From the NCBI GenBank assembly GCA_025146925.1, contig CP102260.1, forward strand, positions 1,690,001 through 1,754,000: a stretch of 64,000 bases of DNA, read 5' to 3'. This stretch comes from [Bacteroides] pectinophilus. GTDB lineage: Bacteria; Bacillota; Clostridia; Lachnospirales; Lachnospiraceae. The translations under genes and the position numbers were made by a program. Under the pieces are notes generated by a model that had not been told where the DNA came from, did no database searches, and worked only from the letters and a program-made list of their open reading frames with translations. Of this stretch, positions 1-64,000 are shown piece by piece. Position 1 is the stretch's first letter. Every line of letters begins with the position of its first letter.

Positions 1-15
1 CTTACATGCAATAAT

Positions 16-69
16 AAAAAAGACATTCGGTTTCTCTCATATAGCGGGATACAACCGGATGTCTTTTTT
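16..69 (-). terminator. Intrinsic terminator of the ECF S-component gene
   Basis: A near-perfect 17-bp stem (16-32 with 53-69, one G-U pair) encloses a 20-nt loop. Each outer arm carries a run of six A/T, so it can work in both directions. It starts 15 nt beyond the stop codon of the minus-strand gene. Confidence 0.8.
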
Positions 70-83
70 GAATTGTTTTATTA

Positions 84-872
84 TTAATCTATCTCTCTTA
101 AGAGTCCGGCTTTTCTCATAACCGGTCTTAATGCAAGATATATAATTGATGCAGCCACCACTGCCACAACAGCGTTGACTGTTGTTGTCAGTCCGTTAAT
201 CTTGGCAAGTGTCTTAGCAAGATCCTGAGGCAGTCCATACAGATATGTCTTATAGAAATAGCCTACGAATGGCTCTGCTATTATGTTGAATATCATTCCT
301 GCTGTTGCTGATACAACTGTAGCTGCAACCGTGTAGCCATGTCCCTTGTCATTCGGCTTTGATATCCTGAACAGTTTATGAGCAACAAATCCTGTAATAA
401 GACCAATGCAAAGCTTAAGGACAAATGTCTTCGGTGCTGTTGTAATATATATTCCTGAGAGAATATCGCTTATTGACATTCCAACCGCTCCTGCCATTCC
501 ACCCCAGAAGCCACCGATAAGCAATGCTGCGAGTACGCAGAACACGTTACCAAAATGAAACATCGTTCCCTCTGTTCCTGCAACCGGTATCTGTATCTTA
601 AAATATGTACATCCTACATAACTTAATGCCGCACACAATGCAGCCTGTGCCAATACTGTAGTGTTGGTTATGTTCCGGCTCTGTTCTTTCTTAAATGCAG
701 TTATAAGTCCGGCAATAATGATTGTAATACCTGCAAATGTTGCAATAAGCGAATATGCATATGGCGCATTCTTATAATTGCCCGCCTCGTAGGTAATCAC
801 GTCTGCTATTATTCCGGCAATTGTGACTACCGCTCCCACTATAAGTGGAATGTACTTTTTGTTCTTTTCCAT
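84..872 (-). CDS. ECF transporter S component (vitamin-type substrate binder)
   Basis: An integral membrane protein of about 262 residues with six to seven hydrophobic segments. It resembles the substrate-specific (S) component of energy-coupling factor importers, which bind a vitamin or related micronutrient and dock on a shared EcfAAT module; no EcfA or EcfT gene lies nearby, which fits a group II system. The central stretch FHFGNVFCVLAALLIGG, followed by a Gly-rich GGMAGAVGM helix and an APKTFVLK segment, is typical of the family. The substrate cannot be named from sequence. The start is ambiguous: ATG at 872 has GGAGG five bases upstream, while ATG at 884 has GGAGGT eleven bases upstream. 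I prefer 872. The reading frame runs open farther upstream, but that stretch is leader RNA. The gene has its own promoter and terminator, so it is monocistronic. Confidence 0.8.
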   Translation of the reverse strand: MEKNKKYIPLIVGAVVTIAGIIADVITYEAGNYKNAPYAYSLIATFAGITIIIAGLITAFKKEQSRNITNTTVLAQAALCAALSYVGCTYFKIQIPVAGTEGTMFHFGNVFCVLAALLIGGFWGGMAGAVGMSISDILSGIYITTAPKTFVLKLCIGLITGFVAHKLFRISKPNDKGHGYTVAATVVSATAGMIFNIIAEPFVGYFYKTYLYGLPQDLAKTLAKINGLTTTVNAVVAVVAASIIYLALRPVMRKAGLLREID

Positions 873-998
873 GTTTTCCTCCATTTCTGCCCACACCTCC
901 GGGCATGCCAAGTCTGCAGATAAATGCAAATCTTGTATCATGTATGCAGACATCTTATAGCAAATGTGGCAACATGTAAAATGCCAGTTTTAATAATA

Positions 999-1027
999 TT
1001 TATAATACCAGATGGAATTTTACGCAA
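999..1027 (-). promoter_or_regulatory. Sigma-A-type promoter of the ECF S-component gene
   Basis: On the minus strand the -35 TTGCGT (1022-1027) is separated by 17 bp from the -10 TATAAA (999-1004). Initiation near 992 would give a leader of about 110-120 nt. That leader contains two hairpins: TGGCA/TGCCA, and GTCTGCA/TGCAGAC (912-918 with 945-951). The 885-1272 stretch has no gene that I can support; it holds this promoter, the leader and the terminator of the next gene. Confidence 0.5.
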
Positions 1028-1030
1028 ATG

Positions 1031-1065
1031 AAAAAGATGAAGTTTATAGGGGACTTCATCTTTTT
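1031..1065 (-). terminator. Intrinsic terminator of the alcohol dehydrogenase gene
   Basis: A perfect 13-bp inverted repeat (1031-1043 with 1053-1065) has a 9-nt loop and A/T runs on both arms. It lies about 210 nt beyond the stop codon of the minus-strand gene, with only AT-rich sequence between. Confidence 0.65.
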
Positions 1066-1272
1066 GCGAGGGGAACAATATATAGTCAAGAGCCTTGGGG
1101 AAATGCTCTTATGTGCTTTTGTTTATGTGATTATATTACATAATCAGAAGTGCCGTGTCAACAGAGTTTCCGCATGTTTTTTATTCAGTATTCTGTAATA
1201 AACACTTTGTTACATATCTATATAATTAATATGACATTTTTAGACATATTTCACAAAGTGTCTTACCCTAAC

Positions 1273-2436
1273 TTACAAACATGCCCTCAAAATCTTCTCT
1301 ACATCCATGTCATCGAGCGGCACATATGCATTATCCAGTCTGCCATGTATAACAGCATTGTGTGCCATGACCTGTATTTTACTGTCATCTATTCCAAGCT
1401 CTGACAGTGTTGACGGCAGTCCTATGTCTTTGAAGAACTGCTCCGTTTTGTCAATCCCAATCTCTGCCATCTCGTAATCATCTCCTGTATCCTGCACATG
1501 AAATACATTACGCGTATATTTTTTGAATCTTCTCGCTGTCTTTTCATTAAGTATGTGACGCATCCACTTTGGAGTTACAATTGCAAGGCCTGCTCCATGT
1601 GTTATATCATAAAATGCACTGAGCTCATGTTCTATAGGGTGGCATGACCATGACTGCGAACCTTTGCCACAACCTATAAGTCCGTTAAGTGCCATGCTGC
1701 TTGCCCACATAAGGTTAGCCCTTGCATCATAGTCGCACGGGTCTTCCATTGCTCTCGGACAATATTTGAGACATGCTTCAATAATACCTTCGCCAAATCT
1801 GTCCTGTATATATGTACCTTTTTCGCTCTTAAAGTAGTTTTCAAATACATGCGACATTATATCTGCCGTTCCTGCAGCAGTCTGGAACTTTGACACACCA
1901 TATGTATATTCCGGGTCACATATTGCAGCTCTCGGAATAAACTTAAGGCTGGATGTTCCTATCTTTTCATGTCTTTCCGGATTGGATATCACAGCATTCT
2001 TGTTCATCTCTGAACCTGTAGCCGCTGCTGTCAGTACAGCTACTATGGGAAGTACATCAGTGATTCTCGAATTATCCATTACAATATCCCAGGCGTCACC
2101 ATCATAATAATATGCCCCGGCTATTGCTTTGCTGCAATCTATCGTACTTCCGCCGCCAACTGCAAGTACAACGTCTATATGATAGTTCCGGCATATCATT
2201 ACACCTTCACGTACTTTGTCTATTCTTGGATTCGGTGTGACGCCATCAAGTTCATATACATTAAAGTCATCAAGAAGCGACATAACCTTATCGTATATTC
2301 CATTGCGCTTTATGCTTCCCATTCCGTATACCATAAGAACATTTCTGCCATATCTGCCAAGTATCTTCGGAAGCTTTTCAATCTGTCCGCGACCAAAATT
2401 CATCTCTGTTGTAGCATTAAATACAAAATTCTGCAT
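1273..2436 (-). CDS. Iron-containing alcohol dehydrogenase (butanol dehydrogenase-like)
   Basis: A group III metal-dependent alcohol dehydrogenase of 387 residues, the usual family length, closest in style to clostridial NAD(P)H-dependent butanol dehydrogenases and YqhD. These cytoplasmic enzymes reduce fermentation aldehydes to alcohols and regenerate NAD(P)+. The nucleotide-binding GGGS loop is at residues 94-97 and ATGSE follows near 139-143. The metal ligands are visible as Asp192 and His196 in the ADIMSH context, and as His266 and His280 with the family's 14-residue spacing. The start is ATG at 2436, with GGAGGT five bases upstream; an in-frame ATG at 2448 has no ribosome site. The terminator of the upstream muramidase gene ends only about 30 nt away, so its promoter must be very short or overlap that terminator. 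The exact aldehyde or alcohol cannot be inferred. Confidence 0.9.
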   Translation of the reverse strand: MQNFVFNATTEMNFGRGQIEKLPKILGRYGRNVLMVYGMGSIKRNGIYDKVMSLLDDFNVYELDGVTPNPRIDKVREGVMICRNYHIDVVLAVGGGSTIDCSKAIAGAYYYDGDAWDIVMDNSRITDVLPIVAVLTAAATGSEMNKNAVISNPERHEKIGTSSLKFIPRAAICDPEYTYGVSKFQTAAGTADIMSHVFENYFKSEKGTYIQDRFGEGIIEACLKYCPRAMEDPCDYDARANLMWASSMALNGLIGCGKGSQSWSCHPIEHELSAFYDITHGAGLAIVTPKWMRHILNEKTARRFKKYTRNVFHVQDTGDDYEMAEIGIDKTEQFFKDIGLPSTLSELGIDDSKIQVMAHNAVIHGRLDNAYVPLDDMDVEKILRACL

Positions 2437-2464
2437 ACTGACCTCCATTACTGCGCCTTATAAG

Positions 2465-2496
2465 AAAAAACTGTGACCGGAAAGCCCGGTCACAGT
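2465..2496 (-). terminator. Intrinsic terminator after the muramidase gene
   Basis: A perfect 11-bp GC-rich stem (2470-2480 with 2486-2496) with a 5-nt loop. On the minus strand it is followed by a run of six T. It begins 7 nt beyond the stop codon and probably ends the rnf-muramidase transcript. Confidence 0.9.
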
Positions 2497-2503
2497 CCGT
2501 TAA

Positions 2504-3922
2504 TTATGCACCTGTTGGCGGATATACATAAAGCAGTGCCTGCTCAGATGCAGTCGTTCCATCCACATCCGTAAGTGTATATGTTACCGCATATATACCG
2601 ACATTAGCATATGCATAGTCTTCTGTCACAAGCTGTCCGTTAACATCTGATATGAGATATGTAACAAACGGTGTTGCATCGATACCTGCTGAGCTTACTG
2701 CTATTACGCCGTCAAGCAGATTAACCGGAGAACCGAATGTTGTAGATATCTCCTTTTGCGTAACCGTAAGCTGGAAGCTTGTTGCAGCCACTGTTGGCAT
2801 GTAATAGAAGAAACCAAGATCCATATCTACATAACCATTGAATCCCGGGATTGCATTGGTTACACCAAACTGCCACATCTGATATGGGAATGATGTCGCA
2901 GGAAGCGGTCTCTCGAACATGTAGATATTGCTTGTGTAATAATAATCATTATAATAATTAGCCATCCAGATCTTATATGATGCACTGAGTGACGCAGGCT
3001 CAAATGTATTATAAAGATCATTCTTGCATGCATATACCATAGGTGTATATCCGTAGCTTGCAACAGTGTTACAGAATGTAGCTGCAATCATGTTCATTGT
3101 CAGCTGGTTCTGTGGCACAAGTGCAACTCTGTAATCACTTGCTGACTCCCAATCAAATGCTACCGGATATGTAATATTGTACTGCTGGCAAAGCTGAACC
3201 GTAAGGCATGCTTCTTCATATGCCTCTACAATATTAGTTGCCTGTGAGAAGAAGTACACACCGCACTGAATACCTACAGACTGTGCCGCCTGAATATTCT
3301 GTACGAAGTAAGGGTCTATATAAAGTGATCCGTCACCTGTACTTCTTCCTGCACATTTAATCATTGCAAATGAGATTCCTGACGCTTTGGCTGCTGCCCA
3401 GTTAATATCGCCCTGCCACTTAGATACATCAACACCATACACGTACATTGGTGTCTCAGCAAACTTAACTGCCGCAGACTGCTTAGCTCCTCCATTATCA
3501 ATATATTCCTTCCTGCCTCCCATTACTTCGTTCTCAGAAGATGTGTCAGCCGTAATTGCAAGCTTTTCTACAGGAATAAGTTCAAACTGGGTATTAACAA
3601 TATTCTGTGCATCTGCATTGGCAATTGTATCAGCTGCCTTCGCTATCTGCTCATCATCAGTATAATCCGAAGCACTGATTCCGAGGTCTTCTGTTGTAAA
3701 TGCACCCTTAGCATCGCTGCCGGTCATCTGTGATGTCTCATCAGCCACATATGAATCCGCACCTGCTGTTACAGTCTGTATATTCTGTGCATTGATATCT
3801 GTACCGTTACTGTTAATACTGTCTGAACCGACAGCTACACATGCCGCTGTGATAACTCCTGCAAGAGTAACTGCCATAACAGATTTTGCCATTTTACCGT
3901 TTAAAAATCTTTTTAATCTCAT
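2504..3922 (-). CDS. Secreted GH25 muramidase (lysozyme) with C-terminal Ig-like domain
   Basis: This 472-residue protein carries a basic, hydrophobic signal peptide (about 1-32) and then a low-complexity Ser/Thr/Ala/Asp region up to about residue 155. A glycoside hydrolase 25 domain spans about 160-375. GH25 enzymes cleave the beta-1,4 bond between N-acetylmuramic acid and N-acetylglucosamine in peptidoglycan. The family's acidic residues are seen as Asp165 in GVDVSKWQGDINW and as Asp257/Glu259 in AFDWES. The last 90 or so residues look like a bacterial Ig-like fold; no choline-binding, SH3 or LysM repeats are visible, and no LPXTG anchor. It starts 25 nt after rnfB on the same strand and ends at a strong terminator, so it is probably co-transcribed with rnf, although an internal promoter cannot be excluded. 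A role in wall remodelling is likely, but competition is also possible. Confidence 0.88.
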   Translation of the reverse strand: MRLKRFLNGKMAKSVMAVTLAGVITAACVAVGSDSINSNGTDINAQNIQTVTAGADSYVADETSQMTGSDAKGAFTTEDLGISASDYTDDEQIAKAADTIANADAQNIVNTQFELIPVEKLAITADTSSENEVMGGRKEYIDNGGAKQSAAVKFAETPMYVYGVDVSKWQGDINWAAAKASGISFAMIKCAGRSTGDGSLYIDPYFVQNIQAAQSVGIQCGVYFFSQATNIVEAYEEACLTVQLCQQYNITYPVAFDWESASDYRVALVPQNQLTMNMIAATFCNTVASYGYTPMVYACKNDLYNTFEPASLSASYKIWMANYYNDYYYTSNIYMFERPLPATSFPYQMWQFGVTNAIPGFNGYVDMDLGFFYYMPTVAATSFQLTVTQKEISTTFGSPVNLLDGVIAVSSAGIDATPFVTYLISDVNGQLVTEDYAYANVGIYAVTYTLTDVDGTTASEQALLYVYPPTGA

Positions 3923-3946
3923 TTTTCTACTTTCTTTCCATTAAAA

Positions 3947-4744
3947 CTAGTTGTTATGTCTTGTTATAATCTTCTTAGGACACTTCTCGGCACACTTGCC
4001 GCATCCTGTACACTTATCATAATCGATATGTGCTATGTTGTTCTCTACAGTGATTGCACCGAATTCACACTGCTTTGTACAAAGCATACATCCGATACAT
4101 CCCGTTGAACATACTGCCATTACATCCTTGCCCTTATCCTTTGATGCACAGTTAACAGTAAGCGGTGCATCGTAAGGAATAAGTTCGATAAGATTCCTTG
4201 GGCATGTCGCAACACACTTACCGCATGCCTTACATTTTTCCTTATCTACTACTGCTATTCCATCCACTACATGAATTGCATCAAACTCACATGCCTTTAC
4301 ACATGAGCCGTATCCCATACATCCATATGTACATGCCTTTGAACCGCCATTAGGTACAAATGGCATCTGGGTACATTCCTTAACTCCTGAATAGTAGTAG
4401 TTCTCTTTTGCTTTGTTACAGTCACCTGCACACTTAACGAATGCTGTCATGCGCTTGCTGTCAGCAACTTCAGTTCCCATTATTGCTGCAATCTTAGCGC
4501 CTACAGGTGCTCCACCGACAGGGCATGCATTAACAGGAGCCTCTCCCTTTGCTATTGCCGCTGCAAGTCCGTCACATCCTGCATAACCGCATCCGCCACA
4601 GTTATTGCCCGGAAGTTCTGCACGTATATCAACTTCCTTCTGATCAACCTCAACCTTAAACTTATCTCCTGCAACACCAAGGAAGATACCGATAAGAATT
4701 CCTGTTATGCCGACAACTGCGGCAGCTATAATAATTCCACTCAT
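3947..4744 (-). CDS. rnfB: Rnf complex subunit RnfB (multi-cluster ferredoxin)
   Basis: The membrane-anchored iron-sulfur subunit of the Rnf complex, which couples electron transfer from reduced ferredoxin to NAD+ with Na+ or H+ export. The 265-residue protein starts with one transmembrane helix (about 4-26). A CGGCGYAGC four-Cys cluster domain follows, closed by a further Cys in NACPVGG. Several ferredoxin-type motifs come next: CTYGCMGYGSCVKAC, CKACGKCVATCP, CSTGCIGCMLCTKQC and CTGCGKCAEKCP. The extra C-terminal clusters resemble other clostridial RnfB proteins and are taken to accept electrons from ferredoxin. GGAGG lies seven bases before the ATG. It is the last rnf gene of the operon. 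Confidence 0.95.
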   Translation of the reverse strand: MSGIIIAAAVVGITGILIGIFLGVAGDKFKVEVDQKEVDIRAELPGNNCGGCGYAGCDGLAAAIAKGEAPVNACPVGGAPVGAKIAAIMGTEVADSKRMTAFVKCAGDCNKAKENYYYSGVKECTQMPFVPNGGSKACTYGCMGYGSCVKACEFDAIHVVDGIAVVDKEKCKACGKCVATCPRNLIELIPYDAPLTVNCASKDKGKDVMAVCSTGCIGCMLCTKQCEFGAITVENNIAHIDYDKCTGCGKCAEKCPKKIITRHNN

Positions 4745-4756
4745 ATCATATCCTCC

Positions 4757-5329
4757 TTAGACAAGTCCTGAAAATCCGACAAATGCTATTGACATAAGTC
4801 CTGCTGTAAGCAGAACAATCGGCATTCCCTTGAAGCTCTCAGGAACATCATTATCAGCAATACGTTCGCGGATACCGGCCATAAGTACAATTGCAATTGT
4901 AAAGCCGATTGCTGTTGATACGCCGTATACTACAGTCTCAATGAAATTGTAACCATAAGATACACTGTTAAGTGCAACACCAAGTACTGCACAGTTAGTA
5001 GTAATCAGTGGAAGATACACACCAAGTGCCGAATACAGTGCCGGACTTGACTTCTTAAGGAACATCTCAACAAACTGAACAAGTGCTGCAATTACAAGAA
5101 TAAATACAATTGTCTGAAGATATTCCATACCTGTAGGTATAAGAATAAACTTATAAATTAAATTAGAACATGCAGATGATATTGCAATTACAAATATAAC
5201 TGCAACACCCATGCTGGCTGCCGTCTTTGTCTGCTTAGATACACCGAGGAACGGACACAGACCAAGGAACTGGCTCAACACAACATTATTAACGAGTGCT
5301 GCACTGATTGCTATGATAATCAGATTCAT
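4757..5329 (-). CDS. rnfA: Rnf complex subunit RnfA
   Basis: An integral membrane subunit of about 190 residues with six predicted helices, the normal size for the family. RnfA and RnfE form a pseudo-symmetric pair in the membrane core that is thought to hold an iron-sulfur cluster and help drive ion translocation. Conserved stretches are NNVVLSQFLGLCPFLGVS near the N terminus and LITTNCAVLGVAL in the middle; each carries one of the paired cysteines. The start is ATG at 5329, with GGAGGT five bases upstream, rather than the in-frame ATG at 5341. It sits 12 nt before rnfB and 41 nt after rnfE. Confidence 0.94.
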   Translation of the reverse strand: MNLIIIAISAALVNNVVLSQFLGLCPFLGVSKQTKTAASMGVAVIFVIAISSACSNLIYKFILIPTGMEYLQTIVFILVIAALVQFVEMFLKKSSPALYSALGVYLPLITTNCAVLGVALNSVSYGYNFIETVVYGVSTAIGFTIAIVLMAGIRERIADNDVPESFKGMPIVLLTAGLMSIAFVGFSGLV

Positions 5330-5370
5330 GTTTACCTCCATTTATTTGGCTTATTACAGCCTTCTGTCTA

Positions 5371-6057
5371 TTATTCGGCGCTGCCTGTCTTATGTCCGGC
5401 ACATGCAGTATTACCGCAGTGTCCGCAGTCTATCTTATCGCATCCTGCCTCAGCCGCAGTCTTCCTGCCTCTGATAATCTTGTTACGCACGGCGATTACC
5501 ATTGCGAGTACAAAGAATGCACCGGGTGCAAGTACCATTATGCTTACAGGTGGCATTAATTCCTCGGTATATACCGTAAGTCCGAAGAATGTTCCAGCAC
5601 CGAGAATCTCTCTTAATGCACCGAGAATAGTAAGCGATAATGTGAATCCAAGACCCATTCCAAGTCCGTCAAAGATTGATGGAACTACAGGATTCTTAGA
5701 AGCATAGCTCTCAGCACGTCCAAGAATAATACAGTTAACTACGATAAGAGGAATATATACTCCGAGTGACTCATTAAGTGAAGGAAGATATCCTTCAAGA
5801 AGCATCTGTATAACTGTAACAAATGATGCAACGATAACTATGTACGCCGGCATTCTTACCTTGTCAGGTATGATTTTTCTGAGGAGGGAAATCATGAAGT
5901 TTGACATTACAAGAACTGCCGTTGTTGTAAGTCCCATTCCCATACCATTGATTGCTGATGTTGTTACCGCAAGAGTAGGACACATGCCAAGAATGAGTAC
6001 AAGTGTCGGGTTCTCTTTGATTATACCATTATAAAGTCGTTCAATACACTTATTCAA
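5371..6057 (-). CDS. rnfE: Rnf complex subunit RnfE with a Cys-rich C-terminal tail
   Basis: The membrane partner of RnfA. It contains NGIIKENPTLVLILGMCP and LIVVNCIILGRAE, the two half-site cysteine regions. The start is best placed at TTG 6057: GGAGGTG lies eight bases upstream, and the start sits inside the last codons of rnfG (8-nt overlap). A GTG at 6066 has no spacing for the ribosome site. The 228-residue product is longer than the roughly 200 residues typical of RnfE because of a tail after the last helix, which includes GCDKIDCGHCGNTACAGH. The four closely spaced Cys and two His could bind a metal or an additional cluster; this is inference. The tail follows a basic RNKIIRGRKT segment. 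Confidence 0.92.
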   Translation of the reverse strand: MNKCIERLYNGIIKENPTLVLILGMCPTLAVTTSAINGMGMGLTTTAVLVMSNFMISLLRKIIPDKVRMPAYIVIVASFVTVIQMLLEGYLPSLNESLGVYIPLIVVNCIILGRAESYASKNPVVPSIFDGLGMGLGFTLSLTILGALREILGAGTFFGLTVYTEELMPPVSIMVLAPGAFFVLAMVIAVRNKIIRGRKTAAEAGCDKIDCGHCGNTACAGHKTGSAE

Positions 6058-6688
6058 CAGAAACACCTCCTGTCAGCTTAATACCCTCTTTTGTAAGATT
6101 CTCAAATACTGCAAGTGCACTGTTAACACCCTTGGTAACTGCCTTAGATGTAATTGTGGCACCGCTTATTGCATCAACATCGCCATCCTTTGCTGCACCG
6201 CTCTTGGTTACAACAAACTGTGATGCCTTCTTATTCTTAAAGTTAGACTGGAACTTCTCTTCCTTAGCCTTCATACCAAGTCCTGCTGTCTCGCTGATTG
6301 AAAGAATTGATATTCCGTTGACTGTTCCGTCTTTCTGGATACCTACTGAAAACTTGATATCTCCGCCGTATCCGTCATTAGCAATTACAGTAACAACAAG
6401 TCCCTGATAGCTGCCACCCTTCATTGCTGCAACCACATCTGAAATCTCGTCTTTCTCGATTCCTGCTGCCGCAAGAACTGATGCATAATTATCAGACGGT
6501 ACCGATTCAAGTGCCTTGAACTCATCAGCACCCTCAAATACATTACGGTATGCATCCTGCTTTGCCTGCTCCTGAACCTTTGCTATAGGAGCCTCTGTTA
6601 TCTTATGTACAAATCCAAGTGCCAGTCCGGCAATAAGTGTAATCGCAAATAAAATCAGTGCATCTTTTATAATAGCTTTCATATTCAT
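6050..6688 (-). CDS. rnfG: Rnf complex subunit RnfG (covalent FMN protein)
   Basis: A 212-residue protein with one N-terminal membrane helix (about 8-30) and an extracytoplasmic FMN-binding domain. The motif SGATITS, in the context DAISGATITSKAV, is the covalent flavin attachment site of the RnfG/NqrC family. In the complex it passes electrons between the flavins of RnfD and RnfG on the outer face. The ATG at 6688 has GGAGG ten bases upstream; a second ATG follows two codons later. It begins 2 nt after rnfD, and its end overlaps the start of rnfE, indicating translational coupling. Confidence 0.94.
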   Translation of the reverse strand: MNMKAIIKDALILFAITLIAGLALGFVHKITEAPIAKVQEQAKQDAYRNVFEGADEFKALESVPSDNYASVLAAAGIEKDEISDVVAAMKGGSYQGLVVTVIANDGYGGDIKFSVGIQKDGTVNGISILSISETAGLGMKAKEEKFQSNFKNKKASQFVVTKSGAAKDGDVDAISGATITSKAVTKGVNSALAVFENLTKEGIKLTGGVSVE

Positions 6689-6690
6689 GA

Positions 6691-7650
6691 TTACTTTGCC
6701 TCCTTTTCCGGCTTCTTACCGAATGACTTCGGAACAGTTACCTTCTCGATAAGCGGTACAAGAAGGTTGCCAAAGATAATTGCAAACGAAACACCTTCTG
6801 CATTGGCACCGAACATTCTGAACAGGCCTGTAAGGATACCAAGGATTATACCGAATACAATCTTGCCGTTAGGTGTAATAGGTGATGTAACATAATCAGT
6901 TGCCATGAAGAATGCTCCAAGCATAAGACCGCCGCCGCAGATCTCCTTAAGCATATACATAAAATCAAACTGATGTCCCGGTGCAAAGATAAGTATGAAT
7001 ACTGCAAATGAAGCTATGTAAGCTACAGGTATTCTCGGGCTTATAATCTTCTTAACAAGGAGATATATAGCACCTATAAGGATTGCAAGTGCTGAAGTCT
7101 CACCGATTGTACCGGCCGTAGAACCAAGGAACATATTAAGAAGCTCCGGCTGTGCAAGTCCTGCTGCTTCTTCTCCTCCCTTAAGGATTGCAAGAGGCGT
7201 AGGACCTGTATATGCATCTGTTGCAAAATCAGACATCCACTTTGCAAATGAGATGAAAAGGAAACATCTCGCACCAAGCGCAGGGTTCATGAAGTTCTGT
7301 CCGAGTCCGCCGAAAAGCATCTTAACGATGATTATTGCAAATGCATCACCTATGATAAGCATTCCGATTGGAAGTGTTACCGGAACATTAAGTGCAAGAA
7401 GGAGACCTGTTACTGCCGCACTGAAATCGCCTACAGTAATCTCCTTATGCATAAAATACTCATAAATTGCTTCTATGGCTACACATGCTGCAATACTTAT
7501 AATTATTCTTGCAAGTGCACCAAGTCCAAAATTATATACACCAAATACGCTTGCAGGTATCAGCGCAATAAGTACATCAAGCATAATTGAAGATGTCGTC
7601 TGGCTGCTGCGCACATGAGGTGATGTTGAAACACTAAATAAATCGCTCAC
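6691..7650 (-). CDS. rnfD: Rnf complex subunit RnfD
   Basis: A polytopic subunit of 319 residues with about ten hydrophobic helices, homologous to NqrB. It is thought to bind FMN covalently and to form the main ion path. A GSTAGTIGETSALAIL stretch and the LMLGAFFMATDYVTSPI segment are highly typical of the family. The start codon is GTG (7650), preceded by a GGTGG-type site. It lies 21 nt after rnfC. Whether this complex moves Na+ or H+ cannot be read from the sequence; the neighbouring sodium-linked genes make Na+ plausible. Confidence 0.94.
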   Translation of the reverse strand: MSDLFSVSTSPHVRSSQTTSSIMLDVLIALIPASVFGVYNFGLGALARIIISIAACVAIEAIYEYFMHKEITVGDFSAAVTGLLLALNVPVTLPIGMLIIGDAFAIIIVKMLFGGLGQNFMNPALGARCFLFISFAKWMSDFATDAYTGPTPLAILKGGEEAAGLAQPELLNMFLGSTAGTIGETSALAILIGAIYLLVKKIISPRIPVAYIASFAVFILIFAPGHQFDFMYMLKEICGGGLMLGAFFMATDYVTSPITPNGKIVFGIILGILTGLFRMFGANAEGVSFAIIFGNLLVPLIEKVTVPKSFGKKPEKEAK

Positions 7651-7671
7651 TGTTGTATATCCACCTTTCCG

Positions 7672-8991
7672 TTATTTTTTCTTTCTGCGGTTGGCAAGAA
7701 CCTGCTTACGCATTGACTTAATGTACTGTGCAAGAGGTCTCTTCGCCGGACATGTGAATGAACAGCTTCCGCACTCTACACACTCAACACCGTCAAGCTT
7801 CTCAAACTCTTCAATTCTGCCTTTTGATGCAAGTACTGCAAGCTTTGCAGGAAGAAGATGCTCAGGGCATGCCTCTCCGCACTTACCGCAGCGGATACAT
7901 GCTGAAGCCTTGAGATCCTTAACAGGATCCTTCTGAAGCACAAGCAGTGATGAGCTTCCCTTAACCACAGGGACATCAAGTGAATACATTGCAAATCCCA
8001 TCATAGGACCGCCTGATATATACTTCTCAGGTTCACCTACAGGACCACCTGCCGCGTCAAGAAGCTGTCTGAAATTCATGCCAAGATATACATAGAAATT
8101 CTGTGGCTCCTTAACTCCGTCACCTGTAACAGTAACGATTCTCTTAGTAAGCGGGAATCCTTCTATACATGCAAAATAGATTGAAGTAACAGTATCTACG
8201 TTATGCACAATACATCCGGCATCGGCCGGAAGCATTGATGAGTTAATCTCACGTCCTGTCACTGCTGATATCAGGAAACGCTCACCGCCCTGAGGATACT
8301 TTGTCTTCATCACCTTAACAGAGATTCTGTCCTCTCCTGCGCATGCTTTCTCCATTACAGCTATAGCCTCGGGCTTATTATCCTCGATTGCAATTACGCC
8401 CTGCGCCTTGTCAAACAGCTTAAGGACAATCTTAAGACCCATAACCACCTTTTCAGGCTCCTCAAGGAGTCTTCTGTAATCAGAAGTAAGATATGGCTCA
8501 CACTCAGCTCCGTTAACAATAACATAGTCTATTGCTTCGGGATCCTTCGGTGTAATCTTAACATTAGCCGGGAAACCGGCACCACCCATACCTACTACAC
8601 CTGCTGCCTTGACCTTTTCACGGATCATATCATTAGTAAGATCCTCAAACTTAGTCTTAGCATACTCTACTTCTTCATACTTACCATCATTCTCAATTAT
8701 GATTGAATTGCATTTGCCTCCGGTAGCAAGTGTTCTTGGCTCTATAGCCTTAACGGTACCGGATACAGATGAGTGAATGTTGGCTGAAATGAAACCGCCG
8801 GCCTCAGCAATAAGCTGTCCCGCAAGGACATGGTCACCCTTTGCCACGACAGGCACTGCCGGAGCTCCGATGTGCTGTGAAAGCGGAAATACCATATCGC
8901 CTTCCGGCAGAAGCTCTTTAATAGGCTTGTCTTTCGAGAATTCCTTTCCGTCGAAAGGATGAACTCCACCCTTAAATGTCAACTTTCCCAT
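7672..8991 (-). CDS. rnfC: Rnf complex subunit RnfC (NADH/FMN and 2x[4Fe-4S])
   Basis: The peripheral cytoplasmic subunit, 439 residues, at the NAD+ end of the Rnf electron path. It has an N-terminal lipoyl-like fold. A GMGGAGFPANVK nucleotide/flavin loop of the NuoF type follows (about 134-145), and there are two C-terminal ferredoxin motifs, CIRCGKCGEACP and CVECGSCSFTCP. A basic tail (RKQVLANRRKKK) ends the protein. It is the first gene of rnfC-D-G-E-A-B, the order seen in other Clostridia. AAGGAG lies nine bases upstream of the ATG. The 144-nt region shared with the divergent exonuclease gene holds its promoter; a TTTATT-17-TAAAAT match is present but weak. Confidence 0.95.
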   Translation of the reverse strand: MGKLTFKGGVHPFDGKEFSKDKPIKELLPEGDMVFPLSQHIGAPAVPVVAKGDHVLAGQLIAEAGGFISANIHSSVSGTVKAIEPRTLATGGKCNSIIIENDGKYEEVEYAKTKFEDLTNDMIREKVKAAGVVGMGGAGFPANVKITPKDPEAIDYVIVNGAECEPYLTSDYRRLLEEPEKVVMGLKIVLKLFDKAQGVIAIEDNKPEAIAVMEKACAGEDRISVKVMKTKYPQGGERFLISAVTGREINSSMLPADAGCIVHNVDTVTSIYFACIEGFPLTKRIVTVTGDGVKEPQNFYVYLGMNFRQLLDAAGGPVGEPEKYISGGPMMGFAMYSLDVPVVKGSSSLLVLQKDPVKDLKASACIRCGKCGEACPEHLLPAKLAVLASKGRIEEFEKLDGVECVECGSCSFTCPAKRPLAQYIKSMRKQVLANRRKKK

Positions 8992-9101
8992 TGCATTCTT
9001 CTCCTTAATGAATAAAAATATCTTATATCATTTTACCGCAATTAATGAGAAAAATAAAGCAAAATATACAAAATCTCTTTTATTTTAAGCGTATTTTGGA
9101 C

Positions 9102-9107
9102 TATAAT
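9102..9107 (+). promoter_or_regulatory. Candidate -10 box for the YprB-like gene
   Basis: A perfect TATAAT sits about 28 nt before the start codon, with a weak -35 (TTTATT) 17 bp upstream. The AT-rich 8992-9135 spacer separates the divergent rnf operon from this gene. Confidence 0.4.
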
Positions 9108-9135
9108 AGTCTAAAAATGTTTTCAGGAGGTATAC

Positions 9136-10200
9136 ATGCTGACATTTGCAAAAGAAATCATTTGTCCCGAACCTGCAATAGATGATGAGACAGTTATGTT
9201 TGATATAGAGACAACGGGTTTTTCCTCAAGAAGCACATACCTGTATCTTATAGGTGCAATATATCGTGATAACAAAAAGCTTATCCTCAGGCAGTGGTTT
9301 GCCGAGAATAAGCAGGCGGAAGCTGCAGTGCTTGCCTCATTTTTTGAAATTCTCGGCGAGCACAGCAAAATATGCGGTTACAATAGTAACGGCTTTGATA
9401 TACCATACGTTAACGAACGCTGCCGACACTACAATCTTCCATACACACTAGACGCATATGAGAGCATTGATATCTTCAGGCAGATAAAGCCATTATCAGC
9501 ACTTCTCAAGCTTGAGAATTACAAGCAGAAGTCAGTTGAGCATTTTCTCGGAATAGACCGTGAGGACATATACAACGGTGGTGAGCTGATAAAAATATAT
9601 GAAAACTATGTCAGCACTTCGGACAGAAATGCTCTTGACACAATCCTTCTGCATAACGCCGATGATCTCAGGGGACTTCTTGCAATAACGCCGGTACTTT
9701 CATACATGCAGGTTTTGGAAGGCAGCTTTACCATTACCTCGCTTGATATAAACCATCCTGACAGTAAGAACTGCGAAGCTATTTTCAGTGCATCGCTTGA
9801 TACGCCTGTACCGTCAAGAGTTTCCTGCGGCAATGACGAGTGCTACATGGTCATATATGGCACAACGCTCAAAATACGCTGCCGCATATATACCGGTGAA
9901 CTCAAATATTTTTATTCAGACTACACCAATTATTATTATCTGCCGTTTGAAGACCGTGCAATACACAAAAGTGTTGCATTTTACGTTGACAAAGACTTCC
10001 GCACCAAAGCAAAAGCAGCTAACTGCTACAGCAAGAAGACCGGCATGTTTCTGCCACAGAAAAGCGAGGTTATCTCGCCATATTTTAAGATTGATTATTC
10101 AGATAAAAAAATGTATTTTGAACTGGATGACACTTTTTGCAACAGCTATGACAGCCAGTATTCGTATATGATGCATGTGATAAGCACGCTTCTCAGATAG
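9136..10200 (+). CDS. YprB-like ribonuclease H-fold exonuclease
   Basis: A 354-residue protein whose first half is a DEDD-type 3'-5' exonuclease fold of the YprB family. The catalytic acidic residues are visible: Asp23/Glu25 in MFDIETTGF, Asp88 in GYNSNGFDIPYV, and an HNADD segment with His173 and Asp177. Family members are annotated as RNase H-like nucleases; their natural substrate is poorly known. The second half (about 185-354) has no recognisable domain and contains many aromatic residues. GGAGG lies seven bases upstream of the ATG. It is a single gene, convergent with cheR with only 4 nt between the two stop codons and no clear terminator between them. Confidence 0.8.
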   Translation: MLTFAKEIICPEPAIDDETVMFDIETTGFSSRSTYLYLIGAIYRDNKKLILRQWFAENKQAEAAVLASFFEILGEHSKICGYNSNGFDIPYVNERCRHYNLPYTLDAYESIDIFRQIKPLSALLKLENYKQKSVEHFLGIDREDIYNGGELIKIYENYVSTSDRNALDTILLHNADDLRGLLAITPVLSYMQVLEGSFTITSLDINHPDSKNCEAIFSASLDTPVPSRVSCGNDECYMVIYGTTLKIRCRIYTGELKYFYSDYTNYYYLPFEDRAIHKSVAFYVDKDFRTKAKAANCYSKKTGMFLPQKSEVISPYFKIDYSDKKMYFELDDTFCNSYDSQYSYMMHVISTLLR

Positions 10201-10204
10201 ATTC

Positions 10205-10984
10205 TTACAGTTTGTTATAGAAAAACAGCTTCTCGAAGCCAAAGCCAAGTTCCTTGTAATTAATAATCTGCTCTGTATTACCAACAAAAAGGCATCCGCC
10301 CTTAACAAGGGCATCGTTAAACTTTCTGTATATCTGATCCTTTGCTTCCTCAGTAAAGTAAATCATTACATTACGGCATACTATTAGATGGCATCCTGAA
10401 GGATATGGATCTTTGAGCAGATTATGCTTCTTAAACTCAACACATCTCTTGATATCATCAGATATCTTATATGCTTTCTCACCCATCTGTTCAAAATACT
10501 TCTTCTTATATTCGTCAGGCAGTCCCTTGAGACTGTTAGGGCCATATACGCCTATCTTAGCCTTCTCTATGACCTGTTCATCAAGATCTGTAGCAAGGAT
10601 ATGTATTCTGTTGAGTGGCATCTTCTTGGCAAGAATCATTGCAATTGTATATGGCTCATCACCTGTGGAGCATGCTGCACTCCAGATCTTAAGATTGCTT
10701 CCATACTGTTCAATGAGCTTAGGCAGGACAGACTGCTCGAGCGTGTCCCACAATGCCGGATTTCTGTAGAATTCAGAAACATTAATAGTAAGATAATTAA
10801 CAAATTCGTCAAGCTTTTGTGCATCAGTTGATATAAGCTTTGTATAGTCAACATATCCGGTGAATCCGTTACGTCCTATCAGCGTATCAATACGTCTCTT
10901 CATCTGGCGTTCCTTGTACGCATTAAGGTCAATTCCGGTAAGCTTAAGCACTTCCTTTTTGAAATCTTCGTAATTATTCCCCAT
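10205..10984 (-). CDS. cheR: CheR-type protein-glutamate methyltransferase
   Basis: A chemotaxis receptor methyltransferase of 259 residues that uses S-adenosylmethionine to methylate glutamates on chemoreceptors. It has the all-helical N-terminal domain (1-70), the NVSEFYRNPALW segment (68-79), the SAM-binding SAACSTGDEPY loop (102-112), and a C-terminal LIVCRNVMIYF motif. No other che gene, receptor or flagellar gene is present in the window, so it is an isolated copy here. GGAG precedes the ATG by five bases. The S1 terminator lies just upstream, so it needs a short promoter of its own, which I could not place with confidence. Confidence 0.92.
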   Translation of the reverse strand: MGNNYEDFKKEVLKLTGIDLNAYKERQMKRRIDTLIGRNGFTGYVDYTKLISTDAQKLDEFVNYLTINVSEFYRNPALWDTLEQSVLPKLIEQYGSNLKIWSAACSTGDEPYTIAMILAKKMPLNRIHILATDLDEQVIEKAKIGVYGPNSLKGLPDEYKKKYFEQMGEKAYKISDDIKRCVEFKKHNLLKDPYPSGCHLIVCRNVMIYFTEEAKDQIYRKFNDALVKGGCLFVGNTEQIINYKELGFGFEKLFFYNKL

Positions 10985-11018
10985 ATTTTCTCCATTCCAT
11001 TAATCGTGTCATTTAAAA

Positions 11019-11059
11019 ATAAGCCTTATAACTGATGGTTAAATCGTTATAAGGCTTAT
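11019..11059 (-). terminator. Intrinsic terminator of the cmk-ispH-S1 operon
   Basis: A perfect 14-bp stem (11019-11032 with 11046-11059) with a 13-nt loop, followed on the minus strand by ATTTTTAAA. It lies 18 nt beyond the S1 stop codon. Confidence 0.85.
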
Positions 11060-11077
11060 AAAATTCATAATATCAGA

Positions 11078-12175
11078 TTAGTTCTCTTCTGAAACTTCTT
11101 CTGCTGCTTCATCTGAAGCATTATCCTTAAGAAGTGCCTTAATGCTAAGGCTGATCTTCTTCTCTTCTACATTAAGGTCTACAACCTTAGCTTCTATCTC
11201 CTGTCCAATCTTAAGAACATCTGATGGCTTATCAACATGTTCAAGTGCAATCTGTGATACATGAAGAAGTGCATCAACACCTGTCTCCAGCTCAACAAAA
11301 GCACCAAAGTCTGTCATTCTCGCCACTTTGCCCTTAACGACATTGCCTACCGCATACTTCTCCGGAGCATCTGTCCAAGGGTTCTGATCAGGATACTTAA
11401 GGCTGAGAGCTATCTTAGAACCGTTAATCTCCTTAACGAATGCCTTAACGCTGTCTCCAACCTTGAATACCTTCTTAGGATTCTCTGTTCTTCCCCATGA
11501 CATCTCTGAAATGTGAAGAAGTCCGTCAACTCCGCCAAGATCGATGAATGCACCGAAGTCAGTTACATTCTTAACTGTTCCTTCGATTGTATCGCCTTCC
11601 TTAATTGAAGCAAGAAGCTTCTCAGCCTGCTCAGCCTTCTTAGCAAGAATAAGCTGCTTGCAGTCACCGATAATTCTTCTCTTCTTAGGATTGTACTCTG
11701 TAATCACAAATGATACTTCCTGACCTTCAAACTTAGTAAGATCCTTCTCATATGTGTCAGATATAAGACTTGCAGGAATAAATACCCTTGCTTCGTCGAT
11801 TACTACGCTTAAGCCTCCAGGGATTGCCTTGTCAACCTTAGCTGTGATAACTTCCTTATTGTTGTATGCTTCTTCAAGCTTCTTATTGCCTTCTTCAGCT
11901 ACAAGTCTTCTGTATGTAAGAAGAACCTGTCCGTCACCATCATTAACTTTAAGAACCTTGGCCTTCATTGTATCACCCTCTGATACTACCGTTCTAAGAT
12001 CAACATTAGGCTTGTTAGTATATTCACTGCGTGTAATTATACCATCAGCCTTGTATCCGATGTTAAGTACTATTTCATCTTCCTTGACACTGATAACTGT
12101 ACCGTCAACGACCTCTCCTGTATGTATTGTCTTAAATGATTCCTCAAGCATCTGTTCAAAACTTTGCTCTGACAT
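11078..12175 (-). CDS. rpsA: 30S ribosomal protein S1-like, four S1 domains
   Basis: A 365-residue RNA-binding protein with four consecutive S1 (OB-fold) repeats, fewer than the six of the Escherichia coli protein and typical of Clostridia. Repeats three and four are the clearest (DTIEGTVKNVTDFGAFIDLG and VVKGKVARMTDFGAFVELE); a short acidic tail closes the protein. It is expected to bind mRNA on or near the small ribosomal subunit. The start is ATG at 12175, with GAGGAGG nine bases upstream; the longer frame reaching 12193 is not needed. The first 20 nt overlap the last codons of ispH in a different frame. In several other Clostridia the two are one fused polypeptide, so here they look like the split or ancestral form with translational coupling. 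Confidence 0.9.
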   Translation of the reverse strand: MSEQSFEQMLEESFKTIHTGEVVDGTVISVKEDEIVLNIGYKADGIITRSEYTNKPNVDLRTVVSEGDTMKAKVLKVNDGDGQVLLTYRRLVAEEGNKKLEEAYNNKEVITAKVDKAIPGGLSVVIDEARVFIPASLISDTYEKDLTKFEGQEVSFVITEYNPKKRRIIGDCKQLILAKKAEQAEKLLASIKEGDTIEGTVKNVTDFGAFIDLGGVDGLLHISEMSWGRTENPKKVFKVGDSVKAFVKEINGSKIALSLKYPDQNPWTDAPEKYAVGNVVKGKVARMTDFGAFVELETGVDALLHVSQIALEHVDKPSDVLKIGQEIEAKVVDLNVEEKKISLSIKALLKDNASDEAAEEVSEEN

Positions 12176-13001
12176 TAGAATAAACCTCCTCAATAATGTT
12201 ATTAGGGGTTGATGCCCCTGCTGTAATACCTATGCAGCCTTCGGAGTTAAACTTATACAAATCCAGGTCTCTTAGTGTCTGTATATAATACGTGTCCTCA
12301 CACTCTGACTTGCAGATCTCATAGAGCTTACGCGTATTAGAACTGCTCCTGCCGCCAATGACTATCATTGCATCCGCCTTGGATGCAATAGCCCTCGCCT
12401 CTGTCTGGCGTTCCTCGGTGGCATTGCAAATTGTATTACGAATGTCTATATTGTAACCCTTTTTTGAAATAATTTCAACCAATTCTTCAAATTTCTTGTA
12501 ATTAAATGTCGTCTGCGACACGACACATAATTTTTCATTGTCATCCGCCTTAAATTTTTCAGCTTTTTCTGCTGAATCAATAATACACGTTCTGCTCACA
12601 GACCATCCTACTATCCCTTCAACTTCCGGATGATGTTCATTGCCGATTACTATAATCGTACAGCCTTCCTTGCTTTTTTGTTCTACTATCCTGTGTATCT
12701 TAAGAACAAACGGACAGGTTGCATCTATAATCTCAAATCCGCTCTTATTAATTGCATCATATACGTTCTTTGCAACGCCATGTGAACGTATGATTATTGT
12801 ACCCTTTTCAAGCCCGGATAATTCATCAGCATCATTAATTACGCGTACGCCTTTTTTCTCAAGATCTTTTACAACCTCTTCATTATGAATGATAGGACCA
12901 AATGTATACACGTTGCCATTGCCCGCCTGTGCATATACTTTATCCACTGCACGCTTTACTCCAAAACAGAATCCCGCAGTCTTTGCAAGTATTATTCCCA
13001 T
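12156..13001 (-). CDS. ispH: 4-hydroxy-3-methylbut-2-enyl diphosphate reductase
   Basis: The last enzyme of the MEP isoprenoid pathway; an iron-sulfur protein that reduces HMBPP to IPP and DMAPP. The three cluster cysteines are present: Cys12 (GFCFGVKRA), Cys96 (DATCPFV) and Cys192 (NTICNATEERQ). The substrate-site histidines lie near positions 40, 74 and 124, and Glu126 follows in HHPEVEG. Length is 281 residues, close to the family norm. The start is ATG at 13001, with GGAGG five bases upstream; an in-frame ATG at 13013 precedes that site. The gene lies 30 nt after cmk, and its 3' end carries the ribosome site and start codon of the S1 gene. Confidence 0.95.
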   Translation of the reverse strand: MGIILAKTAGFCFGVKRAVDKVYAQAGNGNVYTFGPIIHNEEVVKDLEKKGVRVINDADELSGLEKGTIIIRSHGVAKNVYDAINKSGFEIIDATCPFVLKIHRIVEQKSKEGCTIIVIGNEHHPEVEGIVGWSVSRTCIIDSAEKAEKFKADDNEKLCVVSQTTFNYKKFEELVEIISKKGYNIDIRNTICNATEERQTEARAIASKADAMIVIGGRSSSNTRKLYEICKSECEDTYYIQTLRDLDLYKFNSEGCIGITAGASTPNNIIEEVYSNVRAKF

Positions 13002-13031
13002 GCATTCCTCCACTCTATACAGTCTGATTAA

Positions 13032-13688
13032 TTATCTGATAAGCTTTTTCACTGCTGCCACAACCTCGTCAATATTCATGTCAGAGGTATCAAGCAGCAC
13101 AGCGTCATCCGCCTGCTTAAGCGGAGAGATTGTCCTGTGCATATCCTGATAGTCACGCTTTTCAATATCGGCCTTAATCTCCTCATAGTCAGCATTCCCA
13201 TTCTTCTCTACAAGTTCATCGTAACGTCTCTTAGCCCTTGCATCAGAGCTTGCCGTAAGATAAATCTTGGTCTGCGCATCAGGAAGCACTGTTGTTCCAA
13301 TGTCACGTCCATCCATTATCACATTGGACGTTTCTGCCAGATTACGCTGAAGTTCAAGAAGCTTTGCCCTTACACAGCCGTATCCTGAAGTTGCAGATGC
13401 CATTCTGCCGACAGCTTCTTCTCTCAGACGCGCTGTTACGTTGCTTCCGTTAAGAATAACCTGCTGTACTCCATCGGCATATTCTATCCTTATGTCTACG
13501 CCGTCAACCGCACTCTGTATCTGTTCTTCGCTGTTACAGTCAATTCCGTTATCCATAAAATATATTGCCATTGCCCGGTACATTGCACCGGTGTCAACGT
13601 ATATGTAGTTAAGTTCCTTAGCAACTCTCTTCGCTATCGTGCTCTTGCCTGCTCCCGCCGGTCCGTCAATTGCTATTGCATATGCCAT
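13032..13688 (-). CDS. cmk: Cytidylate kinase
   Basis: Phosphorylates CMP and dCMP with ATP. The 218-residue product begins MAYAIAIDGPAGAGKST, with the P-loop at residues 9-17. DTGAMYRA and MDGRDIGTTV are the nucleotide-binding signatures, and the lid region RRYDEL follows. The open frame extends upstream to 13838 but overlaps the preceding gene; ATG at 13688, with GAGG six bases upstream, gives the normal family start and length. It is the second gene of the FAD oxidoreductase-cmk-ispH-S1 operon, an order common in Clostridia. Confidence 0.95.
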   Translation of the reverse strand: MAYAIAIDGPAGAGKSTIAKRVAKELNYIYVDTGAMYRAMAIYFMDNGIDCNSEEQIQSAVDGVDIRIEYADGVQQVILNGSNVTARLREEAVGRMASATSGYGCVRAKLLELQRNLAETSNVIMDGRDIGTTVLPDAQTKIYLTASSDARAKRRYDELVEKNGNADYEEIKADIEKRDYQDMHRTISPLKQADDAVLLDTSDMNIDEVVAAVKKLIR

Positions 13689-13737
13689 TACATTCCTCTT
13701 TTCTGTGGGTACACATATCTGTATATGTCTCACTTTA

Positions 13738-15024
13738 TTAATATTTATTCTGATTCTGCTGTCCAAGCTGCCCTGCCGTGTATGCCGTTGACCATGCGAC
13801 CTGAAGATTAAATCCTCCCGTAACCGCATCAACATCAAGCACTTCCCCTGCGAACCTCAGATTGGGGATTTTCTTGCACTGCATCGTCGAAGGATTAATC
13901 TCTCTGACATCAATTCCTCCCTGGGTAATTATCGCCTCATTAAAGCCTCTGACTCCGGTAATCGTAACCGTCAGGTTCTTAAAAAGCTGCACAAGCTGCT
14001 TTCTTGAAGCTGCCGTTATGCTGTTGACCTTCTGTGCAGGGTCTATGCCGCTCAATTCCACGATTACCGGTATCATTTTCTTAGGAAGAAGCTTATCCAG
14101 CGAATTAGCAAACTGCTTATTCCTGAATTCTTCAAAATCACGGCATATTCTCTCGTCAAGCTGTTCATTATCAAGCGCCGGCTTCAGGTCAATCACCAGC
14201 TTAAGTTCATGCCGGCGCAGGCGCTTTGCTATATAGCTGCTTGCACTCAGTATTACAGGTCCGGTAACTCCGAAATGTGTAAACATCATCTCTCCGAAAT
14301 CACTGTACACTTCTTTGCTGCCGTCACAGACAGTTATTGCAATATTCTTAAGGCTCAGTCCCTGCAGCTCTTTAACCCACTCCTCTTTTGCTATAACCGG
14401 AACAAGCGCCGGGATTACATCCGTAACCCTGACGCCAAGTTCCTCGGCCAATCTGTAACCATCCCCTGTTGAGCCGGTTGTCGGATACGAACATCCGCCG
14501 GTTGCAACAATAAGCTCGTCACAATCATAATGACGCTTCTTTCCACGCGTTACGGCATCAACTCCTGTAACAAGTGTTGTGCTGCCATCAGAATCCGGAT
14601 TCTTTGCGGTATGTGCTGTTATTTTTTTAACTTCAGTTTCATACTCAACTGACACATTAAGTCTTCTCAGTTCACGGCGCAGGCAGTCTATTACATCAGC
14701 AGCCTTGTCCGATTCAGGGAACACTCTGTTACCTCGTTCAATCTTGAACTTAAGACCAAGTTCATCAAAGAATCCCATGCAGTCATAATTGCTGAATCTG
14801 CTGAATGCACCATACATAAACTTCTGATTCGTGACAATGCTGTTCATCAGATCTTCATTATCTCCCGCATTAGTAAGATTACATCTTCCCTTGCCTGTTA
14901 TATATATCTTTTTGCCTAACTTTTCATTCTTTTCCAGCAGCAATACGCTGTTGCCGTTCCTTGCAGCAGTAATAGCCGCCATCATCCCGGCAGCACCGCC
15001 GCCAACTATAATAACCTTGCTCAT
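13738..15024 (-). CDS. BaiN/HI0933-family FAD-dependent oxidoreductase
   Basis: A 428-residue flavoprotein with the N-terminal dinucleotide fold VGGGAAGMMAAITAA, the KIYITGKGRCNLTNA stretch diagnostic of the HI0933/BaiN family, and a C-terminal FAD contact in FAGEVLDVDAVTGGFNLQ. Members are annotated as NAD(P)/FAD-dependent oxidoreductases or aminoacetone-oxidase-like; the natural substrate is mostly unknown, and one homologue acts in bile acid 7-dehydroxylation. Its place before cmk-ispH is conserved in Clostridia, so a housekeeping role is more likely than bile metabolism. The stop lies 49 nt before cmk. Confidence 0.88.
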   Translation of the reverse strand: MSKVIIVGGGAAGMMAAITAARNGNSVLLLEKNEKLGKKIYITGKGRCNLTNAGDNEDLMNSIVTNQKFMYGAFSRFSNYDCMGFFDELGLKFKIERGNRVFPESDKAADVIDCLRRELRRLNVSVEYETEVKKITAHTAKNPDSDGSTTLVTGVDAVTRGKKRHYDCDELIVATGGCSYPTTGSTGDGYRLAEELGVRVTDVIPALVPVIAKEEWVKELQGLSLKNIAITVCDGSKEVYSDFGEMMFTHFGVTGPVILSASSYIAKRLRRHELKLVIDLKPALDNEQLDERICRDFEEFRNKQFANSLDKLLPKKMIPVIVELSGIDPAQKVNSITAASRKQLVQLFKNLTVTITGVRGFNEAIITQGGIDVREINPSTMQCKKIPNLRFAGEVLDVDAVTGGFNLQVAWSTAYTAGQLGQQNQNKY

Positions 15025-15099
15025 CCATGCTCCTTAGGTTCATAATCTCATATCTGATTATTATACTGCATGGTTAAGCATTTTCCAAGTCAGATTTTC

Positions 15100-16371
15100 T
15101 TATTTGTTAACATCAAAGCTCACACCGTCAACAATGACCGTCTTTATGGATGATGTGTCTATGACCTCATCCAGATGCCAGTGTATGTTACTGTATCCGT
15201 CATAAAAATCACTGTAATTGTCGCTGTATTGCTGTGCAGCGGCGTCCGTCTTATTCTTTCTTTCGTAGTACAAAGATGAACAGGTGACAATTGTAATATC
15301 ATTGCCATTCTGACGTTCCTTCACCGGAATATCCTTATATCTGCTTCTTTCCGGTGCAATCCTCTTAACGCTTCCATCATTGTATACAAGGCTGATCATT
15401 GCCGGCCTCCATACATAATCGCTCACGATTTTTGTTTCAAATCTTGCTTCAATTCCAAAGTCAGTAATTGTAAATGTTACCGGAGACACCCTCATCTCAA
15501 CTTCATCATTATCAAGCTCTGACGGATAATTAAGCCTTGCCTGTGCTATGTCATCTTCATCCATATCTATAATTATTCCCTGAGTCTCGCTGCTATATAC
15601 AGGTGCATCTTTAATATTAAGCAGAATAAAGTACCCGCTTTCCTCAACCAGCTTTGCAGTATTATCAGCATTCTTATCTTTCTCTTTCTGGCGGATAATA
15701 TTATTCAACGTATACTGCGCTCTTTTCTGCCGCCACTCTTTATCATTGCTGCTCGGTCCTACTACGAGCATATCTGGTACATCTTTAATAAGATACACTA
15801 TATGCGTACAGTTATTCTGCACATCATAGTCCTTGCCGACAGATATCACCACTGATTCGTTAGACGGCATTCCATTAGCCATATAGCTGAAGCTTCCATC
15901 TTCACTGACTGTTGCGAACTCCGCCCTGTAATTATACTTTTCTCCCGGTCTGTCATTAATATTTTTTAGAGTAAGCTCAACAATCGCGTCGTTATCAATT
16001 CTCATGTACCGGTCAATATTAAGCCTTACATCACTGCTTTCCACAGTTTCATCCGAATATCCGATATACCGGTTATCAACACTGTGCAGCTGTGTATAGC
16101 TGTCAAATTTGGATTTTCCGATTATATTCTCTGCTATTCCGGCAATCACCGGGACTGACATACATATGCATAACACAGCTGCGGCAGCTGCGGCAACCGT
16201 GCGTCCTCTTGTAAATGCAATTGCACGTTTATGTCTTTCCGGCTCTGCAGCATGCCCGGACGCATGATTATCTGAGCTTCCGAGTGCCTGTGCTACGGCG
16301 TTCTTTACCTTTGTCTCATCGGGCTTTTGCCCATTCTGATAGTGTCTGTACATATCTTCCCATTTTTTCAT
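15100..16371 (-). CDS. DUF4179 membrane protein, probable anti-sigma partner
   Basis: A 423-residue protein: a cytoplasmic N-terminal segment of about 55 residues, one Ala-rich transmembrane helix (about 57-80), and a large extracytoplasmic domain of the DUF4179 type. The layout and its direct coupling to an ECF sigma gene suggest that it holds the sigma factor at the membrane and senses an envelope signal; this is inference from context. The start is ATG at 16371, with GGAG eight bases upstream. A GTG two codons earlier overlaps the sigma stop codon but sits too close to that site. A Lys/Asn end (DVNK) closes the gene and no clear terminator hairpin follows. Confidence 0.8.
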   Translation of the reverse strand: MKKWEDMYRHYQNGQKPDETKVKNAVAQALGSSDNHASGHAAEPERHKRAIAFTRGRTVAAAAAAVLCICMSVPVIAGIAENIIGKSKFDSYTQLHSVDNRYIGYSDETVESSDVRLNIDRYMRIDNDAIVELTLKNINDRPGEKYNYRAEFATVSEDGSFSYMANGMPSNESVVISVGKDYDVQNNCTHIVYLIKDVPDMLVVGPSSNDKEWRQKRAQYTLNNIIRQKEKDKNADNTAKLVEESGYFILLNIKDAPVYSSETQGIIIDMDEDDIAQARLNYPSELDNDEVEMRVSPVTFTITDFGIEARFETKIVSDYVWRPAMISLVYNDGSVKRIAPERSRYKDIPVKERQNGNDITIVTCSSLYYERKNKTDAAAQQYSDNYSDFYDGYSNIHWHLDEVIDTSSIKTVIVDGVSFDVNK

Positions 16372-16373
16372 AA

Positions 16374-16898
16374 TCACTGCTCCTTTTCAATTATATCAGC
16401 CATCTGCCTGCGTCCCCTTGCAAGCCATGTCTGCACTGTTGATTCTCTTTTCCCAAGCATTCCGGCAATTTCTCTCACACTGTATTCCTCATAATAATAC
16501 AGATAAAGTGCTATTCTGTATCTTGGATGCAGCCTTGAAAGTGCGTCCCTGACAAGCTCTGCTTCATAATCTGCCTCAGCTTCTGATATAAAGACATCCT
16601 CCTGTCTTCCTGCTGCATTTTCCCACCACGCATCATCCTTCCATGCATTGTCCCCATCCGGATATACGCGCTTCCTCCTGAACGGATTGCGGTACAGTGA
16701 GTGGCACTCATTGACCGTACAGCGTATAGTCCAGCTTTTTATGTGTTCCTCGCTTTCAAACTCTTTGTCCGAGGTGAGCATTTTAATAATCACATCCTGC
16801 ATTATATCTTCAGCATCTTCCCTGCAGCCAAAATAATTATAGGCGATTCTGTACACAGATGGTGCCAGCCGGTTCACCATCATCTCGTCTGGTTTCAA
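16374..16898 (-). CDS. ECF-type RNA polymerase sigma factor
   Basis: A sigma-70 family extracytoplasmic-function factor of about 174 residues with region 2 (YRIAYNYFGCREDAEDIMQD) and region 4 (LHPRYRIALYLYYYEEYSVR, ending in a helix-turn-helix REIAGMLGKRESTVQTWLAR). The likely start is TTG at 16898, which has GGAGG five bases upstream; an in-frame ATG at 16910 carries that site inside its own codons and has nothing good before it. It abuts the DUF4179 gene, which is typical of sigma/anti-sigma pairs. Upstream, TTGTGA-17-TAATGT resembles a housekeeping promoter; I did not find a clear ECF-type AAC/CGT pair. The divergent MacA-like gene is a plausible target. Confidence 0.9.
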   Translation of the reverse strand: MKPDEMMVNRLAPSVYRIAYNYFGCREDAEDIMQDVIIKMLTSDKEFESEEHIKSWTIRCTVNECHSLYRNPFRRKRVYPDGDNAWKDDAWWENAAGRQEDVFISEAEADYEAELVRDALSRLHPRYRIALYLYYYEEYSVREIAGMLGKRESTVQTWLARGRRQMADIIEKEQ

Positions 16899-17067
16899 AT
16901 TTTCCTCCATTCTGCAGCTTTTCCACTGCTCTTTTCTATAAGTAATACATTATCGCTCTGGAAAATATCTCACAAAGACACTTAATTTTCATAATTTTTC
17001 CAATTTTATTTCACTATTTATTAATATTATAAATCATATTTTTATATTTGAAAGGAGCCTTTCCCTA

Positions 17068-18774
17068 ATGAAACACAGATTACAAAAGCTTGCAGCGTCT
17101 CTGCGCAGGCACCTTAAGGTTATCATCCCGGTATTTCTTGTTATAGTGATAGCCGTTGTTGTCGTCTTCCGCACCCAAAAGACAACTGACACGTACACCG
17201 AAGAAACCGTTCAGGTGCGTAATGTTGCGACATACCTTACATTCTCCGGCAATGTTGAAGCCGTCAGTGATGCCACAATAAAGCCGAAGGTATCTAAGAC
17301 AGTTACAGCAGTTAATGTATCTATCGGTGACGAGGTTAAAAAAGGTGACGTAATTGCCACTCTCGATGATTCCGAAATTCAGAGAAGCATAAAGAAACAG
17401 GAAGCATCACTTTCCAATACCGAGCTTAATAATTTCTATTCAATACGTGACAGCCAGAAAAAATATGATAATTACAAGGCTGACCTTGAAAACGGCCAGA
17501 ACAGCCAGATTATGTCTGCCGCAAACAGCGTCGAGAATGCCCGCACATCTTATGAACAGGCCAAAGAAACTTATGAGCGTAATAAGATGGAGCTTGAAAA
17601 CAATATGGATTCATCCGTAATCAGTTCCAACCAGAAAGTTGCATCCGCAAAGCAGGCACTTGATGACGCCAATCAGGATTACGCTGACAATGAAGCAAAG
17701 ATAAGAGGATATGATAAAGGTGTTGCCAATGCTGAGAGCATCTATGGAGAAGACTCCTCTGAGGCTGCAAATGCACAGAAAGAGCTTGAATCAGCAGAAG
17801 AAAAAAGTGATTCTTTACAAAAAGCAATTGACAACGCACAGACTAATTATGACAATGCCGTTAATGACCTGCTTATGTCATATTACACAAGCAACGTTAA
17901 TCTCAATTCCGACTACGAAAATATGCAGCAGAAATACACCGCATACCAGCAGGCGCAGGCAAGCTACGAGATTGCCGTAAAATCAGCCGGTGAAACACTT
18001 CAGGATTATGCCGATTCACTTGAGAAGACCCAGGCTACATCCAATACGACAACTGCCACGGTTGAACTTGAGGCTCTCTATGACCAGCTTGAAGATTATA
18101 AGATTACAGCACCGATTGATGGTGTAATAACAGTTCTCAACATCAATGTAGGCGATTCAGCCTCAACAAGCGATACTGCTGCCGAGGTAACCAATTATGA
18201 TAAGATGAAAGTCCAGATAAAAATTGACGAAGACAATATATCTGCCCTTGATAACGGTACAGAAGTAACCGTATCTGTAGATGCCCTCAATAAGACATAT
18301 AAAGGTACCATTGAAAATATGTCAAAGAAGGCAACCGTAAGTAACAATGTATCATATTTTACAGCCGATGTGACTTTTGATGCAGATGATGATATACGAA
18401 GCGGTCTGTCAGCAGAGGTCAAATACCTCCTTAACGGTGTTGAAAATGTTGTCTCAGTATCAATGAGTGCTCTTAACTACAATACCGATAACACTGCCTA
18501 TGTTCTTGTAGGCGGCAACGCCTCTAATGCACAACAGCGCAATGTTACGCTCGGAATAAGCAACGGCACATATGTTGAGATAAAAGATGGTCTGGCAGAA
18601 GGTGAAACCGTCCTCGTTAAACAGAGTAAGACCTCAGAAGCCCTTATCAGCATGGGCATGGGTGGCGGACAGCGGCCGCAGGGTCAGGCTCCTGACGGCA
18701 ATGGCGGCGGTAACGGTGGCGGCCGTGGCGGTAACGGCGGCAAAGCGCCGGGTGGTGGTCCCGGAGGCAACTAA
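17068..18774 (+). CDS. MacA/HlyD-type membrane fusion protein with Gly-rich tail
   Basis: A 568-residue periplasmic-adaptor-type protein of a Gram-positive ABC export system. It has one N-terminal membrane helix (about 17-34) and a biotinyl-lipoyl half-motif near 70-105. A very long coiled coil (about 110-310) rich in Gln/Asn/Glu/Lys follows, then the second lipoyl half (YKITAPIDGVITVLNINVGD) and a beta-barrel domain. The last 40 or so residues are almost only Gly, Asn, Pro, Gln and Arg, a tail not needed by the adaptor fold. AAAGGAG lies about eight bases before the ATG. It is followed by an ATPase and a permease gene, making a three-gene MacA-MacB-like exporter; the cargo (peptide, macrolide or lipid) cannot be told from sequence. 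Confidence 0.88.
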   Translation: MKHRLQKLAASLRRHLKVIIPVFLVIVIAVVVVFRTQKTTDTYTEETVQVRNVATYLTFSGNVEAVSDATIKPKVSKTVTAVNVSIGDEVKKGDVIATLDDSEIQRSIKKQEASLSNTELNNFYSIRDSQKKYDNYKADLENGQNSQIMSAANSVENARTSYEQAKETYERNKMELENNMDSSVISSNQKVASAKQALDDANQDYADNEAKIRGYDKGVANAESIYGEDSSEAANAQKELESAEEKSDSLQKAIDNAQTNYDNAVNDLLMSYYTSNVNLNSDYENMQQKYTAYQQAQASYEIAVKSAGETLQDYADSLEKTQATSNTTTATVELEALYDQLEDYKITAPIDGVITVLNINVGDSASTSDTAAEVTNYDKMKVQIKIDEDNISALDNGTEVTVSVDALNKTYKGTIENMSKKATVSNNVSYFTADVTFDADDDIRSGLSAEVKYLLNGVENVVSVSMSALNYNTDNTAYVLVGGNASNAQQRNVTLGISNGTYVEIKDGLAEGETVLVKQSKTSEALISMGMGGGQRPQGQAPDGNGGGNGGGRGGNGGKAPGGGPGGN

Positions 18775-18811
18775 ACGCACCAGTTTAATATGCGTATAAA
18801 AATATGCAGGA

Positions 18812-19540
18812 ATGGAGACCGGATTGAATACCACATTTAACATCTCTACTAATAATGAAATTCTCACTATGAAGAATATTGTAAAAGACTATGTAATGGG
18901 TGAGGAAACCTCGCATGTACTTAAGGGAATTGACCTTTCCGTAAATGAAGGTGAATTTCTCGCGATTCTCGGTCCGTCAGGCTCAGGCAAGTCAACTCTT
19001 ATGAATATAATAGGCTGTCTTGATGTACCGACCTCAGGCGAATATATTTTGTCAGGACGAACTATCGCAGACATGGACGAAAAGACGCTCGCACACATCC
19101 GCGGCCGCGAGATTGGATTTATATTCCAGCAGTTTAATCTTCTGCCAAAACAGGATGCTCTTGAAAATGTTGAGCTTCCGATGATCTATGCCGGCGTACA
19201 TGAAAAGGAAAGACGCGAACGTGCCACAGTACTTCTTGAAAAGGTCGGACTCGGTGACAAGCTTCACCATTTTCCTAACCAGATGTCCGGCGGTCAGCAG
19301 CAGCGTGTTGCAATCGCCAGAGCAATGGCTAACTCTCCGTCGATTCTTCTGGCAGATGAACCTACCGGCGCACTTGACCAGAACACCGGACGTCAGGTTA
19401 TGGAGCTCTTCCATGACATAAACAGTGAAGGCCACACAATAATCATGATAACCCATGATGCCAAGATTGCCAGTCACGCATCAAGAATTGTCCGAATTCT
19501 TGACGGCAATCTTGAAGATGGTGACCTTACTGATGCATAA
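18812..19540 (+). CDS. ABC exporter ATPase, MacB/LolD type
   Basis: The cytoplasmic nucleotide-binding subunit for the neighbouring permease, 242 residues. Walker A is GPSGSGKST, the Q-loop is FIFQQFNLLP, the signature is MSGGQQQRVAIARA, Walker B is ILLADEPTGALD and the switch is ITHD. Start choice is uncertain: ATG 18812 has AGGA directly against it, whereas TTG at 18824 has GGAG six bases upstream and would give a protein four residues shorter. It follows the adaptor gene after 37 nt and precedes the permease by 20 nt. Confidence 0.93.
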   Translation: METGLNTTFNISTNNEILTMKNIVKDYVMGEETSHVLKGIDLSVNEGEFLAILGPSGSGKSTLMNIIGCLDVPTSGEYILSGRTIADMDEKTLAHIRGREIGFIFQQFNLLPKQDALENVELPMIYAGVHEKERRERATVLLEKVGLGDKLHHFPNQMSGGQQQRVAIARAMANSPSILLADEPTGALDQNTGRQVMELFHDINSEGHTIIMITHDAKIASHASRIVRILDGNLEDGDLTDA

Positions 19541-19560
19541 ATGCAAAGATTGGAGAATTT

Positions 19561-20769
19561 ATGGACATTTTAAAACAGAGTATCTCAATGTCAATTAAGA
19601 ATATACGGACTAATAAAATGCGTTCATTTCTTACGACGCTGGGAATAATAATCGGTGTCACTGCCGTAATTGCGCTTATTACAATCGTCCATGGCGTATA
19701 CGATTCCGTAATGGGACAATTCTCGGAACTTGGTGCCAATACAATCACTGTGTCCGTAACAGGTAATGCCATGAAAACGGGCATATCTGACAGTGACATA
19801 GAAAATATTGAAGCCTTGAAGTACGTTAATGGTACATCCCCAAGTGTAACAACTACAGCAACCGTAATGTACGAAGGTTCAAAAAACACAGTTACCGTAC
19901 AGGGCAGGAGCGATGCATATTTCAGAAATACAACAACTAATCTTGTGCTTGGACGCGAGCTTACATCTCTTGAAATGGATGGTTCTGTATATACCTGCAT
20001 TATTGACAGAGACTGTGCGCAGACATTTTTCCTTGGCACTAATCCTCTGGGACAGACGCTTAAGCTTAACGGTTACACTTATACCGTTGTAGGCCTTACT
20101 GATGACGGATCTGACGATGATAATTCCTCTTTTAATTCATTCGGTCAATCATCCAGCAATGCCGGAACGGTCATAATACCATACCGCAATGCACTGCGCA
20201 TGACATCCTCCGGCAATATAACAAGCCTTGAGGTTTATGTATCTGATACACGGTATTCAGACGCAGTAACAGCAGCAGTCGAAAACATATTAAGTGAATC
20301 ATTCAGCAATGACTCAGACAGCTATAATGTAACTAACATGGATTCACTTATACAGAGCATGGAGACAACCGAGAACATGCTGATGGCAATGCTTGGCGGT
20401 ATAGCTTCCATATCACTGCTTGTCGGCGGAATCGGAATAATGAACATGATGCTTGTGTCAGTAAGTGAACGTACTAAGGAAATAGGTCTCAGAAAGGCAC
20501 TTGGTGCCGAACCGTCACGAATACAGATGCAGTTTCTGCTTGAATCTATATTCCTTTCACTTACGGGAGGTTTTGTAGGAGTTATTCTCGGCCTGATAAT
20601 CTCTTATGTTGCTTCAACACTAATGAGTACGACATTTGAGATTCAGATGTCCGCGATTCTGCTCGGCGTAGGCTTCTCTGCTGCCATTGGCATTATCTTC
20701 GGCTGGGTTCCTGCAAGAAGAGCCAGCAGGCTGAATCCTATTGATGCGCTAAGGAATTCAGATGGCTGA
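19561..20769 (+). CDS. ABC exporter permease, MacB/FtsX type
   Basis: A 402-residue permease with the MacB topology: a first helix near the N terminus (about 25-47), a large extracytoplasmic domain (about 50-275), and three C-terminal helices. SIKNIRTNKMRSFLTTLGIIIGV at the start and LVSVSERTKEIGLRKALGA before helix three are family hallmarks. TTGGAG precedes the ATG by six bases. It is the last gene of the adaptor-ATPase-permease operon and is followed by a strong bidirectional terminator. Confidence 0.93.
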   Translation: MDILKQSISMSIKNIRTNKMRSFLTTLGIIIGVTAVIALITIVHGVYDSVMGQFSELGANTITVSVTGNAMKTGISDSDIENIEALKYVNGTSPSVTTTATVMYEGSKNTVTVQGRSDAYFRNTTTNLVLGRELTSLEMDGSVYTCIIDRDCAQTFFLGTNPLGQTLKLNGYTYTVVGLTDDGSDDDNSSFNSFGQSSSNAGTVIIPYRNALRMTSSGNITSLEVYVSDTRYSDAVTAAVENILSESFSNDSDSYNVTNMDSLIQSMETTENMLMAMLGGIASISLLVGGIGIMNMMLVSVSERTKEIGLRKALGAEPSRIQMQFLLESIFLSLTGGFVGVILGLIISYVASTLMSTTFEIQMSAILLGVGFSAAIGIIFGWVPARRASRLNPIDALRNSDG

Positions 20770-20803
20770 CAATTGACAACAGTTGAATCCTTTTATTGTG
20801 CAT

Positions 20804-20851
20804 AAAACCCCTCCTTACCGGACATTACAATGTCAGGTAAAGAGGGGTTTT
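20804..20851. terminator. Bidirectional terminator between exporter and biotin operons
   Basis: A 16-bp stem with one mismatch (20804-20819 with 20836-20851), with AAAA/TTTT on both arms, lies between the convergent permease and oxaloacetate decarboxylase-type genes. It can serve both. Confidence 0.9.
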
Positions 20852-20907
20852 GTCTGAGTAATTGTTTAATTGCTTAGCTTATCGTCATATTAAACTTACT
20901 GTTGTTA

Positions 20908-22329
20908 TTATACCGGATATGCCTTGTTCTGTGTATCAGCAGCTGCAGCATCAACCTTTGTCTGCTGTGCTTCACGATACTTAAAGAACTCTGTAGCAAC
21001 CTGTGGGAAGAGTGCGTATGAAAGTACATCTTCTTCCTGCTGTGCGTACTGCTTAACGATTGGATCGTTCTTGAACTTCTCAAGCTGTGGCTCGATAAGA
21101 TCTGCAGGACGACATGTAATTGGCTCTTTGTCACCGATCGCCTTCTTCTGAACTTCAGGATTAAACGGCTTAACTGTCTTACCGAATTCACCGGCAAGAA
21201 CCTTCTTAGACTCCTTAGTAATCATCTTGTAACGCTCACCCTGGAGTACGTTGAGGACAGCCTGTGTACCAACAATCTGTGATGAAGGTGTAACAAGCGG
21301 CGGTTCGCCATAATCTTTACGAACTCTTGGGATCTCCTCAAGAACTGCCTCGTACTTATCTTCTGCATGTGCATCCTTGAGCTGTGATACAAGGTTAGAA
21401 AGCATTCCGCCAGGTACCTGATAAAGAAGAGTCTTAATATTAACTCCAAGTACCTTTGGATTCATAAGGCCGCTTGCAAGAGCTTCCTCACGCATTGGTC
21501 TGAAGTAATCTGCAATCTCTGCAAGAAGCTTCTGGTCAAGGCCTGTATCATAAGGAGTTCCTTTGAATGTCTCTACCATAACTTCTGTTGCAGGCTGGCT
21601 TGTTCCCATTGAGAATGGTGACATTGCGGTATCAATGATATCAGCACCTGCTTCCACAGCCTTAAGATATGTCATTGAAGCTACACCTGATGTGTAATGC
21701 GTATGCATATCAATAGGAATATCTGCACCTTCCTTAAGGGCCTGCACAAGCTCTGTAGCCTGATATGGAAGAAGAAGACCTGCCATATCCTTGATACAAA
21801 GTGAATCAGCTCCCATGTCCTCTACTCTCTTGGCCATATCTTTCCAGTAATCAAGTGTATATGCATCACCGATTGTATATGAAAGAGCTATCTGTGCATG
21901 ACCCTTCTCCTTCTTGGCTGCCTTAACAGCAGTCTCAAGGTTACGGATATCATTGAAGCAGTCGAATATACGGATAATATCAATACCATTGGCGATTGAC
22001 TTCTGTACGAAATACTCAACTACATCATCTGCATAATGATTATATCCAAGAATATTCTGACCTCTGAAAAGCATCTGAAGCTTTGTATTCTTGAAGCCGT
22101 CTCTTAACTTACGAAGTCTCATCCAAGGATCTTCCTTAAGGAAACGAAGGCATGCGTCAAATGTTGCACCACCCCAGCACTCAACTGCGTGGTAGCCTAC
22201 CTTATCCATCTTATCTATGATAGGTAACATCTGTTCTGTCGTCATTCTTGTCGCAATAAGTGACTGATGTGCATCACGAAGAACAGTCTCTGTAATCTTT
22301 AATGGTTTCTTTGCTATCTGCTCTGCCAT
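20908..22329 (-). CDS. oadA: Carboxyltransferase of oxaloacetate decarboxylase/pyruvate carboxylase type (5S-like)
   Basis: This 473-residue TIM-barrel carboxyltransferase moves CO2 between oxaloacetate/pyruvate and carboxybiotin. The start VLRDAHQSLIATRM, the metal ligands in IDMHTHYTSG and the catalytic lysine region LCIKDMAGLL are all present. The protein stops after the barrel and the conserved post-barrel domain: no biotinyl domain is attached, since the carrier is a separate gene. This matches the 5S subunit of transcarboxylase or the alpha subunit of Na+-pumping oxaloacetate decarboxylase without its carrier. GGAGG lies close to the ATG. It is the last gene of the five-gene operon and ends at a strong terminator. 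The gene symbol is by homology only. Confidence 0.88.
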   Translation of the reverse strand: MAEQIAKKPLKITETVLRDAHQSLIATRMTTEQMLPIIDKMDKVGYHAVECWGGATFDACLRFLKEDPWMRLRKLRDGFKNTKLQMLFRGQNILGYNHYADDVVEYFVQKSIANGIDIIRIFDCFNDIRNLETAVKAAKKEKGHAQIALSYTIGDAYTLDYWKDMAKRVEDMGADSLCIKDMAGLLLPYQATELVQALKEGADIPIDMHTHYTSGVASMTYLKAVEAGADIIDTAMSPFSMGTSQPATEVMVETFKGTPYDTGLDQKLLAEIADYFRPMREEALASGLMNPKVLGVNIKTLLYQVPGGMLSNLVSQLKDAHAEDKYEAVLEEIPRVRKDYGEPPLVTPSSQIVGTQAVLNVLQGERYKMITKESKKVLAGEFGKTVKPFNPEVQKKAIGDKEPITCRPADLIEPQLEKFKNDPIVKQYAQQEEDVLSYALFPQVATEFFKYREAQQTKVDAAAADTQNKAYPV

Positions 22330-22373
22330 TATTACTTACCTCCTGATTATTATCTGATTAAATACTGTAATAT

Positions 22374-23525
22374 TTAGAATACACCAAACATTGCCATGAA
22401 TGTACCGGCTGCAACCGCAGTACCGATAACACCTGCAACATTAGGTCCCATAGCATGCATAAGGAGGAAGTTGGATGGATCTGATTCCTGTCCTACCTTC
22501 TGTGATACACGCGCCGCCATAGGAACGGCAGATACACCTGCTGAACCGATAAGCGGATTAATCTTACCATGAGTTATCTTGCATAACAGCTTGCCAAGAA
22601 GAACACCTCCGGCAGTACCGAATGCAAATGCTATAAGTCCGAGTGCAACAATCTTAAGTGTCGTAACCTTAAGGAATGCCTCTGCGCTTGTTGACGCACC
22701 TACCGATGTACCGAGAAGAATAACTACAATGTACATAAGCGCATTCTGTGCTGTCTCTGAAAGCTGCTTAACAACGCCTGATTCCCTGAAGAGGTTACCA
22801 AGCATAAGCATACCAACAAGTGGTGCCGTTGTAGGAAGAATAAGACATACAACAACCGTTACGATTACCGGGAACAGAATCTTCTCAAGCTTTGATACCG
22901 GACGAAGCTGCTCCATCTTAATCTTTCTTTCCTTCTCAGTTGTAAGAAGTCTCATAATAGGCGGCTGAATAATAGGTACGAGTGACATATAAGAATATGC
23001 CGCAACAGCTATAGGTCCCATATACTCTGTCTGTCCAAGCTTACCTGCAAGGAAGATTGAAGTAGGGCCGTCAGCGCCACCGATTATTGAAATTGCTGCA
23101 GCAGCCTTGTCATTGAATCCAAAGAGGATTGCAAGAAGATAAGCTGCAAAGATACCAAGCTGAGCTGCTGCACCCATAAGGAAACTTACAGGATTGGCAA
23201 TCAGTGGTCCGAAATCTGTCATGGCACCTACACCAAGGAAGATAAGTGAAGGAAGAATACTCCACTCATCAAGCAGATAGAAGTAATGCAGAAGTCCGCC
23301 TACTCCATTGCTTGTAGCTTCCGGTGATACCATTATATCCGGATAAATATTTACCAGAAGCATACCAAAAGAAATAGGAACTAAAAGTAACGGTTCATAT
23401 CCCTTCTTGATAGCCAGATACAGGAATACAAATGCTACCAGAATCATTACATAGTTTCCCCATGTAAGATTGAAAAATGCTGTCTGGTGCAAAAGATTAT
23501 CCAGTGTAGTTACAATGTAATCCAT
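22374..23525 (-). CDS. oadB: Na+-translocating decarboxylase beta subunit
   Basis: An integral membrane protein of 383 residues with about ten helices, homologous to OadB/MmdB/GcdB. It decarboxylates carboxybiotin and uses the energy to export Na+. Key family stretches are visible: [16 protein letters not shown] in the middle with its conserved Asp, [13 protein letters not shown], and near the C terminus [18 protein letters not shown]. It is somewhat shorter than the roughly 430-residue subunits of other groups. It lies 44 nt upstream of the oadA-like gene and 27 nt downstream of the carrier gene. Confidence 0.93.
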
Positions 23526-23552
23526 GTCTATACCAACACCTTTCTATATCAG

Positions 23553-23909
23553 TTAGTTAAGGGATACTAATACATCTCCTGATTCTACTGTTGCACCTGC
23601 GCTTGTATCAACACTTGCAACTGTTCCATCCTGAGGAGCCTGAATCTCGTTCTCCATCTTCATAGCCTCAAGAACTACGAGTACATCACCCTTCTTAACA
23701 GCCTGACCTGCTGTTACATTAACCTTAAGAATCTTACCAGGCATTGGAGCTGCTACCTTAACTGCGCCTGCGCCTGCTGACTTAGGAGCTGCCTTTGGTG
23801 CTGCTGCCTTAGGGGCTGCCTTTGGTGCTGCAGCTGCGGCTGAACCCGTTCCCTCTTCTACTGTAACCTCATATACGTTACCATTGACTGTAATTGTATA
23901 GTTTTTCAT
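23553..23909 (-). CDS. Biotin carboxyl carrier protein of the decarboxylase
   Basis: A 118-residue carrier (1.3S/gamma type). A short N-terminal strand region (1-20) leads into an Ala/Pro/Lys-rich flexible linker (about 22-48) and then the biotinyl domain. Lys84 in the motif EAMKMENEI is the expected biotin attachment site. The carrier shuttles CO2 from the acyl-CoA carboxyltransferase to the membrane beta subunit, and possibly to the pyruvate carboxyltransferase. AAAGGA precedes the ATG. It sits between the gamma- and beta-subunit genes. Confidence 0.94.
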   Translation of the reverse strand: MKNYTITVNGNVYEVTVEEGTGSAAAAAPKAAPKAAAPKAAPKSAGAGAVKVAAPMPGKILKVNVTAGQAVKKGDVLVVLEAMKMENEIQAPQDGTVASVDTSAGATVESGDVLVSLN

Positions 23910-23969
23910 AATTATATCCTTTCTTCCGCCGTGATACGGCAGCTAAAAATTCTACTAATAATGGGCAGT

Positions 23970-24731
23970 TTAGAAACGTACCCTGCGGATAGAACGAACT
24001 GTGAATCCGTCCGCCGGAGCATCCTCAGATGCTGCAATAGCTGCAGTAATAACCGCAACGAGTTCAAGGTCATCAGCTGCTGACTCTTCACTCTCAACTA
24101 TCTTTGATACAGCATTATCAATACCTTCTGACGCTGTATCTTCTTTCTTATTCTTCCTGCCTGCAGTAAGCTTGTTAACGTGCTTGAACTGTGCAATAAG
24201 AATACTCATGAACGCAAGCATAAGGAATACTACACTTATACCGATAACTGTATTAATTCCGGCCTGCTTCATTGTTGCACCAAGGGAAGCCTTGGCTGCC
24301 GTGCTGGCAAATGTAACACTGACATCTGTTACTCTGAGATCCTCGAGAAGATACTGCATCTCAAATGTAAGCGTCATGTTACCTTTCTCATATGTAAGTG
24401 GCACCTTAGCTGTATAGACATCACCGCTTCTTGCAACATCTACGTCTCCCATTGAAAGGAGTGTCCCAAGACCATCATTCTTGGCATATGCATATATGCC
24501 CTCTGCAAGTTCTTTGGCAGCACCTACTGAATTATCTTCCATATACTTGAGTTCATCCTCAGATGCTCCACCATATGTCTGCGCATAATTCTGTGCATAG
24601 TATGTAACATATGCAGTGAGATCCTGATCCTCAACAGATGTTGTAGAAGTCTCGGCAGCGAATGCGTATGTTGTAAAGCATAACATCATGATGCATAATA
24701 CAGCCATGAATCTACGAAACTTTTTCACCAT
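23970..24731 (-). CDS. OadG-like gamma subunit with an extra extracytoplasmic domain
   Basis: Gamma subunits of Na+ decarboxylases are normally small single-helix proteins of 80-120 residues. This one is 253 residues: a signal peptide (about 1-26), an extracytoplasmic alpha/beta domain (27-140), one helix (about 155-178, INTVIGISVVFLMLAFMSIL), and a cytoplasmic acidic tail. The tail ends in LVAVITAAIAAS then GFTVRSIRR, a C-terminal signature of clostridial OadG proteins. The longer reading frame reaching 24905 overlaps the preceding gene; ATG at 24731, with GGAG six bases upstream, is the real start. The gene begins 16 nt after the acyl-CoA carboxyltransferase gene. The extra domain may stabilise the pump or sense substrate; its function is unknown. 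Confidence 0.85.
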   Translation of the reverse strand: MVKKFRRFMAVLCIMMLCFTTYAFAAETSTTSVEDQDLTAYVTYYAQNYAQTYGGASEDELKYMEDNSVGAAKELAEGIYAYAKNDGLGTLLSMGDVDVARSGDVYTAKVPLTYEKGNMTLTFEMQYLLEDLRVTDVSVTFASTAAKASLGATMKQAGINTVIGISVVFLMLAFMSILIAQFKHVNKLTAGRKNKKEDTASEGIDNAVSKIVESEESAADDLELVAVITAAIAASEDAPADGFTVRSIRRVRF

Positions 24732-24747
24732 TCTAATCTCCATTCTT

Positions 24748-26205
24748 CTATTTTGAACTATGCTTTTTGTAAGGAACTGTCTCATCCTTAGATGCAAGCA
24801 TCTCAAATGCTGAAATAAGATACTTTCTTGTATCTGCCGGCTCGATAACCGCATCAACATATCCTCTTGCAGCTGCTGACTGTACAGATGTCTGTAACTT
24901 ATCATACTCTGCTGCCTTCTCAGCTATTAATGCATTAGGATCTGCTGCCTTAGAAATCTCGTCAGCATACATAATCTTTGCAGCAAGCTTTGAATCCATC
25001 ATTCCGATAGAAGCCTGTGGCCATGCAAACTCGATATCTGCGCCTGTAGCTTTGCTGTTCATTGCAACATATGCGCTTCCCATTGCATCACCTACTACTA
25101 CGTTAACTCTAGGAACAGTTGCACCTGCAAATGCCTTAGTAAGTGCTGCAACATTAGATGCAATGCTCTTCTCTGAACATACTGTAGCTGAAAATCCCTT
25201 AACATTAGTAAGTGTAAGTACCGGAATGTCAAATGCATCACAGTAAGTAACAAATGAAGCTGCTTTCTTTGCTGCCCTTGATGTAAGAACCGCATCAAAC
25301 TTCTCTGCAGCCTTGCCATTCTCATCAAATACTGCTGTCCTGTTAGCAACAGCACCGATTGTCATGCCGTCAAGCTTGATAAATCCTGTAACAACAGACT
25401 TTGCATAGTTCTTCTTAACTTCAATAAACATGCCGTCATCTGCAATATCTGCAAGTGCAAGCGCTGCATCAGGCATCTCTGACTCTATGTCAGCACATAC
25501 ACGGTTAAGGTTATCTGTCACATCAGCAACCGCTCCGTCATCTACGTTATTAACAGGGAGGAATGCTACAAGTGTACGAATCTGCTCTGCAATCTCATCA
25601 GCAGTTCCGACAAAATCAGCAACTCCTGATTCCTCACTCTGGAACTTTGCGGATGCAGTATCAAGCTTTGCTGTGTAATTGCCGTCAAGTGCATTCGGGC
25701 TGTTTACAAAAAGCTTTGCATTCTCCTTCTCCATAAATGTAAAGTCTGACATTGCTGCCATGACAGCCATACCGCCGCCGCAGTTGCCGTATACTGCCGT
25801 GATCTGAGGGATCACACCTGATGCAAGGCTCTGCTTGCGGTAGATTGACCCGAAAGCATTAAGTGCATCTGTAGACTCCTGCAATCTTAAGCCGGCACAG
25901 TCAACGAGTGCAATTACAGGAACACCTGTCTTGATTGCCTTATCATAAATATTGACAATCTTCTTTGCATGCATCTCACCAACTGAACCATTCATGACTG
26001 AAGCATCCTGACTGTATATGTATACAGGAATACCCTCAACAGATCCATATCCGGTAATAACACCGTCTGAAGGAACTGCATTGTCAGACATGTTAAAATC
26101 TGTACTTCTGGCTGTTACCATTGCACCGATTTCAACAAAGCTGTTCTCATCAAGGATAGCGTCTATTCTATCTCTTGCTGAACCTTGTGTTTGGTTGCTC
26201 ATCAT
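24748..26205 (-). CDS. Acyl-CoA carboxyltransferase (methylmalonyl-CoA decarboxylase alpha/12S-like)
   Basis: A crotonase-fold carboxyltransferase of about 485 residues containing both the N- and C-terminal halves, as in MmdA, PccB or the 12S subunit of transcarboxylase. It transfers CO2 between an acyl-CoA and carboxybiotin. Oxyanion-type glycine-rich segments are present in VYGNCGGGMAVMAAM and in VVGDAMGSAYVAM near the C terminus, and the CAGLRLQES stretch fits the acyl-CoA site. The substrate could be methylmalonyl-, malonyl- or glutaconyl-CoA and cannot be decided by reading. ATG at 26205 has GGAGGT five bases upstream (a second ATG follows at once). It is the first gene of the operon, and a strong promoter precedes it. 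Confidence 0.87.
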   Translation of the reverse strand: MMSNQTQGSARDRIDAILDENSFVEIGAMVTARSTDFNMSDNAVPSDGVITGYGSVEGIPVYIYSQDASVMNGSVGEMHAKKIVNIYDKAIKTGVPVIALVDCAGLRLQESTDALNAFGSIYRKQSLASGVIPQITAVYGNCGGGMAVMAAMSDFTFMEKENAKLFVNSPNALDGNYTAKLDTASAKFQSEESGVADFVGTADEIAEQIRTLVAFLPVNNVDDGAVADVTDNLNRVCADIESEMPDAALALADIADDGMFIEVKKNYAKSVVTGFIKLDGMTIGAVANRTAVFDENGKAAEKFDAVLTSRAAKKAASFVTYCDAFDIPVLTLTNVKGFSATVCSEKSIASNVAALTKAFAGATVPRVNVVVGDAMGSAYVAMNSKATGADIEFAWPQASIGMMDSKLAAKIMYADEISKAADPNALIAEKAAEYDKLQTSVQSAAARGYVDAVIEPADTRKYLISAFEMLASKDETVPYKKHSSK

Positions 26206-26224
26206 AATGACCTCCATATAATTA

Positions 26225-26254
26225 TTAAGTGCCGATATTATATATCTGAAGCAC
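26225..26254 (-). promoter_or_regulatory. Leader hairpin of the biotin operon
   Basis: In the minus-strand leader an AAGTGC/GCACTT stem encloses an inner GATAT/ATATC stem, ending shortly before the GGAGGT ribosome site. It could affect translation or mRNA stability; no known riboswitch is recognised. Confidence 0.35.
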
Positions 26255-26291
26255 TTTATTGCAATAATGTGACTTAGCGTCTCACTGTCTA

Positions 26292-26320
26292 ATTGTAAAA
26301 CAATGACAAAAAAATATCAA
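26292..26320 (-). promoter_or_regulatory. Sigma-A-type promoter of the biotin decarboxylase operon
   Basis: On the minus strand the -35 TTGATA (26315-26320) and the -10 TACAAT (26292-26297) are separated by exactly 17 bp. Initiation near 26285 would give a leader of about 80 nt. Confidence 0.6.
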
Positions 26321-26343
26321 GCATTATTTGCCCGTTCCAGTTA

Positions 26344-27078
26344 TCAGTCCTGCGTCTCCAGGACAAGCATTTTCCCCTCTTTGAGAGATATCTCACCATC
26401 CTCATCTGTTATCTCATTACTCACACACAGACTAACGCCCTGTAAAAGGTCATGATTGTCAAGAGGATACTTAAATCCCTTCATCGTAAGCCCATGAACA
26501 ACAGGCGTAAGTGCTATGCAGCTTACATATCCGCCAAACTGTCCTCTGCTGCTTATCTTAACCATGTCTTTACCCGGCATAATAAGCATTCTTATCATGT
26601 TGTGGGCGTCAACGATATATCCGTCTACCCCTTCCCTCTCAATCTGCTCAAGCAGACCTATATTAGCAAGTGTATGGTCAAGCCTTGTTCCTGTTGCACC
26701 AATAACAGTAACCGATGCATGTAATGCCGCGGACTGTTCACCAGGATCTTCCGGATTATTGCGGCCATTACCGGCTTTAATCTTGTCGAGTGCCGTTTTT
26801 ATCGCAAGCTCTGTATCTGTATAGTCTTTTTCTGCCGGATATCTGTCTCCCGGTACATTCCCCTGATACTTTGCAAGCACATCTTCATCAACAGAATCAT
26901 AATCTCCAAGCATATAATCAACAGTAACGCCTATCTTATCAGCGCTCACAAGTCCGCTGTCAGCTGCTATGCAGTAATCATACGTTATCCCGGCTCTCTT
27001 CTGTCTCTCAAGCCATCCTTTCGCCCATTCGATATCCACACTCCCTCCTGTTATTATGAGAACATTCCTTACTGCCAT
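26344..27078 (-). CDS. thiN: Thiamine pyrophosphokinase
   Basis: Converts thiamine and ATP to thiamine diphosphate in the cytoplasm. The 244-residue protein shows the catalytic Asp-rich motifs of the family: YCIAADSGL, MLGDYDSVD and EKDYTDTELAIK. VIGATGTRLDHTLANI follows in the second half of the fold, and a C-terminal thiamine-binding beta domain closes the protein. It is longer than the roughly 210-residue norm because of a Pro/Glu/Asn-rich insert after ALDKIKAGNG. The start is uncertain between ATG 27096 and ATG 27078; neither has an ideally placed ribosome site, and I chose the one nearer the conserved core. No THI-box riboswitch is visible. It has its own promoter. Confidence 0.9.
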   Translation of the reverse strand: MAVRNVLIITGGSVDIEWAKGWLERQKRAGITYDYCIAADSGLVSADKIGVTVDYMLGDYDSVDEDVLAKYQGNVPGDRYPAEKDYTDTELAIKTALDKIKAGNGRNNPEDPGEQSAALHASVTVIGATGTRLDHTLANIGLLEQIEREGVDGYIVDAHNMIRMLIMPGKDMVKISSRGQFGGYVSCIALTPVVHGLTMKGFKYPLDNHDLLQGVSLCVSNEITDEDGEISLKEGKMLVLETQD

Positions 27079-27142
27079 ATTCCAGATTATCTCCATTTCA
27101 TTTATTTATTCCGTTTCATTCCAGCTATTAATACCGGCATGA

Positions 27143-27171
27143 TATATAAAGTATATTAGTATATTTGCCAA
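27143..27171 (-). promoter_or_regulatory. Candidate promoter of thiN
   Basis: TTGGCA (27166-27171, minus strand) and TATATA (27143-27148) are separated by 17 bp. The same 180-bp region serves the divergent gene, whose best -10 is TATAAT at 27224-27229 with a poor -35. Confidence 0.4.
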
Positions 27172-27259
27172 TTCCAGGCAACATCTAATAAATACAGGAC
27201 TATCTTTTTTCACATTTGTGTTTTATAATGGAAAAAATTTGATACCAGGAGGATTAAAT

Positions 27260-28000
27260 ATGTCCAAAACTTCAAAATCTGATGCTTCATCATACGAAGC
27301 TGTATCATACGAAGCCGACACAGACACTGCCCATGAACTTCTTACCGTTCTTAAGGATTGCGGAATGGAGGATGCCTACAGCCAGTATGACAGCATTTCG
27401 GGGAGCCATGTGATATATGTCTGTCACACTGATTATGCACGTGCCAATGATATTTCCGTAACATTTCACAATGACCTTGAAGATGCCGGCGAAGAGAATG
27501 GTGAAGAGGCAGCGGCAGAAGTACAGCCCGTGCTCCTTTACTCCAATTCTGATGAAAAGTACAAGGATAATCTCTCATCAGCATATACATTTCTCATAAT
27601 AGGTGTTGCCGGTCTGATTGCCCTTGTCCTCTATGACTTCGGACTTATACCGGTATTTAACACAGCTTCAAAGATTCTTTTTAATGTAGTTGCTGCCGCA
27701 CTTTTTACCGGATTCATAATTGCAGGAATTATGTCTCTTAGATACTCCAGAAAGCTGAAGCTTGCAATTGATGTTGACAGTGCAATGCTTGACAAAGCAG
27801 TCTCATACCTTGAAGCCAATCTTTCTAAGGAAGCCATAGAGAACTCATATGACAGCAGCGATATTCCCGATGAGATGAAATATTACCGCCGCACCGATGC
27901 CATTAAGCAATGTATTTCATCTGAATTTGATGATGTGAGCGAAGAGCTTATGAATGAAATATGTGACAGATATTATAACAGCATGTTCGGACAGAACTAA
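27260..28000 (+). CDS. Uncharacterised two-helix membrane protein
   Basis: I do not recognise this 246-residue protein. It has an acidic N-terminal domain (1-105) rich in Ser/Asp/Glu, whose first part resembles the short DUF2007-like fold sometimes placed before membrane segments (a repeated pattern with HELLTVLKDCGMEDAY). Two adjacent helices follow (about 110-130 and 138-160), then a basic turn (RYSRKLKLAID) and a soluble helical C terminus. The start is ATG at 27260, with AGGAGG seven bases upstream; the in-frame ATG at 27218 lacks one. It is monocistronic, divergent from thiN and convergent with yicC across a bidirectional terminator. The two helices and two cytoplasmic domains would fit a small regulator or scaffold, but no function can be assigned. 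Confidence 0.75.
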   Translation: MSKTSKSDASSYEAVSYEADTDTAHELLTVLKDCGMEDAYSQYDSISGSHVIYVCHTDYARANDISVTFHNDLEDAGEENGEEAAAEVQPVLLYSNSDEKYKDNLSSAYTFLIIGVAGLIALVLYDFGLIPVFNTASKILFNVVAAALFTGFIIAGIMSLRYSRKLKLAIDVDSAMLDKAVSYLEANLSKEAIENSYDSSDIPDEMKYYRRTDAIKQCISSEFDDVSEELMNEICDRYYNSMFGQN

Positions 28001-28053
28001 TCATATTCTGTGTAATTTGCCGTAATTAATCAATCAGCTTTCACAGAAAATAG

Positions 28054-28107
28054 AAATCCTGTACATGCAGTGTCATATTAACACCAGACAATGCATGTAC
28101 AGGATTT
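28054..28107. terminator. Bidirectional terminator between the membrane protein gene and yicC
   Basis: A perfect 16-bp stem (28054-28069 with 28092-28107) with a 22-nt loop lies between convergent stop codons. Short T runs flank both sides. Confidence 0.8.
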
Positions 28108-28110
28108 TAT

Positions 28111-28989
28111 TTACTCTATATTCTGAATCTGCTCTCTTACCTTCTCAATCTCTGTCTTAAGGTCGATTGCTTTATTAGATATCTCAAGATCATCAGCCTT
28201 GGAAAGTATTGTATTGGCTTCCCTGTTCATCTCCTGCGCTATGAAGTCAAGCTTGCGTCCGATTCCGCCCTCCTCGTTAAGACATTTCTTAGCATGGTCT
28301 ATGTGGCTTCTTAAGCGCACCGTCTCTTCATCAACACATATCTTATCGGCATACATAACAACCTCTGTTGCTATCCTGCTCTCATCAAGCGTTGTATCTC
28401 CAAGTATCTCCGTAACCTTGTCCATGAGCTTGCTTCTGTAATCGCTCATTATCTTAGGGCTGCGTTCCTCTATAAAGTCAACCATCGCAAGCATGTTGTC
28501 AAGCTTGCCCATAAGGTCCTCCTTAAGATTCTCTCCCTCTGTGATTCTCGCAGAAAGCATCTGCTGGCATGCCTCCTCGACAGCTGTACGGATAAAGTTC
28601 CATATCTCTTCCTCATCAGCAGTCTGCTCTTCCATTGTAATAACCTCAGGGAAACGCGAAAGCTGTGAGATTGTTATGTCGTTGCGCAGCTCAAACTGTC
28701 TTGACATCTTATCAAATATATTCATATATTCATCAGCAATATCCGCATTATACTTTACCGAAACTTTATTATCCGCATAGTCTTCATATGTTATAAATAT
28801 GTCGACTTTGCCTCGCTGGATATATTTTTTAATAACTTCACGGATTCTCGCCTCAAATACATTAAGCTTCTTCGGCATCTTTATTCCGGCTTCAAGATAT
28901 CTGTGATTGACTGATTTCATCTCAACTGAAATCTTGCGTGTCTCCTCCGCCATCTCACATCTTCCAAAGCCCGTCATGCTTTTAATCAT
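28111..28989 (-). CDS. YicC family protein (endoribonuclease-type)
   Basis: A 292-residue protein of the YicC/YloC family, which includes enzymes with endoribonuclease activity on mRNA or small RNA. The N terminus MIKSMTGFGR and the C terminus, with KLDFIAQEMNREANTILSK, are the family's two signatures; a DUF1732-type C-terminal domain is clear. The start is ATG at 28989, with a GAAAGGG site; the in-frame ATG at 29010 is not preceded by one. In many Firmicutes the gene stands next to remA-gmk-rpoZ, but here it stands alone between two terminated genes. A promoter match lies directly upstream. Confidence 0.92.
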   Translation of the reverse strand: MIKSMTGFGRCEMAEETRKISVEMKSVNHRYLEAGIKMPKKLNVFEARIREVIKKYIQRGKVDIFITYEDYADNKVSVKYNADIADEYMNIFDKMSRQFELRNDITISQLSRFPEVITMEEQTADEEEIWNFIRTAVEEACQQMLSARITEGENLKEDLMGKLDNMLAMVDFIEERSPKIMSDYRSKLMDKVTEILGDTTLDESRIATEVVMYADKICVDEETVRLRSHIDHAKKCLNEEGGIGRKLDFIAQEMNREANTILSKADDLEISNKAIDLKTEIEKVREQIQNIE

Positions 28990-29044
28990 GGTAAACCCTT
29001 TCTGTATCAATCATTTACTTGTGTCTCTAAATACACCACGAATT

Positions 29045-29072
29045 AGTATAACAAATTAAAAAAATAAATCAA
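29045..29072 (-). promoter_or_regulatory. Candidate promoter of the yicC gene
   Basis: The -35 TTGATT (29067-29072, minus strand) and -10 TATACT (29045-29050) are 16 bp apart, in an AT-rich spacer shared with the divergent rqcH gene. Confidence 0.45.
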
Positions 29073-29191
29073 GAAACAGAATATAAATTTTATTTTCTTA
29101 ATGTTTTATGATACAATAACCTAAGCTGGTGCGCAGACATACTGCACGATATACAGCACTATCACAGGCGCGCCTGCGGAATGGAGTAATT

Positions 29192-30940
29192 ATGGCATTA
29201 GACGGAATTGCAATTGCAAATATAACACACGAGCTCGAGTCTCTCCTTGCTAACGGCAGGCTCTACAAGATTGCCCAGCCGGAACCGGATGAGCTTCTTC
29301 TTACAATTAAGAATAACAAATCACAGTACAGGCTTACAATATCAGCCAATGCGGGGCTGCCACTTATATATCTTACAGATTCCAATAAGACAAGTCCTCT
29401 CGTTGCACCTAATTTCTGCATGCTCTTAAGAAAACATCTCGGCAATGCACGGATTATTTCAGTCAGTCAGGCAGGTCTTGAACGCGTGATTGATTTTTCA
29501 TTTGAGCACCTTGATGAGATGGGTGACCTCTGCCGCAAGCATCTTATTGTCGAGCTTATGGGAAAGCACAGCAATATTATATTTACTACTGAAGATAACG
29601 TAATCATCGACAGTATCAAGCATGTATCTGCACAGATAAGCTCTGTCCGCGAGGTTCTTCCGGGAAGAAGCTATTTTATACCTGATACAATGGACAAAGC
29701 CAATCCTCTTGAACTTGACTTTGACGCATTTACAAAGCATGTTCTTTCAAAAGCATTAAAAAGCTCTAAGGCTCTTTATACAGGACTTACCGGCATCAGC
29801 CCCGTTATAGCCGAAGAGATATGTTATCGTGCCGGAATCGAAAGTGACCAGCCGGCAGGCACACTTTCATCAGATGAACAGCACCGGCTTTTTGATAATG
29901 TAAATGCGATAATGGAACTTGTAAAACACAACACATTCACTCCACATATTATTTACAACGGACGTAAGCCTGTTGAGTTTGCAAGCATACCGCTTACTAT
30001 ATATGAATCAGGGGATAACACTTACCGCATTGAGCAATGTGACAGTGCAAGCAGCATGCTCTTTGCGTTCTATGCACAGAAAAACGCCCAGACAAGAATA
30101 CATCAGCGTTCCGTCGACATGCGTAAGATTGTCAATACGCTTCTTGAGCGTAACTACAGGAAGCTTGATATACAGGAGAAGCAGCTAAAAGACACAGAAA
30201 AACGTGAAAAGTTCAGAATCTACGGCGAACTTCTCAACACATACGGGTACAATATTCCGGAGGGAAGCCGTTCATTTGAAACTGTTAATTATTACACCGG
30301 AGAGAATGTGACAATTCCTCTTGATGCCACACTTACGGCACGTGAGAATTCAGTACGATATTTTGACAGATATAACAAGCTTAAGCGTACATTCGAAGCA
30401 ACCTCAAAGCTTGTCGAGGAGACGCAGGCTGAGATTGACCATCTCGAATCAATCCTTACATCACTTGATATTGCCGTTGGTGAAGAAGACCTCGTACAGC
30501 TTAAGGAAGAAATGATTGAATCAGGATATATCCACCGCAAAGGACCTGCCGGCAAGAAGGTGCGTATCACAAGCAGTCCTTTCCACTATATATCTTCAGA
30601 CGGATTTGATATGTATGTCGGCAAGAACAATATCCAGAACGAAGAACTTTCTTTCAGGCTTGCAGGCAACAGTGACTGGTGGTTCCATGCCAAGAAAATT
30701 CCGGGTTCACATGTTATTGTAAAGACTAACGGAAAAGATCTTCCCGACAGAACCTATGAGGAGGCCGCACGCCTTGCAGCATATTATTCAAAAGGACGTG
30801 AACAGGATAAAGTCGAAGTTGACTACACACTCAGACGTAACCTTAAGAAACCGGCAGGCTCCAAACCTGGCTTTGTAATCTATCACACCAACTATTCAAT
30901 GGTCGCCGATACCGATATAACAGGAATACAGCAGGCATAA
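29192..30940 (+). CDS. rqcH: Ribosome quality-control factor RqcH (NFACT family, FbpA-like)
   Basis: A 582-residue NFACT protein; in bacteria RqcH binds stalled 50S subunits and recruits tRNA-Ala to add alanine tails that mark the nascent chain for decay. It shows the NFACT-N domain (from MALDGIAIANI, residues 1-180), helix-hairpin-helix (about 180-280), a long coiled coil (about 300-450) and the NFACT-R domain, with SDWWFHAKKIPGSHV and a conserved RRNLKKPAGSKPG segment. At residues 97-98, where the well-studied proteins have Asp-Arg (needed for tRNA binding), this one reads Glu97-Arg98. The start is ATG at 29192, with GGAG five bases upstream; the longer frame from 29129 is not supported. 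The stop codon lies inside a perfect hairpin. Confidence 0.93.
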   Translation: MALDGIAIANITHELESLLANGRLYKIAQPEPDELLLTIKNNKSQYRLTISANAGLPLIYLTDSNKTSPLVAPNFCMLLRKHLGNARIISVSQAGLERVIDFSFEHLDEMGDLCRKHLIVELMGKHSNIIFTTEDNVIIDSIKHVSAQISSVREVLPGRSYFIPDTMDKANPLELDFDAFTKHVLSKALKSSKALYTGLTGISPVIAEEICYRAGIESDQPAGTLSSDEQHRLFDNVNAIMELVKHNTFTPHIIYNGRKPVEFASIPLTIYESGDNTYRIEQCDSASSMLFAFYAQKNAQTRIHQRSVDMRKIVNTLLERNYRKLDIQEKQLKDTEKREKFRIYGELLNTYGYNIPEGSRSFETVNYYTGENVTIPLDATLTARENSVRYFDRYNKLKRTFEATSKLVEETQAEIDHLESILTSLDIAVGEEDLVQLKEEMIESGYIHRKGPAGKKVRITSSPFHYISSDGFDMYVGKNNIQNEELSFRLAGNSDWWFHAKKIPGSHVIVKTNGKDLPDRTYEEAARLAAYYSKGREQDKVEVDYTLRRNLKKPAGSKPGFVIYHTNYSMVADTDITGIQQA

Positions 30941-30958
30941 GCCTGCTGTATTCCTGTT
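30919..30958. terminator. Perfect 18-bp hairpin spanning the rqcH stop codon
   Basis: Two 18-bp arms (30919-30936 and 30941-30958) enclose a 4-nt loop; the TAA stop occupies the loop. It separates the convergent rqcH and small orphan gene. There is no strong T run after either arm, so it may block or stabilise RNA ends rather than act as a classical terminator. Confidence 0.6.
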
Positions 30959-30961
30959 ATA

Positions 30962-31171
30962 CTATTCATCAAATTCAGCTATTACATAATAGCCTCTCGG
31001 ATTCTCCCCGACTTCCTTGACAACACCTTCACGTGACTTAAGTCTCTCTGTTGTTGTATAGTTAGCCGACATTGCGACAGCCGGCTCTATAGTATAATAA
31101 TATGAGCTTGGGAGCGCTCCTTCAGTAACCTCCACTCTGTCTCCCGGCTTTACAAGATTAGGCCTGCTCAT
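30962..31171 (-). CDS. Small uncharacterised protein after recG
   Basis: A 69-residue acidic protein, which I do not recognise as a named family. It reads like a small beta-rich fold: [16 protein letters not shown], then Tyr-rich YYYTIEPAV, then [22 protein letters not shown], reminiscent of short KOW/SH3-like barrels that bind nucleic acid or protein. The start is ATG at 31171, with GGAG six bases upstream; GTG 31192 overlaps the recG stop codon but has no separate site. Close coupling to recG suggests co-transcription and perhaps a shared process; this is inference from position only. Confidence 0.65.
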
Positions 31172-31188
31172 TGTAAACTCCATCTCTC

Positions 31189-33297
31189 TCACAATACAAC
31201 ATCTCCTTTGTTATCTGTTCTGTCAAAATACATACGAAGTCCGGCATTGGCATCATTCTCCAGATCCGGATCATTTTCTATAATTGCAGCTGCCGCGTCA
31301 GATGCAGCTTTGAGCAGGTTGGCATCCTTATAGATGTCCCCTATTGTAAACTGCATATCTCCGCTCTGACGTATCCCGAAAAAGTCTCCCGGGCCTCTCA
31401 GCTTAAGGTCTTCCTCCGCAATTCTGAACCCGTCGTTGGATTCACGCAGTATTCCAAGCCTGTCCATATTTTCTTTTTTTGCATTGGATGTCCCGACAAA
31501 TATGCAGTATGACTGGTATGCACCTCTTCCCACACGCCCCCTCAGCTGGTGAAGCTGTGCAAGTCCGAACCTGTCTGCATTCTCTATAAGCATTACAGTT
31601 GCGTTGGGAACATTTACACCAACCTCGATTACCGTTGTTGAGACAAGTACCTGCGTCTGTCCCGAATGAAACCTCTCCATAATCTCATCCTTAACCGCCG
31701 GCTTCATCTTGCCATGAAGATATTCCACATTAATTGATGACGGAAGATTTTTCTTAAGCATTGTTGTATAATCGACAACATTCTCAAGTGTTGCATGCAT
31801 ATTGGTATTGGCAAATGTATCGCCGCGTCCGTCCTCCATTACATCACCGTCTTCACGTGCTTCTACCATAGGACATATAACATATGCCTGATGTCCCGCC
31901 TGTACCTGATTCTCTATAAACCGGTATGCATTAGGCCTGTAGTCTGTACCGACAACGGCATTCTTTATCGGCAGCCTGCTGCTTGGAAGCTCATTCATTA
32001 CTGATATGTCAAGGTCACCGTATATAATGATTGCAAGCGTTCTCGGAATCGGGGTTGCGCTCATTACAAGCGTATGTACACTGCTGCCTTTCTGTGTAAG
32101 GCTTTCTCTCTGATGCACACCAAAACGATGCTGTTCATCAGTTACAACAAGTCCAAGATTGGCATACTCCACACCTGCCTGTATAAGGGCGTGTGTTCCT
32201 ATAACTATCCCTGCCTCTCCTGATGCAATGCGCTGTCTCTCCTTTTTCTTGGCTGATGCTGTCATGGACCCGATAAGAAGCGATACATTTATATTGATTC
32301 CGTATTTTTCAAACATGGCACATGTATCGTCATACTGCTGTCTTGCAAGGACTTCTGTCGGAACCATCATTGCGCCCTGGTATCCGGCATATACAGTGTT
32401 CATAAGTGCAAGAACCGCAATGATTGTCTTGCCTGAACCCACATCTCCCTGAACAAGCCTGTTCATCAGGCGCTCTCCATTCATATCTGAGCTTACCTCC
32501 TGCCATGTCCGTTTCTGGGCATTCGTAAGCTCATACGGCAGCTTCTTAATGAATTCATCCGTCCTTGCATCATCCGCTATTCTGCTGAGATTAGGCTGCC
32601 TTGAATTGTTCTCTTTCATTCTCCTTACATTAAGCATAAAAAAGAAAAATTCATCAAAAACAAGCCTTTTTCTTGCCGCCTCATAATCATTCATGTCTTT
32701 TGGAAAATGTATTGCCCGCATTGCAAAGTTAATCTCTGCAAGCTCATTGCTTCTTCTCAATTCCGCAGGCAGCAGCTCCGGCACAAGTTCCTTTATGTCA
32801 AGCGCCTGCTGCATTGCTTTTGAGACTATCTTATTGGACAGACCCCTGGTAAGCGGATATATAGGCTGCATAATGCCAATCTGCGATGAATATCCTTCCA
32901 TCGTATAAAGCACAGGCTGCTCCATTACCCAGTCCCCATTGCGGAATACCGGACGTCCTCTGAAGATATATCTGTAGCCCGGTTTTAATGAACCGAGAAG
33001 ATACGGCATATTAAACCACGTTGCCTTAAGCAGTCCGCCTTTTTCATCCCTGAGGGTTACCGTGAGAATCTGAAGATTACGAACACGCTTAAGCGCCGGT
33101 GTCCTTGCCACAACCGCATCAACAGCTATAAGAGAATCTCCCGTATGCTCAGGAATCTCACTAACTAAAACAGGCTTCCCGCATATGTCATAAGACCTGG
33201 GGTACAATCTTACCAGGTCTTCTGCCGTATATACGGAAAGCTTGTTAAGCAGCCGCGCTGTCTTGTCTCCAATTCCCTTGAGATCTGTCAGCTTCAT
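31189..33297 (-). CDS. recG: ATP-dependent DNA helicase RecG
   Basis: A branched-DNA helicase of 702 residues that remodels stalled replication forks and Holliday junctions. The N-terminal wedge/OB domain precedes the helicase core. Walker A is in GDVGSGKTI, the Walker B position is [10 protein letters not shown], and motif VI-type [11 protein letters not shown] is followed by the RecG C-terminal domain ([13 protein letters not shown]). Its ATG overlaps the yqeY stop by four bases (ATGA), so the two are translationally coupled. It belongs to the rpmB-Asp23-fakA-yqeY-recG order known from many Firmicutes. Confidence 0.95.
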
Positions 33298-33740
33298 GCC
33301 ATATATCCTGCAAGCACTTCATTAACGAGCTTGCCGTCTGCCTTACCCTTAACTTTAGGCATGAGCACTCTCATGATTGCTCCCTTGTCCTTAGCTGTCG
33401 GTTTCTCTATTGAAAGCTCTGTAAGTGTCTCATCAATCACTTTCTTAATCTCAGCTTCATCCATCATCTTAGGTGCATATTCGTTAAGCACGCTGATAGA
33501 AAAATTGCACTCGTCAATAATATCCTGTCTGTCAGAAGGTGTCATTGAAAGAGTTTCCTTGAGCTGCTTAATCTGCTTGAGAATAATCTGATCCCCATCC
33601 TCATCCGTAAGCTCCCTGCGATTATTAATCTCAAAATTCTTGAGTTCTGCAAGAAGAAGTGAAAGCACATCCTTACGTGCCTTATCCTTGGCCTTCATTG
33701 CTGCTACCATCTCGCCTCTTATAAAATCAATCTTACTCAT
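33294..33740 (-). CDS. yqeY: GatB/YqeY domain protein
   Basis: A 148-residue stand-alone version of the tail domain of GatB, the tRNA amidotransferase subunit. The family members are thought to interact with tRNA, though no catalytic function has been shown. It has an acidic, helical sequence with MSKIDFIRGEMVAAMKAKDKARKDVLSLLLAELKN as the conserved N terminus (read in two pieces, MSKIDFIRGEMVAAMKAKDK and ARKDVLSLLLAELKN) and a closing [22 protein letters not shown] precedes the ATG. The fakA terminator lies upstream, so either a short promoter or read-through feeds yqeY-recG. Confidence 0.88.
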   Translation of the reverse strand: MSKIDFIRGEMVAAMKAKDKARKDVLSLLLAELKNFEINNRRELTDEDGDQIILKQIKQLKETLSMTPSDRQDIIDECNFSISVLNEYAPKMMDEAEIKKVIDETLTELSIEKPTAKDKGAIMRVLMPKVKGKADGKLVNEVLAGYMA

Positions 33741-33772
33741 AATGTATATGTCCTTTCTATGACTTATTATTC

Positions 33773-33803
33773 AAAAAGCTGCCCTGTAGCATTACAAGGC
33801 AGC
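33773..33803 (-). terminator. Intrinsic terminator of fakA
   Basis: A GC-rich 9-bp stem with one mismatch (33778-33786 with 33795-33803), with a 8-nt loop and five T on the minus strand. It follows the fakA stop by about 7 nt and lies only 32 nt before the yqeY start, so yqeY-recG may depend on read-through. Confidence 0.8.
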
Positions 33804-33809
33804 CATTCA

Positions 33810-35525
33810 TTACTCAACTGAAATTATATAATAATATATTGGCTGTCCGCCTCTTTGCAGTTCTACGTCAAGGCCCGGATACTCTGCTGATACCGCCTCA
33901 ACCATTGCGTCTGCATCATTCTCATTAACATCACTGCCATAATAAATACTGATGAGTTCTGATTCATCATCTACCATGGCACCAAGCATCTGCATAACTG
34001 TTGACTTTACATCATGACTTACAGCAAGCAGCCCTGTATCACCAAGTCCCATAATGTCATTGCAGTGTATCTCATGTCCGTCTATGCTTGTATCTCTTAC
34101 GGCATATGTTACTTCACCACTCTTGACATTGCTCATGCCTTCTGACATTGCCTGCTCATTCTCTTCTGCCGAACGTGCAATCTCATAATTAAACATGGCT
34201 GTAATTCCCTGAGGAACTGTCTTTGATGGAATAACAACAATCTTCTTATCTTCAACAATCGAAGCTGCCTGCTGTGCAGCAAGGATAATATTCTTGTTAT
34301 TAGGAAGCACAAATACTGTATCCGCATTAACCTTATCCACGGCATTAAGGATGTCTTCTGTGCTTGGATTCATTGTCTGACCGCCTTCAATAACGTAATC
34401 AACACCAAGTCCTCCAAATATCTCGGCAAGTCCGTCACCTGCAACAACCGTTACAAATCCTACTTCCTTGCGTGGTTCATCCTTCTTAGGTTCGCTGACT
34501 TCTTCAACCGCAGCCTCCTTAGCCTGTGAAGCAGTATCCACTGCTTCTGCAGCCTTCTTTGCTTCTGCAGCTTCAATAACCTTCTGGTTATGCTCCTCGC
34601 GCATATTATCAATCTTCATCCTGGTAAGCTGTCCAAAAGTAAGTGCCTTCTGTATCGCAAGTCCCGGATCGTTAGTATGGACATGAACCTTAACAATCTC
34701 ATCATCTGCAACACAGACAATAGAATCTCCGATAGATTCGAGATAAGCCTTGAATCCAAGTTCATCTTTCTTATCAAACTTCTTATCAAGCATTATGATA
34801 AATTCAGTGCAGTATCCGAACTTAATCTCTACATTATCAAGTGAGCCTGCTCCTGATGTCTTCGCTGATGACTCTGACTGTTCTGTCTCATCATCAAGAG
34901 CAACTGGATTGCCTTCGTATGCAAGAATTGCTCCACGAAGAACCTCCACAAGTCCCTGTCCGCCTGAATCCACTACTCCTGCTTCTTTGAGCACAGGCAG
35001 CATATCAGGTGTCTTGGCAAGTACTTCCTCTGCATACTCGAGAATACCTCTCATTACCTCACCAAGATTATCGCTCACATCCGCAAGCTCAGATGCCTTG
35101 CTGGCTGCACCTTTGGCTACAGTAAGAATAGTGCCTTCCTTAGGCTTCATGACTGCCTTATATGCAGTCTCTACAGCTCTCTCAAATGCTGATGCAAGAA
35201 CATTAACATCAATAGCTTCTACAGCCTTAATCTCCTTGGTAAATCCTCTGAACAGCTGCGATAAAATAACGCCTGAGTTACCTCTTGCTCCACGAAGTGA
35301 ACCACTTGATATAGCTTTTGCAAGAGAAGCCATATCAGGCTCAGCCAATGCACTGACTTCCTTTGCAGCTGACATTATTGTAAGTGTCATATTAGTTCCC
35401 GTATCACCATCCGGTACCGGGAACACATTCAAATCGTTAATCCATTCCTTCTTAGCTTTCAGATTACCAGCTCCGGAAAGGAACATCTTCTGCAAAAGCT
35501 TTGCATCTATAGTATTTGAAGCCAC
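33810..35525 (-). CDS. fakA: Fatty acid kinase catalytic subunit FakA (DAK2/YloV)
   Basis: A 571-residue protein with an N-terminal DhaL/DAK2 nucleotide-binding domain, in which NVFPVPDGDTGTNM (about 29-42) provides the metal-binding Asp residues. A central domain and a C-terminal domain typical of FakA follow. FakA phosphorylates fatty acids delivered by FakB (DegV) proteins so that they enter phospholipid synthesis. A charged Ala/Glu/Lys linker (about 305-345) separates the middle and C-terminal parts. AGGAGG precedes the ATG. It follows the Asp23 gene after 37 nt, as in Bacillus yloU-yloV. No fakB gene is in the window. Confidence 0.9.
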   Translation of the reverse strand: MASNTIDAKLLQKMFLSGAGNLKAKKEWINDLNVFPVPDGDTGTNMTLTIMSAAKEVSALAEPDMASLAKAISSGSLRGARGNSGVILSQLFRGFTKEIKAVEAIDVNVLASAFERAVETAYKAVMKPKEGTILTVAKGAASKASELADVSDNLGEVMRGILEYAEEVLAKTPDMLPVLKEAGVVDSGGQGLVEVLRGAILAYEGNPVALDDETEQSESSAKTSGAGSLDNVEIKFGYCTEFIIMLDKKFDKKDELGFKAYLESIGDSIVCVADDEIVKVHVHTNDPGLAIQKALTFGQLTRMKIDNMREEHNQKVIEAAEAKKAAEAVDTASQAKEAAVEEVSEPKKDEPRKEVGFVTVVAGDGLAEIFGGLGVDYVIEGGQTMNPSTEDILNAVDKVNADTVFVLPNNKNIILAAQQAASIVEDKKIVVIPSKTVPQGITAMFNYEIARSAEENEQAMSEGMSNVKSGEVTYAVRDTSIDGHEIHCNDIMGLGDTGLLAVSHDVKSTVMQMLGAMVDDESELISIYYGSDVNENDADAMVEAVSAEYPGLDVELQRGGQPIYYYIISVE

Positions 35526-35562
35526 AATTATATCCTCCTAAAACCTAAGTCTGTCACAGTTA

Positions 35563-35922
35563 TTAATCAATTACCCTGACACCCTCAACGTAAATGTTAA
35601 TCTTCTTGATCTCAAATCCTGTAAATTCCTGAACCTTATACTTAACATTCTCTATAAGATTATCTGCCACTGTAGAAATGCTTACACCATAAGCCACAAT
35701 AACGTGGAAGTCAATCTCAAGTTTGTTTTCATCATCTACAACAACATTGATTCCTCTTGTAAGGCTGTCTCCCTTAAGGAGCTTGACAAGTCCGTCTTTC
35801 ATGCTCACTGCTGCCATTCCGACAATACCAAAGCACTCAACTGCTGTCGAACCTGCATATTTGGCAATTACCTCAGAATCAATTGAAATACTGCCAAGCT
35901 GACTGTCAATATGACCCTTCAT
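35563..35922 (-). CDS. Asp23/Gls24 family envelope stress protein (YloU)
   Basis: A 119-residue alpha/beta protein of the Asp23 family. It has an N-terminal segment (MKGHIDSQLGSISIDSEVIA), a conserved AGSTAVECFGIVGM, and IVAYGVSISTVADNLIENV near the C terminus. Homologues associate with the membrane or are alkaline-shock proteins of unknown mechanism. The start is ATG at 35922, with GGAGGG seven bases upstream, rather than ATG 35946. Its association with fakA is widely conserved, suggesting a role in lipid or envelope homeostasis. Confidence 0.9.
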   Translation of the reverse strand: MKGHIDSQLGSISIDSEVIAKYAGSTAVECFGIVGMAAVSMKDGLVKLLKGDSLTRGINVVVDDENKLEIDFHVIVAYGVSISTVADNLIENVKYKVQEFTGFEIKKINIYVEGVRVID

Positions 35923-35961
35923 ATCAAACCCTCCAATCATTCTCACTTACATATATAGTTC

Positions 35962-35990
35962 ATTATACCCTTTTCCGTCTGAAAATGGAA
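35962..35990 (-). promoter_or_regulatory. Candidate promoter of the Asp23-fakA genes
   Basis: The minus strand has a perfect -10 TATAAT (35962-35967) and a weak -35 TTCCAT (35985-35990), 17 bp apart. Both lie after the rpmB terminator. Confidence 0.4.
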
Positions 35991-36026
35991 TATATTTTTA
36001 TATCAAAAATAAATTTGTAAAATAAA

Positions 36027-36066
36027 ATAAGGTAAGCATCCGTATTAACCGCATAGCTTACCTTAT
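36027..36066 (-). terminator. Intrinsic terminator of rpmB
   Basis: An 11-bp stem (36027-36037 with 36056-36066) with an 18-nt loop is followed on the minus strand by TTTTATTTTAC. It lies 25 nt after the rpmB stop codon. Confidence 0.8.
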
Positions 36067-36091
36067 ATCACATCGTCTTCGATTGCACAAA

Positions 36092-36277
36092 TTATGCACG
36101 CTCTACAGCTCCTGAACGAAGGCATGAAGTACAAACATACATCTTCTTAGCGCCGCCCTCAGTCTTAACCTTAACTGACTTAACGTTAGATTTCCACATC
36201 TTATTAGATCTTCTATGTGAATGGCTTACAGCATTACCGAAATGAACGCCCTTTTCACAGATTGCACACTTTGCCAT
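36092..36277 (-). CDS. rpmB: 50S ribosomal protein L28
   Basis: A 61-residue basic protein of the large ribosomal subunit. It includes MAKCAICEKGVHFGNAVSHS, SHRRSNKMWKSNVKSVKV and a second Cys pair near VCTSCLRSG; with Cys4 and Cys7 in CAIC these make the four-Cys zinc-binding form. AAGGAGGTG precedes the ATG. It is monocistronic, with a very good promoter and a terminator. Confidence 0.97.
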   Translation of the reverse strand: MAKCAICEKGVHFGNAVSHSHRRSNKMWKSNVKSVKVKTEGGAKKMYVCTSCLRSGAVERA

Positions 36278-36299
36278 GATAACACCTCCTTAAATGTAT

Positions 36300-36353
36300 T
36301 GGGTCTAAACCCACAACAGAACTAATTGTATCAGAACATCTATTATATTGCAA
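36300..36353 (-). promoter_or_regulatory. Strong promoter and leader hairpin of rpmB
   Basis: On the minus strand the -35 TTGCAA (36348-36353) and -10 TACAAT (36325-36330) are spaced by 17 bp. A small hairpin (TGGGT/ACCCA, 36300-36313) lies in the leader before the AAGGAGG site; it could be an autoregulatory site, but no known ribosomal leader is recognised. Confidence 0.6.
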
Positions 36354-36437
36354 GCTTTTTTTGCTGATTTTTATTATTTTATCTTTATAAACTTTTGATA
36401 TACGGCACACTGTAAATCCCGCATGATAAACACATTA

Positions 36438-36575
36438 TCAGTGGCAGAACATATTAAAGCCGCATATTATAAGCAAAAATATAATGCTCACACTTATGAA
36501 TACACTCTCTATAAACATTGAAATAATCATACCCAGTGCAATCCAGAACATGATAAATCCTATCATTCTGCACAT
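36438..36575 (-). CDS. Small 45-residue membrane protein (short ORF)
   Basis: A short open frame, from ATG at 36575 to TGA at 36438. The product begins MCRMIGFIMFWIALGMIISM and has two hydrophobic stretches (about 5-20 and 25-42) around FIESVF, ending CGFNMFCH. GGAG lies six bases before the ATG in a good ribosome-site context. It follows the YtfJ-type gene by 109 nt on the same strand, and no terminator lies between them, so it may be the last gene of the lysA-led operon. I do not recognise a named family. Small two-helix proteins with Cys near the C terminus are common in sporulating Clostridia. The region either side has no other gene that I can support. Confidence 0.6.
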   Translation of the reverse strand: MCRMIGFIMFWIALGMIISMFIESVFISVSIIFLLIICGFNMFCH

Positions 36576-36684
36576 AATGCGCTCCATTCCATATCAAGCC
36601 CTTACCGTGGCAAATGGATATTATTTATATACATCTGATATTATTATATGACGGCACTGTCAATATATGATTATACACTGCAAT

Positions 36685-37083
36685 CTATTCTTTGTCTGAT
36701 ATCTCATCTATTGCGGCATTGACATCTTCATCTTCCGTCTTGTCAGCAGAATTACCCTTGAATCTGTCAATAAGATCAGGTACCATGTCAATTACCTTTG
36801 TAACTGTATCCTGATTCTTAATGTTGACAAGTTTGGTTGTGCCATTCTGTATTACAAGAACCGCACTTGGTGACATCTTTCCTCCAAGTCCGCCTGCCGC
36901 ATTATTATTCTTCTCACCTGAAAATGCACCTGCGCCAACTCCGAATGATACATCAACAAACGGAAGTATTATAGTGTCATTGACCGTAACCGCCTCACCA
37001 ACTACCGTCTTAGCTGATAAAAATGAATCCATGCCCTTGAACAAAGACTCAACCGTTGCATTAAACTTTTCATTCTCTGCCAT
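36685..37083 (-). CDS. ytfJ: YtfJ/GerW family sporulation protein
   Basis: A 132-residue protein of the YtfJ/GerW family, found in spore formers and linked to spore germination in Bacillus. Hallmarks are VVGEAVTVNDTIILPFVDVS, then FGVGAGAFSG, GGLGGKMSPSAVLVIQNG, and a helical acidic C terminus. The start is ATG at 37083, with GGAGG seven bases upstream; the frame to 37113 merely overlaps the previous gene by four bases. It supports a spore-forming ancestry of the host but does not prove that it sporulates. Confidence 0.88.
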   Translation of the reverse strand: MAENEKFNATVESLFKGMDSFLSAKTVVGEAVTVNDTIILPFVDVSFGVGAGAFSGEKNNNAAGGLGGKMSPSAVLVIQNGTTKLVNIKNQDTVTKVIDMVPDLIDRFKGNSADKTEDEDVNAAIDEISDKE

Positions 37084-37109
37084 GTTTATTCCTCCCTGTT
37101 TAATATTTA

Positions 37110-38042
37110 TCATTTTCTTTTTAAGACAAGCTGCCTGAATCTCTCATTGCGATAGACGCGCCATGCCGTAATAAGAACTCTGCCGGGCATTATACGTCCC
37201 TTCATAAACACATCTGCCTCAAATACACTGTCCGTAAATACCGGAATATATTCAAAGCTGTTCTTTTTGGAATGTCTTGTGCTGCCTTTCATGAAAAATG
37301 CCATAGTTACTGCCGCAGCACCCGTCACTTTACCGGTGATGTCAGGTGAATCCGCGCCGAAACGTATATTTATATTATACCTTACCGGTGCTGTATGTGT
37401 AAATAATCCGCCGAGCTCTTTTTTCATAAATCGTACAAATTCGCGATTAGCCTCATCATGAATAATCTCATCGAGCCTTTCCAGCTTATCTCCTGCTTTA
37501 TCCCGGAACTCTGATGCATTCGCTGCAATCCGCTTAATACCTGCAGGAATTGCTTTGAGCTTTCCTGACATCCGGCGTATTCTGTGAAGCCGGTCATCCG
37601 GTTCTTCTGCTCCTGCTTCCGGTTTTGTCCCGGACTCTGCTTCAGGCTCTGCCTTCTTTATCTCCGGCTCTGTCGGACCTGCATTCACATCCATGTCGTT
37701 TTTCTCATGCTTATTTTTCTTATTCCTGTTTTTCTTCGGCTTTCTGTGCGCCCTTTCATGCGAAGTTCCCGTCTCTTCATCTTCCTCAGATGTAATTAGT
37801 GTAAACCACAGGAACCTGAATATATACCTGAGCCCGTCTTTGTCATAAACAGCCTCAAGCCTTGCAATCCGCCCAAGCCATGACATGAGCAGCTTTCCGT
37901 TAAAACGTGAATGTACATCTGCATCAACTCTGTATCTGACAGGCACAAAAAGCACTGTCAGTATAAGAAGCACCGCAAGTCCGAGGACTGAAAGCAGTAT
38001 AATACCTATAATCTTTAATATAATCAGTAATATATGAATCAT
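37110..38042 (-). CDS. DUF2953 membrane-anchored protein
   Basis: A 310-residue protein with a strong N-terminal helix (about 5-30, IIGIILLSVLGLAVLLILTV), then VPVRYRVDADVHSRFNGKLLMSW (a DUF2953 hallmark region, here cited in two parts: VPVRYRVDAD and HSRFNGKLLM). A very charged Lys/Glu/Arg linker (about 95-155) and a C-terminal conserved part with GDKLERLDEIIHDEANREF and RYNINIRFGADSPDITGKVT follow. DUF2953 proteins are commonly paired with ytfJ in sporulation-competent Firmicutes; no biochemical function is known. It starts within the last four bases of the upstream hypothetical gene (ATGA overlap). Confidence 0.82.
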   Translation of the reverse strand: MIHILLIILKIIGIILLSVLGLAVLLILTVLFVPVRYRVDADVHSRFNGKLLMSWLGRIARLEAVYDKDGLRYIFRFLWFTLITSEEDEETGTSHERAHRKPKKNRNKKNKHEKNDMDVNAGPTEPEIKKAEPEAESGTKPEAGAEEPDDRLHRIRRMSGKLKAIPAGIKRIAANASEFRDKAGDKLERLDEIIHDEANREFVRFMKKELGGLFTHTAPVRYNINIRFGADSPDITGKVTGAAAVTMAFFMKGSTRHSKKNSFEYIPVFTDSVFEADVFMKGRIMPGRVLITAWRVYRNERFRQLVLKRK

Positions 38043-38371
38043 GCATCTACCCTAATTCCGAGGTATTCCGCCACATCGAATGCTCCCGTAGCATTATACG
38101 TATCAGTAATGACTGCAGCCATCGTCATAACCGCTTCATCATACCCTTTGGCTATTCCGACCACAAAAAGCTTCTCCCATACATACGGCTGTCTGTAATG
38201 TGGCTGAAGCAGCTGTACCGCTGACATCATCTCAAGCAGATTACCCTCAGTGGAAGACAATACGATAAAATATATATCATGCTGAAATCTGTGCGCCTCC
38301 GCTTTTGCAATAATGGCACTTTTTTTCTTTCTTGCATTATCCCCCAAATAAATGTTTTTATACCATCTCAT
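38039..38371 (-). CDS. Conserved-looking hypothetical protein, 110 residues
   Basis: I do not recognise this family. The 110-residue protein has no signal peptide or clear membrane helix. It has basic N-terminal DNARKKKSAIIAKAEAHRF, and a central YFIVLSSTEGNLLEMMSAVQ and LFVVGIAKGYDEAVMTM that suggest an alpha/beta fold. It lies 3 nt after the 479-residue hypothetical gene and overlaps DUF2953 by four bases, which indicates translational coupling within the lysA-led operon. A partner role with its neighbours is plausible but unproven. Confidence 0.72.
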   Translation of the reverse strand: MRWYKNIYLGDNARKKKSAIIAKAEAHRFQHDIYFIVLSSTEGNLLEMMSAVQLLQPHYRQPYVWEKLFVVGIAKGYDEAVMTMAAVITDTYNATGAFDVAEYLGIRVDA

Positions 38372-38374
38372 AGG

Positions 38375-39814
38375 CTACCCCTGCATGATAAGCTTCAACA
38401 CCTCCACACACGCCTGTCTCTCCGATATATCCGAGCAAAGAGAAAGTGATGTGTTAATATACCCCTGTATCTCATCTATATTGTTAAAGAATACCGGCAC
38501 CTGACTGAGTACTGCTGACATAACAGCTCTTCTTACTGTTCTGTCCATAGTCTCAAAGCTTGCCGCAAATGAATCTATAAGCCTGCCGCACACTTTCTCA
38601 ACGTAGTCCTTACCGGCATTCTCAAGCTTCGCCTCATCCTCAGTAAGTGCCATAAAGTCACTGCCAGACTGAAGTCTTATAATCTTGGCAAGATTCTCAT
38701 ATTCATCAGTAAGATTATCTGCTGCAAGCTCACTGCGGTAATGCTCAAGTGCATATGCAACCGCATAGTCATTGGCAGAAACAGTCTCTCCGATTCTCTC
38801 CTGCTTACCTTCAAAGCTTATAAAACTGTCGGTAAGATCATCAAGATGCTCATCTATTCCAAGCTTTGCGTTATCCTTTTTGTTCTTAAAATCATCAAGA
38901 ACAACTTCAATAACACCACGTGCCCTTATTGTCTCTTCAACATCTCCAAGCACATATCTGCCTGAAAGGACAAGTGTATACATATCATTGACAAGCTGTG
39001 TGAACATGACATACATATCTGCAGTATCCGACATCTTCTGGGCTGCTATTGTAAGCTTGGCATGAAGCGAATCAAACTGTTCTTTGCTTATATTCTTATA
39101 ATCAGCACTCCTGATGTCATTGTAAAGCTCACTTACCTCAGGGAACATGTCTTCAAATCCTTCCGGTTCCGCAAGCATTCCTGTTGTTCCGAGCGTATAT
39201 GCAAAATCATCCACCGTTCCAATCTGTGCATCCTTATAAAGCGAGAATGAATCCCTGAGATACTCATAGAACTTATTCTTGGACAATCTCATCGGAAGCT
39301 GCTCAACAACCTCCGATATCCTGTTATTAACAGCCACGCTGTCCTTGTCTGAAAGAATATAGTGCATAAGGTCATTAGTCAGCCCATTATTATAATAGGC
39401 ATCATCAAATTCCTCGTCCTTGAACCGGTACTCAATTCTGTTAAGAACATACTCGTATATTCTCAAACGGTCTACATATGCCGTTACTACCTCCATTATT
39501 CTTACAACAGAAGCCCTGATACCTTCAAGCTCATCTATATTGTGCTTGTAAATGTCATCTGAATACTCAGCCGCCGCTATCTGTGACTCAGCTACATCGT
39601 TAAATCTGTCAAGAAGACCTTTAAGCTCTGACATCTCAGCCTTACCGAACTCAGAATCATTAGCCATCTCAAAGAATGTGTAATAATTCATCGACAGCTT
39701 TATATATGCAAGCCCGTTATAAAGGCTCATCATACTGTTGGCGTATGCCGGAAGATTAACCTGCAGATTGCGTCCCTTGGCAAGCTCGCCGGTTACATAA
39801 TTCAAATCTTTCAT
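38375..39814 (-). CDS. Large helical hypothetical protein, 479 residues
   Basis: I do not recognise this family. The protein is acidic, almost entirely helical by composition, lacks a signal peptide and has no membrane helix or catalytic motif that I can see. Repeated Asp/Glu-Leu-rich stretches (for example ELKGLLDRFNDVAESQI, and the DEHLDDLTDSFISFEGK region near 335) suggest a coiled or helical-repeat fold. It begins 2 nt after lysA and ends 3 nt before the 110-residue hypothetical. The close spacing ties it to amino acid or cell wall precursor supply only by position. Confidence 0.72.
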   Translation of the reverse strand: MKDLNYVTGELAKGRNLQVNLPAYANSMMSLYNGLAYIKLSMNYYTFFEMANDSEFGKAEMSELKGLLDRFNDVAESQIAAAEYSDDIYKHNIDELEGIRASVVRIMEVVTAYVDRLRIYEYVLNRIEYRFKDEEFDDAYYNNGLTNDLMHYILSDKDSVAVNNRISEVVEQLPMRLSKNKFYEYLRDSFSLYKDAQIGTVDDFAYTLGTTGMLAEPEGFEDMFPEVSELYNDIRSADYKNISKEQFDSLHAKLTIAAQKMSDTADMYVMFTQLVNDMYTLVLSGRYVLGDVEETIRARGVIEVVLDDFKNKKDNAKLGIDEHLDDLTDSFISFEGKQERIGETVSANDYAVAYALEHYRSELAADNLTDEYENLAKIIRLQSGSDFMALTEDEAKLENAGKDYVEKVCGRLIDSFAASFETMDRTVRRAVMSAVLSQVPVFFNNIDEIQGYINTSLSLCSDISERQACVEVLKLIMQG

Positions 39815-39816
39815 AA

Positions 39817-41085
39817 TTATTCAATACCTTTAAATATATCTGTAAAATCAAATGTTGCAAAGTAATCCTTAGGTGTCTCTGCTCTTCTTATCATCTGTAC
39901 TGAGCCGTCTTCCTTAAGAAGGAGTTCTGATGAACGCAGGCGTCCGTTGTAATTGTATCCCATAGAGAAGCCATGTGCGCCTGTGTCATGTATAATCAGG
40001 TAATCTCCCATATCTATCTTTGGAAGCATTCTGTCAATTGCAAACTTATCATTATTCTCGCAGAGTGAACCCGTAATATCATACTTGTGGTCACATGGCG
40101 CATTCTCTTTGCCTGCAACAGTAATATGATGATATGCGCCATACATTGCAGGTCTCATGAGATTGGCTGCACATGCATCAACTCCTATATACTCCTTATA
40201 AGTATGCTTCTCATGAATTGCCTTTGTTACAAGACAGCCATACGGAGCAAGCATAAATCTTCCAAGCTCCGTATATATTGCAACATCGCCCATTCCGTTA
40301 GCTGTAAGCACTTCATCATATACCTTATGCACATTAGCTCCGATTACACTTATATCGTTAGGTTCCTTATCAGGTGTATATGGAATGCCAATTCCTCCTG
40401 AAAGATTGATAAACTTAATATCTGCACCGGTCTTCTCATGAAGTTCTACTGCAAGTTCAAAGAGAATCCTGGCAAGTGCGGGATAATACTCATTAGTTAC
40501 TGTATTACTTGCAAGGAATGCATGAATACCAAAGTTCTTAGCTCCCTTGCTCTTAAGTATCTTGAATGCCTCGATAATCTGCTCATGCGTCATTCCATAC
40601 TTGGAATCACCCGGATTATCCATAATTGAGTTGCCAAGCTTGAAATATCCGCCCGGATTATAACGGCATGATATTGTCTCAGGAATCCTGCCGATAGTCT
40701 TCTCAAGGAAGTCTATATGTGTAATATCATCAAGATTGATTATTGCTCCAACCTTATCAGCATAGGCAAACTCCTCTGCCGGTGTATCATTAGATGAAAA
40801 CATAATTGACTTACCATCAAAATCAAGCCTGTCAGCCATCATCAGCTCTGTAAGTGATGAGCAGTCACAGCCGCAGTCATAATCCTTAAGTATATTAAGT
40901 ATAAACGGATTTGGAGTAGCCTTAACCGCAAAATACTCACGGTATCCCTTATTCCATGCAAATGCTTCCTTAAGCTTAGATGCATTCTCTCTTATTCCCT
41001 TCTCATCATACAGATGAAAAGGAGTAGGATAAGTCCTGGTTATCTCTTTAATCTGGTCAAGCGTTACAAAAGTTTTCTTAGGCAT
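39817..41085 (-). CDS. lysA: Diaminopimelate decarboxylase
   Basis: A fold-type III PLP enzyme of 422 residues that makes L-lysine from meso-diaminopimelate; the substrate is also a cell wall building block. The PLP lysine is Lys55 in YFAVKATPNP, the glycine loop is LSGGIGIPY, and a conserved Cys-containing segment DITGSLCENNDKFA and the C-terminal DTGAHGFSMGYNYNG are typical. It is distinct from the shorter carboxynorspermidine decarboxylase subgroup, though the two are related. GGAGG lies nine bases before the ATG. A near-consensus promoter stands directly upstream, and four more genes follow without a break. Confidence 0.88.
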   Translation of the reverse strand: MPKKTFVTLDQIKEITRTYPTPFHLYDEKGIRENASKLKEAFAWNKGYREYFAVKATPNPFILNILKDYDCGCDCSSLTELMMADRLDFDGKSIMFSSNDTPAEEFAYADKVGAIINLDDITHIDFLEKTIGRIPETISCRYNPGGYFKLGNSIMDNPGDSKYGMTHEQIIEAFKILKSKGAKNFGIHAFLASNTVTNEYYPALARILFELAVELHEKTGADIKFINLSGGIGIPYTPDKEPNDISVIGANVHKVYDEVLTANGMGDVAIYTELGRFMLAPYGCLVTKAIHEKHTYKEYIGVDACAANLMRPAMYGAYHHITVAGKENAPCDHKYDITGSLCENNDKFAIDRMLPKIDMGDYLIIHDTGAHGFSMGYNYNGRLRSSELLLKEDGSVQMIRRAETPKDYFATFDFTDIFKGIE

Positions 41086-41127
41086 TCTGTCAATCCTCCA
41101 CTTGTCAAAAATAATAAACTAAATAAA

Positions 41128-41156
41128 ATTCTATGTTAGTACGGACTATTTGTCAA
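41128..41156 (-). promoter_or_regulatory. lysA: Near-consensus promoter of lysA
   Basis: The minus strand carries a perfect -35 TTGACA (41151-41156) and a -10 TAGAAT (41128-41133), spaced by 17 bp. No L-box lysine riboswitch is visible in the short leader. Confidence 0.65.
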
Positions 41157-41158
41157 CC

Positions 41159-41183
41159 AAAAAAGTGCCCTGCGGACACTTTT
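41159..41183 (-). terminator. Intrinsic terminator of the envelope operon
   Basis: The stem pairs 41161-41167 with 41177-41183, with further inner pairing, and is followed on the minus strand by six T. It follows the LRR gene and abuts the lysA promoter. Confidence 0.75.
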
Positions 41184-41212
41184 GGATGTATGTATTCAAC
41201 TGTCTTAACACA

Positions 41213-41536
41213 TTATCTTTCCAGTAAAGGGCAGTTTCTGAATGCTGTGCTGTCTACTTTGGCATTGTCCGGCACATTAATCTTTTTAAGACTTATGCAG
41301 TTGGCAAATGCCTCGTACCCTATATCCTCTATTGTATCAGGAAGGATAACTTCCGTAAGTGCTGCACATCCCTCAAATGCATTGCGTTTAATATACCTGA
41401 CACCTTCCGGAAGCTCGACTTTGGCAATGTCCGTAAGCCCCGAGAACATATCATCCTGAATAGATGTAAAATCACTCATATCAATCTCTTTGTATGTTCT
41501 GTTCACCAGTGTAATGCGAATTCTTTTTCTGTTCAT
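41213..41536 (-). CDS. Small leucine-rich repeat (BspA-type) protein
   Basis: A 107-residue protein with about two and a half LRR_5-type repeats; the clearest is YIKRNAFEGCAALTEVILPD, followed by EDIGYEAFANCISLKKINVP and a partial third at the C terminus. Most BspA-type proteins are large surface proteins; this one lacks a signal peptide, so it is either cytoplasmic or a fragment of a bigger ancestral gene. A ribosome site is visible (GGTGGAG before the ATG). It is the last gene before the operon terminator. Function unknown. Confidence 0.75.
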   Translation of the reverse strand: MNRKRIRITLVNRTYKEIDMSDFTSIQDDMFSGLTDIAKVELPEGVRYIKRNAFEGCAALTEVILPDTIEDIGYEAFANCISLKKINVPDNAKVDSTAFRNCPLLER

Positions 41537-41570
41537 AAAAGCTCCACCTCTCCCTCATATTATTAAATAA

Positions 41571-42389
41571 CTAATTATCTCCAAACAGTACTCTCGACAG
41601 ATTATTACTCATCTGCATTCTCTCAAGTTCATAGAACTTCTGCTGTTCACTTATCTTCTGCGCACTCCCGGATGCATCTTCTTCATCATCCGGCTCTCCG
41701 ATTGTAGTTCCAAGCATCTTCATATATATTGCAATGAACTTAAGATAGTCATCATACGGGAACAAATCTTCAACCGTGTTCTCCTTGCCATTGCTTATCT
41801 TAACCGGCGTGCCGCCGCGCAATACTTCGGATGTACTGCCCTGCCCGGATGTTCTCGATGTATTGTCCGCTGATATATATGATAAATCTTTTTCAAGGCC
41901 GCCATCAAGTATGTCGTTAATCCTGCGGATATAATTCCTGGTCTCCTCATAAGGAGGCACACCGCCATACTTGGCAACTGCACCGCTTCCCGCATTATAT
42001 GCAGCGAGTGCCAGCGTTGTATCACCATCATAATCATCAAGCAGATATGCAAGCATCTTCGCCCCGCCTGTTATATTCTGTTCCGGATCAAATACATCTT
42101 CTACTCCAAGCCCTTCTGCAGTCTTAGGCATAAGCTGCATTATTCCTGAAGCTCCGCAGGATGATACTGCATTGGCATCGAATCCCGATTCCGCCTGTGC
42201 AACGGCCTTAAGAAGGTCTACCGGCACTTCATACTCTTTTGCAACATCCTGAAATATATCTTCAAGAGTTCTTGTCTTTTTGTCTATCACGGAATCAAAT
42301 GTCTCCTCTGCATTATCCGTCATACCCGCCGCATTCTGCGACTGCATTGCTGTTTTGTCCGCTGCATTAACTGCCTGTAATATGTTCAT
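41571..42389 (-). CDS. Lytic transglycosylase (SLT domain)
   Basis: A 272-residue protein with a C-shaped soluble lytic transglycosylase domain that cleaves peptidoglycan with 1,6-anhydro product formation. The catalytic Glu67 sits in KAVAQAESGFD, followed by SSCGASGIMQLMP, an ALAAYNAGSGAV motif and a Tyr-rich YIRRI end. No classical signal peptide or membrane segment is visible at the N terminus (MNILQAVNAADKTA), which is unusual for a wall enzyme; export by another route or a cytoplasmic/phage-like role is possible. The start is ATG at 42389, with GGAG eight bases upstream, rather than TTG 42392. Confidence 0.86.
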   Translation of the reverse strand: MNILQAVNAADKTAMQSQNAAGMTDNAEETFDSVIDKKTRTLEDIFQDVAKEYEVPVDLLKAVAQAESGFDANAVSSCGASGIMQLMPKTAEGLGVEDVFDPEQNITGGAKMLAYLLDDYDGDTTLALAAYNAGSGAVAKYGGVPPYEETRNYIRRINDILDGGLEKDLSYISADNTSRTSGQGSTSEVLRGGTPVKISNGKENTVEDLFPYDDYLKFIAIYMKMLGTTIGEPDDEEDASGSAQKISEQQKFYELERMQMSNNLSRVLFGDN

Positions 42390-42449
42390 CAAAACTACTC
42401 CTTAATATATGCAGTATTCTCAGATTAAGACTATGAATATATGGAGAAA

Positions 42450-42899
42450 TCACATATTATGTGTTCCCCACATATTCCTTTTCTTAAGTTCAAGATACTG
42501 TGCATATGCTTTCTCAAGTATCTGCCTCTCGTTAGGATACTTAAGAAGATGATATGCCTCGTTATACTTATAATATCCGGAGTCACAAAAGTACTCCTCT
42601 TTTTGTGGTTTGCTGTAATAGCTGTCCGATATCATAAGATACCAGTGAACTTCCTTGTCGACTACATCCTGCGGTATTGAAAATGTATATGTGCTTCTTC
42701 CCACATAACTTACAATTCTCGCATCGGCTCCGCTCTCTTCCTTAACTTCACGTATAGCCGTATCTTCATAGTCTTCTCCCGGCTCAACAGTTCCTTTGGG
42801 GAACATCCAGCCATCGTACTTATTCTTAAGATTCTTATACAAAAGAAGAATCTTGCCACGGAAGATAACCACACCGCCACAACTGGTTGCCTCAATCAT
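42450..42899 (-). CDS. Nudix hydrolase
   Basis: A 149-residue pyrophosphohydrolase of the Nudix fold, with the Nudix box GTVEPGEDYEDTAIREVKEE then SGA, and the PKGTVEPG context. Such proteins hydrolyse nucleoside diphosphate linkages, including diadenosine polyphosphates, sugar nucleotides or damaged nucleotides; which one is not deducible here. The start is ATG at 42899, with AGGAGG seven bases upstream. It is the third gene of the envelope operon. Confidence 0.88.
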   Translation of the reverse strand: MIEATSCGGVVIFRGKILLLYKNLKNKYDGWMFPKGTVEPGEDYEDTAIREVKEESGADARIVSYVGRSTYTFSIPQDVVDKEVHWYLMISDSYYSKPQKEEYFCDSGYYKYNEAYHLLKYPNERQILEKAYAQYLELKKRNMWGTHNM

Positions 42900-42978
42900 T
42901 GCAGAACCTCCTGTTCCACGGCGTCTTTCATTTGTAAACATTATACTATCTTATACATCTTCAATCAAGGCAAAAAAC

Positions 42979-45759
42979 TTATTTTGTGAAATAAGTATCA
43001 AATACTTTTTTTGCAACTTCCTGTGCGCTGTCATATCCCGAATATCCGCCTTCAAGTACTACACTGATAACAATCTCAGGCGAATCATACGGTGCAAATC
43101 CGACGAACCATGAATGGCTGTCTTCTGACACGTCATCATACTGTGCCGTTCCCGTCTTACCTGCAACCTCATACGAAGTATTGCGGAAGCTTCTTCCTGT
43201 TCCTTTTGTACACACCTCGCGCATGAACCCCTTAACAGCCTGGGCCTCCGGCTCAGTTATCGGTGTTGAATACTGCTCCGGTTCGTATTCCTTTATGACT
43301 TTATTGTCCTGGGATACAACCTTTTCAATAAGATATGGCTTCATCATAACACCGTCATTAGCAATTGTTGATGTAATAATTGCATTGTTAAGCGGTGTAA
43401 CCTGTGTCTTACCCTGTCCGATTGCCGTCTGCATCTTCTCACCGACAGAAGAATTACCTTTCATTGTAAAGCTGCTCCTGCTCGTCTCTATTGAAAGCGG
43501 AATGTCCTGATTAAACAGGAAATCATTGCAGAGCGAATTAAATGCATCTCCGTCAACATCCAGCCCCATATTGGAGAATGCTGAATTACATGAATTGGCA
43601 AATGCTGTTGAAAGCGTCTCATATCCATGTGCAGTCGAATTATAGCAGTGTATTACAGAACCCATCACATCCGTACTTCCCTTACAGCTGTATCTGTAAC
43701 TCTCATAATCAGGATTCTCCCTTACATACTGTAATGCCGTAAGCATTTTGAAGGTTGAGCCCGGCGGATACAGTCCCTGTGTTGCACGGTTAAAAAGCAC
43801 CGAATCATTACTGCTGTAAGAAAGCCATGTCTCCCACTGGTCAATCGCATCATTCGGATTGTAATCCGGCTTGGAAACCATTGCAAGTATCCTGCCGGTC
43901 GACGGTTCCATAACAACGATTGCACCCTTGTTATTCTCCATTGCAAGGTACGCTGCTTTCTGAAGCTGCACATCAAGTGTCGTTACAACATTATTGCCTA
44001 CAAGCTTCTTACCGGATATCTCGCTGTATGCTTTGTTTACAATATTGCTTCCCGAATCGAGAAGATCTGCATTCCCCATGCCTTCAATACCCGACTTGCC
44101 TCTCGTTGACATGCCGACAACATGGCTGAACACTCTTCCGTAAGGGTATACTCTCGATTCACTTCCGGTCTCATCCACTTCCGTATACGCAAGGATTGAA
44201 CCGTTACTTGCCATTATGCTTCCTCTTGAGACCTTCTCTTCCCTGGCATTATTACGCGTATTATATGAATTATTAAGAATCTGAGGTGCAGTCTTTACAT
44301 TAAAATATACAAGATATCCTATCAGCAGGGCAAATATAGCAGCAAATACCGACAGAATGACAACTGTTGCCGCATCGCTTGAACGGTCGGTCGATATATC
44401 AACTCTGCGTCTTTTCCTGCGCACCTTGCCGCCGTTTTTTGCATCTGCCTTCCGGACGACAACATCGCTCTCACGCATCACATACATTCCGTTGACTATA
44501 GCGACCATTATAATCGATGCCAGCATTGAACTGCCGCCGTAACTTACGAATGGAAGTGTAACACCTGTAAGCGGTATAAGCTTAATTCCTCCACCAATAG
44601 TAAGGAACACCTGGAATGCGTATGTAACTCCGATTCCGACAGCCGTAAGTCTGTAGAACTGTGTCCTGCACATTGATGCGATGTTAAGCATGAGCATCAG
44701 GTTGGTAAGACATAAAAGAATTAACCCGATTGCAAATACGATACCAAACTCCTCACATATTGCCGAGAATATAAAATCTTTCTCAGGCACAGGTATCATA
44801 TTCGGGCTTCCCTGATTAAGTCCCGTACCAAACCAGGAGCCGGTTCCTATAGAGAACAGTGACTGTGCTATCTGATATCCGCGGTCTTCTATATACGTCC
44901 ATGGGTCAAGCCATATCAGGACACGCACACGGATATGCGCAAACAGCTTATATGCTATAACCGAAGCTCCCGCACCTGCAAGCATGCCTACCAGGATATA
45001 GTACCATTTTCTTGTGGCATCATAGAGCATAAATACATAAACAACGAAGAATATAAGTGCCGCACCAAGGTCCTTCGACGCTACAAGGATGACAACGTGA
45101 AGCGCTGCCGCAAGCGATGTTACCACAATCCTTTTGAACGAATCAGAAGCATTGAACATTGCAGCAACAAACATTACATATATGATTTTCACAAATTCCG
45201 TAGGCTGGATTGATACACTGCCTACCGTAATCGCAAGCTTGGCACCAAATACTTCATCACTTATAAGTACTGCTGCCAGAAGTGCTATTCCCACTATAAA
45301 ATAGAGAAACGACAGATTCCTGAAGCTCCTGACCTTCTTAATCATCCACGGGATAAAGAATGATAAAAGTCCTCCCGCTGCCACGAATATGAACTGTCTC
45401 AGACATTTCTCAAACGAAAGTCTCGCAAGAATTACAAATCCCACAGCTATAAGCATGCACATATTATTAAGCAGCAGTCTTGACGCGTTAGGATAAAGCA
45501 TTGTAAACATCAGCAGAAATACTATAAAAAATACAAGCTGTGCCGCATAAAGTATCGCGTAATTAACATCTCCGTCCTTCATATACAGAATCAGATATCC
45601 AAGAAAATGAAACGAAAACATCATCATATTCTGTACTATTCCGGCCGCGTTACGTGTAGTATCCTTTTTTGTCGTAGCTCCCCGTACTGTTGCATATACA
45701 TAAAAAATCATAAGCATGGCAAAGAGATATCTTGCCATCTCTGTAATAATAGAATTCAT
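42979..45759 (-). CDS. SEDS glycosyltransferase fused to class B penicillin-binding transpeptidase
   Basis: A single 926-residue chain that joins the two activities of an elongasome/divisome synthase pair. Residues 1-430 are a FtsW/RodA/SpoVE-type SEDS polymerase with about ten helices; conserved points are QPTEFVK (185-191), the catalytic Asp230 in SKDLGAALIFF, and LPFVSYGGSS (402-411). A basic linker (about 436-455) leads to another helix (about 465-486). The rest is a transpeptidase domain with the active Ser668 in STFK (668-671), the SCN triad (723-725) and KTG (868-870). The pedestal between the helix and the transpeptidase is much shorter than in normal class B proteins. The start is ATG at 45759, with AAGGA seven bases upstream; GTG 45774 is less good. 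Confidence 0.92.
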   Translation of the reverse strand: MNSIITEMARYLFAMLMIFYVYATVRGATTKKDTTRNAAGIVQNMMMFSFHFLGYLILYMKDGDVNYAILYAAQLVFFIVFLLMFTMLYPNASRLLLNNMCMLIAVGFVILARLSFEKCLRQFIFVAAGGLLSFFIPWMIKKVRSFRNLSFLYFIVGIALLAAVLISDEVFGAKLAITVGSVSIQPTEFVKIIYVMFVAAMFNASDSFKRIVVTSLAAALHVVILVASKDLGAALIFFVVYVFMLYDATRKWYYILVGMLAGAGASVIAYKLFAHIRVRVLIWLDPWTYIEDRGYQIAQSLFSIGTGSWFGTGLNQGSPNMIPVPEKDFIFSAICEEFGIVFAIGLILLCLTNLMLMLNIASMCRTQFYRLTAVGIGVTYAFQVFLTIGGGIKLIPLTGVTLPFVSYGGSSMLASIIMVAIVNGMYVMRESDVVVRKADAKNGGKVRRKRRRVDISTDRSSDAATVVILSVFAAIFALLIGYLVYFNVKTAPQILNNSYNTRNNAREEKVSRGSIMASNGSILAYTEVDETGSESRVYPYGRVFSHVVGMSTRGKSGIEGMGNADLLDSGSNIVNKAYSEISGKKLVGNNVVTTLDVQLQKAAYLAMENNKGAIVVMEPSTGRILAMVSKPDYNPNDAIDQWETWLSYSSNDSVLFNRATQGLYPPGSTFKMLTALQYVRENPDYESYRYSCKGSTDVMGSVIHCYNSTAHGYETLSTAFANSCNSAFSNMGLDVDGDAFNSLCNDFLFNQDIPLSIETSRSSFTMKGNSSVGEKMQTAIGQGKTQVTPLNNAIITSTIANDGVMMKPYLIEKVVSQDNKVIKEYEPEQYSTPITEPEAQAVKGFMREVCTKGTGRSFRNTSYEVAGKTGTAQYDDVSEDSHSWFVGFAPYDSPEIVISVVLEGGYSGYDSAQEVAKKVFDTYFTK

Positions 45760-45785
45760 AAAATCTTCCTTCACCTACCGGCATT

Positions 45786-48179
45786 CTATAAAATCTGCCT
45801 GTCAAAATGTCCGTGTGTTGTATGCGTATAGCATTCTCCGGACATGTTCTTCCCCTCTGATATCAGAATTGCATCTCTGATTATGTGGCTTATACAATCT
45901 TTATCTTCTGATGTAAATGTCAGGCGCCAGGACCCCGGGGCCATCCGCCTTATCTGCTCCGGCATATCAAGGACAGATACAGCATCTGACATATATGTTA
46001 CAGCATAACAGTTTCTGCATCTTGACGCAACATCAAAACATCTCTTCCTGTCATCTGTAATCTTCGTTACCCCGCACATTCCGTCACACATATTCCGTGT
46101 CTTTCTTACGCAGTTTTCCGATATCATAACAGGCACTCTGCCATAAACCATCAATTCAGAATTACCTATTCCAAGCTGTAAAAGTTCATTTACGGTAAGC
46201 TCATAAGGTGCCGTATCTGTTATAATCTGTGGAAATTCAATGTCGAATCTCATCCTTGCCCTTGAGTTCATCGTATACAGACCTGCGTCAGTGATAATTC
46301 TGTCATCCGGTCTGAGCCTTGTAATGATTGCAGCCGATTCAAGATTGCGTACAAGCCATGCATCAGCATTTATCATATCTGCATCTTCCGCCAGTTTTTC
46401 AATATATTCTGACGTTCTGCCTCTTACAACATATGGCAGTGATATATATGCATTATGTCCATCCTTGTGTATTATATCAACCATCGCGGCAAGTTCTTTT
46501 GAATCTTCAAATGCTTCTGCTTCTATATATATTCCGTCGATGCCGTCCATTGACGATACAAAACGAATCATATCCATGCAATCCGAAGACACACTGTCAA
46601 TCATTACATTAACCTTGTTGCCAGTGAACCCTTTGTGCTCTGATTGGTGCTGCCATTCAAGTGCCGCTTGCGCCGAACAATTATCAGTGCTTCTCTTGTA
46701 ACGCGCCGTAAGTGCATTAGTTAGCTCCGTAACAGCCTTGCGTCTTAGCTCATTGAGCTTTCCGTTGGGCAGGAATACGTCATTATCCATATTAATCTCA
46801 AGATTCTCAAGTATATATGGTGTATCATTCATCCTGCTTATCTGCATCTGCACGCCCTCAGCCGTAAGCGGTCTGTTCATTGCACGCATGACCGTCTCTC
46901 CCTGTACCGCTATACATGTATCATCCTTCCACAGTACAAGCGATGCTTCTTTATCCGGCTGAAGCGTAATCGCGCCCTGTATTGCCGTCTTGCAGTCTGC
47001 CTTCGTATATCTGTCAAGAATATCATTAATAAGCGAATTATTGCGGACTCTGTAAAGCTTTCTGCCCTTTTGCATCACATATTTTTTAGGAAGGCTCAGC
47101 GTTACCGTGCCACCCGGCTTAACCGCTCCTGCAAGCGTATAATCAAATTCCTTCTCTAAGTCGAATACATCTCCTTTATTAAGCAGAACAAGCGCTTTGC
47201 ACACAGCACTTCCCGGCTTGGATGATATCACTTCCATAGCACATGTTCCCTGATGATTGGGCTTTGTCAGTGATACCATGTCACGGCCTTTCTTGCCGGG
47301 ATAATATCCTTTTGAGAATCCTCCTCTGTTGTACAGATCAGATAAGCTTATCAGATCCCGTTCATGTGGCTTTACTGCATTCTTTCCATACTCAAGGTAC
47401 TTATCAAGATATCTTCTGTAGACAGATACAACGCCCGCAACATATTCGCTGCTCTTCATTCTTCCCTCTATCTTAAAAGAATCAACCCCCGCCTGTACAA
47501 GCTGCGGAATAAGTTCAAGAGTACACATGTCCTTGAGGCTGAGTACATATTCATTATCATATTTCATCCTGCACGGCTGGGCGCATCTTCCACGGTTACC
47601 GCTTCTGTCACCAAGCATGCTGCTCATAAGGCACTGTCCCGAATAGCTGTAGCACAATGCTCCATGTACAAAGCTTTCTATCTCTATATCAACATTTTGG
47701 TCAATCTTTTTTATATCATCCAGTGTAAGCTCTCTTGCGGGTACAACTCTTGTTGCTCCCATTCTCTTCAGCAGTCCGGCGCTCGCACAGCCTGTCACAG
47801 CCATCTGCGTACTTGCATGTATATCAAGTCCCGGAAATGCTTTCTGTATAAGATCGAATACCCCCCAGTCCTGGACAATCACCGCGTCAAGCCCCGCCTC
47901 ATAGAAAGGAAGCAGGTAGTCATACAACGGCTCACCCATTTCATTTTCTTTAAGAAGTGTATTAACCGTAAGATATACCTTGCGGTCTCTTATATGGGCA
48001 AAATCAAGTGCCTCAAGGAGCTGCTCCTTATCAAAGTTACCGGCATATGCACGTGCACCAAATGCACTTCCGCCAAGATACACCGCATCAGCGCCGGCAT
48101 TAATGGCCGCCCTGAACGCTTCATATGTGCCTGCCGGTGCAAGTAATTCCACATTCTTCATATCCGCATTTCCATTCAT
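45786..48179 (-). CDS. U32 family protein (RlhA/TrhP-like)
   Basis: A 797-residue protein of the U32 family with the signature ESFVHGALCYSYSGQC and further cysteines in RGRCAQPCRMKY that could form an iron-sulfur site. Bacterial members such as RlhA and TrhP take part in RNA hydroxylation (23S rRNA C2501 or tRNA U34), and this protein also carries a long C-terminal region with a DUF3656-type part. It begins with ELLAPAG close to the N terminus. The start is uncertain: ATG 48179 or ATG 48161, neither with a clear ribosome site. It is the first gene of the envelope operon after the zapA terminator. A CRNCYAVTYMSD stretch near the end adds Cys residues to a possible second metal site. Confidence 0.85.
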   Translation of the reverse strand: MNGNADMKNVELLAPAGTYEAFRAAINAGADAVYLGGSAFGARAYAGNFDKEQLLEALDFAHIRDRKVYLTVNTLLKENEMGEPLYDYLLPFYEAGLDAVIVQDWGVFDLIQKAFPGLDIHASTQMAVTGCASAGLLKRMGATRVVPARELTLDDIKKIDQNVDIEIESFVHGALCYSYSGQCLMSSMLGDRSGNRGRCAQPCRMKYDNEYVLSLKDMCTLELIPQLVQAGVDSFKIEGRMKSSEYVAGVVSVYRRYLDKYLEYGKNAVKPHERDLISLSDLYNRGGFSKGYYPGKKGRDMVSLTKPNHQGTCAMEVISSKPGSAVCKALVLLNKGDVFDLEKEFDYTLAGAVKPGGTVTLSLPKKYVMQKGRKLYRVRNNSLINDILDRYTKADCKTAIQGAITLQPDKEASLVLWKDDTCIAVQGETVMRAMNRPLTAEGVQMQISRMNDTPYILENLEINMDNDVFLPNGKLNELRRKAVTELTNALTARYKRSTDNCSAQAALEWQHQSEHKGFTGNKVNVMIDSVSSDCMDMIRFVSSMDGIDGIYIEAEAFEDSKELAAMVDIIHKDGHNAYISLPYVVRGRTSEYIEKLAEDADMINADAWLVRNLESAAIITRLRPDDRIITDAGLYTMNSRARMRFDIEFPQIITDTAPYELTVNELLQLGIGNSELMVYGRVPVMISENCVRKTRNMCDGMCGVTKITDDRKRCFDVASRCRNCYAVTYMSDAVSVLDMPEQIRRMAPGSWRLTFTSEDKDCISHIIRDAILISEGKNMSGECYTHTTHGHFDRQIL

Positions 48180-48204
48180 CCAATAATATATTCTGTCATA
48201 TGCT

Positions 48205-48237
48205 AAAAAGCATCCGTGCCATATAACACGGATGCTT
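48205..48237 (-). terminator. Intrinsic terminator of gpmI-zapA
   Basis: A perfect 11-bp stem (48209-48219 with 48227-48237), with a 7-nt loop and about five T on the minus strand. It follows the zapA stop by about 5 nt. Confidence 0.88.
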
Positions 48238-48241
48238 AAAT

Positions 48242-48649
48242 TTATTTTTTGGAAGCTTCAAGTTCCGTCTCAAGTCTTACCACGTTCTTTTGAAGTTTTC
48301 CAATCTCAGCTTTAAGTTCCTCAATCTCCTTGACCGAAGCGTTATACTTAACATCAGCTGCAATCAAATCATATTTGTAGTCCGATATCTGTTTATCTTT
48401 TGCTGCAACATCATTCTCAAGAGCATCAGCAGTCTTCTTAGCCTTGAAATAGTCATCAGCTATGTTAAGATACATCATATTGGCCCTTATTTCAGATGAC
48501 AGTCTTCGATAACCATCTTCAGCCATCATCTCATTCAATTTGCTATTGATGTAAGCAGCTACCTTCTGAAGGTATTCCTCACTCTCGTATCCGCTCAGTG
48601 TATATACCTTGCCGCCAAGAATCACCTCAGTATTGTTCTTTGATGTCAT
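48242..48649 (-). CDS. zapA: Cell division protein ZapA
   Basis: A 135-residue Z-ring-associated protein. The N-terminal domain (NTEVILGGKVYTLSGYESEE) precedes a long coiled coil (about 70-133) of Lys/Glu/Leu repeats that drives assembly. ZapA crosslinks FtsZ filaments in the cytoplasm. GGAGG is well placed before the ATG. It starts 27 nt after gpmI and is probably co-transcribed with it. Confidence 0.9.
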   Translation of the reverse strand: MTSKNNTEVILGGKVYTLSGYESEEYLQKVAAYINSKLNEMMAEDGYRRLSSEIRANMMYLNIADDYFKAKKTADALENDVAAKDKQISDYKYDLIAADVKYNASVKEIEELKAEIGKLQKNVVRLETELEASKK

Positions 48650-48676
48650 CTGCTCCTCCTCATAATTATCATTTGA

Positions 48677-50218
48677 TTACTTTCTCACAAGAAGACTCTC
48701 TCCTGTCATATCAGCAGGCTTCTCCATTCCCATCATCTCAATAAGTGTAGGAACTATATCTGCAAGTCTTCCTCCCTCCCTGAGAGTGTAATTCTCATCA
48801 TAGTTAACAAGAATAAACGGAACAGGATTCGTTGTATGCGCTGTAAAAGGCTCACCTGTCTCATAGTCAATAAGCTTCTCGGCATTACCATGGTCAGCGC
48901 AGATAAACATCTGTCCGTCAACCTTCCTGATTGCATCAACAACACGTCCAACGCATCCGTCAACTGTCTCAATTGCCTTAATTACTGCATCCATTATACC
49001 TGTATGTCCAACCATGTCAGGGTTTGCAAAGTTAGTTATGATAACATCATACTTTCCTGATTCTATCGCTCCTACAAGCTTATCGCAGACTTCAGGTGCA
49101 CTCATCTCAGGCTGAAGATCATAAGTGGCAACCTTAGGTGACTTAATGAGTATTCTGTCCTCACCCTTGTTAGGCTCTTCAACACCACCGTTAAAGAAGA
49201 ATGTAACATGCGCATACTTCTCTGTCTCAGCAATTCTGCACTGTGTCATGTTATGTGCTGCAAGGAATTCACCAAATGTATTATTAATTGCAACCTTATT
49301 GAATGCAACGCTCTTATTAGGAATTGTAACATCATACTCTGTGAAACATACATATGTTACATTCTTACGTGGTCCACGGTTGAATCCCGTGAATTCATCA
49401 TCACAGAAGCATCTTGTTATCTCTCTTGCACGGTCAGGCCTGAAATTATAACAGATAACAGAATCATTATCCTTAATTACCGCAACAGGTCTGCCATCCT
49501 TCTTAATTACAGTAGGAACAACGAACTCATCTGTCTTACCATCTGCATATGATGCTTCCATTGCAGCAACTGCATCTGATGCCTCAGCACCTTCGCCCTT
49601 TGTAAGTGCATTATAAGCAGCCTCTACTCTGTCCCATCTGTTATCTCTGTCCATTGCATAGTAACGACCGGCAAGTGTTGCAATTGCACCGACACCAAGC
49701 TCGTCCATCTTAGCCTGTACAGTCTTCACATATCCAAGACCACCCTCTGTAGGAGTATCACGTCCATCCATAAATCCGTGCAGATATACATTCTTAAGTC
49801 CTTCTCTCTTAGCAAGCTCAAGAAGTGCAAGCACATGTGTAAGGTGGCTGTGTACTCCGCCATCTGAAAGAAGTCCGAAGAGGTGAAGATCTGAATTATT
49901 CTTCTTACAATTCTCTATAGCACCAAGGAGTGCTTCGTTCTTAAAGAAATCTCCATCCTCAATCTCCTTGGTTATTCTTGTGAGCTCCTGATATACAATT
50001 CTTCCGGCACCCATATTGAGATGTCCGACTTCTGAGTTGCCCATCTGCCCCTCAGGAAGTCCGACTGCCATTCCGCTGGCAAGTCCCTTAACAAATGGAT
50101 ATTCCTTCATAAGGCTGTCCATTACAGGTGTATTGGCATTAGCAATACCATTGCCCTCTTTTCTGTCACTAAGTCCATATCCATCAAGTATCATCAGTAC
50201 TGTAGGTCTTTTGCTCAT
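48677..50218 (-). CDS. gpmI: 2,3-bisphosphoglycerate-independent phosphoglycerate mutase
   Basis: A 513-residue cofactor-independent mutase of glycolysis, an alkaline phosphatase-like Mn-dependent enzyme that interconverts 3- and 2-phosphoglycerate. The N terminus LMILDGYG gives the metal Asp12; the phosphoryl-accepting Ser62 is in GQMGNSEVGHLNMGAGR; C-terminal metal ligands are seen in NFANPDMVGHTG and ADHGNAE. The open frame extends to 50272, but ATG at 50218, with GGAGG six bases upstream, is the true start. The leader contains the element shared with rimO. Confidence 0.97.
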   Translation of the reverse strand: MSKRPTVLMILDGYGLSDRKEGNGIANANTPVMDSLMKEYPFVKGLASGMAVGLPEGQMGNSEVGHLNMGAGRIVYQELTRITKEIEDGDFFKNEALLGAIENCKKNNSDLHLFGLLSDGGVHSHLTHVLALLELAKREGLKNVYLHGFMDGRDTPTEGGLGYVKTVQAKMDELGVGAIATLAGRYYAMDRDNRWDRVEAAYNALTKGEGAEASDAVAAMEASYADGKTDEFVVPTVIKKDGRPVAVIKDNDSVICYNFRPDRAREITRCFCDDEFTGFNRGPRKNVTYVCFTEYDVTIPNKSVAFNKVAINNTFGEFLAAHNMTQCRIAETEKYAHVTFFFNGGVEEPNKGEDRILIKSPKVATYDLQPEMSAPEVCDKLVGAIESGKYDVIITNFANPDMVGHTGIMDAVIKAIETVDGCVGRVVDAIRKVDGQMFICADHGNAEKLIDYETGEPFTAHTTNPVPFILVNYDENYTLREGGRLADIVPTLIEMMGMEKPADMTGESLLVRK

Positions 50219-50224
50219 CTTAAT

Positions 50225-50274
50225 CCTCCATTCCCGCCCCTCCCGGGGCATTCCGAACTTGTGCGCAATCACAA
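50225..50274 (-). promoter_or_regulatory. Two-hairpin leader element of gpmI, shared with rimO
   Basis: On the minus strand an 5-bp stem (50259-50263 with 50270-50274) is followed by a GCCCC/GGGGC stem (50236-50240 with 50245-50249), then the GGAGG ribosome site. It aligns with the rimO leader over about 49 columns, 38 identical. Confidence 0.5.
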
Positions 50275-50280
50275 ATCCGG

Positions 50281-50376
50281 GGTGTAAAATCTCTGATTCT
50301 ACACCATTATCTTCTATCTTGTTATTTCAAATGTTCTTCAATCTAGTATATTATCACATTTGTATTTCTTATGCAA
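50281..50376 (-). promoter_or_regulatory. gpmI promoter and upstream leader hairpin
   Basis: On the minus strand the -35 TTGCAT (50371-50376) and the -10 TAATAT (50348-50353) are 17 bp apart, just after the tpiA terminator. A further GGTGTA/TACACC hairpin (50281-50305) lies in the leader, which is over 100 nt long. Confidence 0.45.
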
Positions 50377-50380
50377 TCAC

Positions 50381-50423
50381 AAAAAAGTCCCGCGACATCT
50401 GCACACGCAGCCGCCGCAGGACT
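50381..50423 (-). terminator. Intrinsic terminator of tpiA
   Basis: A stem-loop with GC-rich base (50386-50394 paired with 50415-50423) followed by six T on the minus strand, about 36 nt after the tpiA stop. Confidence 0.75.
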
Positions 50424-50458
50424 CTCTGCCTTATATGTATTCAAAATTCTTGAAGTTA

Positions 50459-51217
50459 TTATATACTCTTTCTTCCAAATTCAACAATATCAGCAAATTC
50501 AGGCTTAAGGCTTGCTCCTCCGACAAGACCTCCGTCTATATCCGGCATTGCGAACAATTCTTCAGCATTGGACGCATTAACACTTCCACCATACAGAATC
50601 CTTATTGCATCAGCAGTTTCCCTGTCATATATACGTTCTATGCATCCCCTTATATCAGCACATACTTCCTGAGCCTGCGCACTTGTTGCAACCTTACCTG
50701 TTCCTATAGCCCATATAGGCTCATATGCAATAATTGTATCATGGGCTTCTTCCCTGCTCACATTATAATATGCCGAACGTATCTGCTCTTCCACAAATTC
50801 AAGTGTCACACCATGTTCTCTCTGTTCAAGCGTTTCTCCACAGCATATAATAGGTATAATCTTATGCTCGATAGCTTTTTTAACCTTCATGTTGATGACT
50901 GTATTGTCCTCACCAAATATCTGTCTCCGCTCTGAATGTCCAAGTATAACATACTTCACGCCGGCATCTACAAGCATTGATGCTGAAATCTCTCCCGTAT
51001 ATGCTCCTTGCTCCTCATAGAACATATTCTCAGCTCCAATTGCAATGTCAGTTCCCTTCACCGACTCAACCGCCGCAACAAGTGAAATGGCAGGAACACA
51101 GAACAGAACATCTACGCCTTCAGTACAAATCTTATCTTTCATATCGGTAAGAATTGATCTGACCTCTCTCGGAGTCTTATTCATCTTCCAATTACCAGCA
51201 ATAACTTTCCGCCTCAT
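50459..51217 (-). CDS. tpiA: Triosephosphate isomerase
   Basis: A 252-residue TIM barrel that interconverts dihydroxyacetone phosphate and glyceraldehyde 3-phosphate. Active-site residues are Asn9 and Lys11 (GNWKMN), His94 (ILGHSERR) and Glu166 ([11 protein letters not shown]). The start is ATG at 51217, with GGAGG eight bases upstream; an in-frame ATG at 51232 precedes the site. The region upstream (51218-51386) contains a good -10 TATAAT but a poor -35, so a promoter is likely but not precisely located. Confidence 0.97.
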
Positions 51218-51386
51218 AACTACGTCCTCCAACTGTATGCCAATGTATGATCTATGCCATACAACACTCCTACCCCTTTAGGCATATATCTTTTTGATGT
51301 ATTTATTATACTACTAATGTTCAGATTTTACCACCTAAATTGTGCTTCATTTCAAAAAAAATATCAGAATTGACACTCACCTTGGC

Positions 51387-51426
51387 AAAAAAATAACCTT
51401 TAAGGCATTATCTGCCTTAAAGGTTA
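51387..51426 (-). terminator. Intrinsic terminator of pgk
   Basis: A perfect 14-bp stem (51394-51407 with 51413-51426), with a 5-nt loop and a run of T on the minus strand. It follows the pgk stop by about 18 nt. Confidence 0.9.
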
Positions 51427-51444
51427 AAAAATTCTCAAACTTAA

Positions 51445-52638
51445 TTATCTGTCATTAGCTGCTGCAACACCAGGGAGTTCCTTACCTTCAAGGAATTCAA
51501 GCGATGCGCCGCCACCTGTTGAGATATGAGTCATCTTATCACCAAATCCAAGATTGTTAACTGCAGATGCTGAATCACCACCGCCAATGATTGTTGTTGC
51601 ATCCTTAAGCTCAGCAAGTGCCTGTGCTACTGCAATTGTACCCTTTGCAAAGTTATCAAACTCAAATACACCCATAGGTCCGTTCCATACTACTGTCTTG
51701 GCATCCTTAAGTGCTTCCTGATAAAGTGCGCATGTCTTAGGTCCGATATCCATACCCATATCATCATCTTCCTGCTGACCTGCTTCAACAACATGGAAAG
51801 GCGTATCGTTCTTAAATTCTTTTGTTACAACTGTATCAACAGGAATAAGAATCTTAACATTCTTAGCCTCAGCCTTCTCAATCATCTCTTTTGCATAATC
51901 AAGATACTCATCCTCTACCAGAGACTGGCCTACATTACCGCCAAGAGCCTTCTGGAATGTATATGACATACCACCGCCGATAATAAGTGTATCAACCTTA
52001 TCAAGAAGATTGTTTATAACTGAAATCTTAGAAGAAACCTTAGAGCCTCCAAGAATTGCTACAAAAGGACGTACCGGATTGTCTACCGCATTACCAAGGA
52101 AGTCAATCTCCTTCTCCATAAGATATCCAACTACCGCTGTATCAACAAACTTTGTCACACCAACATTAGAGCAATGTGCTCTGTGGGCTGTACCAAACGC
52201 GTCATTAACGAATACATCACAGATTGATGCAAGATCCTTGCTGAACTCATCACCGTTCTTAGTCTCTTCCGGTCTGAAACGTGTATTCTCAAGAAGAATA
52301 ACATCACCGTCATTCATTGCCGCAACAGCAGCTCTTGCATTGTCACCAACAACTGTATCATCAGCCGCAAACTTAACTTCCTGTCCGAGAAGCTCTGTAA
52401 GTCTCTTTGCTACAGGTGCAAGTGAAAATGCCTTATCCGGTCCCTTTGGCTTGCCAAGATGTGAGCAAAGGATAACCTTGCCGCCATCATTGATAAGCTT
52501 TTTAATTGTAGGGAGTGCTGCAACAAGGCGGTTCTCATCTGTAATCTTACCATCAATAAGCGGTACATTAAAATCGCATCTTACAAGAACTCTCTTATCC
52601 TTTACGTTGATATCATCAACAGATTTCTTATTAAGCAT
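51445..52638 (-). CDS. pgk: Phosphoglycerate kinase
   Basis: A 397-residue two-domain kinase that makes ATP from 1,3-bisphosphoglycerate. The N-terminal domain has RCDFNVPL, the central HRAHCSNVG and the hinge; the C-terminal ATP site has [15 protein letters not shown] and [14 protein letters not shown] lies before the ATG. The terminator of gap lies only about 38 nt upstream, too close for a normal promoter, so pgk is likely expressed by read-through from gap. Confidence 0.97.
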
Positions 52639-52675
52639 ATTAATCCTCCATTATTAAATTACTATATTGTTATTT

Positions 52676-52714
52676 TAAAAATGAGCCCGGCAAAGTTACC
52701 CATACCGGACTCAT
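52676..52714 (-). terminator. Intrinsic terminator/attenuator between gap and pgk
   Basis: A 10-bp stem with one mismatch (52681-52690 with 52705-52714), with a 14-nt loop, is followed on the minus strand by TTTTTAAAA. It lies between gap and pgk in the direction of transcription. Confidence 0.75.
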
Positions 52715-52737
52715 TAATTAAGTTTTCTTCTTAACTA

Positions 52738-53754
52738 TTATGCTAATTCTGAGAAGTACTTAATTGTTCTAACCATCTGGCTTGTATATGAATTCTCATT
52801 ATCATACCATGAAACAACCTGAACTTCATATAAGTCATCAGCGATGTGTGAAACCATTGTCTGAGTTGCATCAAAGAGTGAACCATATCTCATACCAACG
52901 ATATCTGAAGATACTATCTCATCTTCGTTGTAGCCGAATGACTCTGTCTGAGCAGCCTTCATTGCAGCATTAATCTCTTCCTTAGTTACATTAGCCTTCT
53001 TAACTACTGCTGTAAGGATTGTTGTTGAGCCTGTTGGAACAGGAACTCTCTGAGCTGAACCGATAAGCTTACCGTTAAGCTCTGGAATAACAAGACCGAT
53101 AGCCTTAGCTGCACCTGTTGAGTTAGGAACAATGTTAACTGCAGCTGCACGGCTTCTTCTAAGGTCGCCCTTTCTCTGAGGACCATCAAGTGTCATCTGA
53201 TCACCTGTGTAAGCATGGATTGTGCACATAATACCTGACTGGATTGGTGCATAACCATTAAGAGCTGCTGCCATAGGAGCAAGACAGTTAGTTGTACATG
53301 AAGCTGCTGAAATAACTGTATCCTCTGGCTTTAATGTATTGTGGTTTACGTTGTAAACGATTGTAGGAAGGTCATTTCCTGCTGGAGCTGAAATAACAAC
53401 CTTTCTGGCACCTGCCTTAATATGAGCTGAAGCCTTCTCCTTAGATGTATAGAAACCTGTACACTCAAGAACAACATCAACACCGATTTCTCCCCAAGGA
53501 AGTTCCTCAGCGTTAGCCTTAGCGTAAATCTTAATCTCCTTACCATCAACTGTGATTGAATCTTCGCCTGCCTTAACTGTATCAGCTAATGCATACTTAC
53601 CCTGTGAAGAATCATACTTAAGAAGGTGTGCAAGCATCTTAGGGCTTGTAAGATCGTTGATTGCAACTACTTCATATCCTTCTGCACCAAACATCTGTCT
53701 GAATGCAAGTCTGCCGATACGGCCAAAACCATTGATTGCTACTTTTACTGCCAT
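52738..53754 (-). CDS. gap: Glyceraldehyde-3-phosphate dehydrogenase
   Basis: A 338-residue NAD-dependent dehydrogenase. The start is ATG at 53754 ([16 protein letters not shown]), with AGGAGG seven bases upstream; the longer open frame to 53841 is spurious. Catalytic Cys153 lies in [13 protein letters not shown], the active His is in the HAYTGDQ segment, and Asp34 in INDLT favours NAD+ over NADP+. It heads the gap-pgk pair and has its own promoter. Confidence 0.97.
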
Positions 53755-53812
53755 TGTAATTCCTCCTAGAATATTTAAAAAAATTATTACCCTATTAACT
53801 ATAGCATTACAT

Positions 53813-53841
53813 ATTTTACATAATAAAATCAAAAAATTCAA
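53813..53841 (-). promoter_or_regulatory. gap: Candidate promoter of gap
   Basis: The minus strand shows -35 TTGAAT (53836-53841) and -10 TAAAAT (53813-53818), 17 bp apart, in a very AT-rich spacer with several other -10-like sequences. Confidence 0.45.
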
Positions 53842-53953
53842 GACAATTTTTTCTTTTTTGCAATTTTTGATAAATATGCTTGTTTTATTGTATGTTTTGT
53901 CGTTTTTTTGTATATTTATCTTATAGTAACGCTATATTTTGTATACAGTATCC

Positions 53954-55624
53954 CTATATCTCATCCATAACACATTTTACAATGTTATTGGCATGATCCG
54001 ACACGCGTTCTACATTAGAAAGTATGTCGAGGAACACAACACCATTCTGTGGGATACACTGTCCATTGGAAAGTCTTTGTATGTGCTTGTCTCTCAATTC
54101 TTCCTCAAAATTATCAACATCATCCTCAAGCTGACGCACCTTACGTACATATTCCGCACTTCCTGTTGCTCTTGCCTGAAGTGCAGTTCCAAATGAATCC
54201 TGAACCATGCTGCATATCTCAACAAGTTCTTTTGTGCCTTCTTCAGAGAACGCAATCTTATGCTCTGTTTTGTACATTGCAATCTCTGCAAGATTCTCTG
54301 CATGGTCTGATATTCTCTCCACATCAATTATTGCATGAAACAGGTCATTAACAAGAAGATGCTGGGACTCATTAAGTGCCAGATTATTAACTTTAGCAAG
54401 GAATGCCGTAAGTGTCTCTTCGAGATAATCTACTCTTTTTTCGGTTCTGAATACCTTTTGTGCAAGTTCGGTATCATTATTGATAACAGCCTGCATGGAA
54501 TCACATATATTCTGATATGATATTCTTCCCATCTGGAGGACTTCCTTAAGTGACGTCTCGACTGCAAACGATGGTGACTCAAGAATTCTGTCATCAAGGT
54601 GGGTCTGCGGATAATCACTGTCTGTCTGTACATCTGTTGCTGCCTCATCCTCTCCGGGAACAATTACAGCAGAAAGCTTAACAAGTACATTCACAAACAT
54701 AGACATAATAAGTGTACATGTAATGTTAAAGAATGTATGGAAAAGTGATATTTCAACACTTGTAATATTGTGTGCCGCAATATCAGGTCTTATTGCAAAT
54801 AATACAAATGCAAGCGTACCAAAAAGTATTGCACCTGCGACATTGAACAGCAGATGGATACATGCTGCCCTCTTTGCCGTCCTGTTAGCTCCCACACAGG
54901 AAATAAGTGCCGTCACACATGAACCGATATTCTGTCCGAGTGTAATAAATATTGCTGCATTAGTAGTAACAACTCCATTGAGTGCAAGTGTCTGCAAAAT
55001 ACCGACAGATGCAGATGAACTCTGAAGAATCGCTGTAACAATAACACCAACCATAACACCAAGAAGCGGATTAGATCCAAACACTTCAAATGCCTTTGAA
55101 AAAATCGGCAGTTCAGTATAAGGTGATATTGAACCTGACATAAAATCAAGTCCCATAAATAAAAGACCTATACCTACCACTATCTCTCCGGCAAGCTTCT
55201 GCTTGTCCTTCTTGGCAAACAGAATAAGGAACGCACCTATACCGACCAGAAACGGTGCGTAAAATGACGGTGAAAATGCTTTTGCCGCACTTCCAAGCTG
55301 CCCCATTGATACTATCCATGCAGTTATTGTAGTACCAATATTAGCTCCCATGATAACACCGGCAGCCTGCGTAAGTGTAAGAATACCGGCATTAACAAAA
55401 CCAACCACCATAACCGTAGTTGCACCACTGCTTTGTATTATTGCAGTAACAAGCGCACCAACAAGAATCGCAATGAATCTGTTACTGGTAAGCAGTCCAA
55501 GAAGCTTCTGCATCTTGCCGCCTGCCGTCTTCTGCATTCCATCAGCCATAAGATTCATTCCGTAAAGGAACATTCCTATGCCGCCTGCGAACTCAAACAG
55601 ATTACCCACATCCGTTAAACTCAT
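53954..55624 (-). CDS. Na+/phosphate cotransporter, NptA type with PhoU-like C-terminal domain
   Basis: A 556-residue protein with two homologous Na-Pi halves in the membrane and a cytoplasmic PhoU-like helical domain (about 345-540). The two QSS motifs of the transporter repeat, ALVTAIIQSSGATTVM and TAILQSSSASVGIL, are clear. It uses the Na+ gradient to move phosphate; some family members export rather than import. It has no pst or pho neighbours. GGAGG lies close to the ATG. A short AT-rich region separates it from the divergent hisJ-like gene. Confidence 0.9.
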   Translation of the reverse strand: MSLTDVGNLFEFAGGIGMFLYGMNLMADGMQKTAGGKMQKLLGLLTSNRFIAILVGALVTAIIQSSGATTVMVVGFVNAGILTLTQAAGVIMGANIGTTITAWIVSMGQLGSAAKAFSPSFYAPFLVGIGAFLILFAKKDKQKLAGEIVVGIGLLFMGLDFMSGSISPYTELPIFSKAFEVFGSNPLLGVMVGVIVTAILQSSSASVGILQTLALNGVVTTNAAIFITLGQNIGSCVTALISCVGANRTAKRAACIHLLFNVAGAILFGTLAFVLFAIRPDIAAHNITSVEISLFHTFFNITCTLIMSMFVNVLVKLSAVIVPGEDEAATDVQTDSDYPQTHLDDRILESPSFAVETSLKEVLQMGRISYQNICDSMQAVINNDTELAQKVFRTEKRVDYLEETLTAFLAKVNNLALNESQHLLVNDLFHAIIDVERISDHAENLAEIAMYKTEHKIAFSEEGTKELVEICSMVQDSFGTALQARATGSAEYVRKVRQLEDDVDNFEEELRDKHIQRLSNGQCIPQNGVVFLDILSNVERVSDHANNIVKCVMDEI

Positions 55625-55746
55625 AATTCCTCCAGTAGTTGATTTTTAATTATTTTTATCGATAGCATTATATCATTGCCATTCATTTTTGTAAATAAAA
55701 TGTAAGTTTGATGTATATATAAAGTATATTCTGACTATATCAATGT

Positions 55747-55774
55747 CATTGGCTTTTGACCATTGGCTTTTGGC
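55747..55774. repeat. 14-bp tandem direct repeat
   Basis: Two nearly identical 14-bp copies (55747-55760 and 55761-55774, one difference), starting CATTGGCTTTTG, lie between the cotransporter and the phosphatase gene. No coding frame depends on it. Might be an operator pair or a replication slip. Confidence 0.6.
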
Positions 55775-55816
55775 TCCGACCTGCTCCGGCATCACATATA
55801 TTATCATCATGTATCC

Positions 55817-55845
55817 TTGACGTATATCAACGCCCATCTTATAAT
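55817..55845 (+). promoter_or_regulatory. Near-consensus promoter of the histidinol phosphatase gene
   Basis: The -35 TTGACG (55817-55822) and the -10 TATAAT (55840-55845) are spaced by exactly 17 bp, about 35 nt before the start codon. This is the best plus-strand promoter in the window. Confidence 0.7.
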
Positions 55846-55880
55846 TTTACTGTCTGAAAACACTGTATGGAGGATACACA

Positions 55881-56699
55881 ATGAATATAATAAGTGACAA
55901 TCATCTTCACTCTTCATTCTCATCTGATTCAAACGCTTCATCGGAATCAATGATTCAAAAAGCTTTAAAACTTGGACTTACATCCATGTGCTTCACGGAG
56001 CATAATGACTACGACTACCCTCCCGAGGATGGGAAAATCGTCTTTAAAATTGACTTTGACAGTTACTTTGATACACTGTCCGGGCTGCGTGAAAAATACC
56101 GCAGTCAGATTGATATACGGATCGGTATTGAGCAGGGACTTATGGCGAGTGTGGCTTCAAAAGTTGATGCATTCGACTCTGACAGCCGTCTTGATTTTAT
56201 AATCGGTTCATCGCACCTTGTCAACGGAGACGATCCGTATTACCCTGAATTCTGGGAATATTCAGATGTAAAAACAGCCATACTTTCTTACTATGAAAGC
56301 ATTATCGATAATCTGAACACATGTCATAATTTTGATGTGTACGGCCATATTGATTACATAGCACGTTATATTCCAAAAGACCGTATATCCGAATACAAAG
56401 AAAAAGATTTTTATGATATCCTCGATGCTATATTGCATACAATAATTACGAATGGCAAAGGTATTGAACTCAACACTGCCGGTCTTCGCTACAGCACCGC
56501 ACAGACTAACCCATCACCATTTATTCTCAGAAGATATCGTGAACTTGGCGGAGAGATTATTACGGTAGGATCTGATGCCCACGCTCCTGAATATCTTGCA
56601 TATTCCTTCGACAGAATACCGGTTATTCTCAAAGAAGCAGGCTTCAGATATTATACTGAGTTTCGGGCAAGGAAGCCTGAATTCAAAAAGCTTTATTAA
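55881..56699 (+). CDS. PHP-domain histidinol-phosphatase (HisJ/HisK type)
   Basis: A 272-residue PHP metallophosphatase. Metal-binding signatures are DNHLHSSFSSD at the N terminus, TEHNDY, IEQGL, SSHLVNG, YGHIDYIARY and the final GSDAHAPEY. HisJ/HisK enzymes dephosphorylate histidinol phosphate in histidine synthesis; relatives act on other phosphomonoesters, and no his genes are near, so the substrate is inferred. GGAGG lies seven bases before the ATG, and a strong promoter precedes it. It is convergent with rny across a bidirectional terminator. Confidence 0.88.
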   Translation: MNIISDNHLHSSFSSDSNASSESMIQKALKLGLTSMCFTEHNDYDYPPEDGKIVFKIDFDSYFDTLSGLREKYRSQIDIRIGIEQGLMASVASKVDAFDSDSRLDFIIGSSHLVNGDDPYYPEFWEYSDVKTAILSYYESIIDNLNTCHNFDVYGHIDYIARYIPKDRISEYKEKDFYDILDAILHTIITNGKGIELNTAGLRYSTAQTNPSPFILRRYRELGGEIITVGSDAHAPEYLAYSFDRIPVILKEAGFRYYTEFRARKPEFKKLY

Positions 56700-56731
56700 T
56701 CTGCATTTTGTTAATTGGTGGAATTTAAAAA

Positions 56732-56768
56732 GGAAAGTATTGAAAACATTACATCTTCAATACTTTCC
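56732..56768. terminator. Bidirectional terminator between hisJ-like gene and rny
   Basis: A perfect 13-bp stem (56732-56744 with 56756-56768) with an 11-nt loop and A/T-rich flanks lies between convergent stop codons. Confidence 0.85.
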
Positions 56769-56797
56769 TATTTTAGTTTTAGAACAATTTCATATGC

Positions 56798-58375
56798 CTA
56801 CTTGGCGTAATCAGTCGCTCTTGATTCCCGGATAACATTAACCTTAATCTGACCAGGATATTCCATCTCAGATTCAATCTGCTTTGAAATATCTCTTGCC
56901 ATAATAACCATATCCGCATCACTAACGACTTCAGGAACTACCATTATTCGAATTTCTCTACCCGCCTGAACAGCAAATGACTTCTCAACTCCCTTATATG
57001 AGTTGGCGATATCTTCTAATTGTTTAAGTCTGTTTGAATATGTCTCTAACGTCTCTCTACGAGCGCCCGGTCTTGCTGCTGATATAGCATCAGCTGCCTG
57101 TACTATACAGGCGATAAGGCTCTCCGGCTCAACGTCTCCATGATGTGCCTCTACTGCATTAATAACAACTGGTGATTCCTTATACTTCTTACAAAGATCT
57201 ACACCAATCTGAATATGCGAACCTTCCATCTCATGGTCAACAGCTTTACCGATGTCGTGAAGCAGACCTGCTCTCTTGGCAAGTCTTACATCTGTACCAA
57301 CTTCGGCAGCTAAAAGTCCTGACAACTGTGAAACTTCAATTGAATGCTTAAGTGCATTCTGACCATAACTTGTTCTGAACTTCATCTTACCTAAGAGCCT
57401 TACAAGCTCAGGATGCAGTCCATGCACACCAGTCTCAAGTGTTGCGGCTTCACCTTCCTCACGAATTATCGTCTCAACTTCCTTCTGCGCCTTCTCAACC
57501 ATCTCCTCAATTCTTGCCGGATGAATACGTCCATCAAGAATGAGCTTTTCCAATGCAATTCTCGCTACTTCTCTACGAATAGGATCAAAGCCTGATAAGA
57601 CAACAGCTTCCGGTGTATCATCAATAATCAGTTCTACACCTGTAAGCGTCTCAAGAGTACGTATATTACGTCCCTCACGTCCGATAATACGTCCCTTCAT
57701 CTCATCGTTAGGAAGCTGTACAACTGAAATAGTAGTCTCGGCAACATGGTCAGCAGCACACTTCTGGATAGCTGTTACCACATAATCCTTAGCCTTCTTA
57801 TCAGCCTCTTCCTTTGCCTTAGTCTCCATTGATTTGATCATTACAGCAGTGTCATGTTTTACTTCTTCTTCAACAGTCTTTAAAAGATATTCTTTTGCTT
57901 GTTCGGAGGTCAATCCTGAGATTTTCTCAAGTTCCTGTTGCCTTTTTTGCTCAAGTTCTTCGACCTTCTGTCTTGTCTTGGCAAGTTCTTCTTCCTTGCG
58001 GGCAAGATTAAGATCTCTCTTTTCTACAGCTTCAGTCTTCTTATCAAGAGTCTCTTCCTTGGCAAGAACACGCTTCTCATACTTTTGTATCTCAGCACGT
58101 CTTTCGCGAACTTCTTTATCAAGTTCATTCTGAACTTTGATCTTTTCTTCCTTCGCTTCAAGCAAGGCTTCCCTTGACTGCGCTTCAGCTGCTTTCTTTG
58201 CCTCATCTGCCTTCTTTCTGGCATCATCAAGTAACTTGTTGGCACGCTCGTTCGCACTGCCAATAGTTGCGTTAGTTTTCTTCTCGATTGAAGACTTGGC
58301 AATAACCCATGTAATAGGTGCGACTATAACTAATGTGATAATCACAGCAATAAGCACTGGCAAAAAACCTGACAC
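56798..58375 (-). CDS. rny: Ribonuclease Y
   Basis: A membrane-anchored endoribonuclease that initiates mRNA decay, 525 residues. One N-terminal helix (about 5-25) is followed by a long coiled coil (about 35-190), a KH domain ([15 protein letters not shown]), and an HD domain with [12 protein letters not shown] and AVEAHHGD. The start codon is GTG at 58375, with GGAGG seven bases upstream. It stands at the end of the recA-recX series, an arrangement common in Firmicutes. Confidence 0.96.
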
Positions 58376-58470
58376 AGGAGCACCTCCTTATTTAGTTTTC
58401 ATTGTACAAACATACAACAGTTAAATATTATACTTTTTTAGCTGTCATGTCAAGCAGATACGCATACTTT

Positions 58471-59100
58471 TCAATGTGTAAGTTCATTCATTACATACTG
58501 TATATTGTCGTAATCGAATCCCTTACGTGCTAGATATGCTATTGTCTTTGACTTTTCCCCGTATGTCATAGCCGACGTGTCATGGCATCTTTTTTCTATC
58601 AGCTTTCTTATAAGATCATTCTGCGCATTACTGTTAGCCGCATAATATTCGTCACATGCACTGTCTATAACAGTCTGTGCAATCCCCTTGGAGTACAGGT
58701 ATGCTTCCATCTGGCGCCTGCTTCTCGTATCTGCCTTGCACCAGACATAATTAGACGCATATCTCGCATCATTAACAAATCCATGTTCTTTCATAAACTG
58801 AATAGTAATGTTAATTATGTTCTCCGGATATTTCCCGTCAGTCAGCTTGTCAGCCAGCTGACTCTCAGTAATGTCACGCCTGGTCACAATATGTAATGCA
58901 CGGTTTCTTGCTCTGTCTTCAAGGATTCTCAGAATATCCGCATACTGTTCCGGTGTTATGCGCACTCCCTCCTCCAACGCAAACTTACGAATCTCCTGAT
59001 TATACAATGCGAATGACTTCCCATTGTCGCTAAGACGCACAAATCTCTTCTTGCTGCTTATGTCTGTAATTCCGACTATCTCATATCCGTCTTCAGACAT
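58471..59100 (-). CDS. recX: Regulatory protein RecX
   Basis: A 209-residue helical protein that binds RecA filaments and limits or reshapes their activity. It has the three-helix repeats of the family, such as ITESQLADKLTDGKYPENII and FVNDARYASNYVWCKA. Start ATG at 59100 is 2 nt after recA, suggesting coupling to it. The N terminus (1-55) carries a beta-rich stretch not always found in shorter RecX. Its end is 95 nt before rny. Confidence 0.9.
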   Translation of the reverse strand: MSEDGYEIVGITDISSKKRFVRLSDNGKSFALYNQEIRKFALEEGVRITPEQYADILRILEDRARNRALHIVTRRDITESQLADKLTDGKYPENIINITIQFMKEHGFVNDARYASNYVWCKADTRSRRQMEAYLYSKGIAQTVIDSACDEYYAANSNAQNDLIRKLIEKRCHDTSAMTYGEKSKTIAYLARKGFDYDNIQYVMNELTH

Positions 59101-59102
59101 TC

Positions 59103-60221
59103 TTATGCCTCACCATCCGCTGCACCCGTAGCAGTCTTTGCCTTGGCCTGACTGTCGGCCTTACCGTCAGCCTTACTATCTGCCTTACCGTCTGCCTTGG
59201 AATTATTCTTAACATCTTCCGCATTAATGCCGATTCCGTGTGCCTGCTTAACCTTAGCTACAACTTCCTCCATTACATCAGGATGTTCATCAAGATACTT
59301 CTTGGCATTCTCACGTCCCTGTCCGATCTTCTCACCGTTATATGCAAACCATGATCCGCTCTTCTGGATAATATCATCCTTGGCAGCAATATCAATAACA
59401 TCGCCTGATTTTGATATTCCTTTGCCGAACATTATATCGAACTCTGCTTCCTTGAAAGGCGGCGCTACCTTGTTCTTGACAACCTTAACCTTGACATGGT
59501 TACCAACAGCCTCATCACCCGACTTAATTGTCGTAATCCTGCGGACGTCAAGTCTTACAGATGCGTAGAACTTAAGTGCATTACCTCCTGTCGTAGTCTC
59601 AGGATTACCAAACATAACACCAATCTTCTGTCTTATCTGGTTGATAAATATAACTATACAGTTGTTGCTGCTTGCAACAGGCGTAAGCTTACGCATTGCC
59701 TGTGACATAAGTCTTGCCTGCTGTCCCATTGTTGCATCACCCATATTGCCATCAATCTCTGCCTTAGGCACAAGAGCTGCGACAGAGTCTACTACAACAA
59801 TGTCAACTGCACCTGAACGCACCATTGTCTCTGTAATCTCAAGAGCCTGCTCTCCGCAATCCGGCTGGGATATATACAGATTATCAATATCGACACCTAT
59901 ATTCTTGGCATATACAGGATCCAGCGCATGCTCTGCATCTATAAATCCGGCAATTCCGCCTCTCTTCTGCACTTCTGCCACCACATGAAGTGCGACAGTA
60001 GTCTTACCACTTGATTCAGGTCCGTATATCTCAATAACCCTTCCTCTCGGAAGTCCTCCTACACCGAGTGCAAGGTCAAGTCCAAGTGACCCTGTAGGGA
60101 CTGTCTCTACATTCATGTTAGCTGATGAATCGCCAAGCTTCATTACAGTTCCCTTGCCAAACTGCTTCTCAATATTATTAATCGCTGCATCAAGCGCCTT
60201 AAGCTTATCTTCGTTAGCCAT
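59103..60221 (-). CDS. recA: RecA recombinase with repeat-rich C-terminal tail
   Basis: The 372-residue strand-exchange protein. Walker A GPESSGKT lies at 67-74; Walker B-type VVVDSVAAL, the L1/L2 DNA-binding loops ([18 protein letters not shown] and [20 protein letters not shown]) and the C-terminal domain are intact. The tail (about 340-372) is an alternating Lys-Ala-Asp-Gly/Ser repeat, unlike the plain acidic tail of many RecA proteins. GGAGGG precedes the ATG. A strong promoter and an SOS-box-like site lie directly upstream. Confidence 0.97.
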
Positions 60222-60258
60222 ATTACTTATTACCCTCCGTTATATGAAATTATGTTCG

Positions 60259-60270
60259 GAACATCTGTTT
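60259..60270. promoter_or_regulatory. LexA (SOS) box-like operator of recA
   Basis: Reads GAACATCTGTTT, one base away from the Gram-positive GAAC-N4-GTTC form of the SOS operator. It lies just downstream of the -10 of the recA promoter, where a repressor could block initiation. It overlaps an ATGTTCGGAACAT palindrome. Confidence 0.5.
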
Positions 60271-60283
60271 GTTTCTGAATATA

Positions 60284-60312
60284 AATATATCTGAAATCCA
60301 AACAAATGTCAA
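60284..60312 (-). promoter_or_regulatory. recA: Consensus promoter of recA
   Basis: On the minus strand a perfect -35 TTGACA (60307-60312) and a -10 TATATT (60284-60289) are separated by 17 bp. recA is thus transcribed separately from cinA, whose stop lies about 50 nt upstream. Confidence 0.7.
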
Positions 60313-60363
60313 GTGCTATTTATTCCGTCCGGATTCCAGATATATTGTTGTATATTTCAGTAT

Positions 60364-61611
60364 TTATTTGTCATCCTCGATTATTCTTCTGCGCACCATA
60401 TCAAGTGCCATCACAACAGCCTGTTCACGTATCTTCTGGCGGTTCCCCCTGAACATGAATTCTTTGACGGTAACCTTGTCCCTGTAATAACATCCTATAT
60501 ATACAAGACCTACAGGCTTGCCTTCAGACGGTTCAGGACCGGCAACACCTGTAACCGATACACCAACTTCGGCATCTGATGCGAGTATAGCTCCCTTCGC
60601 CATCTCTTTGGCAGTCTCCTTACTCACAGCACCGTATTTTTTAAGGATTGCTTTGTCCACACTTAATGCCTTGCGCTTTGCCTTATTGGAATATGTTACG
60701 AATCCCTGTGAAAATACTTCGGAAGCACCGCTCACATTAACAAGCCTTCCCGCAAGGAGTCCGCCCGTACATGATTCTGCCGTCACAATCTTAAGTCCCT
60801 TCTTATCAAGCATCTCAACAACAACATCCTCAAGATTGCAATCTGCATCTACAGTATATACATCTTCCCTGAATCTGCTCTTTATCTCCTTGGCAACAGG
60901 CTTGACAAGCTCTTTTGCAGCATCTTCGGTGTCTGCACTTGCCGTAATCCTTATCTGCACTTCGCCTGTCTTGGCATATGTTGCAACAGTAGGATTGTCC
61001 TGGGCATCTATAAGGTCAATAATCTTCGTCTCCGCCTGGCTCTCTCCAATTCCACACAGCTTTATTGTCCTTGAGAAAATCGCCTTCGGGTTACGGGCCA
61101 TAAGATATGGCTTAATATCTTTCCTGAACATGACCTCAAGTTCATTAGGCGGTCCCGGAATTAATATAAGCGCTTTGTCACCGCGTTCCATTATAATTCC
61201 GGGCGCGGTACCGTTGCGGTTGTCTATTACGATGGCTCCTTCAGGTACCATAGCCTGTTTCCAATTATTATCAGTTATATTATCCTTATAAATGCTGTTC
61301 TTAAGTACATTCCCAATATGTTCCCTTGTGTGGGCATCTTCAACAAGTCCCTTACCCATGACTGATGCAGCAGTCTGCATTGTGATATCATCTTCCGTAG
61401 GTCCGAGTCCCCCTGTTATAATTACCGTATCAGCTCTTCCAAGAGCAAGATTAATTGCATCTGAAAGTCTGTCAGGATTATCACCCACAACCTGCTGGTT
61501 GTAGATGGAAAGTCCTATTGAAGCACATCCTGCTGAAAGAAATGCCGCATTGGTATTAACAATACTTCCCATAAGTATCTCAGTTCCTACAGATATCAGT
61601 TCAACTGTCAT
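60364..61611 (-). CDS. cinA: CinA family competence/damage-inducible protein
   Basis: A 415-residue protein with an N-terminal MoaB/MPT-binding-like domain (GTEILMGSIVNTNAAFLS, IITGGLGPTEDD, ILIPGPPNELE) and a C-terminal NMN deamidase-like domain (ESCTGGLLAGRLVN, SVTGVAGPEPSEGKPVGLVY). Such proteins have nicotinamide mononucleotide deamidase and ADP-ribose hydrolase activity in other bacteria. The order pgsA-cinA-recA is conserved in Gram-positives. GGAG precedes the ATG, after a short GTGC/GCAC hairpin in the 50-nt intergenic gap. Confidence 0.93.
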   Translation of the reverse strand: MTVELISVGTEILMGSIVNTNAAFLSAGCASIGLSIYNQQVVGDNPDRLSDAINLALGRADTVIITGGLGPTEDDITMQTAASVMGKGLVEDAHTREHIGNVLKNSIYKDNITDNNWKQAMVPEGAIVIDNRNGTAPGIIMERGDKALILIPGPPNELEVMFRKDIKPYLMARNPKAIFSRTIKLCGIGESQAETKIIDLIDAQDNPTVATYAKTGEVQIRITASADTEDAAKELVKPVAKEIKSRFREDVYTVDADCNLEDVVVEMLDKKGLKIVTAESCTGGLLAGRLVNVSGASEVFSQGFVTYSNKAKRKALSVDKAILKKYGAVSKETAKEMAKGAILASDAEVGVSVTGVAGPEPSEGKPVGLVYIGCYYRDKVTVKEFMFRGNRQKIREQAVVMALDMVRRRIIEDDK

Positions 61612-61661
61612 ATTTTCTCCAATCCGTGCATACGCACAATAACAGGTCTGTCAGATGCAGG

Positions 61662-62204
61662 TTACTTATCATCCGACATAACGCCTATGTTCCTGTAAAT
61701 GTAATCAACGAGTGAGATTACCGTAAGTGCAAGCGCAATATATACAAAAATCCATTCAACTGTATCAGCATATGGGTAATCAAGCTGCAGAATAAGAAGA
61801 ATAGTCATAATCATCTGAAATGTTGTCTTGAACTTTCCCCAGTAGTTAGCCGCTATAACTACGCCCTTATCAGCTGCAATCAGCCTGAAACCGCTTATTA
61901 TGAATTCCCTGCTTATGATTATTATTACTATCCACGCAGGGAGATAGCCCAGCTCAACAAAAGCTATAAGCGCTGAACATACAAGAAGCTTATCGGCAAG
62001 CGGATCCATAAACTTTCCAAAGTTAGTTACAAGATTGTACTTTCTGGCAATCCTGCCATCAAGCATGTCCGTAAGACTTGCAAGTACAAATACTGCCGCC
62101 GCAATATATTTTGATGCATCACCTGCACAATCAGTAAGCAGGAATACCAGAAATACCGGAATCATAATGACTCTTAATACTGTAAGTTTATTCGGCAAAT
62201 TCAT
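61662..62204 (-). CDS. pgsA: CDP-diacylglycerol-glycerol-3-phosphate phosphatidyltransferase
   Basis: A 180-residue integral membrane enzyme of phosphatidylglycerol synthesis, with the CDP-alcohol phosphotransferase signature in LDGRIARKYN (about 49-58), followed by the Gly and the two Asp of FGKFMDPLADK. About five to six helices are visible. Its ATG lies inside the end of rimO (17-nt overlap), so the two are translationally coupled; GGAGAG lies before the start. Confidence 0.95.
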   Translation of the reverse strand: MNLPNKLTVLRVIMIPVFLVFLLTDCAGDASKYIAAAVFVLASLTDMLDGRIARKYNLVTNFGKFMDPLADKLLVCSALIAFVELGYLPAWIVIIIISREFIISGFRLIAADKGVVIAANYWGKFKTTFQMIMTILLILQLDYPYADTVEWIFVYIALALTVISLVDYIYRNIGVMSDDK

Positions 62205-63531
62205 AATCAGGCTCTCCTATCAAATCGTAATTATCTGATGCTGTTATCTTTACAGGTATAAAATCCCCTGACATAAGCTGTGCATCAGTATTGACAAATA
62301 CATATCCGTCCACATTAGGTGCGTCCCTGTATGTCCTGCCCACATATACATCCTCATCAGCAAGCTTTCCCTCTATCATGACCTTAAGTGTTCTTCCAAC
62401 TACCTCCGCCGAACGGTCGGCTGATATCTCCTGCTGAAGTTCCATTACTGCATCACGCCTTGCTGCCTTGACATCCTCATCAATCTGATTATCAAAGCCT
62501 GCTGCCGGTGTATCTTCCTCAGCAGAATATGTGAACGCTCCAAGTCTGTCAAACTCCAGTTCATCAATAAAATCAAGCACTTCTTCATGCTGCTCTTTGG
62601 TCTCACCCGGGAATCCCGTAATAAGAGTTGTTCTTAAGCAGATATCCGGTATCTCACTGCGGAGTTTTTTAACAATATCAATAAGATCCTGCTTAGTTGT
62701 ACGCCTGCCCATTCTCTTAAGAATAGCATCATTGGCATGCTGTATCGGAAGATCAAGATAATGACAGACCTTAGGTTCTGACTTGATTGCCTGAATAAGA
62801 GTATCATCAATCTCTTCCGGATAGCAGTACAGAATCCTTATCCACTCTATACCGTCTATTGCCGCAAGCTCATGAAGCAGCCTGTGGAGTGACTTTTCCC
62901 CATAGAGGTCTGTTCCGTACAGGCTTGTCTCCTGTGCAACAAGTATAAGCTCCTTAACGCCCTGCTCTGCAAGGTCTTCTGCCTGCTTTATAAGCTCATC
63001 CATAGGAACGCTTCTGTATGAGCCCCTCACTTTAGGGATGATGCAGTATGTACAGCACTTGTCACAGCCTTCTGCAATCTTAAGATATTCATAATATCCT
63101 CCGGTCGTGACAATTCTTCTGTCATGAGTCTGTGGAAGCCTGTTAATGTCCTCAAAACAATTAATGCCATCTCCCTGCTTATTGACAAGTTCATCCAGTG
63201 TGTCGGCAATCTTATCATATGCTGATGTTCCGACTACTGCGTCAACCTCAGGAATCTCATCAATTATCTCCTGTCTGTATCGCTGTGCAAGACACCCGCA
63301 TGCAATAAGGAATCTGCATCTGCCGTTCTTCTTAAGTTCTGCCATCTCAAGCAGCGTATCAACGCTCTCCTGCTTGGCATCGTGAATAAAACAGCATGTA
63401 TTAACAACCACCGCATCTGCCTCATTCTCATCATCTGTGAATTCATATCCTCTTGAATGAAGCTGTCCGAGCATCATTTCTGTATCTACAAGATTCTTGT
63501 CACAGCCAAGTGACACAAACATTATCTTCAT
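62188..63531 (-). CDS. rimO: Ribosomal protein S12 methylthiotransferase RimO
   Basis: A 447-residue radical SAM enzyme that methylthiolates an Asp in ribosomal protein S12. Cluster-binding cysteines of the N-terminal UPF0004 domain are in MFVSLGCDKN and VVNTCCFIHDA, the radical SAM CxxxCxxC is CDKCCTYC, and a TRAM domain closes the protein. Start ATG at 63531 is preceded by GGAG, but the spacing is about 14 bases, unusually long, because an 8-bp unit is duplicated in between. The gene has a good promoter of its own and a leader like that of gpmI. Confidence 0.95.
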   Translation of the reverse strand: MKIMFVSLGCDKNLVDTEMMLGQLHSRGYEFTDDENEADAVVVNTCCFIHDAKQESVDTLLEMAELKKNGRCRFLIACGCLAQRYRQEIIDEIPEVDAVVGTSAYDKIADTLDELVNKQGDGINCFEDINRLPQTHDRRIVTTGGYYEYLKIAEGCDKCCTYCIIPKVRGSYRSVPMDELIKQAEDLAEQGVKELILVAQETSLYGTDLYGEKSLHRLLHELAAIDGIEWIRILYCYPEEIDDTLIQAIKSEPKVCHYLDLPIQHANDAILKRMGRRTTKQDLIDIVKKLRSEIPDICLRTTLITGFPGETKEQHEEVLDFIDELEFDRLGAFTYSAEEDTPAAGFDNQIDEDVKAARRDAVMELQQEISADRSAEVVGRTLKVMIEGKLADEDVYVGRTYRDAPNVDGYVFVNTDAQLMSGDFIPVKITASDNYDLIGEPDYEFAE

Positions 63532-63545
63532 ACTAATATACTAAT
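63530..63545. repeat. 8-bp tandem duplication between ribosome site and rimO start
   Basis: The plus-strand unit ATACTAAT occurs twice in direct succession (63530-63537 and 63538-63545) and includes two bases of the start codon. Removing one unit would restore a six-base spacing between GGAG and ATG. Confidence 0.75.
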
Positions 63546-63594
63546 CTCCGTTCCTGCCCATTCTCGTGGCATTCAAAGTTTGTGCGCAAGCACA
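63546..63594 (-). promoter_or_regulatory. Two-hairpin leader element of rimO, shared with gpmI
   Basis: On the minus strand a GTGC/GCAC stem (63582-63585 with 63590-63593) and a TGCC/GGCA stem (63555-63558 with 63568-63571) precede a GGAACGGAG site. The paired bases differ from gpmI in part, while the TTGCGCACAA and GAATGCC stretches match. Confidence 0.5.
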
Positions 63595-63602
63595 TTACAT
63601 TG

Positions 63603-63631
63603 ATTATAATTGAAAATATGCAAAAAAACAA
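63603..63631 (-). promoter_or_regulatory. Candidate promoter of rimO
   Basis: The minus-strand -35 TTGTTT (63626-63631) and the -10 TATAAT (63603-63608) are spaced by 17 bp, so the transcript begins close to the shared leader element. Confidence 0.55.
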
Positions 63632-63707
63632 GCTTTTCGGTTTTCAATGTACGTCCATTAATTTTGGAAATGTGAATTGAATGATAAAGATGATATATCC
63701 AAAAAAG

Positions 63708-63735
63708 ATGGTATGCCTCTTAAGGCACTGTAGAA
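63708..63735 (-). terminator. Weak possible terminator of the Gx-family gene
   Basis: A TGCCT/AGGCA stem with a 4-nt loop followed by a six-T run on the minus strand. Short stem, so not secure. Confidence 0.35.
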
Positions 63736-63769
63736 TAATCTGAAAATCTGAAATTCCATCACGGAATAA

Positions 63770-64000
63770 TCATACAATATCATTAAGTCCGTTTTTTTGC
63801 AAGCTTATTTTTATTATTCTGGCAACGCACCCATTTACAATTCCCGTTATAACTCCTGTTATAAGCAGCACGGGAAGATAATATGCAATCTTTGCGGTTC
63901 CCACGACTACTGCTGCCGCCGCTATCTGTCCTATATTGTGTGCCGTCCCGCCGGCAACGCTTACACCAAGCATGGAAAAACGGCCGGATTTCTTAAGCAG
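63770..64000 (-). CDS. Gx transporter family membrane protein (partial, N terminus outside window)
   Basis: The C-terminal 76 codons of a protein that runs off the right edge of the window in frame. It reads SMLGVSVAGGTAHNIGQIAA then a helix with LPVLLITGVITGIVNGCVA, which is typical of the Gx transporter family (small multi-helix membrane proteins sometimes called heptaprenyl diphosphate synthase component I-like). ECF-like transport of an unknown substrate is suggested for the family. The 3' end is complete and has a basic, Asn-containing tail. The start, length and neighbours cannot be seen. Confidence 0.75.
   Translation of the reverse strand: MLKKSGRFSMLGVSVAGGTAHNIGQIAAAAVVVGTAKIAYYLPVLLITGVITGIVNGCVARIIKISLQKNGLNDIV

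Follow-up and report, generated by a model that had tools for sequence, protein, structure and literature searches.

In Streptococcus pneumoniae, the repeats BOX (boxA-boxB-boxC), RUP and SPRITE are short, modular, present in many copies and patchily distributed; their transcripts are structured, and they are regarded as non-autonomous parasites. Insertion of BOX and RUP duplicates the target; both have inverted repeats at their ends and are enriched between convergent genes (PMC3049150). TnGBS, ISLre2 and ISKra4, which encode Mutator-like transposases and have inverted repeats, insert upstream of sigma-A promoters (PMC3942029). In Beggiatoaceae, many TAACTGA repeats are located within several nucleotides of the start codons of unrelated genes, again with a patchy phylogeny. 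These are seven-base direct repeats without hairpins or demonstrated insertion sites, and canonical ribosome sites are rare in their vicinity (PMC4679880).

The hairpin family described here resembles BOX, RUP and SPRITE in being short, modular, multi-copy and patchy, and BOX and RUP in duplicating its target, but it lacks the inverted ends of these two and is located at Shine-Dalgarno sites, the sequence comparison with these repeats being the Rfam scan alone. None of the Rfam 15 covariance models reached its gathering score in the window (the 64,000 nucleotide stretch of DNA under analysis), and none matched at E<=1 in five copy-bearing loci. With TnGBS and ISLre2 the family shares a harmless landing at an expression signal. 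Unlike these elements and ISKra4, however, it targets the ribosome-binding site, and the search with the Y1 profile PF01797 gave no transposase. By the features tested, the family is a member neither of the BOX/RUP/SPRITE nor of the TnGBS/ISLre2 group. Crowding before start codons of unrelated genes and patchiness are shared with the TAACTGA repeats, from which the family is distinguished by hairpins and insertion sites. Small, palindromic and dispersed, it is also reminiscent of REP/RAYT sequences and of MITEs derived from IS200/IS605, but there is no Y1 transposase and the target is duplicated. Literature searches, with subscription journals outside their coverage, returned no described mobile-element family with this target.

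The initial annotation of the window had pointed out that the leaders of gpmI and rimO are alike, and they are: aligned on the minus strand they score 28 over 54 columns, while the best of 1,431 other leader pairs from the same window reaches 20.5. The gene identities given there were matched by TIGR01307 and TIGR01125. Read 5' to 3', the gpmI leader consists of a TGTG-ATTGCG-CACA hairpin, GGAATGCC, a GCCCC-GGGA-GGGGC hairpin and GGGAATGGAGGATTAAG, followed by the ATG at 50218; the full upstream read of the minus strand is GGTGTAGAATCAGAGATTTTACACC-CCG-GATTTGTGATTGCGCACAAGTTCGGAATGCCCCGGGAGGGGCGGGAATGGAGGATTAAG-ATG. In the rimO leader the order is TGTG-CTTGCG-CACA, GAATGCC, TGCC..GGCA, ribosome site and ATG 63531, the full read being ATGTAATGTGCTTGCGCACAAACTTTGAATGCCACGAGAATGGGCAGGAACGGAGATTAGTATATTAGT-ATG. 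This layout is as it had been described, except that an extra 5' hairpin in the gpmI copy (50281-50305), a hallmark of the family, had been missed. Judged by their sequences, the two leaders are most likely two old copies of a large mobile hairpin family. The features are given below, R1 being the covariance model derived from 14 copies.

50306..50315, minus strand: putative decayed left target-site duplication of the gpmI copy, AGAAGATAAT (right counterpart GGAGGATTAAG), positioned as in intact copies and weakly similar
50281..50305, minus strand: hairpin 1 of the gpmI copy, GGTGTAGAATCAGAGATTTTACACC; by sequence, fold and alignment a homologue of the intact-copy hairpin GTGTGAAAAAT..ATTTTTCACAC
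50255..50277, minus strand: hairpin 2 of the gpmI copy, GATTTGTGATTGCGCACAAGTTC (R1 match in the window, 66.5 bits, E 9e-22)
50235..50250, minus strand: hairpin 3 of the gpmI copy, TGCCCCGGGAGGGGCG, immediately 5' of the GGAATGGAG box (R1 match and covariation)
50219..50234, minus strand: 3' end of the element with Shine-Dalgarno and spacer, GGAATGGAGGATTAAG (right target-site copy), adjoining the gpmI ATG at 50218
48677..50218, minus strand: gpmI coding sequence, host gene (TIGR01307, E 4e-219)
63581..63594, minus strand: hairpin 2 of the rimO copy, TGTGCTTGCGCACA, hairpin 1 being lost here (R1 match, 62.6 bits)
63555..63571, minus strand: hairpin 3 of the rimO copy, TGCCACGAGAATGGGCA (R1 match and comparison with the sister genome G001, which has a perfect GCCC/GGGC stem)
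63541..63554, minus strand: element end and Shine-Dalgarno before rimO, GGAACGGAGATTAG (sequence)
62188..63531, minus strand: rimO coding sequence, host gene (TIGR01125, E 7e-153)
870..932, minus strand: the window's third family member, with a start codon at its end (ATG 872; R1, 49.7 bits, E 1.2e-15)
18769..18826, plus strand: weak, decayed copy preceding an ORF start (R1, 23.1 bits, E 5e-6)

The leader of cinA, for which R1 gave E 0.06 in the window, may be a decayed copy of the family or a chance hit.

When the leader was searched against the genome to which the window belongs (G000, one complete contig of 3,078,488 bp), many short matches ending at GGAATGGAG were obtained, and the pattern SGRAATGGAGDNTNA matched 144 times compared to 38 times for the reversed control. 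The elements are non-coding and modular, vary in size from about 80 to 145 bp and can be divided into two types. Type B, to which the gpmI and rimO copies belong, is represented by approximately 58 copies (R1, E<=1e-4, strict filters), and type A by 13 full-length copies, 90-97% identical to their consensus, plus many 3' fragments. Intact copies of both types open with the hairpin GTGTGAAAAAT..ATTTTTCACAC. It is followed in type B by a body of two hairpins, GTGTGAAAAATAAGATTTTTCACAC-GCAAGATTTGTGCTTGCGCACAAACTTGATATGCGC(loop)GCGCAGGAAT, and in type A by a body of three, GTGTGAAAAATC..GATTTTTCACAC-AGCTATTTGTGCCGCAGGCGCCACAAATAGC-ATTTATCGCAGAGCCAAATCTGACATTTGGCTCGCGATTCCTCCGGCACTTTGTGCCTGCGGAAT. 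Both bodies pass straight into GGAGNNTA and the start codon; the element ends with GGAAT, and GGAG follows immediately.

Intact copies are always oriented in sense to the host gene and are located a few nucleotides before its start codon. Sixty-one of 63 R1 matches examined lie at an ORF start, with the start codon mostly exactly at the end of the model. Of the 58 GGAGNNTR sites in the window, by comparison, only six are in Shine-Dalgarno position. Compared with Shine-Dalgarno sites as a whole, the target is restricted: the distance from GGAG to the start codon is 6-7 nt in 41 of 51 copies, the window genes ranging from 5 to 14. Part of the start-codon bias may be accounted for by selection against insertions within genes. 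The host genes confirmed by NCBIfam are unrelated (gpmI, rimO, prfA, purN, fsa for fructose-6-phosphate aldolase, era, trpB, cobJ and a hemerythrin gene), and translations of further host genes are similarly varied.

The left end GTGTGAAAAAT resembles a gene start (GTG AAA AAT); this end was noted also in the copy at 81768-81873 (L090). In the copy at 165109-165208 (L081), the GTG of the element opens a frame that crosses the element and continues into the host gene, so that an N-terminal extension is possible. A leader peptide starting at this GTG was considered, but the frame, open in L081, is stopped in L089 and is thus not a conserved coding feature.

Compensating changes in the stems had been proposed from the gpmI and rimO leaders alone, two sequences being too few to show them, but they were apparent across 74 distinct type B copies. 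Here, 92.8% of cells are paired under the named structure, and eight of 12 pairs show double-sided changes, values that none of 500 shuffles attained; since this alignment had been fitted to the model, it is biased towards the structure. One pair in hairpin 3 occurs 38 times as G-C and 28 times as C-G among these sequences. Twenty type A sequences were aligned without reference to structure, and 96.8% of cells pair. Double-sided changes occurred in 17 of 46 pairs, and four of five measures were above all shuffles and all slid controls. Such strong covariation indicates that the structure is conserved and the hairpins are real. Thus, the two observations on which the proposal of a conserved RNA structure depended, further copies and covariation, were both made: the covariance model detected many copies in the genome and in its relatives, and their stems covary.

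Intact copies are flanked by a duplication of 8-9 nt that comprises Shine-Dalgarno and spacer (GGAGNNTA). A comparison of left and right spacers in 42 copies, a list curated by eye, gave 22 identical pairs, whereas 100,000 shuffles gave a mean of 5.6 and a maximum of 15; about half of the spacer pairs differ. Identical pairs include GATA/GATA, GTTA/GTTA and TATA/TATA, and AGGTA/AGGTA in another genus. With the Shine-Dalgarno included, the repeated sequences are GGAGGTTA at 742124, GGAGTATA at 397540, GGAGATTA at 1629555 and GGAGAGGTA at a locus of the other genus (L304 of G207), each present twice, and in an A-B tandem at 734971-735210 GGAGGATA is found three times. Tandem copies are present at L072/L115, L117, L204 and L310. 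Upstream of GGAG, left and right sequences differ where the left one is host sequence (ACAGGAGGATA versus AATGGAGGATA at 630155). GGAAT therefore belongs to the element, and the duplication comprises about 8-9 nt, GGAG plus spacer, although its exact length is ambiguous because GGAG is part of both the target and the constant end. Four type A copies have GGAGATA at the left and GGAGATTA or GGAGAGTA at the right, and in the gpmI copy the left duplication is at best decayed.

Filled and empty sites could be compared with G001, a genome of the same genus with 87-99% identity in most genes compared. At the type A copy 2882793, G001 reads TTTAATGGAATGGAGGATAATATG and G000 reads TTTAAAAGAATGGAGGATA-element-GGAATGGAGGATAATATG; at the type B copy 1905162, G001 reads GCTGCGGAATGGAGATTAGTATG and in G000 the element is located between two GAATGGAGATTA. 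Without the element, these sites in G001 contain GGAATGGAGGATAATATG and GGAATGGAGATTAGTATG, respectively, with a single Shine-Dalgarno. Four more loci are empty in G001 (L116, L117, L123 and L094) and two contain only remnants there (L085 and L086). At L113 and L081, G000 and G001 both have the element, and the genome G002 lacks it. Filled and empty orthologues were paired as L122/L216, L089/L228, L123/L224 and L094/L288. Since L122 and L123 are also empty in the more distant G002, insertion in the lineage of G000 is the simplest reading for them.

The two leaders of the window vary as well. The gpmI gene of G002 (L217) is preceded by plain TGGAGGATTAGCATG with no element, and in G001 the contig starts within the element end that is also present in G000. 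The rimO gene has a type B copy with the perfect stem mentioned above in G001, and a complete type A element in G002 (L277). The body type also differs between G000 and G001 at L088/L286, L111/L226 and L121/L284. From these comparisons, the element body appears to have been swapped between types at the same gene. At L088 and L121, the same first hairpin and flank are kept, with type A in one sister species and type B in the other.

Unrelated hosts, variation in presence and type at orthologous genes, target duplications and tandem arrays are together the behaviour of a mobile repeat. We consider it probable, at roughly 85%, that the family is a miniature mobile element that lands between the Shine-Dalgarno sequence and the start codon, so that the gene still has a functional Shine-Dalgarno. 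An enzyme supplied in trans would recognise the Shine-Dalgarno/start-codon region and would insert the element after GGAGNNTA, thereby duplicating it. With GGAGNNTA duplicated, the gene would retain a normally spaced Shine-Dalgarno and would therefore tolerate the insertion. Later insertions into the new Shine-Dalgarno would produce tandem copies, and recombination between repeats, or decay, would yield single, swapped and shortened copies such as the gpmI and rimO leaders.

It is possible, though rather unlikely, that elements of mobile origin were subsequently co-opted, their hairpins aiding expression through stability of the mRNA 5' end or an open ribosome site and being kept by selection. 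Hairpin 3 persists in diverged copies in which hairpins 1 and 2 decay, GGAG is placed just outside its stem in the predicted fold of the gpmI leader, and the spacing to the start codon is narrow. Conservation of the terminal hairpin could, however, reflect a need of the source elements in transposition, and orthologous genes without an element exist and presumably work.

The explanation proposed at first, a cis-regulatory or protein-binding leader in which a protein or ligand at the hairpins controls translation of a regulon including gpmI and rimO, is improbable. Conserved, covarying hairpins do adjoin the Shine-Dalgarno, and old copies without hairpins 1 and 2 often retain a hairpin right before GGAATGGAG. 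In 80 start sites, 30-mers 5' of GGAATGGAG fold 1.95 kcal/mol below shuffles, compared to 0.5 at 30 ordinary Shine-Dalgarno sites, but this test is partly circular because many of the loci were fetched through family searches. Listing the downstream genes, as the initial annotation had proposed, revealed no function or pathway in common. Sister orthologues lack the element or carry the other type, gpmI of G002 being one without it, and a dedicated regulatory RNA is therefore unlikely. Target duplications and tandem copies are also left unexplained by this model. The conserved structure thus stands as a covarying RNA or DNA structure, but a shared regulatory leader of gpmI and rimO is not its main explanation. 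A secondary effect of the element on translation or mRNA stability could exist.

Sense orientation, target duplications, the lack of inverted ends and the many copies consisting only of a 3' end would also fit a SINE-like retroposon, its RNA being copied by target-primed reverse transcription. This is very improbable. The reverse transcriptase profile PF00078 had no match in G000, G002, G010 and G016, internally deleted copies (L055, L065 and L077) keep both ends, and retention of the 3' end is explained by selection to keep the Shine-Dalgarno. Mobilisation of a REP/RAYT-like or IS200/IS605-derived element by a Y1 tyrosine transposase, suggested by the short palindromic structure without inverted ends, the GGAG tetranucleotide beside a hairpin and the fixed orientation, is extremely improbable, because PF01797 is absent from the copy-bearing genomes G000 (complete), G001 and G002 and the target is duplicated here, while IS200/IS605-type (Y1) elements are known not to duplicate theirs.

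Returning to the miniature mobile element, neither a mobilising enzyme, with the profiles PF01797 and PF00078, nor a longer autonomous copy was detected, and left ends with at most one mismatch belonged to short copies or ordinary gene starts. Intact copies have no terminal inverted repeats, the left end GTGTGAAAAAT and the inverted right end ATTCCTGC/ATTCCGCAGG being mismatched, and inverted repeats matching a resident transposon, which define a MITE in the strict sense, were not found. The interval between partial type A copies at 2606980 and 2610248 was inspected for a transposase, but the ORFs there look ordinary.

Among 60 relatives, 14 had R1 matches at E<=1e-4, with the highest numbers in G001 (57 copies), G010 (17) and G026 (10); single weak matches in other relatives may be due to chance. 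In a wider sample of 200 genomes spread evenly over the bacterial family, the window's own genome included, R1 copies at E<=1e-9 were present in eight and type A in ten. One of the latter is G207, which belongs to another genus. Its type A copies (L304) are 94-96% identical to the G000 consensus, and this similarity suggests horizontal spread between genera. Exact matches in named records were found in CAMBEF01, the same genome as G001, and in JALERL01 and CACZPJ01, both Lachnospiraceae MAGs. At a locus in another family of the same order (L190 of G043), TTTGTG..CACAAAC and ATGCGC..GCGCAG hairpins, preceded by GCAGAAAAGAG, are followed by AAAGAGG and a start codon, a layout which hints that the repeats extend beyond the bacterial family searched.

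Full type A elements are also contained in three unverified human-stool scaffolds labelled 'Bacteriophage sp.' (L299, L300 and L301; MT837007, MT836788 and MT838414). The elements precede genes of bacterial type on these scaffolds, with enolase-like and membrane O-acyltransferase-like ORFs as read by eye. The scaffolds are probably bacterial DNA and so provide no evidence of phage carriage. Exact patterns of young elements were absent from IMG/VR viral contigs, and element patterns were absent from plasmids.

More tentatively, the data may indicate a transposition system targeting the translation-initiation site itself, with an enzyme that is neither a Y1 transposase nor a reverse transcriptase and a self-sparing parasite that has spread between genera; this more specific proposal is doubtful at present. 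The family would be categorically new only if its mobilising enzyme turned out to represent a new kind.

If the interpretation as a mobile element is correct, the common leaders of unrelated genes would be explained, and caution would be advisable in reading such leaders as riboswitches. It would pose the question of which enzyme recognises a Shine-Dalgarno sequence, and the filled and empty sites would provide natural pairs for measuring the effect of hairpins beside the ribosome site on translation. A mobile element of this lineage would then land safely at the ribosome-binding site, rebuilding it on insertion, a counterpart to the elements landing upstream of promoters.
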